A stretch of 64,000 nt of DNA from Thiohalospira halophila DSM 15071 (GTDB lineage: Bacteria > Pseudomonadota > Gammaproteobacteria > Thiohalospirales > Thiohalospiraceae). The first letter of the stretch is position 1; each line of letters starts with the position of its first letter. This document shows positions 1-64,000 of the stretch, one piece after another. The position numbers and the translations under genes are program-made. The notes beneath the pieces were generated by a model. That model did not search any database. It had not been told where the DNA came from and worked only from the letters and a program-made list of their open reading frames with translations. The stretch spans positions 458,577-522,576 of the forward strand of contig NZ_FOMJ01000001.1 of NCBI RefSeq assembly GCF_900112605.1, in the 5' to 3' direction.

Positions 1-507
1 GGCGAGGAGTTCGAGCGCAACCGCCACGGCCTGGGCTTCCACTTCTACCGCCAGCCCTGGCGCCTCTCCGGGGAGTACATCTTCGGCAACGGCATGGTCT
101 ACAACGGCACCAATCCGCCCTTCACCGACCCCGGCGAGGACATCGGTGATGTGCTGCCGAAGATGGCCTGGGGCGAGGACAACGAGTTCGACGGCTGGTA
201 CCTCGACGCCGCCTGGTTCGTCCAGCCCAACAAGCTGGCGCTACAGGCGCGCTACGACGTCCTCAATCGCCTCAACGAGTTCGACGGCGATGGCCAGTTC
301 GCTAGTGGGGGGCACCCCGAACGGGTCTTCGAGACCTGGACCCTGGGCCTGCAGTACTGGGTCCACCCCATCAAGAGCCAGTGGACCCTCTCCTACCGCA
401 TCCGCGATCTGGAAGCGCCCCACAACGACGGCGCCGACAAGGTAGGCAGCACCATGGGCAACGAGATCGCCCTCCAGTACTTCCACCTCTTTAACGCCGG
501 CGGCTAG
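1..507 (+). CDS. C-terminal part of an outer-membrane porin-like protein (5' truncated by window)
   Basis: The reading frame is open from the first base of the window and stops at TAG 505-507, so only the last 168 residues are visible. The sequence alternates aromatic and polar residues in short strands (YIFGNGMVY, WYLDAAWFV, LALQARYDVL, WTLGLQYWV, WTLSYRIRDL, IALQYFHLF), the pattern of transmembrane beta-strands. That fits a trimeric porin of the phosphate- or carbohydrate-selective type. The last strand ends in a phenylalanine followed by four residues, slightly unlike the usual terminal F. Substrate cannot be told from this fragment. It is followed at once by a strong hairpin terminator. 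Confidence 0.6.
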   Translation, partial: GEEFERNRHGLGFHFYRQPWRLSGEYIFGNGMVYNGTNPPFTDPGEDIGDVLPKMAWGEDNEFDGWYLDAAWFVQPNKLALQARYDVLNRLNEFDGDGQFASGGHPERVFETWTLGLQYWVHPIKSQWTLSYRIRDLEAPHNDGADKVGSTMGNEIALQYFHLFNAGG

Positions 508-515
508 TCGGCGGT

Positions 516-539
516 GGGCCCCGCCGGGTGGCGGGGCCC
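516..539. terminator. Intergenic GC-rich hairpin, likely bidirectional terminator
   Basis: A perfect 10-bp inverted repeat (GGGCCCCGCC / GGCGGGGCCC) with a 4-nt loop lies 8 bp after the porin stop and 5 bp after the stop of the convergent small gene. There is no long T tract on either side, so termination strength is uncertain. Confidence 0.7.
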
Positions 540-544
540 CTCCC

Positions 545-760
545 TCATTGCTGTTTCCCGCCCGCGTCGCGCCGCGCCGTGGGCGGGCAGTCCTCCCGCC
601 AGAGACAGTCGGTGCGGTCGCAGAGGCCGGCCGGGTCGGTGGCGAAGCAGTCGAAGCTCCCCTCCTGCCGCTGAATGGCGCGAACCAGCTCCCGCTTGCT
701 GCGATGGGAACCGGTAACGCCCTTTTCCGCCGCGATGGCGCGGATCTGCTGCATATTCAT
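545..760 (-). CDS. Small SAP-like / four-cysteine protein
   Basis: A 71-residue protein. The N-terminal half (MNMQQIRAIAAEKGV, then KRELVRAIQ) has the helix-extended loop-helix look of a SAP or Rho-N nucleic-acid-binding motif. The C-terminal half holds four cysteines (FDCF, LCD, DCLW, EDC) that could bind a metal. Short gammaproteobacterial proteins of this design are known but their role is not established. I chose the ATG at 760 because a GGGAG Shine-Dalgarno lies 6 nt before it; the in-frame ATG at 766 would have no spacing. It converges with the porin gene across the hairpin at 516-539 and is divergent from gnd. Confidence 0.7.
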   Translation of the reverse strand: MNMQQIRAIAAEKGVTGSHRSKRELVRAIQRQEGSFDCFATDPAGLCDRTDCLWREDCPPTARRDAGGKQQ

Positions 761-835
761 GTCCATCTCCCTGTTCGATTGCCGACGGGTAGCCCTGCCC
801 GCCCACTCGGGAGTATCGTCGAAGCCCATCGAATT

Positions 836-847
836 GAACAGGAGGCA
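836..847 (+). promoter_or_regulatory. Strong ribosome binding site of gnd
   Basis: AACAGGAGGCAG just upstream of the ATG at 852 contains a full AGGAGG. It fixes the gnd start and rules out the upstream in-frame start at 675, which would overlap the divergent small gene. Confidence 0.7.
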
Positions 848-851
848 GCAG

Positions 852-1775
852 ATGCGTCTGGCGATGCTGGGACTCGGCCGCATGGGCGGCAACATGGCCC
901 GCCGGCTGGCCGCCGGCGGCATCGAGGTGGTCGGCTGGAACCGCAGCCGCGAGACCGCGGACGCCCTGGCCGCGGAGTGGGACCGCATCTCCGCGGCGGG
1001 CACCATGGCCGAGGCGGTAGAGGCCCTGACCCCGCCGCGGGTGGTCTGGTCGATGCTCCCGGCCGGCGAGGCCACCGAGGCGGCCCTGATGGAGCTCACC
1101 CGCCACCTGGAGCCCGGCGACATCGTTGTCGACGGCGGCAATGCCGACTATCGCGAGAGCCTGGATCACGGCCGCCTCCTGGGCGACAGCGGCATCGAGT
1201 TCATCGACGCCGGGGTCTCCGGCGGTGTCTGGGGCCGCGAGGAGGGCTACTGCCTCATGGTCGGCGGGACCGAGGCCGCGGTAGGCCGGCTGGAGCCCGC
1301 CCTGCGGGTGCTGGCGCCGGCCCCGGACCGCGGCTGGGCGCGCGTGGGCCCGGTGGGCGCCGGCCACTTCACCAAGATGGTCCACAACGGCGTCGAGTAC
1401 GGCATGATGCAGGCCTTCGCCGAGGGCTTCGATCTGCTGGAGCGCAAGGAGGCCTTCGCCATCGACCCCGGCCAGGTGGCCGAACTCTGGCGCCACGGCT
1501 CGGTGGTCCGCTCCTGGCTGCTGGACCTGATGGCCGACTTCCTGGGCGAGGATGCCCGCCTGGACGACATCGCCCCCTGGGTGGCGGACTCCGGCGAGGG
1601 CCGCTGGACCGTGCGCGAGGCGGTGGACAGCGGCGTCCCCGCCCCGGTGCTCACCGCCGCCCTCTACGCCCGGTTTCAGAGTCAGGACGAGCGCGGCTAC
1701 CAGGCACGCCTGCTCGCCCGGCTGCGGCAGGCCTTTGGCGGCCACGCAGTCCGCCAGGGAGGCGAGGCGGAATGA
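852..1775 (+). CDS. gnd: 6-phosphogluconate dehydrogenase, decarboxylating (short form)
   Basis: Catalyses oxidative decarboxylation of 6-phosphogluconate to ribulose 5-phosphate in the cytosol. The 307-residue length marks the short GndA-like form, which in studied relatives often prefers NAD+ over the NADP+ used by the about 470-residue enzyme; cofactor preference here is inference. Visible motifs are the Rossmann loop GLGRMG at residues 7-12, DGGN from residue 94, and the catalytic lysine K175 in GHFTKMVHNG. The stop overlaps the zwf start (ATGA), so the two oxidative pentose-phosphate enzymes are translationally coupled. No lactonase gene is seen beside them. Confidence 0.93.
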   Translation: MRLAMLGLGRMGGNMARRLAAGGIEVVGWNRSRETADALAAEWDRISAAGTMAEAVEALTPPRVVWSMLPAGEATEAALMELTRHLEPGDIVVDGGNADYRESLDHGRLLGDSGIEFIDAGVSGGVWGREEGYCLMVGGTEAAVGRLEPALRVLAPAPDRGWARVGPVGAGHFTKMVHNGVEYGMMQAFAEGFDLLERKEAFAIDPGQVAELWRHGSVVRSWLLDLMADFLGEDARLDDIAPWVADSGEGRWTVREAVDSGVPAPVLTAALYARFQSQDERGYQARLLARLRQAFGGHAVRQGGEAE

Positions 1776-3247
1776 GCCTCGAGCCCTGCACCCTGGTGGT
1801 CTTCGGCGCCACGGGCAACCTCGCCCGGAACAAACTGCTGCCCTCCCTCTACCACCTGGAGGAGGCGGGCCGCCTGCCCGACGGCCTGGCCATCATCGGC
1901 TACGGCCGGCGGGAGTGGGACGACGACGCCTGGCGCGCCGACGTCCGCGAGACCCTGGCACCGCGGGTGCGCGGCGGCCTCGACGAGGCGGTCTGGGAGC
2001 GGCTGTCCGCCCGCCTGCGCTTCGTCGGCGGCGACCTCGGCGAGCCGGCCGGCTATACCGAGCTGGCCCGGCGCCTGGACCGGGAGACCGACCTCTCCCC
2101 CAACCTCCTCTTCTACATGGCCATCAACCCGGACCAGTACGCCCGGGTCTGCCAGGCCCTGGCCACCGCCGGCCTCAACACCGAGAACCGGGGGTGGCGG
2201 CGGATCATCCTGGAGAAGCCCTTCGGGTACGACTCCGAGTCGGCGGAGATCCTGGAGAACCGGCTCCATCGCGACTTCCGCGAGGAGCAGATCTTCCGCA
2301 TCGACCACTACCTGGGCAAGGCGATGGTCCAGAACGTCCTGGTCTTCCGCTTCGCCAACAGCCTCTTCGAGCCGCTGTGGAACCGCTACTACATCGACCA
2401 CGTCCAGATCACCCACTCGGAGCAGCAGGGGATCGCCGACCGCGCCGCCTTCTACGACGGCGTGGGCGCCCTGCGCGACATGCTCCAGAGCCACCTGCTC
2501 CAGCTGCTCACCCTGGTGGCCATGGAGCCGCCGCCGAACCTGGAGGCCGAGTCCCTGCGGGACGAGAAGGTGAAGGTCCTCAAGTCCATCCGCTCCATCC
2601 CGCGCTCGGCGGTCCACGCCCACGCCTTTCGCGCCCAGTACGCCGGCGGGAAGGTGGCCGGCGAGCCGGTGGCCGGCTACACCGAGGAGGCCGGCGTCCC
2701 CGGTGACAGCACCACGGAGACCTACGCCTCCCTGAAGCTCTACGTGGACAACTGGCGCTGGCGGGATGTCCCCTTCTACCTGCGCACCGGCAAGCGCATG
2801 GCGCGGAACACCTCCCAGGTCGCCATCCGTTTCCGCCATCCGCCCCAGCACCTCTTCCGCCAGACGCCCATCGACCGGCTGGAGCCCAACTGGCTCCTGC
2901 TCACCATCCAGCCCCAGGAGTGTCTGAGCATGGAGGTCCAGGTAAAGGAGCCGGGGCTGGAGATGCGGGCGGCCAATACCCGGCTGGATGCCAGCTACTG
3001 CCAGACCGCCGACTACCAGATCGACGCCTACGAATCCCTGCTGCTGGATGCCATCGAGGGGGACCGCTCCCTCTTCCTGCGCTACGACGAGATCCGCTGG
3101 GCCTGGCAGGTGGTGGACCCGGTACTCAAGGTCTGGTCCAGCGAGCGCGACTTCATCCACACCTACCCTGCCGGAAGCTGGGGCCCCGAGGAGGATTCCC
3201 GGCTCTTCGACCAGGATGACCAGAATTGGCGCAATAGCGTGGAATAA
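1772..3247 (+). CDS. zwf: Glucose-6-phosphate 1-dehydrogenase
   Basis: Oxidises glucose 6-phosphate to 6-phosphogluconolactone, the entry step of the oxidative pentose-phosphate branch. The 491-residue length is normal. The N-terminal nucleotide-binding loop reads GATGNLARNK from residue 12, where most relatives have GASGDLAKKK. The active-site signature RIDHYLGK is intact at residues 176-183, with the substrate-binding histidine and lysine present. It starts inside the gnd stop (ATGA overlap) and is followed 65 bp later by the EAL-HDOD gene. Confidence 0.95.
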   Translation: MSLEPCTLVVFGATGNLARNKLLPSLYHLEEAGRLPDGLAIIGYGRREWDDDAWRADVRETLAPRVRGGLDEAVWERLSARLRFVGGDLGEPAGYTELARRLDRETDLSPNLLFYMAINPDQYARVCQALATAGLNTENRGWRRIILEKPFGYDSESAEILENRLHRDFREEQIFRIDHYLGKAMVQNVLVFRFANSLFEPLWNRYYIDHVQITHSEQQGIADRAAFYDGVGALRDMLQSHLLQLLTLVAMEPPPNLEAESLRDEKVKVLKSIRSIPRSAVHAHAFRAQYAGGKVAGEPVAGYTEEAGVPGDSTTETYASLKLYVDNWRWRDVPFYLRTGKRMARNTSQVAIRFRHPPQHLFRQTPIDRLEPNWLLLTIQPQECLSMEVQVKEPGLEMRAANTRLDASYCQTADYQIDAYESLLLDAIEGDRSLFLRYDEIRWAWQVVDPVLKVWSSERDFIHTYPAGSWGPEEDSRLFDQDDQNWRNSVE

Positions 3248-3312
3248 TAGCCCAATCTTCAACGTCTCTGCGTTATGATTGAACAAAGGTCACGGGAACG
3301 ACCGGAGAAGGC

Positions 3313-4521
3313 ATGCAGGATTTCTTTATCGCGCGCCAGGCCATCTACGACCCCCACCAGGAGGTCCGCGGCTACGAGCTTCTGGCGCGGAGCAACGCCC
3401 AGGAGAACGCCAACACCCTCCCCGGCGAGCGGGCTACCGCCTCGGTCCTGGTCAATGCCTTCACCGAGATCGGCCTGGACGGCCTGGTGGGCGAGCAGCC
3501 CGCCTGGATCAACCTGACCCGGGATTTCATCGGTAACGACCTCCTGGCCGGACTGCCGCGACGGCGCATCGTCCTGGAGCTGCTGGAGAACATCGAGGTC
3601 GACCGACCACTGCTCAACCAGGTGCGCCGTCTCAAGGCCGCCGGCTCGCGCATCGCCCTGGACGATTTCTTCTATCGCCCGGAGCTGGAACCGCTCATCG
3701 AGCTGGCCGACGTGGTAAAGGTGGATATCCGCCCGCTGGAATGGGAAACGGTCCGCGATCACGCCGAACGGCTTCAGGACGCCGGAGTCACCCTCCTGGC
3801 GGAGAAGGTGGAGACGCCCGAGGAGTTCTCGGCGTGCAAGGAGATGGGCTTCCACCTCTACCAGGGCTTCTTCTTCTGCCGTCCCAAGCTCATCCAGGGA
3901 CGGCGGATGCCGGCGAATCGCTCCGTGGTCCTCCAGCTCCTCGCCCAGCTCGAGGAGCCGGAGACCAGCGTCAACGACCTGGAGCGGACCATCCGCAACG
4001 ACGTCGCCCTCTCCTACCGGCTGCTGCGCTACCTCAATTCCGCCGCCTTCATGCTGCGCCAGCGGATCGAGACGGTGCGCCGGGCCATCGTCATGCTGGG
4101 GCTGGATCGGATCCGGCACTGGGCGCGCATCCTGGCGCTCTCCCACGTGGACGACAAACCCAGCGAACTCCTGCGAATCGCCCTGATCCGGGCGCGAATG
4201 TGCGAGCTAAAGGCCCAGCACGAAGGGCTGGGCGAGGAGGCCGACACCTACTTCACCATCGGCCTGTTCTCCACCCTGGATGCCCTGCTGGACATGACCC
4301 TGGAGGACATCGTCGCCAGCCTCCCCCTGAGCGAACGGGTGGGCAACGCCCTGCTCCACCACCAGGGCGATCTCGGCCGCACCCTGGCCTGTGTCATCCA
4401 CTACGAACGGGCGGAATGGGAATGCGTCACCGAGGGCTGCCAGTGGCAGCCGCGGATCAAGGACGACTATCTGGACGCCATTACCTGGGCCGACCAGCTC
4501 AGCGCCCAGCTTCTGGACTGA
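3313..4521 (+). CDS. EAL-HDOD (YuxH-like) signalling protein
   Basis: A 402-residue cytosolic protein. Residues about 1-200 form an EAL fold (RGYELLAR, ELLENIEVD, LDDFFYRPE, VKVDIR, LLAEKVET), and about 205-390 form an HDOD domain (LSYRLLRYLNSAAF and following helices). Several EAL catalytic positions are replaced: EAL reads ELL and DDFG reads DDFF. Cyclic-di-GMP hydrolysis is therefore unlikely and a binding or scaffold role is inferred, as in other YuxH-type proteins. A GGAGAAGG site precedes the ATG. Its 3' end overlaps the convergent yihY-like gene by 23 bp, so no separate terminator fits between them. Confidence 0.88.
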   Translation: MQDFFIARQAIYDPHQEVRGYELLARSNAQENANTLPGERATASVLVNAFTEIGLDGLVGEQPAWINLTRDFIGNDLLAGLPRRRIVLELLENIEVDRPLLNQVRRLKAAGSRIALDDFFYRPELEPLIELADVVKVDIRPLEWETVRDHAERLQDAGVTLLAEKVETPEEFSACKEMGFHLYQGFFFCRPKLIQGRRMPANRSVVLQLLAQLEEPETSVNDLERTIRNDVALSYRLLRYLNSAAFMLRQRIETVRRAIVMLGLDRIRHWARILALSHVDDKPSELLRIALIRARMCELKAQHEGLGEEADTYFTIGLFSTLDALLDMTLEDIVASLPLSERVGNALLHHQGDLGRTLACVIHYERAEWECVTEGCQWQPRIKDDYLDAITWADQLSAQLLD

Positions 4522-5842
4522 CCTCCGCCCCCACCAGGTCGGCCACGGTCCGTTCGCCCAGCGCCGCCTCCACCGATCGATCCAGCTCGCCGGCCAGGTC
4601 GGCCACGGCCCCGGGCAGCGCCGCCGCATCGTAGCTCCGTAGCGCTCCCACCACCGAGTCCAGGCGGGTGCGGTGGATGTCCCGGGCCGGCATCAGCCCC
4701 TCCGGCTGGCCGCCGTGGACGACGATCTCCGCCGCCTCCAGCCGTTCCAGGATCGGCTCCAGGCGATCCCCGGCCACCCCGAGTTCCCGGGCGATCTCGT
4801 CCACCAGCGGTGGCGGCGCCCCGTCCCGGTGGCGCAGCCCGACCCGGTAGACCAGCGCCAGGGCCAGTGCCTCCGCCTCCGCGCCCATGGGCGCCGGCGC
4901 CTCGTCCTGCGCGCGGATGAAATGGGGGTTCTGGACGTAGAAGGCGATCTGGGAGCCGGTGAGCAGGATCAACCAGCTCAGGTAGAGCCAGATCAGGAAG
5001 AGGATGAGGATGGCGAAGCCGGAATAGATGGCGGCGTAGCGGGTGGAGCCGGCCACGAAGGTGGCGAAGCCCCAGCCGGTGATCTGCCACGCCAGCGCCG
5101 CCAGGGCGGCGCCGAGGAGTGCCGGCCCCAGCCGCACCCGGGTATTGGGGACGAAGAGATAGACGAAGGTAAAGGCCGCCACCAGCAGCACGAAGGGCGC
5201 CAGCCGGCCCGCCAGGGTCACCAGCTCCGACGGCAGGAAGGCGGTGAGCGTCTGCACCAGGCTGGAACTGGTCAGCGAGGCGATGATGCCCAGAGCGATG
5301 AAGACCAGCAGCGGCCCCACCAGCAGCACGGAGAGGTAATCCGAGAAGCGGCGCAACAGGGTCCGCGCCCGGCGCACCTGCCAGATGGCATTGAAGGCCT
5401 GCTCCACCTTCTGGATCAGCGCGACGACGGTGTAGAGCAACAGGAGCAGACCCAGCGCCCCGAGCACCCCGACCCGGATGTTGTCCACGAACTCGACCAT
5501 CTGCGCGGCGATCTCCGCCCCGCGCGGGCCCAGCGGTGCCAGGAAGCCGGCCAGGGCCGGCTCCACCTGGTTGTGAACGCCGAAGGCCTTGAGGACCGAG
5601 AAGCTCACCGCCAGCAGCGGCGCCAGGGAGAGAAGCGTGGTATAGACCAGGCTCATGGCCCGCAGGGGCAGCACGCCGGAGGCCATGCGCCGGACCACGG
5701 CATCGGCCACCTGCAGCGCTCCCAGCAGGAAGGCCAGTCCCCGGCCGAGTTCGCTGGCGGAGACCCGCCAGCGGCGCAGCTCCTCCAGCCGCTCACCGGC
5801 GCGTTCCAGCCGCGCCCGCCAGGTAGGACTCGTGGAAGTCAT
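4499..5842 (-). CDS. YihY/BrkB-family inner-membrane protein with C-terminal winged helix
   Basis: A 447-residue membrane protein of the family once named RNase BN. About six hydrophobic segments lie between residues 45 and 310 (for example LRAMSLVYTTLLSLAPLLAV and IYSGFAILILFLIWLYLSWL). They are followed by a soluble tail of about 130 residues with a winged-helix-like stretch (LVDEIARELGVAGDRLEPILERLEAAEIV). The biochemical function of the family is unresolved; the old RNase assignment is not supported in E. coli. It is the last gene of a three-gene unit, starting only 4 bp after the stop of a 34-residue membrane protein. It overlaps the EAL-HDOD gene tail to tail. Confidence 0.85.
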   Translation of the reverse strand: MTSTSPTWRARLERAGERLEELRRWRVSASELGRGLAFLLGALQVADAVVRRMASGVLPLRAMSLVYTTLLSLAPLLAVSFSVLKAFGVHNQVEPALAGFLAPLGPRGAEIAAQMVEFVDNIRVGVLGALGLLLLLYTVVALIQKVEQAFNAIWQVRRARTLLRRFSDYLSVLLVGPLLVFIALGIIASLTSSSLVQTLTAFLPSELVTLAGRLAPFVLLVAAFTFVYLFVPNTRVRLGPALLGAALAALAWQITGWGFATFVAGSTRYAAIYSGFAILILFLIWLYLSWLILLTGSQIAFYVQNPHFIRAQDEAPAPMGAEAEALALALVYRVGLRHRDGAPPPLVDEIARELGVAGDRLEPILERLEAAEIVVHGGQPEGLMPARDIHRTRLDSVVGALRSYDAAALPGAVADLAGELDRSVEAALGERTVADLVGAEVSPEAGR

Positions 5843-5846
5843 CGGG

Positions 5847-5951
5847 TCAGTGCCGCCGCCGGCGCCGGTTCCGCGCCTCCAGGCCGAAGACCAAGGCGCC
5901 GACGATCATGACGGCAACGGCAATGCCTGCGAGTACGATATAGCCGGTCAT
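5847..5951 (-). CDS. 34-residue single-pass membrane protein
   Basis: Reads MTGYIVLAGIAVAVMIVG followed by ALVFGLEARNR and a run of arginines before the stop. It has one clear transmembrane helix (residues about 4-23) and a strongly basic tail, so N-out/C-in topology is expected. Its ATG overlaps the stop of the upstream 60-residue gene (ATGA), and its own stop is 4 bp before yihY. That tight coupling is the main reason to call it real. Function is unknown; small partner subunits of membrane complexes look like this. Confidence 0.6.
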   Translation of the reverse strand: MTGYIVLAGIAVAVMIVGALVFGLEARNRRRRRH

Positions 5952-6130
5952 TCCGCGTTGTCCTCCGTTGTCAGGATCCCGAATCCCCACAGGACTGCGC
6001 CCAGAACCAGCCCCGAATAGGCCACCCCGGCAACCACTTCGTCCTGAAAGAACCCACCTACCGTAGCCGCGATGAACAGGGCCAGCCCCAGCCGGCGCAT
6101 GTCCTCTGCAAAGGCGCCACGTCGGCTCAT
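5948..6130 (-). CDS. 60-residue two-pass membrane protein
   Basis: Starts MSRRGAFAEDMRRLGLALFI and holds two hydrophobic helices (residues about 14-30 and 33-52) ending in an acidic tail (TTEDNAE). An AAGGAAG site sits just before the ATG at 6130, which makes this a better start than the upstream in-frame ATGs. It opens a three-gene unit (60 aa, 34 aa, yihY) with overlapping stops and starts. I do not recognise a characterised homologue. Confidence 0.65.
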   Translation of the reverse strand: MSRRGAFAEDMRRLGLALFIAATVGGFFQDEVVAGVAYSGLVLGAVLWGFGILTTEDNAE

Positions 6131-6265
6131 GGCTTCCTTCCCATGACTTTTACCTCCCTTCTTCCCTGAAAGGTCCTGCCCCGAGTATATCAGCCCCGCG
6201 CGGGGAGCCGCGGCCTCACCCCCCGGAGGAATGGTAGGATCCCGGAAAACCAAGCGGAATGCCCC

Positions 6266-8248
6266 ATGCCCCACGGACCCCTGGACGACATCCTCATCCT
6301 CCTCGCCGCCGCCGTCGTGGCGGTGGCGATCTTCCGGCGGCTCGCCCTGCCGCCCATCCTCGGCTACCTCCTGGTGGGGCTGCTGGTGGGGCCGCACGCC
6401 CTGGGGCTGGTCGCGGATACCGAGGGCACCCGTTTCATCGCCGAGTTCGGCGTGGTCTTCCTCCTCTTCATGCTGGGACTGGAGTTCTCCCTGCCCCAGC
6501 TCGTCTCCATGCGCGGGGCGGTCCTGGGCGTGGGCGGCTTCCAGGTCCTCGTAACGACGTTACTGGTGGCCGGCGGCGCCTGGGTCCTGGGGCTGGACCC
6601 CGCCGCCGCGCTGGTGGTCGGCGGGATACTCGCGCTCTCCTCCACCGCCATCGTGACCAAGCAGCTCACCGAGCAGATGGAGATCAACTCCCGCCATGGC
6701 CGGATGTCGGTGGGGATCCTGCTGTTCCAGGACCTGGCAGTGGTCCCCTTCCTGGTCCTCATCCCCATTCTCGGGGGCAATGCGGAGGACATGGCCACAG
6801 CCCTGGGCTGGGCCGGCCTCAAGGCGGTGGTGGTCTTCGCCGCCATGCTGGCCATCGGCCACTGGCTGCTGCGCCCGCTCTTCCAGGAGGTGGCCCGGGC
6901 GCGTTCGCCGGAGCTGTTCACCATGGCGGTGCTGCTGGTAGCGCTCACCGCTGCCTGGGCCACCCACAGCGCCGGCCTCTCCCTGGCCCTGGGGGCCTTC
7001 CTGGCCGGGATGATGCTCAGCGAGACCGAGTACCGCCACCAGGTGGAGACCGATATCCGGCCCTTCCGGGACCTCCTGCTGGGACTCTTCTTCATCACCG
7101 TAGGGATGCTCCTCAACCCCACCAATGTCCTGGAACTGGGTCACTGGATGGCCCTGCTGGCCCTGAGCCTGCTGGTGGGCAAGAGCCTGGTCATCCTGGG
7201 CATCGGGGCACTGGCGCGGGTACCGGGAGGGGTCGCCCTTCGAACCGGTCTCACCGTGGCCCAGGGGGGCGAGTTCGGCTTCGCCCTCCTGGCCCTGGCG
7301 CTCCAGCAGGAGCCCGCCCTGCTGGGCGAGACCACCGGTCAGGTGGTCCTGGGCGGGATCTTCCTGAGCATGGCGCTCTCGCCACTGGTCATCCGCTACA
7401 ACGGCAGCCTGGCCAAGTGGCTCTTCTCGGCCAGCTACGGCGACAACCGCGCCAGGATGACCGAGGCCGTGGCCGCCACCGGCCGGGAACTCGAGGACCA
7501 CGTGGTCATCTGCGGCTACGGCCGAGTGGGCCAGAACATCGCCCGCCTGCTAGAGCAGGAGGGATTCAGCTACATGGCCCTGGACCTGGACCCCCTCAAG
7601 GTCCGGGAGGCGCACAGCGGCGGCGAGGAGGTCCACTACGGCGATGCCACCCGCCGGGAGATCCTGGACGCCGCCGGCCTGGAGCGCGCCCGCCTGGTGG
7701 TCATCAGCTACAACGATGCCGCCTCCGCCCTGCGGATCCTGGAACACGTCCGCCAGGCCGACCCGGATAAGCCGGTACTGGTCCGCACCACTGACGACAG
7801 CCGCCTGGAGGATCTCCTGACCGCCGGCGCCACCGAGGTCATCCCCGAGACCCTGGAGGCGAGCCTGGTCATCGGCACCCACCTCCTCTTCCTCCTGGGC
7901 GTCCCGGCCCAGCGGGTGGCGGAACTGGAACAGCGGATCCGCGGCGACCGCTACAGCCTGCTGCGCGGCTTCTTCCGCGGCCAGGAGCCGACCGAGCCCG
8001 GCTCCTCGGCGGCCCAGGAGCGGCTCCACTCGGTGCCCCTGCAGGCCGGTGCACGCGCCGTGGGCCGGACCCTGGGCGAACTCGACCTGGAGGGTCTGGG
8101 GGTCCATGTCACCGCCGTCCGTCGCGGCGGGATCCGCGGCCCCCAGCCGGGCCCCGAGACCACCCTGCGCGACAGCGACGTCCTGGTCCTCTACGGCACC
8201 CCCGAGACCCTGGAGCGGGCCGAGTCCCGCCTGCTGGGCGGCCGCTAG
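6266..8248 (+). CDS. CPA2-family monovalent cation:proton antiporter with RCK domains (KefB/C-like)
   Basis: A 660-residue inner-membrane transporter. Residues about 5-385 form the Na+/H+-exchanger fold with 12-13 helices, including the family motif LLFQDLAVVP and a QGGEFGFALLALAL segment. Residues about 410-530 form a TrkA-N/RCK domain beginning DHVVICGYGRVGQNIA, a dinucleotide-binding loop. Residues about 575-655 form a TrkA-C domain ending the protein. It probably moves K+ or Na+ against protons, which fits a salt-adapted cell; ion specificity and any glutathione gating are inference. It is divergent from the yihY unit, with 135 bp between them. Confidence 0.9.
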   Translation: MPHGPLDDILILLAAAVVAVAIFRRLALPPILGYLLVGLLVGPHALGLVADTEGTRFIAEFGVVFLLFMLGLEFSLPQLVSMRGAVLGVGGFQVLVTTLLVAGGAWVLGLDPAAALVVGGILALSSTAIVTKQLTEQMEINSRHGRMSVGILLFQDLAVVPFLVLIPILGGNAEDMATALGWAGLKAVVVFAAMLAIGHWLLRPLFQEVARARSPELFTMAVLLVALTAAWATHSAGLSLALGAFLAGMMLSETEYRHQVETDIRPFRDLLLGLFFITVGMLLNPTNVLELGHWMALLALSLLVGKSLVILGIGALARVPGGVALRTGLTVAQGGEFGFALLALALQQEPALLGETTGQVVLGGIFLSMALSPLVIRYNGSLAKWLFSASYGDNRARMTEAVAATGRELEDHVVICGYGRVGQNIARLLEQEGFSYMALDLDPLKVREAHSGGEEVHYGDATRREILDAAGLERARLVVISYNDAASALRILEHVRQADPDKPVLVRTTDDSRLEDLLTAGATEVIPETLEASLVIGTHLLFLLGVPAQRVAELEQRIRGDRYSLLRGFFRGQEPTEPGSSAAQERLHSVPLQAGARAVGRTLGELDLEGLGVHVTAVRRGGIRGPQPGPETTLRDSDVLVLYGTPETLERAESRLLGGR

Positions 8249-8309
8249 CCGGACCATCCCCGCTCACCGGGGGAGGCAGAAGCGACCCACCTGTGGCAGG
8301 ATGATCACC

Positions 8310-8930
8310 ATGGAAGGCTCCGACCTCACGGCCCGGCAGCAGGCGCTGCTCGACCACATCCGCGACCACCAGGCGACTCACGGCCGCCCGCCCACCCGCC
8401 ACGAGATCGCGGCGGCCTTCGGCTACGCCTCGGTGAATGCCGTGACCGGCCACCTCAAGGCCCTGGCCGCCAAGGGCGCCATCGAGCTAACGCCCGGGGC
8501 GGCGCGCGGGATCCGGCTGGTGGAAGAGGCCACCGGCGCCCACGAGGCCGGCCTGCCCCTGGTGGGCCGGGTGGCGGCGGGCGCCCCCATCCTCGCCCGG
8601 GAGCACATCGAGGCGCGCTACCGCGTGGACTCCGGCCTCTTCCACCCCCGCCCCGACTACCTCCTGCGGGTCCGCGGGGAGAGCATGATCGAGGCCGGGA
8701 TCCGGGATGGCGACCTCCTCGCCGTCCACCGCGCCCCCGAGGCGACCGTGGGCCAGCTGGTGGTGGCCCGGCTGGGGGAGGAGGTCACCGTCAAGCGGCT
8801 GGACCGGGATGACACCGGCCAGCCCGTCCTGCGCGCCGCCAATCCCGACTACCCCGATATCCCGCTCACCGCCGCCGACGAGGCCGCCATCGAGGGCATC
8901 GGCGTGGGCGTCCTGCGCACCGAGCCCTGA
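8310..8930 (+). CDS. lexA: LexA-type SOS repressor
   Basis: A 206-residue repressor-protease with an N-terminal winged helix (LTARQQALLDHI, then TRHEIAAAFGYASVNAVTGHL) and a C-terminal latent serine protease. The self-cleavage bond is A90-G91 in GRVAAGAP. The catalytic dyad is S125 (RGESM) and K162 (VTVKRL), with the same 37-residue spacing as E. coli S119/K156. In the recognition helix the two acidic residues of the usual SPNAAEEHL are replaced (SVNAVTGHL), which suggests an altered operator. I prefer the ATG at 8310, which has AGGA at proper spacing; the ATG at 8301 would sit directly on it. It heads the imuA-imuB block. Confidence 0.92.
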   Translation: MEGSDLTARQQALLDHIRDHQATHGRPPTRHEIAAAFGYASVNAVTGHLKALAAKGAIELTPGAARGIRLVEEATGAHEAGLPLVGRVAAGAPILAREHIEARYRVDSGLFHPRPDYLLRVRGESMIEAGIRDGDLLAVHRAPEATVGQLVVARLGEEVTVKRLDRDDTGQPVLRAANPDYPDIPLTAADEAAIEGIGVGVLRTEP

Positions 8931-8973
8931 TCCTGATCGGATCCCGCACCCCCTTCCCGTTATCACCCCAATA

Positions 8974-8989
8974 CTGTAAAAATGATCAC
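8974..8989 (+). promoter_or_regulatory. Candidate LexA operator before imuA
   Basis: CTGTAAAAATGATCAC, 34 bp before the imuA ATG. It shares TGTAAAnAnnATCAC with the sequence just before dnaE2 (12850-12865), and both regions also contain the 10-mer TATCACCCCA. It has only one half of a classical CTGT-N8-ACAG box. Two instances make this a hypothesis. Confidence 0.4.
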
Positions 8990-9022
8990 TATTCGATGGT
9001 GATCGGAAGGGGTGGAGACGGG

Positions 9023-9652
9023 ATGTCCCTGGAGGCCCTGCTGGAGCGCGGCGATCTCTGGCGTGGCGGCGGCCACGCCGAGGCCCCGGTGCGCGCCACC
9101 GGCCACCCCCGGCTGGACCACGCCCTGGGCGGAGGCTGGCCCATCGGGGGACTGGTGGAGATCGCCGGCACCCCCGGCCACGGCGAATTCACCCTGCTCC
9201 GCCCCATGCTGGCCGCCGCGGTCGGCTGGCAGGCGTGGGTGGCGCCGCCCCATGTTCCCCACGCCCCGGCCCTGGTAGCGGCGGGGCTCGACCCGGCCCG
9301 CTTGCTCCATATCCGCGCCGAGGGTGACGAGGCCCTCTGGGCCGTGGAGCAGGCCCTGCGCTCCGGGGTCTGCGAGGCCGTGCTGGGCTGGCCGGCCACC
9401 GCCGATGACCGCGCCCTGCGCCGCCTCCAGCTCGCCGCCGAGACCGGTGGGGCCACCGGCTTCCTCTTCCGCCCGCCCCGGGCCCTGGAGCAGCCCTCCC
9501 CGGCGGCGGTCCGCCTGGCGCTGCGGGCCGGGGCGGTGGCGATCCACAAGTGCCGGGGCAACCGCCCCGAGCAGCCCATCCCCCTGGGCGAGGCGCTGGA
9601 CGAAACCCGGGCCGCGCCCGAACCGCCCCGCCGGATCCATGCAGTGGCTTAG
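9023..9652 (+). CDS. imuA: ImuA, translesion synthesis accessory protein
   Basis: A 209-residue RecA/SulA-like protein of the SOS mutasome. It contains HPRLDHALGGGWPIGGLVEI followed by a degenerate ATP-loop-like stretch GTPGHGEFTLLRP, the pattern of this family. In studied systems ImuA works with ImuB to recruit DnaE2 to damaged DNA. I chose the ATG at 9023, with GGAG 5 nt upstream, over the GTG-like start at 8996. Its 3' end overlaps imuB by 14 bp. It lies 92 bp after lexA, with its own candidate operator. Confidence 0.85.
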   Translation: MSLEALLERGDLWRGGGHAEAPVRATGHPRLDHALGGGWPIGGLVEIAGTPGHGEFTLLRPMLAAAVGWQAWVAPPHVPHAPALVAAGLDPARLLHIRAEGDEALWAVEQALRSGVCEAVLGWPATADDRALRRLQLAAETGGATGFLFRPPRALEQPSPAAVRLALRAGAVAIHKCRGNRPEQPIPLGEALDETRAAPEPPRRIHAVA

Positions 9653-11054
9653 CCTCCACCTGCCGGAGCTCCCGCTGGCCGCCTTCGCCCGGCCACCGGG
9701 CGCCCCGCCCCTGGCGCTCACCGCCGGCCGGCCGCCGCGGGTCCACAGCACGGATCCTGCCGCCCGGGCCGCCGGCGTGCGCCCGGGCCAGCCGCCGGCC
9801 ACCGCCCTCGCCCTCTGCCCCGCCCTGCGGCTGCGGCCGCGCCGCCCCGATCGGGAGGCGGCCACCCTGGAGGCCCTAGCCGCCTGGGCCGGGCAGTACA
9901 GCGACCACGTGGAGGTCCTCCCCGGCGCGGGGCTGCGCCTGGAGGTGGGGGGCAGCATCCGCCTCTTTGGCGGCCTGGAGGCTCTCTACCGCCACGCCCG
10001 CCGGGGCCTGGCCCAGCTGGGCCACGACGCCGGGACCGGCCTCGCCCCCACCCCGCTGGCCAGCTGGTGGCGGGCCCTGCACGGGATCGCGGAGCCGGTG
10101 GAGGCGAATCGGGAAGGGGCGATGCAGGCGGCGATGGAGTCGGCCCTGGCCCCCCTCCCCATCGCCGGGCTGGGTCTCGGGCCCGAGGTGGAGACCGCCT
10201 GCCGACGCCTGGGGCTGCAACGGCTGGGCGACCTGTTCGCCCTCCCCGGGGCCGATCTCGGTCGGCGCCTGGGGCCGGAGCTGCCGGCCCTGCTGGAGCG
10301 CGCCCTGGGGAAGCAGGCCGACCCGCGCCCGCGCTGGCAGCCACCGGCGACCTTCGCCAGCCGCCTACCGCTGCCCGAACCGGTGAGCGCCGCCGAGGCG
10401 CTGCTCTTCGCCGCCCGCCGGCTGCTGGGCGAGCTGGCCGGCTGGCTGCGCGGGCGGGATGCGGCTACCGCCGAACTCACCTTCCACCTCCACCACGAGC
10501 GGGGCGAGCCCACGCCGCTGACCCTGGGGACGCTGCAGCCGGTGCGCGACCCCGATCACCTCCTGGGGCTACTACGGGAGCGGCTGGAGGGCTTCGAGCC
10601 CCCGGCGGCGGTAACGGAGCTGGCCCTGGCGGCGGGGCGCACCGCCCCGGCCCCGCCGGAGCAGGCCGACCTCTTCGCCGCCCCGGCGGAACGGCCGGCC
10701 TGGGAGCCCCTGGTGGAGCGGCTGCGCGCCCGGCTGGGACGGGCCGCGGTGACGGGGCTGGAGCCGGTGCCCGACCCCCGCCCGGAGCGCGCCTGGCGGG
10801 CCACCGAACCGGGGGCGGCGACTGGCGATAGCCCGGCCACCGGCCCGCGCCCCCTCTGGCTGCTGGAGGCGCCCCGGCCCCTGGAGCAGCCGCCGGCGGT
10901 AGCCGGGGAGCCGGAGCGCATCGAGGCGGGCTGGTGGGACGGCGCCGATTGCGCCCGGGACTACTACACCGCCCGGGAGGCCGACGGCCGCCGGATCTGG
11001 GTCTACCGCGACCGCCGTGACGGCGCCTGGTATCTGGCGGGGCTGTTCGGTTGA
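9639..11054 (+). CDS. imuB: ImuB, inactive Y-family polymerase homologue
   Basis: A 471-residue Y-family-fold protein. It begins MQWLSLHLPELPLAAFAR, lacking the acidic metal ligands of active polymerases, as expected of ImuB. The conserved stretch LEVGGSIRLFGG and the C-terminal ending WVYRDRRDGAWYLAGLFG are typical. In known systems ImuB bridges the beta clamp, ImuA and DnaE2; the segment around residues 340-350 (PPEQADLFAAP) could hold a clamp-binding motif (QADLF). It overlaps imuA by 14 bp. The next plus-strand mutasome gene, dnaE2, is separated from it by an opposite-strand transporter. Confidence 0.88.
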   Translation: MQWLSLHLPELPLAAFARPPGAPPLALTAGRPPRVHSTDPAARAAGVRPGQPPATALALCPALRLRPRRPDREAATLEALAAWAGQYSDHVEVLPGAGLRLEVGGSIRLFGGLEALYRHARRGLAQLGHDAGTGLAPTPLASWWRALHGIAEPVEANREGAMQAAMESALAPLPIAGLGLGPEVETACRRLGLQRLGDLFALPGADLGRRLGPELPALLERALGKQADPRPRWQPPATFASRLPLPEPVSAAEALLFAARRLLGELAGWLRGRDAATAELTFHLHHERGEPTPLTLGTLQPVRDPDHLLGLLRERLEGFEPPAAVTELALAAGRTAPAPPEQADLFAAPAERPAWEPLVERLRARLGRAAVTGLEPVPDPRPERAWRATEPGAATGDSPATGPRPLWLLEAPRPLEQPPAVAGEPERIEAGWWDGADCARDYYTAREADGRRIWVYRDRRDGAWYLAGLFG

Positions 11055-11073
11055 GCGCCGGGGACGCCGAGGC

Positions 11074-12753
11074 TCAGCGCACCGGCTCCTCGTCCCCCTC
11101 GCCCTCCCGATCCTCCGGATCCGGGGTCAGGACCTGATCGCGGTGGCGGTGGAGGTGTCGGGTGTAGCGCGCCGCCTTCAGCCCCTGATCCACCGCGCGG
11201 CGCAGGGCACTGATCCGGTCCAGGGCGGCGACCACCCGGCGCACCGGCTCGCGATCCTCGCTGCCGGCCCGCAGGATGGCCGCCTTGACCTCCTGGTAGT
11301 CGGCATCGAAGGTCTTGAAGGCGCGCTTGACTGCCTTGCGCGGCCAGGCCTCCGGCTCGGCCAGGGCGCCATCCAGTTCACTGATGGCCCCCGCCTCCAG
11401 GCGCGCGATGGCGGCGGCAAGTTCCGGATCCTCCGGTTCGCCGCCGGCCGCGCGCTGATGGGCCATGTCCACGGCCCGTTCGGCCATGTCCTGGTAGTAG
11501 TGGGTGACCCGGACCACCTCCGGCAGCGCCTCCGCCACCTCGGCCGGGGCCTCGTCCCGCCGGATCCGGTTGACGAAGTCGTCGATGGCCAACCCCAGGT
11601 CGGTCACCGCCTGCCGCTGGGTGCGCAGCTGCGGCTCCTCGTCCCCGCCCTCGTCGTTCACTGCCTGGCGCACGGCCGCGTGGGCCTGCTCCCCCATGCG
11701 TGCCAGCTCCAGGGTGGCTACCTCCAGGGCCAGACCCGGCGTCTCCAGCAGCGTGTGGTCCAGGTGGCGGGGCTGGCCGGCCACGGCCTCCGTGCCTCGA
11801 TAGCGGCGCTCCAGCCAGCGGACCAGCGCCGGCGTGGCCGGCCACAGCAGCAGGATCCCCAGCAGCTTGGTCTGGGTGTGGAAGAGGGCCAGCAGGGTCG
11901 CCGGCTGCAGGGCCAGCCCCAGGGCCCCGGCGGCCAGCCGGGACAGCTCCAGCAGCGGCGCCAGCAGGATGAAGGCGGCCACCGCCACCACCACGTTGAA
12001 GGCCACGTGGGCGGCGGCCACCCGGCGTGCCGGTGCGGTGGCGCCGATGGAGGCGAAGACGGCGGTGGAGGTCGTACCGACGTTGGCGCCGATGACCATG
12101 GCGGCGGCCGTGGTGAGCGGGATGAGGCCGCTACCGGCGGCCGTGAGGGTCACCGCCAGGGCCGCGCTGGAGGACTGCATCACCACGGTCATGGCGATAC
12201 CCAGGAACATGAGCAGGAGCAGCGCCGGGATTCCCTCGCCGGACCCGGCCATCCAGTCCGCGGCGACATCCCCCGCGGTCATGGTGTCGTGGAGGACATC
12301 CAGCCCCAGGAAGAAGATCCCGAAGCCGGCCACCGCCTCCCCCAGGGCGCGCTGACGCGGTTTCTGCGACAGCACGCGCAGGAACATTCCCAGGGCGATG
12401 GCCGGCAGGGCCAGGGCGCGCAGGTCCACGTTGAAGCCCAGCAGGGCGACGATCCAGGAGGTGAGCGTGGTCCCGAGGTTGGCGCCGTAGACCACCCCCA
12501 CCGACTGGGCGAGGTTGAGCAGGCCGGCGTTGACGAAGCCGACCACGGCGAAGAGGACGGCGCTGGAGGACTGCACCGCCGCCGTGATGGCGACCCCGGA
12601 GAAGAGGCCCCGCAGGCGGCTGCGGGTGGAGGCGGCCAGGATGGCGCGCAGGGTGCGACCGGCAGCGACCTGCAGACCGTCGGTCATCAGCCGCATGCCC
12701 AGCAGGAAGAGCCCCACCCCGCCCAGGAAGGCGAGTACCGCGCCGATGTCCAT
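11074..12753 (-). CDS. Na+/phosphate cotransporter (PNaS family) with PhoU-like C-terminus
   Basis: A 559-residue protein. The membrane half (residues about 1-310) carries two inverted repeats, each with a QSSS motif (VQSSSAVLF and MQSSSAALA) followed by GANLGTT or GANVGTT, the Na/Pi cotransporter hallmark. Residues about 340-540 are helical and PhoU-like. It likely imports phosphate with sodium, or exports it, since the direction differs between relatives. I chose the ATG at 12753 behind GGGGGTGG; an upstream ATG at 12786 lacks such a site. It lies head-on against imuB and back to back with dnaE2, so it splits the imuAB-dnaE2 cassette. Confidence 0.9.
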   Translation of the reverse strand: MDIGAVLAFLGGVGLFLLGMRLMTDGLQVAAGRTLRAILAASTRSRLRGLFSGVAITAAVQSSSAVLFAVVGFVNAGLLNLAQSVGVVYGANLGTTLTSWIVALLGFNVDLRALALPAIALGMFLRVLSQKPRQRALGEAVAGFGIFFLGLDVLHDTMTAGDVAADWMAGSGEGIPALLLLMFLGIAMTVVMQSSSAALAVTLTAAGSGLIPLTTAAAMVIGANVGTTSTAVFASIGATAPARRVAAAHVAFNVVVAVAAFILLAPLLELSRLAAGALGLALQPATLLALFHTQTKLLGILLLWPATPALVRWLERRYRGTEAVAGQPRHLDHTLLETPGLALEVATLELARMGEQAHAAVRQAVNDEGGDEEPQLRTQRQAVTDLGLAIDDFVNRIRRDEAPAEVAEALPEVVRVTHYYQDMAERAVDMAHQRAAGGEPEDPELAAAIARLEAGAISELDGALAEPEAWPRKAVKRAFKTFDADYQEVKAAILRAGSEDREPVRRVVAALDRISALRRAVDQGLKAARYTRHLHRHRDQVLTPDPEDREGEGDEEPVR

Positions 12754-12849
12754 TGCCACCCCCGTTGCCCGCGAGCCGGCAACCATGCCACGGACGGGGC
12801 AGCGGGAAAACGGTCCCCCGGCGCCGTCCGCCCTTGCCCGCCCCGGATG

Positions 12850-12865
12850 GTGTAAATAGTATCAC
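12850..12865 (+). promoter_or_regulatory. Candidate LexA operator overlapping the dnaE2 start region
   Basis: GTGTAAATAGTATCAC ends 3 bp before the dnaE2 ATG and shares TGTAAAnAnnATCAC with the imuA upstream site. There is no Shine-Dalgarno between it and the ATG. TAGTAT within it could be a -10 element for a leaderless transcript. Confidence 0.4.
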
Positions 12866-12868
12866 CCC

Positions 12869-15964
<3,096 letters not shown>

Positions 15965-16074
15965 AACCGCGATCCGGGCGGGAGGTCGCCGCCGCTGCCC
16001 CGGCACGCTAGAATGGACGCCACCGCGGGACTTATTGTTCATTCAGAACTTAAACAATCCCCGGTAACTACCTG

Positions 16075-16159
16075 GCCCGGGTGACGAAACTGGTAGACGT
16101 AGCGGACTTAAAATCCGCGGGCTCAGGCCGTGCCGGTTCGAGTCCGGCCCCGGGCACCA
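16075..16159 (+). tRNA. tRNA-Leu (anticodon UAA)
   Basis: An 85-nt class II tRNA with encoded CCA. The acceptor stem is GCCCGGG/CCCGGGC, the anticodon stem GCGGA/TCCGC with loop CTTAAAA, followed by a long variable arm and a GGTTCGAGTCC T arm. The anticodon TAA reads UUA and UUG. In E. coli the same tRNA follows tRNA-Gly and tRNA-Cys after pgsA; here it stands alone 11 kb away on the opposite strand. Confidence 0.97.
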
Positions 16160-16172
16160 TTTACAGCACCGA

Positions 16173-16187
16173 CCCCGCAAAGCGGGG
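16173..16187 (+). terminator. Short hairpin after tRNA-Leu
   Basis: CCCCGC-AAA-GCGGGG lies 14 bp after the tRNA. It lacks a T tract, so it is a weak terminator candidate. Confidence 0.4.
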
Positions 16188-16225
16188 CCGCGGAGGGGCG
16201 GCACCGGGGCGACCATGACACCCCG

Positions 16226-16266
16226 TTTACACCCAAATAAAAATGAGTTTTATTTAGGGTGATAAT
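16226..16266 (+). promoter_or_regulatory. Promoter with Fur-like AT dyad for the iron operon
   Basis: A -35 TTTACA (16226-16231) and a -10 TTTATT (16249-16254) are 17 bp apart. Between and over them lies a perfect dyad AAATAAAA-ATGAG-TTTTATTT (16235-16255), with CACCC/GGGTG arms further out, and a TGATAAT half-site follows at 16260-16266. This is a strikingly AT-rich island in GC-rich DNA. Position before an iron operon makes Fur the likely binder; the match to the E. coli Fur consensus is only partial. Confidence 0.55.
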
Positions 16267-16305
16267 TCGATCCGTCCTTGTAACCCCGTTCTGGAGGAAC
16301 GCCCG

Positions 16306-17121
16306 ATGACCATCCGTTCCGGACATGCCGGCTCCACCCCCCTGGCTGCCACCCTGCTGCTCGGGGCCTCCCTCCTCGTCCCGGCCGGCGCCCTGGCCCA
16401 CGGCGAGGCCGGCGAACACGTCGAGGAGTTCCAGGAGCACCTGGATGACTACGCCGCGGACGTGCGCACCCTGGCCGACTCCCTGGATGCCCTGGCCCGG
16501 GATTACGCGGCTGGCGAGGCCGGCCCGGAACGGGTCCAGGCCTTCGTCGACGAATGGGAAGAGGTGCGCTACCACGCCGCCGTAGAGAAGGTCGCCACCC
16601 CGCTCTATCCCGCCATCTGGCAGGCCATCTCCGACCTGCGCCAGGCGGTGGACGGGGGCGCGGAGGCCGAGGTGATCCACCAGCGCGCCCACGCCGTTAC
16701 CGCCGCCCTCCACCAGGGCATGGGCGGGCTGCGCCTGACTGCCGCTCGCGGTGGCGGGGCGGCCGCGGACGACCACGGCCACGACGAGCCGGCGGGCCCC
16801 GAGGCCGCCTTCCAGCGTATCGACGAGCTGCTGGACAGCGCCGTGGCCGAGTACCAGGCCGGCCACGCCGACGACGCCCTGGAGCTGGTCCGCAGCGCCT
16901 ACTTCGACTACTTCGAGGGCCTGGAGGGTGGCCTCATCGAGGTGGATGCCCAGCGGGTCGCCCGCCTGGAGGAGGACTTCAACGGCACCCTGCCCCGGCT
17001 GCTGGAGAGCGGCGCCTCCATGGACGAGGTGCGCGAGCAGGTGCAGGCCATGAAGGAGTCCCTGGACACCGCCGAGGGCCAGCTGGAAGAGTCCGACGGC
17101 GACAGCAGCGAGGTCTTCTAG
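16306..17121 (+). CDS. Secreted FTR1-N-like periplasmic iron uptake protein
   Basis: A 271-residue protein with a signal peptide (LAATLLLGASLLVPAGALAHG, cleavage near residue 31). The mature part is helical and acidic. Its second half (SAYFDYFEGLEGGLIEVDAQ, then a helical hairpin) resembles the periplasmic N-terminal domain fused to many bacterial FTR1 iron permeases, with an E-x-x-E-like FEGLEGG motif. A His-rich DDHGHDE linker lies mid-protein. No FTR1 permease follows; instead an FbpABC-type importer does, with the next ATG 1 bp after this stop. A role in binding or oxidising ferrous iron for the ABC system is inference. Confidence 0.65.
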   Translation: MTIRSGHAGSTPLAATLLLGASLLVPAGALAHGEAGEHVEEFQEHLDDYAADVRTLADSLDALARDYAAGEAGPERVQAFVDEWEEVRYHAAVEKVATPLYPAIWQAISDLRQAVDGGAEAEVIHQRAHAVTAALHQGMGGLRLTAARGGGAAADDHGHDEPAGPEAAFQRIDELLDSAVAEYQAGHADDALELVRSAYFDYFEGLEGGLIEVDAQRVARLEEDFNGTLPRLLESGASMDEVREQVQAMKESLDTAEGQLEESDGDSSEVF

Positions 17122-17122
17122 C

Positions 17123-18169
17123 ATGGACCGCCGGACCTTCCTCCAACGCGCCTCTGCCCTGGGGGCCCTGGGCCTGCTCGGCCCGACCGGCCTGATCGGA
17201 TGCAGCGGTGAGCCGGCCGCCCCGCCGGCGCTGTCGGTGGACGAACTGCCGCCCCTGGAGGGCCAGCTCCGGGTCTACCTGGGGCGCGGCGAGGGCGGGC
17301 TCTACACCGACGTGATCCGCGCCATCCGGGACCGCAATCCCGACCTCGACCTGGAGGTCCGACGCGGGAGCTCCAGCGCCCTGGCCAATACCCTGGTGGC
17401 CGAGTCCGAGCGCGGCGGGGCCCGGGCCGACCTCTTCTGGTCCACCGACACCAGCTCCCTGGGGCAGGTGGTGGATCGCGGTCTGACCCACGCCATCCCG
17501 GAGAGCCTCCAGGAGAAGCTGGAACCGCCCTTCCGCTTCCAGCAGATCGCCCCCGTCTCCGGGCGGGTGCGGACGGTGGCCTACAACACCGATCGCCTCA
17601 CCGCCGAGGACATCCCCACGGACATCATGGCCCTGCCCGACAGCGGTCTCACCGTGGGCTGGGCCCCGGCCTACGGCGCCTTCCAGTCCTTCATTACCGC
17701 CATGCGGCTGCTGGAGGGGGACGAGGCCACGGTGGCCTGGCTGGAGGCCATGAAGCCCAACACCCGTGAATATGCCGGCGAACTGGGGGCGGTGCTGGCC
17801 ACCGCCCAGGGCGAGGTGGATGTCGCCCTGGCCAACCACTACTACACCCTGCGGCTGAAGTCCGGCCAGCCCGACGCCAGCGTCGACCTGGCCTTCACGG
17901 AGGGCGATGCCGGCTCCCTGGTGAATGCCTCGGGGGTCACCATCCTCAATCCCAGCGAGATCGCCAACGACTTCATCCGCTACCTGCTCTCCCGCGAGGT
18001 CCAGTCCTACCTGGCCCGGAAGGCCTACGAGATCCCGCTGGTCCCCGGTGTCCCGGTGCCGGACAACCTCCCCTCGCTGGACCGGATCCAACCCCCCTCG
18101 GTGGATCTCACGCAACTGGGTAACCTCCAGCCCACCCTGAAGCTCATGCGCCGGGCGGGGGTGCTTTGA
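17123..18169 (+). CDS. Ferric iron ABC transporter substrate-binding protein (FbpA-like), Tat lipoprotein
   Basis: A 348-residue binding protein. The N-terminus MDRRTFLQ has the twin-arginine pattern and LIGC at about residue 30 a lipobox, so export by Tat and lipid anchoring are predicted. The body matches class II iron-binding proteins (LRVYLGRGEGGLY near the start, LFWSTDTSSL). The adjacent tyrosines Y240-Y241 in ANHYYTLRL match the iron-ligating pair of FbpA proteins. It begins 1 bp after the FTR1-N-like gene, and its TGA overlaps the permease start codon. The binding of iron rather than another metal rests on family motif and context. Confidence 0.85.
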   Translation: MDRRTFLQRASALGALGLLGPTGLIGCSGEPAAPPALSVDELPPLEGQLRVYLGRGEGGLYTDVIRAIRDRNPDLDLEVRRGSSSALANTLVAESERGGARADLFWSTDTSSLGQVVDRGLTHAIPESLQEKLEPPFRFQQIAPVSGRVRTVAYNTDRLTAEDIPTDIMALPDSGLTVGWAPAYGAFQSFITAMRLLEGDEATVAWLEAMKPNTREYAGELGAVLATAQGEVDVALANHYYTLRLKSGQPDASVDLAFTEGDAGSLVNASGVTILNPSEIANDFIRYLLSREVQSYLARKAYEIPLVPGVPVPDNLPSLDRIQPPSVDLTQLGNLQPTLKLMRRAGVL

Positions 18170-19665
18170 CCCGTCTCCCCCTGGTGACCCTGCTCAGCGC
18201 CCTGCTGGCCGCCGCCGTGCTTTCGCCGGTGGTGGTCCTGCTGGGCATGGGCATCGGGGCGGAGGCCGGTCTGGATGCCCGCGTGGCCGAGGTGGCGCTG
18301 AACAGCCTGCTGCTGGCCGGCCTCACCGTCATCGGCGCGACCCTCCTGGGCGTCCCGCTGGCCTTTCTCACCGCCTGGACCCGGCTGCCCGGTCGCGGGA
18401 TCTGGACCGGCCTGCTGGCCGCCCCGCTGGCCATCCCCAGCTACCTCGGGGCCTTCGCCTGGTTCGCGGCCTCCGGCCCCGGCGGCGAGATCCGGATGGC
18501 CACCGGGATCCCGCTGCCCAACGTGGACGGCCTGGCCGGGGCCACCCTGGTCATGAGCCTGTACACCTATCCCTTCGTCTTCCTGGCGACCCGGGCGGCC
18601 CTGCGCAACATGGACGCCAGCCTGCTGGAGGCGGCGCGCACCCTGGGCATGCCCCTGGCGCCCGCCCTGTGGCGGGTCGTCCTGCCCCGCGTACGCAACA
18701 GCGTCGCCGCGGGCGGCCTGCTGGTGGCCCTCTACACCCTCTCCGACTTCGGCACCCCGGCGATCATGCGGGTGGATACCTTCACCCGGGTCATCTTCGT
18801 GGAATACAACGCCTTCGGCCTCGACCGCGCCGCCCTGCTCTCCCTGGCGCTGCTGGTCCTGGTGGCCGTGGTGCTCTTCCTGGAGTCCCGGGTCCGCGCC
18901 GTGCGCGAGACCCCGGGCCGGCCGCCGAGCTTCGCCCTGGGCCAGGGGGCACGGCTCGGCGCCATCGCCGGCATGGGCACGGTGCTGCTGGCCGCCATCG
19001 GCCTGCCGGTGGGGATCTTCACCCTCTGGCTGGTACGCGAGGGGACGGGCCACTTCGACCCCGCCATCCTGCTGAACTCCACCACCGCCTCCCTGCTCGC
19101 GGCCGTGGCCGCAGTGGCCGCCGCCCTGCCCATCGCCTTCGCCGCCACCACCGGGCGCCTGGGCCGGCTGCTGGAGCGCGTGGCCCACGTGGGCTTCGGC
19201 GTCCCCGGCATCGTGCTGGGAACGGCGCTGGTGGTCGTCGGTCTGAATGTCGGATTCCTCTACCAGACGCTGGCGCTGCTGGTCTTCGCCTACGTGGTAC
19301 GCTTCCTGCCCCTGGCGGTGGGGAATATCCGGGCACCGCTGGAGCGGGCCGAGGGCAGCCTGGTGGGCGCGGCGCGCTCCCTGGGCGCCTCCCCGGCGGA
19401 GGCCTTCCGGCGGGTGACGCTGCCGCTGATCCTGCCCGGCCTGCTGGCGGCGGCGGCCCTGGTCTTCCTGGAGGCCATGCGCGAGCTGCCGGCGACGCTG
19501 CTGCTGCGGCCCACCGGCTTCGAGACCCTGGCCACCCACCTGTGGCGGGTCTACGAGGCGGGCTACTTCGGCCGCGGCGCGGTACCGGCCCTGCTGCTGG
19601 TGGTAGTATCGGGAGTGGCCGTCGCGCTCATGCTGCGCGGCGAGCGGCGCTCCTCCCAGACCTGA
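18166..19665 (+). CDS. Iron ABC transporter permease (FbpB-like, fused two-domain)
   Basis: A 499-residue inner-membrane permease with about twelve helices arranged as two BPD_transp_1 halves. Each half carries an EAA-type loop that contacts the ATPase: residues about 145-165 (LEAARTLGMPLAPALWRVVLP) and about 400-420 (VGAARSLGASPAEAFRRVTLP). The start is TTG at 18166, overlapping the upstream stop (TTGA); no better ATG lies near, and the overlap suggests translational coupling. It works with the binding protein and ATPase on either side. Confidence 0.88.
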   Translation: MTRLPLVTLLSALLAAAVLSPVVVLLGMGIGAEAGLDARVAEVALNSLLLAGLTVIGATLLGVPLAFLTAWTRLPGRGIWTGLLAAPLAIPSYLGAFAWFAASGPGGEIRMATGIPLPNVDGLAGATLVMSLYTYPFVFLATRAALRNMDASLLEAARTLGMPLAPALWRVVLPRVRNSVAAGGLLVALYTLSDFGTPAIMRVDTFTRVIFVEYNAFGLDRAALLSLALLVLVAVVLFLESRVRAVRETPGRPPSFALGQGARLGAIAGMGTVLLAAIGLPVGIFTLWLVREGTGHFDPAILLNSTTASLLAAVAAVAAALPIAFAATTGRLGRLLERVAHVGFGVPGIVLGTALVVVGLNVGFLYQTLALLVFAYVVRFLPLAVGNIRAPLERAEGSLVGAARSLGASPAEAFRRVTLPLILPGLLAAAALVFLEAMRELPATLLLRPTGFETLATHLWRVYEAGYFGRGAVPALLLVVVSGVAVALMLRGERRSSQT

Positions 19666-19683
19666 TTCGGTTCGAGGACATCC

Positions 19684-20799
19684 ATGCTGGAGATCGACGG
19701 ACTCAACGTAACCTACGGCGACGAGATCGCGGTGCAGGATGTCAGCCTGCGCGTGGACGAGGGGGAGATCGTCACCCTCCTCGGCCCCACCGGTTGCGGC
19801 AAGACCACCACCCTGCGCGTGGTCGCCGGCCTGGTCCGCCCCTCCAGCGGCACGGTCCGCATCAGCGGCCAGACGGTGAACTCGGATACCGCCTTCGTGC
19901 CACCGGAGCAGCGCCGAACCGGCCTCGTCTTCCAGGACTTCGCCCTCTTCCCCCACCTGACGGTGGCCGAGAACGTCGGCTTCCGCCTGGGCCGCGGGGC
20001 GGGCGTCGACCACTGGCTGGACTGGCTCGGCCTGGGTGACCAGCGGGACGCCTACCCGGAGGAGCTCTCCGGTGGGCAGAAGCAGCGCGTAGCCCTGGCC
20101 CGCTGCCTGGCCCACCACCCCGAGATGGTGCTGCTGGACGAGCCCCTGTCCAACCTGGATGCGGCCCTGAAGGACAGCCTGCGCTGGGAGATCCGGGCCG
20201 CCCTGAAGGAGGCCGGGGTGCCGGCCATCTGGGTGACCCACGACCAGGCCGAGGCCCTCTCCATCGGCGACCGGGTGGGCGTCATGCGCCACGGTCGGCT
20301 GGAGCAGATCGCCGAGCCGGAGACCTGCTTCCGCGACCCGGCCAGCCGCTTCGTGGCGGAATTCCTGGGCGAGGCCTCCTTCCTCCCGGGCCGCACCCGG
20401 GAGGGCTCCGTGGCCACCCCCATCGGCCCGGCCACCGGCCACGGCGCCGAGGGCGCGGTGGAGGCACTGGTGCGACCGGACGACCTGGACCTGCGGGCCG
20501 ACGAACCCGGCAACGGCGTGGTGGCCTGGTCGCGCTACGAGGGGGCCACGCGACTGTTCGCCGTGGACCTGGCCGGCGGAAGCCGGGTCCGGGTGCGGAC
20601 CAATCACGAGGTCCACCACGAACCCGGGGATCGGGTGACGGTCACCATCACCGCCAACCACGGCCTCGCCCTCTTCCCTGCCGACCACGACGTCGAGGAG
20701 CTGGACTGGGGCGAGACGGCCGCGGAACCGACCCCCGAGACCCACGACGGCATGCCGGAGGACGTGGTCGCCACCGGCCACATCGGCTCCGGTGGCTAG
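19684..20799 (+). CDS. Iron ABC transporter ATP-binding protein (FbpC-like)
   Basis: A 371-residue ATPase. Walker A is GPTGCGKTT (residues about 37-45), the signature LSGGQKQR, Walker B MVLLDEP, and the switch WVTHDQ. A C-terminal TOBE-type regulatory region follows (residues about 250-345). It powers ferric iron import through the preceding permease. It starts 18 bp after the permease stop behind a GAGGACATCC site, which is weak. It ends the four-gene iron operon, and the czc unit begins 38 bp later. Confidence 0.9.
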   Translation: MLEIDGLNVTYGDEIAVQDVSLRVDEGEIVTLLGPTGCGKTTTLRVVAGLVRPSSGTVRISGQTVNSDTAFVPPEQRRTGLVFQDFALFPHLTVAENVGFRLGRGAGVDHWLDWLGLGDQRDAYPEELSGGQKQRVALARCLAHHPEMVLLDEPLSNLDAALKDSLRWEIRAALKEAGVPAIWVTHDQAEALSIGDRVGVMRHGRLEQIAEPETCFRDPASRFVAEFLGEASFLPGRTREGSVATPIGPATGHGAEGAVEALVRPDDLDLRADEPGNGVVAWSRYEGATRLFAVDLAGGSRVRVRTNHEVHHEPGDRVTVTITANHGLALFPADHDVEELDWGETAAEPTPETHDGMPEDVVATGHIGSGG

Positions 20800-20837
20800 G
20801 GTTGTCGGGACCACGTCCCCCGGCGTACCGTAACCGG

Positions 20838-21239
20838 ATGGACCCGCTCCGCCGCTCCTCCACCCTGCGCCTGCTGCTACTGGCCTGGCTCGTGCTCGCC
20901 ATGGCGAGCCTGCAGGGCGTGAGCCTGCACAAGCACGTGGACCACCACGGGCACCACCACGAACACCCGGCTGGACTCCATCTCGCCCAGGCCCCCGACC
21001 ATCCGCCCCACCACGAGGCGACCGAGGAGGTCGAGATCACGGGCCTGGCACTGCCGGTCTCGCAGGCCAGCACGAAGGCCGTTGACCTGCCGAGTGACGC
21101 GGATCCCCAGGCGCTCGCGACTCGGGGGCCCACCCTGGTACGACACCCCGACCGGGCCGGCGACCCCTTCCCGGCGGGATCCCCCTTACCGCGCGAGCCC
21201 GACCGGCGAGTATCACTACCGCGCGGCCCGCCCGCCTGA
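20838..21239 (+). CDS. His-rich small exported protein, CzcI-like
   Basis: A 133-residue protein with one N-terminal hydrophobic segment (LRLLLLAWLVLAMASLQG), acting as a signal or anchor. A dense histidine cluster follows at residues about 31-58 (HKHVDHHGHHHEHP, then DHPPHHE). The remaining tail is low-complexity, Arg/Pro-rich and probably disordered. Small periplasmic His-rich proteins at the head of czc operons are known as CzcI and are thought to buffer or sense metal. The start at 20838 is chosen because it directly precedes the hydrophobic segment. The tail shows no recognisable fold, so the true 3' extent may differ. Confidence 0.55.
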   Translation: MDPLRRSSTLRLLLLAWLVLAMASLQGVSLHKHVDHHGHHHEHPAGLHLAQAPDHPPHHEATEEVEITGLALPVSQASTKAVDLPSDADPQALATRGPTLVRHPDRAGDPFPAGSPLPREPDRRVSLPRGPPA

Positions 21240-21304
21240 CCCCATCCCGCCGTGGAGTCGGCCCCGCGCCGACCGGACCACCACCTTGATGGGGAATCAT
21301 TCCC

Positions 21305-22552
21305 GTGCAGAACCGAATCCTGTGGGGGATTGCGCTGCTGTGCGCGATCCTCGCCGGGCCGGCCACCGCCGAGCCGCCGGGGTCGTGGACCCTGGAACAG
21401 GCGATCCGGCAAGGGCTGGCCGTCAGCCCGGAAAGAGAGGTCGCCCGACAGCGGATCGAGGCCCGTCGCGGCCAGAGCGATCAGGCAGGCCGCTGGGCCA
21501 ATCCTGAACTCAGCCTGCGGGCCTCCGATGAACTGGGCCGCCAGGACGGCACGGGCGGCTACAGCCTCAAGGAGCTGGAGATCGCCCAGTCCCTGCCCCT
21601 GTGGGGCAGCCTCGGCCATCGCCGGGCCGCGGCCCGGGCCGGTGTGGAGGCTGCCCGGCTCGACGCCACGGCCCACCGACTCCGCCTGGAGGGCCGGATC
21701 GCCAGCGCCTTCCACGGCTGGCAACTGGCCGCGGCCCGCCACCGCCTGACCCGGGAGCGACGGGAGGTCGCCCGGCGACTGGCGGAGGTCGCCAGCCTGC
21801 GGGAAGAGGCCGGCGACCTCGCCGAACGCGAGCGGCTGCGGATCCAGGTAGTCCGGTCGGAGGCCCAACGGCGTCACCACCACGCGAAGGGCAACCTCAC
21901 CGAGGCGCGCACGACCCTGGCCGGCCTGCTGGCCATCTCCCCGGAGTCACTGGGCCGCCCCCCCGAACTGCGGGCCCCACCCGAGCCGGGCAAAGCCCTG
22001 CCCCCGCCGACCAACCATCCCGCCCTGCAGGCCCTTCAGGCGCGGATCACCTCGGCGCGGGAGCAGACCGAGGCCACCCGGGCCGATGGATGGCCGGATG
22101 TCGGGCTCCAGCTTTTCAGCGAGAGCAACCTCTACGACGGCCAGCGGGAGAACAGCCTCGGCCTGGGCCTGATGCTGGAACTCCCGCTGTGGGATCGCAA
22201 TCAGGGCGCCATTCAGCGCGCCCGGGCCGAGGAACGGATCCCCGTCGAGGAGGCCCGCGCCCTGCGCCGGGATCTGCACACCCGGATCCACGTGAGCCAC
22301 CGGCACCTGGAGCATCTCCTCGAGGAACTCGACCGCCATCGCACCGAGCTGCTGGAGCCGGCCCGGCGCATTCTCGAGATGACCGAGCGCGGTTACCGCG
22401 CGGGCGAGGCCTCCCTGCTGGAATGGCTGGAGGCCGAGAACACCTGGTACAGCGCCCGGGAACGCGAACAGACCATCCTCGCCCGCGCCTGGAAGGAATG
22501 GCGCCAGTGGCGAATCAGCACGGGGCGCGGCCTCGTGGAGGAGACCCCATGA
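21305..22552 (+). CDS. czcC: CzcC-type outer-membrane efflux protein
   Basis: A 415-residue TolC-fold protein starting with GTG at 21305. A signal peptide (ILWGIALLCAILAGPATAEP) precedes two OEP repeats of long coiled-coil helices (residues about 30-215 and 220-400). It forms the outer-membrane channel of the tripartite efflux pump made with the next two genes. Its TGA overlaps the ATG of the membrane fusion gene (ATGA). The symbol follows operon order and domain type; metal specificity is not shown. Confidence 0.85.
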   Translation: MQNRILWGIALLCAILAGPATAEPPGSWTLEQAIRQGLAVSPEREVARQRIEARRGQSDQAGRWANPELSLRASDELGRQDGTGGYSLKELEIAQSLPLWGSLGHRRAAARAGVEAARLDATAHRLRLEGRIASAFHGWQLAAARHRLTRERREVARRLAEVASLREEAGDLAERERLRIQVVRSEAQRRHHHAKGNLTEARTTLAGLLAISPESLGRPPELRAPPEPGKALPPPTNHPALQALQARITSAREQTEATRADGWPDVGLQLFSESNLYDGQRENSLGLGLMLELPLWDRNQGAIQRARAEERIPVEEARALRRDLHTRIHVSHRHLEHLLEELDRHRTELLEPARRILEMTERGYRAGEASLLEWLEAENTWYSAREREQTILARAWKEWRQWRISTGRGLVEETP

Positions 22553-24063
22553 TCCCGACTCCCAGGACCCACCGACTGATTGCCGCGCTGCCCGGTCTGT
22601 TGCTGCTGGCCCTTCTGCTCTCCCCCGGCCAGGCGGCCGCCTGGACCCTCACCCACTGGGACGAGGACCGGGAGTGGTTCGTCGAGGCGCAGGATGCCGC
22701 CGGAGAGGCCGTCCCCGGCCTGGCCGCCGGAGCGGACGTCACCTTCCTGGTCCACGCCACCGAACTCGCCGGGTCATCACCCATCGCGGACGGGCGCATC
22801 ACCCTGGAACTGCGCGACCTCACCGGCGCGCTGGTCGCACAGGGTGAGGCCAGGGCCGACCGGCCGGGGATCTTTCCGGTCTCCGTGGACCTGCCGGGCC
22901 CCGGCCACTACCACCTTACCGGCCGGCACCACACCAGCGAGGGTACGCAGAGCAGCCTGCTCGGGAGCATCGAGGTCCTCGCCGAGCTCCCCGAGGGCGC
23001 CACGGCCGGGGAATCCGGCACCCTCCCCAAGGAGACCCAGTGGCGGATGGACTTTGCCACCGAGGTCATCGAGCGCCGGCCCTTCGCCGAGCGCATCGAG
23101 GTCCCCGGGACGATCCGCTCGGTCCCCGGGGCCCGCTTCCACCTGACGGCCCCCGCGGCGGGGGTGGTCCACGGGGTCGACGGCTGGCCGCGACCCGGGC
23201 GCGAACTGGCGGCCGGGGACGCCCTGCTGGAACTCGGGCTGCTGCCGGACAGCGGCACGGCCAGCGGCCTCGCACTGACCATCACCCGGGCCCGGGAGCG
23301 CCTCACCGAGGCCCGGGCCACCCTGGATCGCCTCTCCGCCCTGGCCGAACAGGGGGTCGTCGCCGAGAGCCGGGTCCTGGAGGCCCGCCGGGACCGCAAC
23401 ACGGCCCGGGCGGAATGGCGGGATGCCCGTGAGCGTCGCGACCGCATCGCCGGGGGTAGTGGGGACGAGGGTCGCATCGCCCTGCGCGTCGCCAACGGGG
23501 GGCGCCTGGAATCCATCGATGTGACCCCGGGCGAGGCGGTGCAGGCCGGCCAGCGCCTGGCCACCCTCCTGGATCCGGCCCGCCAGTGGCTGATCGCCGA
23601 GCTCTACCCCGCCGATCTCGACCGTGCTACCGAACTGCGGGATCCGGCGGTGCGCCGACCCGGTGCCCGCGAATGGCGGTCGCTGAGCGGCGAACCCGTC
23701 TGGCAGGCGGCCGCCTTCCGCGAGCCGGGCGGGACCCTCCCCGTCGCCTTCGCACTGGAGGGGGACGAGGGGTACCGCCCCGGCATGCCGGTGACCGTCG
23801 CCCTTACCGCCGGTCCCGGGGAATCGCGACTAACCCTCCCCGAGCGGGCGCTCATCGACGACAACGGCGTCGCCGTGGTCATGGTCCAGACCGGGGGGGA
23901 GCGGTTCGAGCGCCGCCCGGTCCGCACCGGGATCCGGGCTGCCGGTCGGGTCGCCATCGAGAGCGGGCTGAAACCGGGGGATCGCGTGGTCACCGACGGC
24001 GCCTGGGCGACCCTCCTCGCCGGCCGGGATAACGACAATGCCGGCCACGGCCACAGCCACTAG
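22549..24063 (+). CDS. czcB: CzcB-type membrane fusion protein with extra N-terminal beta domain
   Basis: A 504-residue periplasmic adaptor. After a signal peptide (LPGLLLLALLLSPGQAAAW) comes an extra domain at residues about 25-145, an immunoglobulin-like FixH-type fold (ADVTFLVHATELAG, GHYHLTGRHH). The usual barrel-sandwich, a short alpha-hairpin (residues about 240-300) and beta-barrel modules follow. The C-terminus is histidine-rich (AGHGHSH). It links the RND pump to the outer-membrane channel. It overlaps czcC by ATGA and ends 8 bp before czcA. Confidence 0.85.
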   Translation: MIPTPRTHRLIAALPGLLLLALLLSPGQAAAWTLTHWDEDREWFVEAQDAAGEAVPGLAAGADVTFLVHATELAGSSPIADGRITLELRDLTGALVAQGEARADRPGIFPVSVDLPGPGHYHLTGRHHTSEGTQSSLLGSIEVLAELPEGATAGESGTLPKETQWRMDFATEVIERRPFAERIEVPGTIRSVPGARFHLTAPAAGVVHGVDGWPRPGRELAAGDALLELGLLPDSGTASGLALTITRARERLTEARATLDRLSALAEQGVVAESRVLEARRDRNTARAEWRDARERRDRIAGGSGDEGRIALRVANGGRLESIDVTPGEAVQAGQRLATLLDPARQWLIAELYPADLDRATELRDPAVRRPGAREWRSLSGEPVWQAAAFREPGGTLPVAFALEGDEGYRPGMPVTVALTAGPGESRLTLPERALIDDNGVAVVMVQTGGERFERRPVRTGIRAAGRVAIESGLKPGDRVVTDGAWATLLAGRDNDNAGHGHSH

Positions 24064-24071
24064 GGGGCCCG

Positions 24072-27000
24072 ATGCTCGACCGACTCATCCAGTGGTCCCT
24101 GACCAATCGCCTGCTGGTCGTCGCGGGGGCGCTGGTCGTCCTCGCGCTGGGCGTCTGGCAGGCCCAACGCGCCCCGATCGACATCTTCCCGGATCTCACC
24201 GCCCCCACGGTCACCGTGATGACCGAGGCGCCCGGCCTCGCCGCCGAGGAGGTGGAACAGCAGGTCTCCTACCCCATCGAGACGGCGACCATGGGGGCCG
24301 CCGGCGTGCGCCGGGTCCGGTCCCAGTCCGTCGCCGGCTTCTCCATGGTCTGGGTGGAATTCGAGTGGGGCGAGCCCATCTACCGCACCCGCCAGATCGT
24401 CAGCGAGCGCCTCGGTCGGGTGCGGGACCAGCTCCCGGCGGGCGTCGCCTCCCCGGAGCTGGGGCCCATCACCTCCATCATGGGGGAGATCGCCTACCTC
24501 GGCGTCCGGGACACGGCCCGGGAGGATGCCATGCGCGCCCGGGAGATCGCGGACTGGGTCATCGCACGTCAGCTGGAGGCGATCCCCGGGATCTCCCAGG
24601 TCACCACGCTGGGCGGGAGCGTGCGCCAGTACCAGGTCCAGGTCCTGCCGGAACAGCTCGCCGCCCATGACCTCAACCTGACCGAGGTCCGCCAGGCCCT
24701 GGCCGACTCCAGCCTCAATGCCGGCGGCAACCGGTTGAGCGCCGCCGGCCAGGACTACCTGATCCGCTTCATGGGCCGCGCCCAGAGCCTGGAGGAGCTG
24801 GAGAAGGCCGTGGTCGCGGTCCGCGACGGCACGCCCATCCGCGTGCGCCACGTCGCCGAGGTCCGGATGGGTGCGGGCATCCCGGTGGGCAATGCCGGCG
24901 TGAACGGGAAGCCGGGGGTGGTCCTCGCCGTCTCCAAGCAGCCCGGCGCGGATACCCTGGCTCTCACCGAGACCATCAACGAGACCCTGGCCGAACTGGA
25001 GCCAGGGCTGCCGGAGGGTATCGTCGTCGAACCGAACCTGTTCCGGCAGGCCGAGTTCATCCAGACCGCGGTGAACAACGTCGTCGAGGCGCTGCGGGAT
25101 GGCGCCCTGTTCGTGGTGGTGATCCTGCTGCTCTTCCTCCTGAGCATCCGGATCACGGCCATCGCCGTGCTGGCGATCCCGCTCTCCCTGACCGTCGCCC
25201 TGCTGGTTCTCCAGGCGCTGGGGATCACCGTGAACACCATGACCCTGGGGGGCATGACCATCGCCATCGGCGCCCTGGTGGACGATGCCATCATCTTCGT
25301 GGAGAACATCGTCCGCCGATTGCGCGAGGCCCCCGAGGGGGCCGATGTCGACACGACCATCCACCGGGCGTGCTCGGAGATGCGCCACCCCGTGGTCTAC
25401 TCCACGGTCATCATCATGCTGGTCTTCGCCCCGCTGTTCTTCCTGGGGGGCGTGGAGGGCCGCCTGCTGAAGCCCCTGGGGCTCGCCTACCTGGTCGCCA
25501 TCGCCGCCTCGCTCATGGTGGCGCTCACGGTAACCCCGGTCCTGGCACGCTGGCTCCTGCCGGCCGTCGCCCGCAAGGACGAGGGCCGGGAGCCTCCGGT
25601 CGCCGCGGCACTGCAGCGGGCCTACCGCCCCCTGCTCCACGCGGCCCTGCGCTGGCGCGGCGCCGTCATCACCCTCTCCGCGGCGCTGGCCCTGGCCACG
25701 GTAGCGGCCACACTACTGCTGGGGCGCTCCTTCCTGCCGGCCTTCAACGAGGGGAGCCTGACCATCGCCATGAATACCCCGGCCGGGACCAGCCTGGAGC
25801 GCTCGGCCCGCATGGCCAGCCGGGTGGAGGAGTGGCTCATGGACCAGGAGGAGGTCCTCACCGTGGCACGGCGAACCGGGCGGGCCGAGGGGGCGGAGCA
25901 CACCCAGCTGCCCAATCAGAGCGAACTGGACGTCCGGCTGGGACCACTCCCCCAGGGCAAGGCCGCCTTCCTGGAGGAGCTACGGGACGGCCTGGCCGCC
26001 TTCCCCGGGCAGTTCAACATCGGCCAGCCCATCTCCCACCGCATCGACCACATGCTCAGCGGTGTCCGGGCCAACCTCGCGGTGAAGGTCTTCGGGCCCG
26101 GCCTGGGCGAGATCCAGCGCCTGGTTGGCGAAGTCGAGACCACCCTTCAGGGAGTGGAAGGGCTGGTGGATATCTCGGTGGAACCGGTCTCCGACGTCCC
26201 CCAGATCCGCCTGCACGCCGACCGCACCGCCCTGGCCCGGTACGGCCTCACCGTGGCCGATGCCGCCGCCGCCGTGCGCACCGCCTGGCGCGGGGCCCAT
26301 GTGGCCGAGATCTTCGAGGGCGAACGGCGTTTCGACCTGGTGGTCCGCCTGCCGGATCGCCTTCGCACCCGGGATGGCCTGGGCGATATCCCCCTCCAGA
26401 CGCCCACTGGCCACACCATCCGCCTGAGCGAGGTCGCCCGCCCCCAGGTGGAATACGGCCCGGCCCGGATCAATCGCGAGGATGCGGAGCGCCGGCTGGT
26501 GGTCAGCGCCAATGTGGCCGGACGCGACCTGCGAAGTGCCGTGGATGCGGTCCGTACGGCCATCGAGGACGAGGTAGCCCTGCCTACCGGCTACCGCGTG
26601 GAACTGGGTGGCCAGTTCGAGGCGGAGGCCCAGGCGGCCCGGACCCTCGCCACGGTCTCCGCGGGCGTGGCCGTTGCCATGCTGCTCGTCCTGCAGCTGG
26701 TCCTGCGCTCGCTGCCGCTGGTCCTCCTGGTCATGGCCAACATCCCCCTCGCCCTCATTGGTGGCGTGCTGGCCGTCTTCGCCATGGGGGGGACACTGAC
26801 CATCGCGGCCCTGGTAGGCTTCATCACCCTGTTCGGGATCGCCATTCGCAACGGCCTGCTGCTCATCAGCCGCTATCAGGACCTGGAGGCGGACCGGGTG
26901 CCGCTGGACGAGGCCGTGGAACGCGGCGCCATGGAGCGACTGGCCCCCATCCTGATGACGGCTCTCACCGCCGCCCTCGCCCTCATCCCCCTGGCCATGG

Positions 27001-27140
27001 GGCTGGGCGAGACCGGCACCGAGATCCAGGCCCCCATGGCCATCGTCGTCCTCGGCGGTCTCCTGGGCTCGACGGCGCTGAACATGGTGGTGTTGCCGGC
27101 CCTCTACCACTGGGTCCGGGAGCGGCGAAGGGATCGTTAA
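24072..27140 (+). CDS. czcA: CzcA/CusA-family heavy-metal RND efflux pump
   Basis: A 1022-residue inner-membrane proton-driven transporter with twelve helices and two large periplasmic loops. The start MLDRLIQWSLTNRLLVV and APIDIFPDLTAPTV are hallmarks of heavy-metal RND pumps. The fourth helix reads AIGALVDDAIIFVENI with D404 and D405, unlike the classical Zn/Co/Cd (DFG-type) or Cu/Ag (MVDAAIV) signatures, so the metal is uncertain. It is the last gene of the His-rich-czcC-czcB-czcA unit and is followed by a strong terminator. Confidence 0.9.
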   Translation: MLDRLIQWSLTNRLLVVAGALVVLALGVWQAQRAPIDIFPDLTAPTVTVMTEAPGLAAEEVEQQVSYPIETATMGAAGVRRVRSQSVAGFSMVWVEFEWGEPIYRTRQIVSERLGRVRDQLPAGVASPELGPITSIMGEIAYLGVRDTAREDAMRAREIADWVIARQLEAIPGISQVTTLGGSVRQYQVQVLPEQLAAHDLNLTEVRQALADSSLNAGGNRLSAAGQDYLIRFMGRAQSLEELEKAVVAVRDGTPIRVRHVAEVRMGAGIPVGNAGVNGKPGVVLAVSKQPGADTLALTETINETLAELEPGLPEGIVVEPNLFRQAEFIQTAVNNVVEALRDGALFVVVILLLFLLSIRITAIAVLAIPLSLTVALLVLQALGITVNTMTLGGMTIAIGALVDDAIIFVENIVRRLREAPEGADVDTTIHRACSEMRHPVVYSTVIIMLVFAPLFFLGGVEGRLLKPLGLAYLVAIAASLMVALTVTPVLARWLLPAVARKDEGREPPVAAALQRAYRPLLHAALRWRGAVITLSAALALATVAATLLLGRSFLPAFNEGSLTIAMNTPAGTSLERSARMASRVEEWLMDQEEVLTVARRTGRAEGAEHTQLPNQSELDVRLGPLPQGKAAFLEELRDGLAAFPGQFNIGQPISHRIDHMLSGVRANLAVKVFGPGLGEIQRLVGEVETTLQGVEGLVDISVEPVSDVPQIRLHADRTALARYGLTVADAAAAVRTAWRGAHVAEIFEGERRFDLVVRLPDRLRTRDGLGDIPLQTPTGHTIRLSEVARPQVEYGPARINREDAERRLVVSANVAGRDLRSAVDAVRTAIEDEVALPTGYRVELGGQFEAEAQAARTLATVSAGVAVAMLLVLQLVLRSLPLVLLVMANIPLALIGGVLAVFAMGGTLTIAALVGFITLFGIAIRNGLLLISRYQDLEADRVPLDEAVERGAMERLAPILMTALTAALALIPLAMGLGETGTEIQAPMAIVVLGGLLGSTALNMVVLPALYHWVRERRRDR

Positions 27141-27152
27141 GGCATCGGAACG

Positions 27153-27190
27153 GAAAAGGCCCGCACCGGCGAACCGATGCGGGCCTTTTC
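27153..27190. terminator. Bidirectional rho-independent terminator between czcA and tRNA-Cys
   Basis: GAAAAGGCCCGCA pairs perfectly with TGCGGGCCTTTTC across a 12-nt loop. T runs occur on both strands, so it can end both czcA and the convergent tRNA-Cys transcript. Confidence 0.9.
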
Positions 27191-27195
27191 GTATC

Positions 27196-27270
27196 TGGAG
27201 GCTGGGGCCGGATTCGAACCGACGTTGCACGGCTTTGCAGGCCGCCGCATAGCCACTCTGCCACCCAGCC
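27196..27270 (-). tRNA. tRNA-Cys (anticodon GCA)
   Basis: 75 nt including encoded CCA. Acceptor GGCTGGG/CCCAGCC, anticodon loop CTGCAAA giving GCA, T arm GGTTCGAATCC. It follows tRNA-Gly on the same strand, the same order as after pgsA in E. coli, but a terminator lies between the two. Confidence 0.97.
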
Positions 27271-27280
27271 AGTGAGCGGA

Positions 27281-27286
27281 ATTATA
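27281..27286 (-). promoter_or_regulatory. Perfect -10 element (TATAAT) for tRNA-Cys
   Basis: On the minus strand TATAAT ends 10 nt before the tRNA 5' end. The -35 region is GC-rich with no good match. With the terminator just upstream, it implies separate transcription of tRNA-Cys. Confidence 0.6.
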
Positions 27287-27350
27287 ACCCGGGACCGCCG
27301 GCCCGGGCGAGCCCCCGGCGCACAAAGACGCATCAAAAAGCGGGGGACAC

Positions 27351-27380
27351 AAAAAAACCCCGGCCGAAACCGAGGTTTTG
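27351..27380 (-). terminator. Rho-independent terminator after tRNA-Gly
   Basis: On the minus strand AAAACCTCGG-TTTCGG-CCGGGGTTTT is followed by more T residues, 6 nt after the tRNA-Gly 3' end. Confidence 0.8.
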
Positions 27381-27385
27381 ATATT

Positions 27386-27461
<76 letters not shown>

Positions 27462-27476
27462 CTAATTCGGCTGCGC

Positions 27477-27504
27477 ATTCTACCGTGTTACGCGGAGACG
27501 TCAA
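27477..27504 (-). promoter_or_regulatory. tRNA-Gly promoter overlapping the pgsA stop codon
   Basis: On the minus strand TTGACG (27499-27504) and TAGAAT (27477-27482) are 16 bp apart, each 5 of 6 to consensus. The -35 element contains the TGA stop of pgsA. Transcription would start a few bases before the tRNA. Confidence 0.65.
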
Positions 27505-28079
27505 CCCCCTTCGTTGCGCACGAAGATGGGCCATGCGGCGCGCAGGTAGACGATCATGGACCAGAGGGTCAGACCCGCCGCGACGTAGAGCAGCCAGAAG
27601 CCCAGGTGGAGGCTGGGCAGCCCCCAGAGGGGATCCTCGAACAGCAGCAGGAGGATGGCGACCATCTGCGTCCCCGTCTTCAGCTTGCCCATCCAGGAGA
27701 CGGCCACGCTGGCCCGCTCACCGATCTCCGCCATCCACTCCCGCAGGGCGGAGATGGCGATCTCCCGGCCGATGATCACCACCGCCGCAATGCCCACCAG
27801 GATCCCGGGATAGGGGGTGGGATTGGCCTCCACCAGCAGGACCAGGGCGGCCGCGACCATGAGCTTGTCCGCCACCGGGTCCAGGAAGGCGCCGAAGGCG
27901 GAACTCTGCCCCCAGCGCCGCGCCAGGAAGCCGTCCAGCCAGTCGGTAATCGCCGCCGCCGCGAAGAGGATGGTCGCCGCCTGGCTGGACCACGACACCG
28001 GCAGGTAGAAGGCGATAATGAACAGCGGGATGGCGCCGATCCGCAGCAGGGTCAGGATATTGGGGAGGTTCCATCTCAT
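27501..28079 (-). CDS. pgsA: CDP-diacylglycerol--glycerol-3-phosphate 3-phosphatidyltransferase
   Basis: Makes phosphatidylglycerol phosphate, the committed step to phosphatidylglycerol and cardiolipin, in the inner membrane. The 192-residue length is standard, with about five or six helices. The CDP-alcohol transferase signature is complete: D46-x2-D49-G50-x2-A53-R54-x8-G63-x3-D67-x3-D71. It follows uvrC by 3 bp, the usual gammaproteobacterial order. The tRNA-Gly promoter uses its stop codon region. Confidence 0.96.
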   Translation of the reverse strand: MRWNLPNILTLLRIGAIPLFIIAFYLPVSWSSQAATILFAAAAITDWLDGFLARRWGQSSAFGAFLDPVADKLMVAAALVLLVEANPTPYPGILVGIAAVVIIGREIAISALREWMAEIGERASVAVSWMGKLKTGTQMVAILLLLFEDPLWGLPSLHLGFWLLYVAAGLTLWSMIVYLRAAWPIFVRNEGG

Positions 28080-28082
28080 GCG

Positions 28083-29942
28083 TCAGCCACCCGGGTGGAA
28101 GGTATCAAAGATCCGCTGGGCGAGCTCGCTGCTGATCCCCGGCACGCGGGCCAGCTCCTCGACCCCGGCCCGGGTGACACCCTGGAGGCCGCCCAGCTGT
28201 TGCAGCAGGGCCTGGCGCTTGCGCGGCCCGACCCCGGGGATGTCCTCCAGCGAGGAGGTGTTCCGGCTCTTCGCCCGGCGCTGGCGATGGCCGCCGATGG
28301 CGAAGCGGTGGGCCTCGCCGTCGATCTGCTGGATGAGATGCAGGCCCGGCGAGTCCGGCGGCAGTATAAGACCGGCCTCCCGACCCGACAAGAACAGCGT
28401 CTCCTCCCCCGCCTTGCGCTCCGGACCCTTGGCGATGCCGATGACGGGGATCCCGGTGATCTGCAGTTCCTCCAGGACGCCCTCCGCCACGTTGACCTGG
28501 CCGCGGCCGCCGTCGATGAGGATGGTGTCGGGCAGCTCGCCCTCCCCCTGCTTCATCTTGGTGTAGCGCCGGGTCAGCACCTCGCGCAGGGCGCCGTAGT
28601 CGTCGCCGGGCTCCACGTCCCGGATATTGTAGCGCCGGTAGGCATCCTTCACCGGGCCGCTGTGGTCGAAGACCACGCAGGCCCCCACCGGCGCCTCGCC
28701 GCGGGTATGGCTGATATCGAAGCCCTCGATGCGCCGGGGGAGATCGGGCAGATCCAGCCCCTCCTGCAGGGACTGGAAGCGCTCCAGGAGGTTGGTCCGG
28801 GCGGCCAGGCGGCTCTCCAGGGCGGTGCGGGCATTGGTCCCGGCCAGCTCCACCCAGCGGGCCCGCTCCCCGCGCACCCGGGTGGCCAGCCGCACCCGGC
28901 GCCCGGCCTGCTCCGAGATGGCCTCCTCCAGCAGCTCGCGCTCCGGCGGCTCCTCGGCCAGCAGGATCTCCGGCGGGATGGCCTGGGCCCCCTCGGCGTG
29001 GTCCAGGTAGTGCTGGGCCAGGAAGGCCTCCAGCACCTCGCCGGGTTCGGCGCCGTCGCTGTGCTGGGGGAACCAGGTGCGGTTGCCCAGGTTGTTCCCG
29101 CCGCGGATGACGAAGACCTGGATGCAGGCCATGCCGCCCTCGGCGGCCACCGCCACCACGTCGTGGTCCCCGCCCTCGCCGCTGATGGACTGGCGCTGCT
29201 GGAGCTTGCGCAGCTGAGCGATCTGGTCGCGATAACGCGCCGCCGCCTCGAACTCGAGGTTGGTCGAGGCCTTCTCCATGCGGCTGACGAGATCGTCGAT
29301 GACGGCGTTGCTCTTGCCCTCCAGGAACATCACCGCGTGCTCGACGTCCTCGGCGTAGCGCTCCTCGTCCACGTAGCCGACGCAGGGCGCGGTGCAGCGC
29401 TGGATCTGGTACTGCAGGCAGGGGCGGCTGCGGTTGTTGAAGAAGGTGTCCTCGCACTGGCGCACGGGGAAGAGCTTCTGCAGCAGCGAGAGCGTCTCGC
29501 GTACGGCGGTGGCCGAGGGATAGGGCCCGAAGTAACGCCCCTTGGCCCGGCGCGCCCCGCGATGGAAGGCCAGCCGCGGGAAGCGCTGCTGGCTGGAGAG
29601 ATAGATATAGGGGTAGCTCTTGTCGTCGCGCAGGAGGACGTTGTAGCGCGGCCGGTAGCGCTTGATGAGGTTGTTCTCGAGGATCAGCGCCTCGGCCTCG
29701 CTGCCGGTGACCGTCACCTCGACGTTGGCGATGTGGGAGACCATCGCCCGGGTCTTGGGGCTGTCCACCTTGCGGCGGAAGTAGCTGGAGAGCCGCCGCT
29801 TGAGGTTGCGCGCCTTGCCGACGTAGATGACCTCGCCGGCGGCGTTCTCCATGCGGTAGACGCCCGGACGCTCGGTCACGCGCTCCAGGAAGGCGCGGGC
29901 ATCGAAGCCCCCGGCCTCCCCCTGCGGCTCTTCCTCACTCAT
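28083..29942 (-). CDS. uvrC: Excinuclease ABC subunit C
   Basis: A 619-residue nucleotide-excision-repair nuclease. It has an N-terminal GIY-YIG domain for the 3' incision (RPGVYRMENAAGEVIYVGKA), a Cys-rich block, and a UvrB-interacting UVR motif near residue 205-240. The RNase H-like domain for the 5' incision is at residues about 390-540 (IEGFDISHTRG, LIDGGRGQV). A tandem HhH pair at the C-terminus ends the protein (LEDIPGVGPRKRQALLQQLG). Its ATG overlaps the stop of the uracil-DNA glycosylase gene (ATGA) and pgsA starts 3 bp later, so all four genes read as one operon. Confidence 0.97.
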   Translation of the reverse strand: MSEEEPQGEAGGFDARAFLERVTERPGVYRMENAAGEVIYVGKARNLKRRLSSYFRRKVDSPKTRAMVSHIANVEVTVTGSEAEALILENNLIKRYRPRYNVLLRDDKSYPYIYLSSQQRFPRLAFHRGARRAKGRYFGPYPSATAVRETLSLLQKLFPVRQCEDTFFNNRSRPCLQYQIQRCTAPCVGYVDEERYAEDVEHAVMFLEGKSNAVIDDLVSRMEKASTNLEFEAAARYRDQIAQLRKLQQRQSISGEGGDHDVVAVAAEGGMACIQVFVIRGGNNLGNRTWFPQHSDGAEPGEVLEAFLAQHYLDHAEGAQAIPPEILLAEEPPERELLEEAISEQAGRRVRLATRVRGERARWVELAGTNARTALESRLAARTNLLERFQSLQEGLDLPDLPRRIEGFDISHTRGEAPVGACVVFDHSGPVKDAYRRYNIRDVEPGDDYGALREVLTRRYTKMKQGEGELPDTILIDGGRGQVNVAEGVLEELQITGIPVIGIAKGPERKAGEETLFLSGREAGLILPPDSPGLHLIQQIDGEAHRFAIGGHRQRRAKSRNTSSLEDIPGVGPRKRQALLQQLGGLQGVTRAGVEELARVPGISSELAQRIFDTFHPGG

Positions 29943-30577
29943 GTGGCTGGCAGTCGTTCGCGGATGGACTCGAAGACGGCATCGAACATCGCCGGGGTGA
30001 GCCGGCGCGTCTGGGTGTTGTAGCGGCTGCAGTGGTAGGAGTCCACTACCGCCGGTCCGCCCTCTGGCTCATGCCAGCGTCCGTGGGCGAAGGGGTAGTC
30101 CTTCTGCCGGCCGCCCAGGGCGGCGATGGTCGTCTCGTGCGCCACTCGGCCCAGGGCCAGGACCACGGCCCCGGGCCGCAGGCCGGCCAGCTCCGCCGAC
30201 AGGAAGGGGCGGCAGGTGCGCACCTCGGCGCCGGTGGGCTTGTTGGCCGGCGGCAGGCACTTCACGGCATTGGTGATCCGGCAGTCGTGGAGCTGGAGGC
30301 CGTCGTCCGCCGACCGCGATTCCGGCGCCGAGCCGAAACCGAAGCGGTAGAGGGTGTCGTAGAGCATGATCCCGGCGTGGTCCCCGGTGAAGGGGCGGCC
30401 GGTGGCGTTGGCCCCGTGCAGCCCCGGCGCCAGCCCCACCACCAGCAGGCCCGGGTCCTCCGCCCCGAAGGGGGCCACGGGACGGCAGTGGTAATCGGGG
30501 TGCTCGGCCGCCACGGCATCCAGATGGGCGGCCAGCCGCGGGCAGGCGCGGCAATCGAGGTCGAAGATCGCGCTCAT
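29939..30577 (-). CDS. Family 5-like uracil-DNA glycosylase (UdgB-type)
   Basis: A 212-residue DNA repair glycosylase. Motif 1 is GLAPGLHGANATGRPFTGD, with alanine where family 1 enzymes have a catalytic Asp, as in family 5. Cysteines in CRACPRL near the start and in KCLPPANKPTGAEVRTC would hold an iron-sulfur cluster. The C-terminal SYHCSRYNTQTRRLT replaces the usual HPS motif. It removes uracil or other deaminated bases; substrate range is inference. It overlaps the stop of uvrY and the start of uvrC by ATGA on both sides, an unusual insertion into the common uvrY-uvrC pair. Confidence 0.88.
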   Translation of the reverse strand: MSAIFDLDCRACPRLAAHLDAVAAEHPDYHCRPVAPFGAEDPGLLVVGLAPGLHGANATGRPFTGDHAGIMLYDTLYRFGFGSAPESRSADDGLQLHDCRITNAVKCLPPANKPTGAEVRTCRPFLSAELAGLRPGAVVLALGRVAHETTIAALGGRQKDYPFAHGRWHEPEGGPAVVDSYHCSRYNTQTRRLTPAMFDAVFESIRERLPAT

Positions 30578-31317
30578 CAGCTGCCGGCGGCACCCTCCGC
30601 CGTACCCGGGGGCTGCTCGCCCACGCCGTGCTCCATCGCCAGCCGGGTCAGGGCGCTGTCGGAGCCCACGCCGAGCTTGGAGAAGATCCGGTGGCGATAG
30701 GTGGAGATGGTCTTGGCGGAGAGGTGCATGTCCTCGGCAATCTGCCCTACTCGCTGCCCGGCCAGCATCATCAGGGCGACCTGCATCTCCCGCTGGGAAA
30801 GCCGGTCGAAAGGATTGCACGCCCCGCCCGGCAGCATGTTCAGCGCCAGGTGGCGCGCCACGTCGGCATCCAGGTAGCGCTCGCCGCGGTCCACGGCCTC
30901 CAGCGCATCCAGGATGGTCTCCGTGGTGCAGCCCTTGGTGAGATAGGCGCTGGCCCCGGCTTCCAGCATCCGGCCGGGGAGCGGGCCCTCCCCGTAGACG
31001 GAGATGACCACGATCCGGATCCCGGGCATCAGGGCGTGCAGCCGCCGGGTGGCCTCCAGCCCGCCGATGCCGGGCATGTTCACGTCCAGCAGGACGGCAT
31101 CCGGCGCATGCTGGCGCGCGAGCTCCACCACCTCCTCGCCACAGGCCGCCTCGGCCACGACTTCCACCTGCCCGGAATCCTCCAGTAGCCGGCGGATCCC
31201 CTCCCGCACCAACTCGTGGTCGTCGGCGAGAATGACCTTGAAGGTGCGCAGAACGTGATACATATCCGCCGCGACTCGCTCTTCTCTCTCTTCCTCGTGT
31301 TCGCCTTCCTGGCGCAT
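30577..31317 (-). CDS. uvrY: UvrY/GacA-type response regulator
   Basis: A 246-residue two-component regulator. The receiver domain (KVILADDHELVREGI, then VLLDVNMPGIGG with the phospho-Asp) spans residues about 27-145. A LuxR-type helix-turn-helix (LSQREMQVALMMLAGQRVGQIAEDMHLSAKTISTYRHRIF) covers about 170-230. In relatives it controls csr-type small RNAs; no such RNA is visible nearby. The start at 31317 follows AGGAGGGGCG, an excellent ribosome site, giving an acidic 18-residue N-terminal extension. The internal ATG at 31263 would give the usual length but lacks a good site. No BarA partner is adjacent. Confidence 0.9.
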   Translation of the reverse strand: MRQEGEHEEEREERVAADMYHVLRTFKVILADDHELVREGIRRLLEDSGQVEVVAEAACGEEVVELARQHAPDAVLLDVNMPGIGGLEATRRLHALMPGIRIVVISVYGEGPLPGRMLEAGASAYLTKGCTTETILDALEAVDRGERYLDADVARHLALNMLPGGACNPFDRLSQREMQVALMMLAGQRVGQIAEDMHLSAKTISTYRHRIFSKLGVGSDSALTRLAMEHGVGEQPPGTAEGAAGS

Positions 31318-31485
31318 CGCCCCTCCTGGCGTTGTCGGCCTCTCCCTGGCTCCACGACCGTGGCCCGAAATATGACAGATCGCTCATGTTCTGAGAAGTG
31401 GGGCTGGCCACGGCCGCTGTTTCGGCTACCCTGAACGCGGCAACCTGAAACGGCGCCGGGCACCGTCACAGAGCGAGGAGCAGCC

Positions 31486-32004
31486 ATGACCGCCACAGCT
31501 ACGGAGACCGCCATCGAGACCCTGACCCTGCCGCCCGACGGCCCCTTTCCGAACAATCCGGCTCTGCCAGTCATCCTCCACCGCGAGGCCTTCACCGATC
31601 CCGACCCGGCCACCATCGAGGCCACCTTCGCCGCCCACGGCTGGCCCCCGGCCTGGCGCTGGGGCGTCTTCGACTGGCACCACTTCCACGCCAGCGCCCA
31701 CGAGGCCCTGGGCTGCTACAAGGGGAGCGCCACCCTCCAGCTGGGTGGCCCCAATGGCCCCTTGGTGGACGTCGCCGCGGCTGATACCGTGGTTCTACCT
31801 GCCGGTACTGCCCACCGGGCGGTGGCCACCCGTGACGGATTCCGCTGTGTCGGTGCCTACCCCGAGGGCCAGGAGCCGGATGTCCAGCGTGGGGATGGCG
31901 ATGCCTTCGAAGCGCTGGAATACCGTATCCACCACGTTCCGCTTCCTGCCCAGGACCCCGTACACGGATCCGCCGGAAGCCTGACGGGGCATCATCCCGA
32001 CTGA
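31486..32004 (+). CDS. Cupin-domain protein (YjlB-like)
   Basis: A 172-residue small-molecule-binding-fold protein. The cupin core carries WHHFHASAHEALGCYKG and LPAGTAHRA, so histidines that could bind a metal are present. The sequence resembles the YjlB/UCP019307 family, whose reaction is unknown. GAGCGAGGAGCAGCC gives a good ribosome site. It is divergent from uvrY and 244 bp before the large kinase; nothing in that gap was recognised. Confidence 0.75.
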   Translation: MTATATETAIETLTLPPDGPFPNNPALPVILHREAFTDPDPATIEATFAAHGWPPAWRWGVFDWHHFHASAHEALGCYKGSATLQLGGPNGPLVDVAAADTVVLPAGTAHRAVATRDGFRCVGAYPEGQEPDVQRGDGDAFEALEYRIHHVPLPAQDPVHGSAGSLTGHHPD

Positions 32005-32248
32005 TAACCCAATCGCCACGGCAGCGATAGGAACCTTTTGCCCCCTCGTTCCGCGACTGCCGGTGCTGGCAACCACTCGCGGTTAGTACCAGTGGAAATA
32101 GGTCACCCAAGGCGGGGCTGTCCCGAAGTCCGCCATCGTCTTAATGAGTGACCGATGGGTGCTAATCCTATTACGCTAACTACCCTGAATGGAGCATCCG
32201 TTCTCCCGACGGCGTACTCCAGCCGCAGCATCCGCTCCCGAGGGGCCT

Positions 32249-37581
<5,333 letters not shown>

Positions 37582-37585
<4 letters not shown>

Positions 37586-38499
37586 GCGACGAAGAGCAGA
37601 AGCAGACCATCCTCGTGGTGGATGACGAGCCGGCCAACATCCAGGCTCTTGGCAACCTGCTCAAGGACGAGTACCGCATCCGGATCGCCAATAGTGGCGA
37701 GAAGGCGCTGGCCATGGTCCAGGATGGTGACCAGCCTCCACCCGACCTGATCCTGCTCGACATCCAGATGCCGGGCATCGATGGCTACGAGGTCTGCCGT
37801 CGTCTCAAAGCCCAGCCGGAGACCAGCGGAATCGCCATCATCTTCGTTACCGCGCGCGATTCCGCCAGCGACGAGGAATACGGTCTGAACCTGGGCGCAG
37901 TGGACTACATCGCCAAACCGTTCAACCAGGCCATCGTCCGCGCTCGCGTGAACACGCACATGAGCCTCAAACGCAAGACCGACCTGCTGGAACGGTACGC
38001 CCTTCTCGACGGCCTCACCGGGATCCCCAACCGTCGCCACTTCGACAACCTGTTCGAAAAGGAGGCGCGTCGCTGTCTACGAGAGGGCCAGCCGCTCTCC
38101 GTGATCATGATGGACATCGATCACTTCAAGGGCTTCAACGACCACTATGGCCACGGCGCCGGCGACCAGTGCCTCCAGCGGGTCGCCGACGCGCTGAACG
38201 GGGCCATGGCCCGCCCCGGTGATGCGCTCTGCCGCTATGGCGGCGAGGAGTTCGTCGCCCTCCTCCCCGGAACCGATGCCGAGGGCGCCCGCGAGGTGGC
38301 CGAGCACCTTCGCCAGGCGGTGGAGGGGCTAGCCATCACCCACAAGTATTCCAGTGTAGGACCCGTGGTCACCGTGAGCCTCGGCACGGCCACCCTCGAC
38401 ACGAACCGGGACCCGGAGGCGGACCGGAAATCCCTGCTCAAGAGCGCGGACGAGGCCCTCTACAGCGCCAAGGAGGCCGGCCGGAACCGAGTTGGATGA
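37582..38499 (+). CDS. REC-GGDEF response regulator, diguanylate cyclase
   Basis: A 305-residue protein. An N-terminal receiver has phospho-Asp D60 ([10 protein letters not shown]), and a C-terminal GGDEF domain has an intact GGEEF motif at 220-224. An RxxD inhibitory site at R211-D214 sits exactly five residues upstream. It should make cyclic di-GMP when phosphorylated and be product-inhibited. It is coupled by ATGA overlap to the giant kinase, which is its likely phosphodonor. Confidence 0.93.
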
Positions 38500-38648
38500 C
38501 CGGAGGCCCCGCCTCTCCAGCGGTCTCGCTCGCGGGCTTGACTCCTCCGAACAGGGGGGGCCCACGGACAATGACCGGGTTAGGATGCGGTGAGGGTGTG
38601 CTTGCGCCCGGCAATCGCCCGACAATCGAGGGACCAAAGGAGGCAGCC

Positions 38649-39464
38649 ATGAACACGACCATCCGACTCGGCCTGGTGGCCGGTGCCGCCCTGGCCGTAT
38701 CGGGCTGCGGCACGGGCAACAACTTCGTCGACGACGCCATCGGCTCGGCGGCGAGCGCCATGGGCCAGCAGGTCGGCAAGGCCGCGGGCGATGCCGTCGT
38801 CCACCACTACTCGCCCATGTTCCTGCGCTGGCAGACCGGCTACCTCATGCGCATGGCCTTCTACGCCGAGGGCTATTCCATCGAGGCCGCCGCCCACCCC
38901 TACGAACCGGGCGAGTACACCGAATGGGCGGTAAGCGGCCGTGACCGGGAGACTGCAAGCCACATGCGCCGCGCCTTCCTGTTCGAGAACGGGGACGGCA
39001 ACGAGTGGTGGCAGGTCGTCCACGACAATGTGGATGGCGAGGAACAGGTGACCCTCGAGGCGCTGTTCACCCCCGACCGCTCGCAGATGCTGCGCCTGCG
39101 CGCCGAGTATCCCGATGGCGAGGGCTCGCGCGAGATGCCGGTGGAGGAGCAGAACTACCGCGCGCCGCAGCGGCTGACGAGCCAGAGCATCGAGGGCGCC
39201 ACCGAGGGTGTGGAGTCCGTAAGCGTGCCGGCGGGCACCTTCGAAGCGCGCAAGGTCCGCTTCGGCCAGCCCGGCGGCGGCACCCAGACCTGGTGGCTGA
39301 ACGACGACGTCCCCGGCGGCGTGGTCAAGTACAGCTGGACCGCCCCGCGCGACGAGGACGAAGAGGCCCCGGAGGGCGCCGAGGACATGCCCACCAGCGC
39401 CTACATCGTCGAACTGCAGGACTACGGCTCCGGCGCCGGGAGCCGCCTGGGCATCGAGCCCTGA
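38649..39464 (+). CDS. Predicted lipoprotein of unknown function
   Basis: A 271-residue protein with a lipoprotein signal (LGLVAGAALAVSGCG, lipid-anchored Cys at about residue 21). The mature part has an alanine-rich helix, then mostly beta sequence (WWQVVHDNVDGEEQVTLEALF, TQTWWLNDDVPGGVVKYSW). That resembles proteins where a substrate domain folds as a sandwich, but I recognise no family. AAAGGAGGCAGCC is a strong ribosome site. It stands alone between the c-di-GMP gene and the toxin-antitoxin region. Confidence 0.75.
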   Translation: MNTTIRLGLVAGAALAVSGCGTGNNFVDDAIGSAASAMGQQVGKAAGDAVVHHYSPMFLRWQTGYLMRMAFYAEGYSIEAAAHPYEPGEYTEWAVSGRDRETASHMRRAFLFENGDGNEWWQVVHDNVDGEEQVTLEALFTPDRSQMLRLRAEYPDGEGSREMPVEEQNYRAPQRLTSQSIEGATEGVESVSVPAGTFEARKVRFGQPGGGTQTWWLNDDVPGGVVKYSWTAPRDEDEEAPEGAEDMPTSAYIVELQDYGSGAGSRLGIEP

Positions 39465-39510
39465 GACGGCCTGCCATGCCGAACAAGCAGGCGCTTGAGG
39501 CCCATGACGC

Positions 39511-39531
39511 ATGCGCATAAGCTATGCGTAT
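39511..39531 (+). promoter_or_regulatory. Inverted repeat before ccdA
   Basis: ATGCGCATA-AGC-TATGCGTAT is a 9-bp imperfect dyad (8 of 9 pairs) 20 bp before the ccdA ATG. CcdA proteins autoregulate by binding palindromes, so this is a candidate operator. Confidence 0.4.
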
Positions 39532-39550
39532 CCAGCATGGAGGGTTTGCT

Positions 39551-39850
39551 ATGCAGCCTTTACCCTACGACCCCGACGCCCCCCGCAAGGCCGCTAACCT
39601 CAGCGTGAACTCGGACCTGATGGCCCAGGCCCGAGAGCTGGGGCTCAACGTATCTGCCCTGCTGGAGGAACGACTGGCCGCAGCGGTGCGGGAAGCGCGC
39701 CGGGAAGCCTGGCTTGCCGAAAATGAACAGGCCGTGTCGGAATACAATGACCGCGTCGCCGAGCGCGGTAGCTTTGGTGACCGGGCTCGACGCTTCTGGT
39801 GGCGTTCGAGGACGGTGACGAAATCACCCTGGGGCCCGGCGATCACCTGA
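39551..39850 (+). pseudogene. ccdA: Orphan CcdA-type antitoxin with a replaced 3' end
   Basis: A 99-residue frame. Residues 1-79 match CcdA antitoxins: a ribbon-helix-helix start (RKAANLSVNSDLMAQARELGLNVSALLEE) then the toxin-binding tail (WLAENEQAVSEYNDRVAERGSFGD). After about nucleotide 39785, where CcdA normally stops within a few residues, the frame runs on as unrelated sequence that in another frame is the end of a cupin protein. No ccdB follows. The DNA-binding half is intact, so the protein may still repress or neutralise a CcdB elsewhere; that is inference. Confidence 0.7.
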
Positions 39851-39933
39851 CCATCCCCGCCCACCGCCGCCACCGCGTGGCCTGGACGGCTCCCGACGAG
39901 CTGACCGTATGGTTGGCCATTCATTATGGCTGA
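39790..39933 (+). pseudogene. C-terminal fragment of a cupin protein fused to ccdA
   Basis: In the frame ending at TGA 39931-39933 the DNA encodes TLLVAFEDGDEITLGPGDH, TIPAHRRHRVAWTAPDE and LTVWLAIHYG. This is the second half of a small cupin-fold protein, with the PAHRRHRV metal-binding-type strand. No start or first half exists upstream, where ccdA lies instead. The junction near 39785 marks a deletion or recombination that removed ccdB and the first part of the cupin gene. Confidence 0.65.
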
Positions 39934-39971
39934 TGCCCGCGGGTGCCGAAAATCCTGATCGCTCCCGGGTA

Positions 39972-40013
39972 ACTGGACAGAAAAACCACCTACGTATAGT
40001 TTTTCTGTCCAGT
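39972..40013 (+). promoter_or_regulatory. abiE promoter/operator: perfect 14-bp inverted repeat
   Basis: ACTGGACAGAAAAA (39972-39985) is repeated inverted as TTTTTCTGTCCAGT (40000-40013) with a 14-nt spacer. A -35-like TGGACA (39974-39979) lies in the left arm. A -10-like TATAGT (39995-40000) ends where the right arm begins, 15 bp from the -35. AbiEi antitoxins are known to repress their own operon by binding inverted repeats, so this is very probably the AbiEi operator. Confidence 0.8.
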
Positions 40014-40033
40014 AAAAGCTATTGTTGTCGGCT

Positions 40034-40618
40034 ATGCATCAGACAACTGCCCTCAAGATCCTCAATGCCCAGGCCCGCCAGGATAGGGCCATCTTCACCC
40101 GTCGCGACCTCGACGGGCTGTTCCGCGCGGACCGCCCCAAGGCCCGGGGTGCCAGCATTGCGCGACTGGTCGACGCGGGCTGGCTGCAACCCGCCGCCCG
40201 CGGCGTCTACCTCTATCCGCCGGGACTGCCCCGGGACGGCTACACGCTGGAGCGGATCGCCCGCACCCTGCGCCGAGGCGAGTACAGCTACGTAAGCCTG
40301 GAGTCCGCTCTGTCCGAATGGGGGGCGATCTCGCAGATCCCGCTGGGGCGTCTGACGGTGATGACCACTGGCCGTAAGGGGACCTTCCGGACCGAGTGGG
40401 GCACCATCGAGTTCACCCACACCGCCCGTCCCATCGAGGACATCCTCAATCATACCGTCCACGACGAGCGCCGACCGCTTCGCATCGCCATGCCCGAGAC
40501 CGCCTGGCGCGACCTCAAGCGCGTCGGACGGAACACGGAGATGGTGGATCAGGAAGAGCTGGCAGATATCATCCGGGACCGAGAGGAGGCTCTGCATGGA
40601 ACTCCGACAACTGACTGA
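40034..40618 (+). CDS. abiEi: AbiEi-type antitoxin (type IV toxin-antitoxin)
   Basis: A 194-residue protein. The N-terminal winged helix (residues about 12-65, FTRRDLDGLFRADRPKARGASIARL and the GVYLYPP wing) is the DNA-binding antitoxin domain of AbiEi. The C-terminal part (TVMTTGRKGTFRTEWGTIEFTHT) matches the antitoxin domain of the family. It represses the operon through the inverted repeat at 39972-40013 and counters the AbiEii toxin without direct contact in studied cases. The ATG at 40034 is preferred to the TTG at 40022. It overlaps abiEii by 23 bp. Confidence 0.88.
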   Translation: MHQTTALKILNAQARQDRAIFTRRDLDGLFRADRPKARGASIARLVDAGWLQPAARGVYLYPPGLPRDGYTLERIARTLRRGEYSYVSLESALSEWGAISQIPLGRLTVMTTGRKGTFRTEWGTIEFTHTARPIEDILNHTVHDERRPLRIAMPETAWRDLKRVGRNTEMVDQEELADIIRDREEALHGTPTTD

Positions 40619-41504
40619 CGCGGCGCTCAGCGAGTTCCCCGATGGCGAGAACCTGCGCCCGGTGGTCGAGAAGGAGGTGCTCCACTACGACATCCTCCGC
40701 GCCCTGGAACAGGCCGGCCTACTGGGTCACCTGACCTTTCAGGGCGGAACGGCCCTGCGACTGTGCTACGGCTCCGCCCGTTACAGCGAGGATCTCGACT
40801 TCGTCGGCGGGCCGGAGTTCGCCGCCAACGATCTTGCCACCCTCGCCGAGGTGGTCGAGGTATTCATCGGGAAGCGCTACGGGTTGGAGGTCCGGGTAAA
40901 GGATCCCCTCTCGCGGGAGACGACATCGACCCCGGACGGGGTCACCGTGATCCGCTGGCAGGTCGCCCTGGTAACGGCCCCGGCCCGGCCGGACATCCCG
41001 AAGCAACGGATCCGGATCGAGGTCGCCAACGTCCCCGCCTACTCCGGAGAATTGCGGGCGCTGCAGCGTAATTACGCGGCGCTTCCGGATGGCTACGAGG
41101 ATATCCTCGTCCCGGTGGAATCCATGGACGAGATCATGGCCGACAAGCTCCTCTCACTGGTGGCCAGCGAGAAGAAGGTCCGGTATCGCGATCTCTGGGA
41201 CCTGCCCTGGCTACACCAGCAGGGAGTCTCGCCCCGCGTTGAATGGCTCCAGGCCAAGATTACCGACTACGGCGTCAGCGATTACGAGACGAAGCTCCAA
41301 CGCCGGCTGGCCGACCTCTCCTCGCTCATCCAGGGGGACGCCTTCCGGGAGCAGATGACCCGTTTTCTCCCGGCGGCTGTCCTTGATCGCACCTTGGAGC
41401 GATCCGGTTTTCTCGATTACCTGGAGCGGACCAACCGGGAGCTCCTCACCAGCGTCCAACGGGGGCTCACCGGAGAGTTAGAGGGCCCGGAGTTCCGGAT
41501 GTAG
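40596..41504 (+). CDS. abiEii: AbiEii-type nucleotidyltransferase toxin
   Basis: A 302-residue toxin of the type IV abortive-infection system. The nucleotidyltransferase core is complete: GGTALRLCYGSARYSEDLDF with G50, and the metal-binding pair D66 and D68. A conserved KLLSLVASEKKVRYRDLWDL stretch follows, as in other DUF1814 toxins. Related enzymes block growth by modifying tRNA acceptor ends; the target here is unknown. All visible catalytic residues are present, so the toxin should be active. It overlaps abiEi and is followed by a transposase remnant. Confidence 0.9.
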   Translation: MELRQLTDAALSEFPDGENLRPVVEKEVLHYDILRALEQAGLLGHLTFQGGTALRLCYGSARYSEDLDFVGGPEFAANDLATLAEVVEVFIGKRYGLEVRVKDPLSRETTSTPDGVTVIRWQVALVTAPARPDIPKQRIRIEVANVPAYSGELRALQRNYAALPDGYEDILVPVESMDEIMADKLLSLVASEKKVRYRDLWDLPWLHQQGVSPRVEWLQAKITDYGVSDYETKLQRRLADLSSLIQGDAFREQMTRFLPAAVLDRTLERSGFLDYLERTNRELLTSVQRGLTGELEGPEFRM

Positions 41505-41583
41505 GTTTGCTTCGCCAGTCGCCATTGGTTGACGTTGACCTGGGCATCCGCATAACCCGGGGCGACCGAAGTCCCCTCCCCCG

Positions 41584-41804
41584 ATTGACGGAGTACCGGA
41601 ATCAGGGCCTGGCGCCGACCGGCTCTGGCCGGACGCCCCGGGGAGTTGGCCGAAGCGTCCGAGCCGACGGCGCGGATCATCCGCAACTGGCTGGTCCAGT
41701 TCCGACACGATGCCGGTGACTGCTCCGATGGCCCGGGGACAAGCGGCTCGCGTTTCGGAGCTACGGCAGGCGGGTTTGCGAGGGGAATGACGAGAAATCA
41801 GTGA
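41584..41804 (+). pseudogene. Decayed IS3-type transposase OrfA fragment
   Basis: In the frame ending at TGA 41802-41804 the DNA encodes ALAGRPGELAEASEPTARII and then RNWLVQFRHDAGDCSDG. This matches the helix-turn-helix of IS3-family OrfA proteins (GRTPEELAREFEPS...IRNWVRQ...DEGRRSDG pattern). The upstream part (LTEYRNQ...GSGRTP) continues in another frame, so at least one frameshift is present and no start codon or orfB remains. The whole stretch 41505-41895 holds no intact gene; besides this relic it has a tandem TGTGGGACAC repeat. Confidence 0.6.
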
Positions 41805-41833
41805 CGTACGAAGTGGCTAGTAACGCCAAAAAA

Positions 41834-41855
41834 TGTGGGACACAGTGTGGGACAC
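41834..41855. repeat. Tandem 10-bp direct repeat near tRNA-Ser
   Basis: TGTGGGACAC occurs at 41834-41843 and 41846-41855, a 12-bp period, in an AT-richer stretch 41 bp from the 3' end of tRNA-Ser. It could be part of an old attachment region, but no matching copy was found elsewhere in the window. Confidence 0.4.
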
Positions 41856-41895
41856 GCTTTTTGTGGTTCGTAACTACTTGATTTTCTGTGGTATT

Positions 41896-41985
41896 TGGTG
41901 GAGGGCCAGGGATTCGAACCCTGGAGGGGCGTAGACCCCTGCCGGTTTTCAAGACCGGTGCTTTCAACCACTCAGCCAGCCCTCC
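41896..41985 (-). tRNA. tRNA-Ser (anticodon UGA)
   Basis: A 90-nt class II tRNA with encoded CCA. Acceptor GGAGGGC/GCCCTCC, anticodon stem ACCGG/CCGGC-type with loop CTTGAAA giving TGA, a long variable arm, and T arm GGGTTCGAATCCC. The discriminator base reads A, while bacterial tRNA-Ser usually has G there. Confidence 0.95.
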
Positions 41986-42155
41986 GGAGGGGCGTACTCT
42001 ACCGCACCGGTGGCCGGGCTAGCCAGACGGGGGCGCCAGGTCGGCGGGCACCTTCCCTAGCGCGCGGCGGGCCCGTACACTTGCCGGGAACATTGCGGCC
42101 CGCCGCGGGTCCAACTGACCGAAAGCGGACAAGCCTCGACGGAGGAAACGAACCG

Positions 42156-42824
42156 ATGAACCAGAATCAGTCCGTAGCCACCGGCACTCGTGCCAGTGAG
42201 CTCTCGACCAACAAGGTCCTGCGGAACACCTACGCCCTGCTCTCCATGACGCTGATCTTCAGCGCCGTGACGGCCGGGCTGTCCATCGCCAACAACTGGC
42301 CGCACCCGGGGCTCATCATCACGCTGGTGGGCTACTTCGGTCTGCTCTTCCTGACCAGCTACCTGCGCAACAGCGTCTGGGGCATCGCCTCGGTCTTCGC
42401 GCTCACCGGCTTCATGGGGCTGACCCTGGGGCCGATTATCAGCATGTACCTGAACCTGCCCGGCGGTAGCCAGATCGTCATGACCGCCCTGGGCGGCACC
42501 GGCGCCATCTTCCTGGGCCTGTCCGGCTATGCGCTGACCACCCGCAAGGACTTCAGCTTCATGGGCGGCTTCCTGATGGTGGGCATCCTGGTGGCGTTCC
42601 TGGCCGGGATCGGCGCCATGCTCTTCTCCATCCCGGGCCTGTCCCTGGCGGTCTCCGCCATGTTCGTGCTGCTGATGTCGGGTCTGATCCTCTACCAGAC
42701 CTCCGAGATCATCCACGGCGGTGAGACCAACTACATCATGGCGACGGTGACCCTCTACGTCTCCATCTACAACCTCTTCACCAGCCTGCTGCACCTCCTC
42801 GGCGCCTTCGCCGGCGAGGACTAG
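42156..42824 (+). CDS. Bax inhibitor-1/YccA-family membrane protein
   Basis: A 222-residue protein with seven hydrophobic helices. The family pattern is clear: NKVLRNTYALLSMTLIFSAVTAG at the start and YQTSEIIHGGETNYIMATVTLYVSIYNLF at the end, with the conserved acidic pair in the last helices. In E. coli YccA interacts with and restrains the FtsH protease; a role in envelope protein quality control is inferred. The ATG follows GGAGG by 10 nt. Two tandem hairpins follow it. Confidence 0.92.
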   Translation: MNQNQSVATGTRASELSTNKVLRNTYALLSMTLIFSAVTAGLSIANNWPHPGLIITLVGYFGLLFLTSYLRNSVWGIASVFALTGFMGLTLGPIISMYLNLPGGSQIVMTALGGTGAIFLGLSGYALTTRKDFSFMGGFLMVGILVAFLAGIGAMLFSIPGLSLAVSAMFVLLMSGLILYQTSEIIHGGETNYIMATVTLYVSIYNLFTSLLHLLGAFAGED

Positions 42825-42834
42825 GAGCAGCACT

Positions 42835-42855
42835 CGCCGGGGCTCTGCCCCGGCG
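42835..42855 (+). terminator. First of two tandem hairpins after yccA
   Basis: CGCCGGGGC-TCT-GCCCCGGCG is a perfect 9-bp stem with a 3-nt loop just after the stop. It has no T tract. Confidence 0.6.
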
Positions 42856-42874
42856 GGATCCCCTGGCGAGATCG

Positions 42875-42911
42875 AAAAAGGCCCCGACGGTTCGCCCGTC
42901 GGGGCCTTTTT
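42875..42911. terminator. Strong bidirectional terminator between yccA and serS
   Basis: AAAAAGGCCCCGACGG pairs with the complementary CCGTCGGGGCCTTTTT across a TTCGC loop. The A and T flanks let it act for yccA and for the convergent serS. Confidence 0.92.
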
Positions 42912-42931
42912 CATGGTCGTTTGTCCGGGGT

Positions 42932-46031
<3,100 letters not shown>

Positions 46032-46034
46032 GGC

Positions 46035-46667
46035 TCAGTCGGTTTCGTCCACCACGTCCGCCCCCTCGGGCGGCTCGAAATGGAAGCGGCCCTCGTCCAC
46101 GGCGATGCCGTAGGCGACCCTGGAGAAGGTCATGCGCGAGGTCTGGCCCGTGCCGTCGACGATCTCCAGGGCGCGGATGTGCTCGGGGCCGAAGGTCAAC
46201 CGCACCTGCTCGAAGTTCTCCGCATCCTCCCGGGGGCGCAGCTCCACCCAGCGCTCGCCGTCGGTCCCGCCCACCTCGGCGATGCGGAAGGTCTCTTCCA
46301 GTGGCTCATTGCCGGCGAGCAGGGCCGCCGGGGTATTGCCCAGGATGGCGGTGACGTCCTGGACGATGACCTGCTCCAGCCCCGGGTCCCAGGACCAGAC
46401 CCGGCCGCCGTCGGAGACGTAGAGCTGCTCGTAGGGCTCGATGTACTCGAAGCGGAAGCGCCCCGGCCGGTGGATGACCACCTCCCCGGCGTGGCGTCGG
46501 CCGGTCTCGCTCCCCTCGCGCAGGCGGACCTGCTCGAAGTCGGCGCGCATGGTCTCCACCTGGTCGTAAAAACGGGTCAGCCGCTCGCGCGCGGAATCGG
46601 CCGCGGCGGGCAGGCTCACTATCAGGGCAAGCAGGGTCGCGGACCATCGGCTGAACCATCGGCTCAT
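46035..46667 (-). CDS. lolA: Outer-membrane lipoprotein carrier protein LolA
   Basis: A 210-residue periplasmic chaperone that ferries lipoproteins from LolCDE to LolB. The signal peptide ([18 protein letters not shown]) precedes an open beta-barrel; typical stretches are [17 protein letters not shown] and [10 protein letters not shown]-like [14 protein letters not shown] prefer the ATG at 46667, 8 nt after GGAG, over 46688, whose codons lie directly against the ftsK stop. It is 13 bp after ftsK. Confidence 0.92.
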
Positions 46668-46680
46668 GGTAGGGGCTCCG

Positions 46681-49002
46681 TTATTCACTGCCAGGGGGCG
46701 GGGGCGCGATGACCTCGCGGCCGCCGTTGGACTGCATGGGGGTCACGACGCCGGCCCGCTCCATGTCCTCGATGAGGCGGGCGGCGCGGTTGTAGCCGAT
46801 CTTCAGTCGGCGCTGCACGCCGGAGATGGAGGCGCGGCGGCTCTCGGTGACGATCTGCACCGCCTGGTCGTAGAGGGGATCGGCCTCGCCGCCCTCGTCG
46901 CCGCCGGACTCCCCGGGGAGCAGACCGGCGTCACTCTCCCCGCCGTCGGTGAGACCCTCCACGTAGTCGGGCGTTCCGGTCTGCTTGAGGAACTCCGCCA
47001 CCCGGTGGACCTCGTGGTCATCCACGAAGGCGCCGTGGACACGTTCCGGGACCGGCTTGCCGGCGGGCAAGTAGAGCATGTCGCCATTGCCCAGCAGGTG
47101 CTCCGCCCCGCCCTGGTCGAGGATGGTGCGGGAGTCCACCTTGCTGGAGACCTGGAAGCCGATACGGGTGGGGATATTGGCCTTGATGAGGCCGGTAATG
47201 ACGTCCACCGACGGCCGCTGGGTCGCCAGGATGAGGTGGATGCCGGCGGCGCGTGCCTTCTGCGCCAGCCGGGCGATGAGTTCCTCCACCTTCTTGCCCA
47301 CCACCATGATGAGATCGGCGAACTCGTCCACCAGGATGACCAGGTAGGGGAGCGGCTCCAGCGGCGGGGCCGGCTCGCCGTTGGTGGATTCATACAGCGG
47401 GTCGAGGATGGGCTCCCCGGCATCGGCCGCCTCCTGCACCTTGCGGTTGTAGCCGGCCAGATTGCGCACGCCCAGCGCGGCCATGAGCTTGTAGCGCCGG
47501 TCCATCTCCGCCACGCACCAGCGCAGGGCGCCAGCGGCGTCGTTCATGTCCGTGACCACCGGCGCCAGGAGGTGCGGGATGTCGTCGTAGACCGAGAGTT
47601 CCAGCATCTTCGGATCCACCATGACCATGCGGACCTCTTCCGGCGTGGCGCGGTAGAGCAGGCTCATGATCATGGCGTTCACCGCCACCGACTTGCCGGT
47701 ACCGGTGGCGCCGGCCACCAGCAGATGCGGCATCTTCGAGAGATCCGCCATCACCGGCTGGCCGCTGATGTCCTTGCCCAGCGCCAGGGTCAGGGGCGAT
47801 TTGGCCTGTTCGTAGTCCTTGGAGCCCAGGATATCGGCCAGGAAGACGGTGTCCCGCTGCTGGTTGGGGATCTCCAGGCCGATGGTCGTCTTGCCCGGGA
47901 TGACCTCGATGATGCGGACGCTGCTCACCGACAGCGCCCGCGCCAGATCGGTGGCCAGGCCGGTGATCCGGGAGGCCTTCATGCCGGCCGCCGGCTCCAG
48001 CTCGAATCGCGTAATCACCGGTCCCGGGTGGACGGCGACCACCTTGGCCTGGACCCCGAAATCCTCCAGCTTCTTCTCCACCTGCCGGGACAGGGCCTCC
48101 AGCGTCTCCTCGGAGAGGACCGAGTTCTGTTCCGGGGGCGTATCCAGCAGGGAGAGTGGCGGCAGTCCGCCCGGGGGTACATCGCCGGTGAAGAGATCCG
48201 TCTGGCGCTCGCGCTGGACCCGCTCCGCCGGTTCCGGCTTCTCCACCACCGGCTCGATGCGCGGCGGCGCCTCCTGGCGGCGGCGCTGGCCGCGCTCCTC
48301 GTTGGCCGCGCTGGTCACGCGCCGCTGGCGCCGGGCGCGCCACTCGATCCAGCGCTGCCGGAGTCGGCGCCCCAGCCCCGCAAACCCCATGGCAACCCAG
48401 CCGGCAGCGGCAAGGGAAACGGCACCGGTGATATCCATGGCCCGGAACCAGGAGACGCCGGTGGCCAGCGGCACGCCGGTAAGGAAGAGCGCCAGCAGGA
48501 GCAGGGTCGCCCCCAGCAGGCTGACCACGCCCACCAGGGCGTGGCCCACGCTGGCGCCGATAACGCCGCCGGCCCCCATGGGCAGGGGATTCTCGCCGCC
48601 GAAGTGGAGGCTGGCCAGGCCGGCGCCGCCAACAATGAGCATGGTCATGCCGACGAGATGGACCGCCACCACCCGGCGAGGTGGCCAGGGCTCGCCCCGA
48701 TCCCGCGCCAGGTACCAGCCGGCCCAGGCCGCGCCGGCCGGAATGAGGTAGGCGGTATAGCCGAAGACGTAGAAGACGAGATCCGCGAACCAGGCCCCCA
48801 CCACGCCGCCCATGTTGGCGATGCGGGAGGTGTCGCCGGCGTGGGACCAGCCCGGATCCATGGGGTCGAAGGTCACCAGGGAGGCGACCAGATAGACGGC
48901 CAGCGCCCCCAGGAGGAAGAGCGCACCCTCGCGCATACCGCGCCAGAGGTGGCGGGTGAGACGGCTCTCCTCGTTCTGGGTCCGGCGCGCCTGGCTCGTC
49001 AT
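46681..49002 (-). CDS. ftsK: DNA translocase FtsK
   Basis: A 773-residue septal ATPase that pumps chromosome termini during division and activates XerCD. Four or five membrane helices lie at residues about 25-195, followed by a short linker (about 195-270), much shorter than the E. coli one. The motor domain has Walker [14 protein letters not shown], Walker [16 protein letters not shown] and the DNA-tracking [13 protein letters not shown]. The gamma winged helix ends the protein ([23 protein letters not shown]). The long open frame upstream of 49002 is antisense to trxB and not part of the gene. An lrp gene, often found between ftsK and trxB, is absent. Confidence 0.95.
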
Positions 49003-49242
49003 GAAGTCCCGGGATCCCTGGTTCAGGACCGTTGCGGCTGAATCAGGTAATCGTATCACAGGGCGGCCCCCTCCACAGGGGCCAGGGCAGCTCGCCCCGG
49101 CTGCCCGGAAACCGCCCCATCCATCTGACTCGACGGAGATTTCTCGCGTGCCAAGACGGGTTTCAGGCTTTACCCCCCGGTACCCTTTCCGTACCATGAA
49201 AACCAGTACACGGAACCCCCGGTGGTCGTCGGCTGTCCCTGA

Positions 49243-50298
<1,056 letters not shown>

Positions 50299-50495
50299 GC
50301 CCACCCGTCCCTTCCCGGCGGCCGCCGTGTTCCGGGCCCGCATCCCGTTGGCGACCGCCGCCGGTGGGGTCGCCGGGCGGGCGCATTCCCCGCGGCGCCG
50401 GGCGCTCGCCCTCCTCCCCCTCCTCCTGTCGCTGCCGGCCTCCGCCTCCCTGACCCTGAAGCACCGCTTCGAGTAACCACAAGGACGGCCCGCGC

Positions 50496-51668
50496 ATGAA
50501 ACCGGAACCGACCATCCACCAGCATCGCGCCCTGGCCGAGATCGACGCCACTGCCTGGAATGCCCTGGTCTCTCCGGCGGGCGAGCCCTTCCTGCGCCAC
50601 GAGCTCCTGGCCGCCATGGAGGAGACCGGGGCCGTGGGCGAGGATTACGGCTGGATCCCGGCCCACCTCACCGCCTGGCGCGGCGACACCCTGGTGGGCG
50701 CCTGCCCCTTGTACCTCAAGGACAACTCCTACGGCGAATTTGTCTTCGACTGGGCCTGGGCCGATGCCTGGGAGCGCATGGGGCGGCGCTACTACCCCAA
50801 GGGGGTCAGCGCCATCCCCTACACCCCGGCGCCGGGCCCGCGCCTGCTGGTGGCCCGGGATGTTCCCGATCCCGAGACCATCCGCCGCGCGCTGCTGGAG
50901 GCGCTGCGCGCACCGGTGGACCGCGAGGAGATCTCCGGCGCCCATCTTCTGTTCACGGAGGCCGACGACACCGCCGCCGCGGAGGCGGCCGGCTTCCTCA
51001 CCCGGTGGGGGGTGCAGTTCCACTGGCACAACCGCGGCTGGGCCGATTTCGACGCCTTCCTGGCCGACTTCACCAGCAAGCGGCGCAAGGAGGTCCGGCG
51101 GGAGCGCCGCCAGGTCAGCGACGCCGGCCTGACCCTGGAGACCCGCCACGGCGACGAGCTCAGCGAGGCGGACTGGGAGGCGCTCATCCACTTCTACCGC
51201 GATCCCTTCCTGCGCAAGGGCGGAATCCCGACCTTCTCCCGGGACTACTTCCGCCTGGTGGGGGAACGACTACCGCGGAACCTGGTGGTCTTCCTCGCCC
51301 GCGACGGAGAGCAGCCGGTGGCGGCGGCCATCTGCTATCGCGGCGGCGATACCCTCTACGGCCGCCACTGGGGCACGGCCGCCGACTATCCCGGCCTCCA
51401 CTTCGAGGCCTGCTACTACCAGGGCATCGAGTACTGCCTGCGCGAGGGCCTGGCCCGCTTCGAGCCCGGTGCCCAGGGGGAGTACAAGGTGCCGCGCGGC
51501 TTCGAGCCGGTCTGGACCCGCTCCGTCCACCTCCTGGGGTGGGAGCGGCTGCAGCCGGCGGTGGCCGATTTCATCCAGCGCGAGCAGGGGCTGCTGGACG
51601 ACTACATGGCCGACCTCCAGGGCCAGCTCCCCTTCCGTGAGCCTAACGGCCGTGGGGGTAGCGGATGA
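50496..51668 (+). CDS. FemAB/GNAT-like acyltransferase (PF04339 type)
   Basis: A 390-residue protein. The pattern [24 protein letters not shown], then [24 protein letters not shown], and the C-terminal [27 protein letters not shown] with [14 protein letters not shown], is that of the DUF482/PF04339 family. That family is fused to or sits by GNAT folds. The substrate is unknown; its place directly before aat and bpt may hint at an aminoacyl or peptidyl transfer role, which is only inference. Its stop overlaps the aat ATG (ATGA). Confidence 0.85.
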
Positions 51669-52405
51669 TCCTCCCCTGGATCGACGAGGGTGCCCCGCCG
51701 GAGGCCTTCCCGCCGCCGGAGCAGGCGCTGCCGGACCCGCCGGGGCTGCTGGCCGCCGGCGGCGATCTGCGCCCGGAGCGGCTTCTGGCCGCCTACCGGC
51801 GCGGGATCTTCCCCTGGTATGGCGAGGACCAGCCCATCCTCTGGTGGTCGCCGGAGCCACGCGCGGTCTTCCCGGCGGGGGGCGTCCACGTCAGCCGCAG
51901 CCTGCGCCGGACCCTGCGCCGCGGCCATCTCCACATGACCGCGGACACCGACTTCGACGGCGTCGTGGCCGGCTGCGCCGCTCCCCGTGCCGAGGACGAG
52001 GGGACCTGGATCACGCCCGCCATGGCCCTGGCCTACCCCCGCCTCCACGAGCTGGGCCACGCCCATTCGGTGGAGGTGCGCGACGATACCGGGGCGCTGG
52101 TGGGCGGGATCTACGGCGTGGCCGTGGGGGCCGCCTTCGCCGGGGAGTCCATGTTCAGCCGCATCACCGATGCCTCCAAGGTCGCCCTGGCGACCCTGGC
52201 GCGGCAGCTCTGGCGATGGGAGTTCCATTTCCTGGACGCCCAGGTGGCCAGCCCCCATCTCCTGCGCATGGGCGTGGAGGAATGGCCCCGGTCCGCCTTC
52301 CTGGAAGCACTACAGCGGGCCGTGGCCGAGCCCGAGCGCAGCGGAACCTGGCGGCTGGAGCCGCTGGAAGAGCTCTTCCCGGAGGTATTCGGAGGACCGG
52401 CGTGA
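51665..52405 (+). CDS. aat: Leucyl/phenylalanyl-tRNA--protein transferase
   Basis: A 246-residue enzyme that adds Leu or Phe from tRNA to N-terminal Arg or Lys, creating an N-degron. Typical stretches are GLLAAGGDLRPERLLAAYRRGIFPWY, ILWWSPEPRAVF, HSVEVRDDTGALVGGIYGVAVGAAFAGESMFS and the catalytic-region DAQVASPHLLRMG. It overlaps the preceding acyltransferase and the following bpt by ATGA or GTGA. With bpt, clpS and clpA it makes a complete N-degron cluster. Confidence 0.96.
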   Translation: MILPWIDEGAPPEAFPPPEQALPDPPGLLAAGGDLRPERLLAAYRRGIFPWYGEDQPILWWSPEPRAVFPAGGVHVSRSLRRTLRRGHLHMTADTDFDGVVAGCAAPRAEDEGTWITPAMALAYPRLHELGHAHSVEVRDDTGALVGGIYGVAVGAAFAGESMFSRITDASKVALATLARQLWRWEFHFLDAQVASPHLLRMGVEEWPRSAFLEALQRAVAEPERSGTWRLEPLEELFPEVFGGPA

Positions 52406-53136
52406 ACGATACCCGCCCCCTGCGCTTCTTCCGCACCCCGCGTCAGGACTGCCCCTATCTGGAGGAGGAGGTCGCAGTCCAGCGGCTGGTGGACCCCCAT
52501 CGCGAGCTGGATCCCCCTACCTATACCGACCTGCTGGCGGCCGGCTACCGCCGCAGCGGCTGCCTGGTCTACCGGCCGGACTGCCCGGAGTGCAGCGCCT
52601 GTCGGGCCGCCCGGATCCCCGTCGCGGAGTTTCGCCCCACGCGCGGACAGCGCCGCACCAGTCGCCGTAATGCCGACCTGCGCGTGCGTCTGCGGCCGCC
52701 GCGGATCACCGCCGAGAATTTCGAGCTCTACCGCCGCTACCTGGCCGCCCGCCACCGCGGTGGCGGCATGGATGACCCGACCCCGGAGCAGTTCCTGGAG
52801 TTCTTCACCTGCCACTGGTGCCCCACCCTCTTCCTGGAACTTACCGATGGCACGGGCCGACTCCTGGCCGTGGCGGTGACGGATGTCCTGGAGGACGGGC
52901 TGTCAGCGGTCTACACCTTCTTCGACCCCGACCTCCCCCGCCGTGGACTGGGCGTTCAGGCCATCCTCACCCAGATCCAGCTCGCCCGCGCCCGCGGACT
53001 GGAATGGCTCTACCTGGGCTACTGGATCCCGGATTCGCCGAAGATGGCGTACAAGGTAGATTTCCGCCCGGTGGAGCTGTTCGAGGAGGGGGCCTGGCAC
53101 CGGTGGGAGGAGCGACCCCGCCCTGGTGACGGCTGA
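52402..53136 (+). CDS. bpt: Aspartate/glutamate leucyltransferase (bacterial R-transferase homologue)
   Basis: A 244-residue enzyme that adds leucine to N-terminal Asp or Glu. It begins with GTG overlapping the aat stop. The N-terminal cysteine cluster is present (DCPYLEEE, CPECSACRAAR), and the C-terminal half has the transferase signature (GLSAVYTFFDPDLPRRGLG, LYLGYWIPDSPKMAYK). Together with Aat it broadens the set of N-termini marked for ClpAPS. Confidence 0.93.
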   Translation: MNDTRPLRFFRTPRQDCPYLEEEVAVQRLVDPHRELDPPTYTDLLAAGYRRSGCLVYRPDCPECSACRAARIPVAEFRPTRGQRRTSRRNADLRVRLRPPRITAENFELYRRYLAARHRGGGMDDPTPEQFLEFFTCHWCPTLFLELTDGTGRLLAVAVTDVLEDGLSAVYTFFDPDLPRRGLGVQAILTQIQLARARGLEWLYLGYWIPDSPKMAYKVDFRPVELFEEGAWHRWEERPRPGDG

Positions 53137-53229
53137 TCCCCGCCATCAGAGTCGGGCTTTTTGAAAAGCGCCCCGCCATGCGGCACAATGCTCGGTCAGT
53201 CAATCAGCGAGCGAGGATGCCACCCGCCC

Positions 53230-53451
53230 ATGGCAAAAGACGACCATATCGAGATGGAAGGGACGGTGCTGGAGACCCTCCCCAACACCACCTTCCGCGT
53301 GGAGCTGGAGAACGGCCACATCGTCACCGCCCACATCTCGGGCAAGATGCGTAAGCACTATATCCGGATCACGGCCGGCGACCGGGTGGTCGTCCAGCTC
53401 ACCCCCTACGACCTCTCCAAGGGGCGCATCACCTACCGCATGCGCAAGTAG
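53230..53451 (+). CDS. infA: Translation initiation factor IF-1
   Basis: A 73-residue OB-fold factor that binds the ribosomal A site during initiation. The sequence [20 protein letters not shown] and the ending GRITYRMRK are near-invariant in the family. It follows bpt after 93 bp and is terminated by paired hairpins shared with clpA. Confidence 0.97.
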
Positions 53452-53455
53452 CCGA

Positions 53456-53494
53456 GCGCCGCCGCCCGGCGGCGCCCGCCCGCCTCAGGCGGGC
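53456..53494. terminator. Two adjacent hairpins between infA and clpA
   Basis: GCGCCGCC-GCCC-GGCGGCGC (53456-53475) and GCCCGCC-TCA-GGCGGGC (53478-53494). The second contains the clpA stop codon. They can serve both convergent genes; T tracts are absent. Confidence 0.6.
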
Positions 53495-55788
53495 TCGGCC
53501 TCTTCGGAGGCCTCGCTCCCCCGACTCACCCGCGGCTGGTACTCGAAGGCGAGCTCGTCGCCGTCGGTGGTCACCTTCACGTGGCCGCCGTTGGCGAGTT
53601 CGCCGAAGAGCAGCTCGTTGGCCAGCGGCTTCTTGATGTGCTCCTGGATGATCCGGCTCATGGGTCGTGCCCCCATGGCCGGGTCGTAGCCCCGCTCGGC
53701 CAGCCAGTCCCGAGCCGCCTCGTCCACCTCGATGGAGACGTGGCGATCCATGAGCTGCGCCTCCAGTTCGGCAACGAACTTGTCCACCACGTTGACGACC
53801 TGCTCCTGGGAGAGGGCATCGAACTGGATAATGGCATCCAGCCGATTGCGGAACTCCGGCGTGAAGGTCCGGTTGATGGCCTCGCTGCCGTCGGTGGAGT
53901 GGTCCTGGGTCCGGAAGCCGATGGACCGGCGGTTCATCTGCTCCGCCCCGGCGTTGGAGGTCATCACCAGGATGACGTTGCGGAAATCCGCCTGCCGGCC
54001 ATTGTTATCGGTGAGCGAGCCGTGATCCATCACCTGCAGCAGCAGGTTGTAGACATCCGGGTGCGCCTTCTCGATCTCGTCGAGCAGGACCACCGAGTGG
54101 GGGTGCTTGGTCACCGCCTCGGTGAGCAGACCGCCCTGGTCGAAACCGACATAGCCCGGAGGAGCCCCGATGAGTCGGGAGACGGTGTGCGCCTCCATGT
54201 ACTCGGACATGTCGAAGCGGATGAGTTCCACACCCAGGGTGTTGGCCAGCTGCCGGGTGACCTCGGTCTTGCCCACCCCGGTGGGGCCGGAGAAGAGGAA
54301 GGAGCCGATGGGACGGTCCTCCCGACCCAGCCCGGAGCGGGACATCTTGATGGCCGAGGTCAAGGTATCGATGGCGTCGTCCTGGCCGAAGATGACCCGC
54401 TTGAGGTCCTCCTCCAGGCTGCGCAGCACCTCCTTGTCCGACTTGGAGACCTGCTTCGGCGGGATGCGGGCGGCACGGGCCACGATGGCCTCCACGTCCT
54501 TGACCCCGATGGTCTTCTTGCGCCGGGAGGGCGGTAGCAGGTTCATGTTGGCCCCGGCCTCGTCGATGACGTCGATGGCCTTGTCCGGGAGGAAGCGGTC
54601 GGTAATGTACCGCTCCGACAGGCCGGCCGCGGCCTGCAGCGCCGGCTTGGTGTAGCGGACCTTGTGGTGGTCCTCGTAGCGACCCTTGAGACCCTCGAGG
54701 ATCTGCACCGTCTCGTCCACCGTGGGCTCCGGCACGTCGATCTTCTGGAACCGGCGGGACAGCGCCCGATCCTTCTCGAAGATCCCGCGGTACTCCTGGT
54801 AGGTGGTGGAGCCGATGCACTTGAGCTCACCCGAGGCCAGCATGGGCTTGAGCAGGTTGGAGGCGTCCATCACCCCGCCGGAGGCCGCGCCGGCCCCGAT
54901 AATGGTGTGGATCTCGTCGATGTAGAGGATAGAGCCCTTGTCCTTCTTGAGCTGGGCCAGTACCGCCTTGAGGCGCTTCTCGAAGTCGCCACGGTACTTG
55001 GTACCGGCCAGCAGGGCGCCCAGATCCAGGGCGTAGACGGTGCTCTCCGAGAGGATCTCCGGCACCTCGCCATCGACGATCTTGCGCGCCAACCCCTCGG
55101 CCAGTGCGGTCTTGCCCACGCCGGCCTCTCCCACGTAGAGCGGGTTGTTCTTGCGACGGCGGCTGAGGATCTGGATGGTCCGCTCGATCTCGTTGGCGCG
55201 GCCAATGAGCGGGTCGATGCGACCCCGGCGCGCCTGGTCATTGAGGTTGGTGGCGAACTGCTTCAGCGGCGACCCGCCCTCCTCGGCGCCTTCTTCGTCC
55301 TCCTCGGCGGAGCCGGACATGCCCTCGTCGCTGTCATCCTCCTCCTCGTCGTCCCCCACTTTGGAGATGCCGTGGGAGAGGTAGTTGACCACGTCGTAGC
55401 GGGTGACGTCGTGCTTGTTGAGGAAGAAGACCGCCTGGGACTCCTGCTCGTTGAAGATGGCCACCAGCACGTTGGCGCCGGTCACCTCGTTCTTCCCCGA
55501 GGCCTGGACGTGGAACAGCGCCCGCTGCAGCACCCGCTGAAAGCCCAGCGTGGGCTGCGTGTCCGAGGTATCGCCCTCGGGTAGCAGCGGGGTGGTCTCA
55601 TCGATGAACTCGGTAAGATCCTGGCGCAGACGCTCCAGGTCCACACCGCAGGCACGCAGGACCTCCGCCGCGGACGGATTGTCCAGCAGCGCAAGCAGCA
55701 GGTGCTCCACGGTCATGAACTCGTGGTGCTTGTCGCGCGCCTCCTTGAAGGCGAGATTGAGCGTGAATTCGAGCTCTTTACTAAGCAT
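53485..55788 (-). CDS. clpA: ATP-dependent Clp protease ATP-binding subunit ClpA
   Basis: A 767-residue AAA+ unfoldase feeding ClpP. An N-terminal double Clp repeat (ELEFTLNLAFKEARDKHHEFMTVEHLLLALL) docks ClpS. A linker rich in acidic residues (about 145-165) is followed by two ATPase rings with Walker A GEAGVGKTALAEG and GPTGVGKTEVTR. The IGL-type loop for ClpP binding lies in the second ring. The start at 55788 is the conserved MLSKELE. It is 16 bp after clpS. Confidence 0.96.
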   Translation of the reverse strand: MLSKELEFTLNLAFKEARDKHHEFMTVEHLLLALLDNPSAAEVLRACGVDLERLRQDLTEFIDETTPLLPEGDTSDTQPTLGFQRVLQRALFHVQASGKNEVTGANVLVAIFNEQESQAVFFLNKHDVTRYDVVNYLSHGISKVGDDEEEDDSDEGMSGSAEEDEEGAEEGGSPLKQFATNLNDQARRGRIDPLIGRANEIERTIQILSRRRKNNPLYVGEAGVGKTALAEGLARKIVDGEVPEILSESTVYALDLGALLAGTKYRGDFEKRLKAVLAQLKKDKGSILYIDEIHTIIGAGAASGGVMDASNLLKPMLASGELKCIGSTTYQEYRGIFEKDRALSRRFQKIDVPEPTVDETVQILEGLKGRYEDHHKVRYTKPALQAAAGLSERYITDRFLPDKAIDVIDEAGANMNLLPPSRRKKTIGVKDVEAIVARAARIPPKQVSKSDKEVLRSLEEDLKRVIFGQDDAIDTLTSAIKMSRSGLGREDRPIGSFLFSGPTGVGKTEVTRQLANTLGVELIRFDMSEYMEAHTVSRLIGAPPGYVGFDQGGLLTEAVTKHPHSVVLLDEIEKAHPDVYNLLLQVMDHGSLTDNNGRQADFRNVILVMTSNAGAEQMNRRSIGFRTQDHSTDGSEAINRTFTPEFRNRLDAIIQFDALSQEQVVNVVDKFVAELEAQLMDRHVSIEVDEAARDWLAERGYDPAMGARPMSRIIQEHIKKPLANELLFGELANGGHVKVTTDGDELAFEYQPRVSRGSEASEEAEPA

Positions 55789-55804
55789 CTGCGTCCACCG
55801 GCGG

Positions 55805-56125
55805 TTACGCCGCCTCCATCGTGCACTTGAGCGGGTGATCGTGTTCCCGGGCGTAGTCGTTGACCTGAGCCACCTTGGTCTCGGCCACCTCCCGAGTATA
55901 GACCCCCGCCACACCGACGCCCCGGGTATGAACCTGGAGCATCACCTGGGTCGCCTTCTCCCGTCCCATCCCGAAGAACTTCTCCAGGATATGGACCACG
56001 AAGTCCATGGGCGTGTAGTCGTCATTGTGGATGAGGACCTTGTACATGGGCGGCCGCTTGAGCTTCGGCCTGCCCGGCTCGACTGCCAGGCCCTCATCGC
56101 CATCTTCCGGACGTTCTTCGCTCAT
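55805..56125 (-). CDS. clpS: ClpA adaptor ClpS
   Basis: A 106-residue adaptor that binds N-terminal Leu, Phe, Trp or Tyr and hands the substrate to ClpA. The pocket residues are present in [22 protein letters not shown], and the ending [12 protein letters not shown] is typical. It heads the clpS-clpA unit. The 300-bp gap to the divergent cold-shock gene holds no gene I can support. Confidence 0.96.
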
Positions 56126-56425
56126 GTCTCCGCTATGTCCTTTGGACCGGGGTGCCGAGGATCGGGTTCCGACCCTGTGCCGCGACCCTGTTGGCAGAGT
56201 ATATCAACACACTGTCGCGGCCAAGAGCAGGGCCACAAACCACTGTAAAGAAAGGGTATTCCTTCCGGGCACGGCCCTGTTCAGTGAATCGGTACGATCC
56301 CCGGCCACTCCCTTGACGGTGGGGGCCGGCTGGGCCAGTTTTCAAGGGACAGGCGGCCGGGTAGTAGCCTGCCAGGGGGACCGGCGCCCGCCGGTTCAGG
56401 CTCACTCAATGCTGCAGGCCAGCCC

Positions 56426-56638
56426 ATGCCCGCCGGAATCGTGAAATGGTTCAACAATGCCAAGGGGTATGGCTTCATCCGCCCCGAGCAGGGGGGTGAA
56501 GATATCTTCGCCCACTTCAGCGCCATCGACATGGAGGGCTTCCGGACCCTGCGCCGGGGCCAGCCCGTCGCCTTCGAACTCCACGAGAGCCCCAAGGGCC
56601 TGCAGGCCCGCCGGATCCAGCCGCTTCCGGAGGCCTGA
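56426..56638 (+). CDS. Cold-shock domain protein, CspD-like
   Basis: A 70-residue single-strand nucleic-acid-binding OB fold. RNP1 (GIVKWFNNAKGYGFI) and RNP2 (DIFAHFSAI) are intact. Position beside clpS and length match CspD, a replication inhibitor in stationary-phase E. coli; that function is not proved here. It converges on icd, with 21 bp between stops. Confidence 0.92.
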   Translation: MPAGIVKWFNNAKGYGFIRPEQGGEDIFAHFSAIDMEGFRTLRRGQPVAFELHESPKGLQARRIQPLPEA

Positions 56639-56659
56639 CGGCTCGGGAATCGCGAGGCC

Positions 56660-57922
<1,263 letters not shown>

Positions 57923-58092
57923 GCGGTTGTCGCTCCTGAGTGCTGTGCGTTGGCGCTGGGGCCGAATTCCGGGGCGAAAGTCTACTGGAACGGGCGCGGT
58001 GCGGGAACCGGGAGCCTTTTCCCGGCGCTGCCATTCCGTAGTCCTTCTCATCCCTTCGGGGCAGGTTTCCCGGGAGCCGGGGACTCCTCGTC

Positions 58093-58113
58093 CAGGGACG
58101 CGAGAATCATCCC
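58093..58113 (+). repeat. Decayed partial copy of the structured repeat core
   Basis: CAGGGACGCGAG followed by AATCATCCC resembles the first 21 bases of the core at 58190-58210 with 3 mismatches. Weak flanking complementarity (GGAGCC / GGCTCC) suggests an eroded element. Confidence 0.4.
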
Positions 58114-58166
58114 GTATCCCGTTGCGAAGAGGGACTGCCTGACCGGGGCTCCGAAAGGGCAGACAC

Positions 58167-58272
58167 CCCGGGCCGGGGGAAGCCTCGGTCAGGGACGCGA
58201 GGACCGTCCCTGGCGCTCCACGGCGGCCATCCATGGCCGCCGAGGCCCTGACCGAGGCTTCCCCCGCCCGGG
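58167..58272. repeat. Structured hairpin repeat, copy A (upstream of nudJ)
   Basis: A 106-bp element. A 27-bp stem with one bulged C (58167-58194 pairing 58246-58272) encloses a 51-nt core (58195-58245). Inside the core GGCGGCCATCCATGGCCGCC forms a second hairpin. The core is 49 of 51 identical to the reverse complement of copy B, while the stems are unrelated in sequence. It lies in the 439-bp icd-nudJ gap, 90 bp before nudJ. Confidence 0.85.
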
Positions 58273-58361
58273 CTATCTGCACGGAGCATACCCCTCCGCG
58301 ACTCCGCTCCGATCATGCACACTAGGAGGATATCGAAGCCATCCCCACCCGGAGCACTCGC

Positions 58362-58814
58362 ATGGTCTGGAAACCCCGCACCACCGTCGCCGCCGTTATC
58401 GAGGCCGACGGCCGCTACCTCCTGGTGGAGGAGGCCGATGCCGAGGGCAACCGGGTGCTCAACCAGCCCGCCGGCCACCTGGAACCCGGGGAATCGCTGG
58501 AGGCCGCGGTGATCCGGGAGGTGGCCGAGGAGACGCGGCGCGACTTCACACCGGGAGCGCTGGTCGGGATCTACCGCTGGGACGGCGCACCGGACGGCTC
58601 CACCTTCATGCGCTTCACCTTCGCCGGCAGCGTGGGCGAGGAGATCGCGGGACGAGAGCGGGACGCCGATATCCTGGCCACCCACTGGCTCACCGCCGAG
58701 GAGGTCCGCGAAGCCGGGGCCAGCGGACGCCTGCGCAGCCCCCTGGTGGCCCGGACGCTGGAGGACTATCTACGCGGGGAGCGCTATCCCCTGACGGTGT
58801 TGCAGGAGGTGTGA
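58362..58814 (+). CDS. nudJ: NUDIX hydrolase, NudJ-like
   Basis: A 150-residue phosphohydrolase. The NUDIX box reads GHLEPGESLEAAVIREVAEE followed by T-R-R, so the catalytic glutamates are present but the last glycine of the usual EExG is arginine. Position right before mnmA and hflD matches nudJ of E. coli, which hydrolyses nucleoside triphosphates, diphosphates and HMP pyrophosphate. It is bracketed by two inverted copies of a structured repeat, which may insulate it from icd and mnmA. Confidence 0.85.
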   Translation: MVWKPRTTVAAVIEADGRYLLVEEADAEGNRVLNQPAGHLEPGESLEAAVIREVAEETRRDFTPGALVGIYRWDGAPDGSTFMRFTFAGSVGEEIAGRERDADILATHWLTAEEVREAGASGRLRSPLVARTLEDYLRGERYPLTVLQEV

Positions 58815-58887
58815 GCAAGCCAGCCTATAGGCCGGGAGAAACCAGGAACCTCGAAGGCTTCGTCTACATCCGAAACAACCCCAGCGC

Positions 58888-59002
58888 CTTTCATCCGGCC
58901 GGGAAGGGGGTAGCCAGGGCCTCGGCGGCCATGGACGGCCGCCGTGGAGCGCCAGGGATGGTCCTCGCGTCCCTGGCTACCCCCTTCCCGGCCGGATGAA
59001 AG
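58888..59002. repeat. Structured hairpin repeat, copy B (downstream of nudJ)
   Basis: A 115-bp element in opposite orientation to copy A. A perfect 32-bp stem (58888-58919 pairing 58971-59002) encloses the same 51-nt core (58920-58970). Stem sequences differ wholly from copy A yet pair perfectly, so base pairing and the core are kept, not the arm sequence. Confidence 0.88.
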
Positions 59003-59086
59003 ACGCCCCAGAGGAAGCCTCCGACCTCGACAGCCCCAACCTGGTATCACCGACTACCGTTATCGCCACCACCCCCATCCCGTACA

Positions 59087-60244
59087 ATGGCCGCCATGGA
59101 AGCCCTGGCTGACAAGATTCCCGTCGAGCACGAGCGCCTCGTGGTCGGCCTCTCCGGTGGTGTCGACTCCTCCGTCGCCGCCGCCCGGCTGGCCGCGGCC
59201 GGCCACGATGTCCAGGGGATCTTTATGCGCAACTGGGAGCCGGCCCCCGGCGAGCCCTGCCCCGCCGAGCAGGACTACGCCGACGCCCGGGCCGTGGCAC
59301 GCGCGCTGGAACTGCCCCTCTCGGCCGTGGACTTCATCGCCGATTACCGCGAGCGCGTCTTCGCCCGCTTCCTCGCCGAATACGAGGCCGGTCGGACCCC
59401 CAACCCCGACATCCTCTGCAATACCGAGATCAAGTTCGGCACCTTCCTGGAACACGCCCGTGCCCGGGGCGCCGAGGCAGTGGCCACCGGCCACTACGCC
59501 CGCCGACGCCACCGCGACGGCCACTGGCAGCTCCTGCGCGCCGTGGACGCCAACAAGGACCAGACCTACTTCCTCCACGGCCTCGACCAGGACCAGCTCG
59601 CCGCCGCCCGCTTCCCCCTGGGAGAACTCACCAAGGACGAGGTCCGCGCCGAGGCCGAGCGGCTGGGGCTGAGCACCGCCCACAAGCGCGACTCCACCGG
59701 CATCTGCTTCATCGGCGAGCAGGACTTCCGCGCCTTCCTGAGCCGCTACCTGGCCACCGAGCCCGGCCCCATGGTCACCCCCGAGGGCGACCGCGTGGGT
59801 GAACACCAGGGGCTGGCCTTCTACACCCTGGGCCAGCGCCAGGGGCTGGGCCTGGGGGGCGTGCGCGGCTATCCCGACCGGCCCTGGTTCGTGGTCGGCA
59901 AGGCGCCGGGGGAAAACGCCCTCATTGTCGCCCAGGGCGGCGACCACCCCTGGCTCATGAGCCGGGAACTCATCGCCTCCGGCCTGCACTGGATCGCCGG
60001 CGAACCGCCGGAGCTGCCGCGCCACTGCACCGTCCGCACCCGCTACCGCCAACCGGACCGCCCGGCCACCATCGACGCCAACGGCGACCGGCTCACCGTC
60101 CATTTCGACGAACCGGAACGCGCGGTAACCCCCGGCCAGGCAGTCGTCCTCTACGACGGCGAGGTCTGCCTGGGCGGGGCCACCATCGATACCACCGACG
60201 CCCCCGGAATTGCCGTGGGCGCCCCTAGCGGAGCCAATGCATGA
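59087..60244 (+). CDS. mnmA: tRNA-specific 2-thiouridylase MnmA
   Basis: A 385-residue ATP-dependent enzyme that puts sulfur at position 2 of U34 in tRNA Lys, Glu and Gln. The PP-loop VGLSGGVDSSVAA, the first catalytic cysteine in NPDILCNTEIKF and the second in STGICFIGEQDF are all present. It starts 84 bp after repeat copy B. Its stop overlaps the hflD ATG, matching the mnmA-hflD order of other Gammaproteobacteria. Confidence 0.96.
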   Translation: MAAMEALADKIPVEHERLVVGLSGGVDSSVAAARLAAAGHDVQGIFMRNWEPAPGEPCPAEQDYADARAVARALELPLSAVDFIADYRERVFARFLAEYEAGRTPNPDILCNTEIKFGTFLEHARARGAEAVATGHYARRRHRDGHWQLLRAVDANKDQTYFLHGLDQDQLAAARFPLGELTKDEVRAEAERLGLSTAHKRDSTGICFIGEQDFRAFLSRYLATEPGPMVTPEGDRVGEHQGLAFYTLGQRQGLGLGGVRGYPDRPWFVVGKAPGENALIVAQGGDHPWLMSRELIASGLHWIAGEPPELPRHCTVRTRYRQPDRPATIDANGDRLTVHFDEPERAVTPGQAVVLYDGEVCLGGATIDTTDAPGIAVGAPSGANA

Positions 60245-60867
60245 AGGGTACTGATCGCGACCGCACCCTGGCCCTGGCCGGGGTCTTCCAGGCCGCCGGA
60301 CTGGTCAACCAGATCGCCACCAACGGCATGGCCGATGCGCAGTGGCTGAAGACCACCCTGGGCACCCTCTTCGTCCGTGATCCGCAGGACACCGCCGATG
60401 TCTTCGGCGGTGTGGACGGCGTGGCCTACGGACTCCGCCGCCTGGGGGAGCAGCTGGGCGGCCAGCGCGCCAACATGCAGATTACCCAGTACGGTCTGGG
60501 CGCTCTCATCCTGGAGCGCAAGCTGAGCAAGGACAGTACGCGCATGAATGCCCTGGGCGAAGGACTGGAGGGGGCGCGCCGCCAGGAAGAGGCCTTCGGC
60601 CTCACCCACGACAACACCGTCGCCGCACTGGCGGAGGTCTATTCCGAGGTCATCAGCCCCCTGCGCCCGCAGATCCTGGTGCGCGGCTCCGAGGGCCACC
60701 TGGAGCGGGCGGACAGCGCCAACCGCGTCCGCGCCCTGCTGCTCGCGGCCATCCGCTGCGCCGTGCTCTGGCGCCAGGTGGGTGGAAGCCGCTGGCGGCT
60801 CATCTTCGGTCGGCGCAAGCTCATCAACACCGCCGGCGAACTGCTGCGCCGGACCGACCCCTCCTGA
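60241..60867 (+). CDS. hflD: High-frequency lysogenization protein HflD homologue
   Basis: A 208-residue helical peripheral membrane protein. Family features are LALAGVFQAAGLVNQIA at the start, YGLRRLGEQLGG and RVRALLLAAIRCAVLWRQVGGSRWRLIFGRRKL at the end. In E. coli it affects lambda CII stability; its normal cell role is unclear. It overlaps mnmA by ATGA. purB, which often follows, is not here. Confidence 0.92.
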   Translation: MKGTDRDRTLALAGVFQAAGLVNQIATNGMADAQWLKTTLGTLFVRDPQDTADVFGGVDGVAYGLRRLGEQLGGQRANMQITQYGLGALILERKLSKDSTRMNALGEGLEGARRQEEAFGLTHDNTVAALAEVYSEVISPLRPQILVRGSEGHLERADSANRVRALLLAAIRCAVLWRQVGGSRWRLIFGRRKLINTAGELLRRTDPS

Positions 60868-60887
60868 CGGCATGAACCACCGGGCAC

Positions 60888-60916
60888 TTGTAGCGGTCCG
60901 GTGGCCGGCATAGGAT
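60888..60916 (+). promoter_or_regulatory. Candidate promoter of the GGDEF-EAL gene
   Basis: TTGTAG (60888-60893) and TAGGAT (60911-60916) are 17 bp apart. If real, transcription starts near 60923, which excludes the ATG at 60915 and supports the ATG at 60945. Confidence 0.4.
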
Positions 60917-60944
60917 GGCCTCCACTATCCAACCGGCGGGAACC

Positions 60945-62948
60945 ATGGGCCGAGCCGACGTCGAAGACCGTATACCCCGGCTGCACGGACGCAAGCGCCT
61001 GACCCACTATCTCGTCTGGATGGTGCCCTCGGCCCTCGTCGTGGTCACCTTCGCCGTTGTCCAGCACCTGTTCGTACAGCACGTCCCGCTCCCCGATATC
61101 ACCCCCTCGATCTATCTCATCCCAGCGCTGGTGGGCAGCCTCTTCGGCCTGCTCATGGCCCGGAGCCGGGAGATGCAGCGCGAGACTCGCGCCATGGTGG
61201 CGCTGCTCGACGATCGCGAACGCAGACTGGAACAGTTGAACACCAACCTGGAAGGGCAGGTCGCCGCCCGCACCCGCAACCTGGAACGCCAGCAGGCCCT
61301 GCAGCGGAACCTGCTGGATGCCCTGCCCGAGATCATCCTCCTCACCGACGGCAGCCAACCGACCGAGGTGAATGCCGCCTTCTTCCAGCTCTTCCCGGAG
61401 TACGGCGATCTGGAGGCCTTCGGGGCCGATCACGGCTGTATCAGCCGGCTCTTCGAAGAGGAGGAGGACCCTACGGTCCTCGCCCCCGGTGATCCCGACT
61501 GGGTCCAGCGATGCGCCGACCAGCCGGACCGGGTCCACAAGGCGGTGCTGCGCCGCCAGGACCGCCGCTGGGTCTTCGACGTCAATGCGCGGGCCCTCCC
61601 CTCCGCCGAAGAGGGGGCCTACGTCGTCAGCCTCACGGACATCACCGCCCTGGAACAGGCCCGGGAGCGGCTGCAGGAGGCCTCGGTGGCGCTGCGCCAT
61701 CAGCTCTACATCGACGACCTCACCGGCCTGCCCAATCGCGCCCGCCTGCTGGCCGACCTGGAGCGGACCAGCGACCCCGTCCTGCTCCTGTTGAACATCG
61801 ACAACTTCCGGGAGATCAACGACTTCTTCGGCCATGCCACGGGGGATGCCATCCTCCGCGAGGTAGCCGCACGCCTGAGCGCCAGCCTGCCGGACGGGAT
61901 CGGCCCCCTCTACCGCGTCGGGGCCGATGAATACGCCCTCCTCTACGCCGGCTGCGGCAACCATCCGCCCCCGGAACGACTGGCGGCACGATTGGTGGAT
62001 GCCGTCCGCGCCACGTCCTTCAGCGGCGATACCGATGTCGGGGTCATCCTGGGCGTCACCGCCGGCGTAGTCAGTGGCGATCAGGGGCTGGTGGAACCCT
62101 TTACCGCGGCGGACCTGGCGCTCAAGACCGCTCGCTCGCGCCACCTGGACTGGCTCCCCTACAGCGAGGGGCTGGAGACCCACCGGGAGTACGGCGAGAA
62201 TATCCGGCGCGTGCAGGTCCTGCGCGAGGCGCTGGATGCCGGCCGCGTGGAACCGGCCTACCAGCCCATCCTCGACCTCGGCAGCGGCCATATCACCCAC
62301 TTCGAGTGCCTGGCCCGGCTGCATACCGCCGATGGTCGGGTAATCCTCCCCGGCGAGTTCCTGCCAGCGGCCCACACCACGCGACTCTATCCCCGGATCA
62401 CGCTGGCCATGGTCGACCGTGCCTGCCGCGACTTCGCCCACCGCCCGGAACACTTCAGCCTGAACCTCTCCATGAGCGATATCCTGGACGAGGCCACGGT
62501 GGAGGCCATCCTCGGCACGGTGGAGCGGACCGGCACCGGCGACCGGGTGGTCTTCGAGATCCTGGAGTCCGAGGGGCTGAGCGAGCCGGAGCGTTTCGCC
62601 CGCTTCATGGAGCGCGCCCGGGCCCTGGGCTGCCGCTTCGCCATCGACGATTTCGGGGCCGGCTTCGCCAACTTCGAGTACATCACCAAGCTCGAGGTCG
62701 ACCTACTGAAGATCGACGCCAGCCTCATCCGCGAACTCGACCGGGAGCCGGCGGCCCGGGTAGTGGTGGACACCATCCGCAGCTTCGCCCACCGCCTGGG
62801 GATCGAGACGGTGGCCGAATTCGTCCACAGCACCGAGGTCCTGGAGGTGGTCCGCGGCCTCGGCATCGATTACGCCCAGGGCTTCCACATCGGCCGCCCC
62901 GGTTCGCCGCCGACCGGATCCGCCGACCAACCCTCCCGGGCCGGCTAG
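60945..62948 (+). CDS. Membrane PAS-GGDEF-EAL protein, probable c-di-GMP phosphodiesterase
   Basis: 667 residues from the ATG at 60945. Two N-terminal helices (about 20-42 and 55-73) are followed by a coiled coil, a PAS domain (about 120-225), a GGDEF domain (about 235-400) and an EAL domain (about 415-655). The GGDEF motif is degenerate (GADEY, 326-330), so cyclase activity is unlikely. The EAL domain has ECL at 454-456 but keeps [29 protein letters not shown] and VAEFV, so hydrolysis of cyclic di-GMP is plausible. It stands between hflD and acnA. The ATG at 60915 is the alternative start. Confidence 0.88.
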
Positions 62949-63057
62949 TCCGCTTCCCCGCGCCCGCCCGGGCCCGGTATACTGCGCCCCATCCGAACAG
63001 CCCCCGGCGCGGCCACCACCCCTGGTCTCCGCGCCCCTTTGCCCACGAGGAGGCCCC

Positions 63058-64000
<943 letters not shown>

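Follow-up and report, generated by a model that had tools for sequence, protein, structure and literature searches.

What kind of genetic element could keep its centre constant while the arms that flank it change freely but remain complementary to each other? This question is raised by two inverted hairpins, copies A and B, located in the 64,000-nt stretch of the Thiohalospira halophila genome analysed here (the window).

Structure of the two copies

Copy A (58167..58272; 51.8 bits with the core-only model R2, described below) has its loop-bearing RNA strand on the minus strand and consists, in RNA orientation, of a 5' arm (58251..58272), a conserved 61-nt core with two hairpins (58190..58250) and a 3' arm (58167..58189). 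Copy B (58884..59006; 50.6 bits with R2) has its loop-bearing RNA strand on the plus strand, with its conserved 61-nt core (58915..58975) lying between a 5' arm at 58884..58914, perfectly paired over 58888-58914, and a 3' arm at 58976..59006, perfectly paired over 58976-59002. The plus-strand gene between them (58362..58814), which serves here as context, is taken to encode a Nudix hydrolase; Nudix models match it at sub-threshold level only, and the name nudJ is unconfirmed; icd (NADP isocitrate dehydrogenase) lies on one side of this neighbourhood and mnmA on the other. No sigma-70-like promoter was found close to copies A and B.

The original prediction described both stems as paired almost without fault, and this was borne out. 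In copy B, positions 58888-58919 pair with 58971-59002 throughout (32/32), and in copy A 21 consecutive pairs without a mismatch (58174-58194 with 58246-58266) end at one bulged base, beyond which pairing resumes. These stems are far from chance, with RNA folding z-scores of -9.7 for copy A and -12.2 for copy B, and the longest other hairpins in the 64 kb reach 15-17 bp and are terminator-like. The 51-nt cores, reported to agree at 49 of 51 positions as reverse complements, do so, and lie inside the 61-nt cores (58190-58250 and 58915-58975), which are 97% identical in the same sense; the expected number of chance matches of the core probe in the window is 0. The inner hairpin ascribed to the core is present; the core is a three-way junction, made of a closing stem and two hairpins whose ANGGAN loops had been overlooked. 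On reading the sequence, these hexaloops are AUGGAU (58229..58234) and AGGGAC (58206..58211) in copy A, and AUGGAC (58931..58936) and AGGGAU (58954..58959) in copy B.

A dispersed family of hairpin elements

Copies A and B are members of a large, dispersed and previously uncatalogued family, and the core is not limited to the two places from which it was first described. In the T. halophila genome, a probe made of the 61-nt core found eight full copies and a truncated one, and all eight full copies of this window type have their own complementary arms of 22-29 bp (8/8). A covariance model built from these eight copies (R1) detects many more copies with a different core, and the core-only model R2, which cannot favour paired arms past the six innermost pairs, gives 44 matches to the core across the 2.7 Mb of the genome, the copy count resting on model searches. 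In each full copy, a stem of 20-34 bp is capped by a core of ~61-64 nt. Core sequence assigns most copies to one of four subfamilies, S1 to S4, of which S1 is the window type with 8 copies.

R2 matches were obtained in 68 of 369 gammaproteobacterial genomes, with 82 to at least 150 matches in each of six Methylotuvimicrobium genomes, and the Chromatiales MAG JALSSV (G382) contains about 50 copies. Among the hosts of the consensus core are Nitrococcus, Acidihalobacter, Sedimenticola, Methylotuvimicrobium buryatense, Marinimicrobium alkaliphilum and Aliidiomarina soli, as well as several Chromatiales and Acidiferrobacterales MAGs. A DNA search of 11 relatives from the same taxonomic family as T. 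halophila found no copy, and an exact-pattern scan with the core of this species had no match elsewhere, whereas the consensus core did.

No Rfam family was matched above threshold, a permissive search yielding chance microRNA-like, Ysr224 and weak RsmW matches only, and no description of the element was found in a literature search that covered papers outside subscription. The Ysr224 (Yersinia sRNA 224) matches involve three copies of G382 (L317, L319 and L321; best E 1.7e-5). Those that were checked are on the strand that does not carry the loops, and the matches probably reflect long-hairpin similarity only. Five weak R1 matches in another genome (G020 L042, L045, L047, L049 and L051) belong to a distinct multi-copy repeat, a hairpin whose loop is AUGGAU and whose arms are conserved.

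Core loops resembling CsrA sites

In the loop-bearing orientation, both core hairpins end in C-ANGGAN-G, a hexaloop with a C-G closing pair, with a spacing of 23 nt from loop to loop. CsrA/RsmA proteins recognise an ANGGAN hexaloop with variable N positions, and sites 10-63 nt apart can be bridged (PMC7652899). Judged from sequence, the core loops are a match to this published recognition loop, and their spacing would be bridgeable by one dimer. Two csrA genes are present in T. halophila, and the hexaloop, the bridgeable spacing and the csrA of the host together make the element a candidate CsrA/RsmA-binding RNA.

The loop positions were counted in 98 copies, namely 30 of S2-S4, 42 of G382 and those of 26 other genomes. 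Letters other than the commonest one occupy 2 of 784 cells at the A and GGA positions (1/240 in T. halophila, 1/336 in G382 and 0/208 in the other genomes) and 103 of 392 at the N positions (25/120, 51/168 and 27/104, respectively); mild caution applies, given that these copies come from sequence-and-structure models, with matches far above threshold. Few core columns of G382 vary as much as the loop N positions. Of the eight core positions that vary in S1, three are loop N positions and two others make up one covarying pair. The minimum-energy fold of S1 pairs part of loop 2. We think that the two ANGGAN loops are the purpose of the constant core. Some G382 copies depart from the common plan: five have enlarged cores with additional GGA hairpins (L334, L208, L219, L249 and L251), and two are without the first hairpin (L335 and L336).

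The element shares C-G-closed ANGGAN hexaloop hairpins, with more than one site per RNA, with the CsrA/RsmA-sequestering sRNAs CsrB, CsrC and RsmX/Y/Z. Unlike them, it occurs in dozens of scattered copies, has its two putative sites on a three-way junction that ends a stem of 20-34 bp, and lacks an Rfam match. TwoAYGGAY RNA (Rfam RF01731), a proposed CsrA-binding RNA (PMC4333381), also has two hairpins with AYGGAY loops, and the external stem that links them shows little sequence conservation; the copies tested do not fit the RF01731 model, which matched none of them even at E 5-10. The element can be described as a putative CsrA-type twin-hairpin RNA that is carried by a MITE-like dispersed repeat.

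Mobility and relation to known repeats

In Methylotuvimicrobium, one genome (G258, L346) carries an element of ~165 nt, both arms being part of it, and the corresponding site of another (G378, L366) is empty. This pair of occupied and empty sites supports former mobility of the dispersed family. Palindromic ends (TATACC/GTATA) were seen there. Like bacterial MITEs, the elements are non-coding palindromic inserts of ~110-200 bp, with an occupied and an empty site in Methylotuvimicrobium; unlike them, their conserved part is an internal core.

REP/REPIN sequences, which RAYT (Y1) transposases mobilise, resemble the element in being short, palindromic, intergenic and repeated many times. In contrast to these, the arms of the element are variable, a conserved GTAG foot is lacking and no RAYT gene is linked. 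The only Y1_Tnp gene in T. halophila (L256, C4:141433-141765), whose predicted Y1 transposase is RAYT-like and extended at its C terminus, has no copy within 1.5 kb. A REP reading was rejected on these grounds, the GTAG foot being present in 2 of 40 copies. Integron attC sites were likewise rejected, none of 40 copies having both RYYYAAC and GTTRRRY sites.

Divergence of the arms

The pattern put forward for copies A and B, in which the core stays constant and the arms change freely while remaining complementary, turned out to be general among the copies of T. halophila. Selection on structure, which had been suggested from this pattern, is well supported: in S1, 28 of 34 stem pairs show two-sided changes and no pair shows a change confined to one side, and one type of non-Watson-Crick pair prevails on one strand, as described below. 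One-sided states are almost absent from S2 and S4 too, and S3 has 38 two-sided and 26 one-sided changes. An absence of shared stem sequence, as originally claimed, is true of the comparison of A with B, where 9 of 24 arm positions are alike, but it does not extend to the eight S1 copies, which retain a weak common arm consensus (45% against 34% shuffled, a difference reached in 0/5000 shuffles). Between-copy arm similarity and core identity are 0.466 (0.348 shuffled) and 0.94 in S1, 0.385 (0.371 shuffled, chance level) and 0.93 in S2, 0.659 (0.308) and 0.95 in S3, and 0.417 (0.367) and 0.87 in S4, a position-specific consensus being kept in S1 and S4. Thus, some subfamilies keep an ancestral arm consensus, and the arms are not all unrelated.

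In G382, the arms change faster than the core, and pairwise comparison of copies gives a mean of 9.3 differing pairs out of 23, yet 1011 of 1035 pairs (97.7%; 45 copies, 23 pair positions) are Watson-Crick. A minimum spanning tree of these copies contains 150 two-sided and 24 one-sided changes, with 12 and 5, respectively, on edges with two differences or fewer, and three copies (L313, L314 and L318) carry indels matched in both arms. Orthologous copies for comparing arm changes in place are too few or too similar, and in one such Methylotuvimicrobium pair (L347/L376) the changes are one-sided and G.T.

Where the arms deviate from Watson-Crick pairing, the loop-bearing strand shows G.T in 33 cases and A.C in 6. 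Related S3 copies contribute about half of the G.T excess, and the rest (9:2) and G382 (8:3) show the same direction. This bias points to a loop-bearing strand that functions single-stranded, as RNA or ssDNA.

Proposed function and alternative explanations

The explanation that we favour, to which sequence comparison leads us to give an even chance, is that of a dispersed RNA decoy for CsrA, whose stem would be kept paired by selection and by template switching from arm to arm. The copies would be those of a scattered element that was once mobile, does not code for protein and probably acts through an RNA product. Its conserved tip, a three-way junction with two ANGGAN hairpins 23 nt apart, would offer a twin site for one CsrA/RsmA dimer and act as a decoy wherever transcription crosses the element on the loop-bearing strand. 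The long stem would only present this tip, so that its sequence would be free and its pairing would not. Long near-perfect palindromes are hotspots for template switching; a change in one arm would therefore tend to be copied into the other, and differences between copies would arise as matched pairs. Template switching has been documented at quasipalindromes in E. coli (PMC7202029) and proposed for RNA stems (PMC8794818); it predicts one-step correction to perfect complementarity and matched indels. Whereas it is known from reporters and rRNA gene histories, dozens of paralogous copies in one genome are concerned here.

For the arms, the main rival is pure compensatory selection on the same CsrA-type RNA element, in which a second mutation would be selected after a first one, mostly through G-U intermediates, and template switching would play no part. 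G.T intermediates are indeed present, with the RNA strand favoured (33 vs 6), one-sided changes are many in S3, and those seen in place in L347/L376 are one-sided G.T. From these last two observations it also follows that any arm correction would be neither instant nor universal. Nevertheless, the closest G382 copies differ mostly two-sidedly (12 vs 5) and by matched indels, their arms outpace the core and remain 97.7% Watson-Crick, and S1, S2 and S4 have hardly any one-sided states, and we regard compensatory selection alone as rather unlikely. The original prediction had suggested another origin, arms made on insertion. As an inverted duplication of the target, this could apply at least to the T. 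halophila subfamilies with unrelated arms. S2, whose arms are at chance similarity although its cores are 93% identical, would be in keeping with it. The position-specific consensus in S1 and S4 and the clear homology of the S3 arms speak against it, and so do copies elsewhere: the Methylotuvimicrobium empty site lacks both arms, which are conserved in that genus, and G382 copies share sequence beyond the arms too. It follows that in these two hosts the arms are part of the element and not copies of the target; the proposal is thus unsupported, and we consider it very improbable.

For the core, the main rival is a selfish DNA hairpin of MITE or REP type, recognised as ssDNA by a transposase through its GGA loops, the likeness to CsrA sites being a coincidence. 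Insertion is demonstrated by the empty site, copies lie in both orientations, the tolerance of G.T on one strand would also be compatible with ssDNA, and T. halophila does have one Y1-type transposase gene. Against this stand the distance of more than 1.5 kb between that gene and any copy, the REP foot GTAG in only 2 of 40 copies and, position by position in three independent sets, the published CsrA pattern of fixed A and GGA with free N, and we find this alternative improbable. As regards the decoy itself, the lack of a preference for the sense strand counts against it, as does the position of 16 of 40 T. halophila copies between divergent genes, where read-through is least expected. The lack of a sigma-70-like promoter near copies A and B and the partial pairing of loop 2 in the minimum-energy fold of S1 weigh against it too.

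A wider proposal can be made tentatively, with somewhat less than an even chance of being right: a mobile repeat may have spread CsrA-binding twin hairpins in tens to more than 100 copies per genome through many gammaproteobacteria, amounting to a distributed titration of CsrA, and its stems may be continually rewritten by template switching, making each of these genomes a set of parallel records of stem evolution without mismatched intermediates. If this were true, the Csr/Rsm system of global regulation would be tied to mobile DNA by a widespread uncatalogued repeat, whose copy number would set the amount of CsrA sequestered. Independently of CsrA, the ~50 paralogous stems of G382, at graded divergence, make testable a long-standing question, that is, whether compensatory changes in RNA stems proceed via mismatched intermediates or by one-step template switching.

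Genomic context and further observations

The 40 T. halophila copies comprise 16 between divergent genes, 3 between convergent genes, and 12 sense and 9 antisense to co-directional neighbours; the corresponding numbers in G382 are 1, 6, 10 and 10. The preference for divergent over convergent positions (16:3) is therefore reversed in G382 (1:6). A reading as 5' leaders was rejected, there being no orientation bias to genes in either genome, and one as intrinsic terminators because no T run follows the hairpin and 16 of the 40 copies lie between divergent genes. Since context differs between the two genomes and orientation is unbiased, neither role is consistent.

At one T. halophila site (L007/L008, C1:755623-755767), a full copy adjoins a truncated one without the first half of its core. 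Two orthologous copies in other genomes (L115 in G203 and L120 in G067) and ~110 nt on each side of them are identical except for one core base, the 3-kb surroundings having 93.6% identity only. In the window, long open frames on the minus (56660-58282) and plus (56720-58999) strands run through the copies and translate the core, and predicted proteins with AMDG stretches of that type are probably translations of the repeat.
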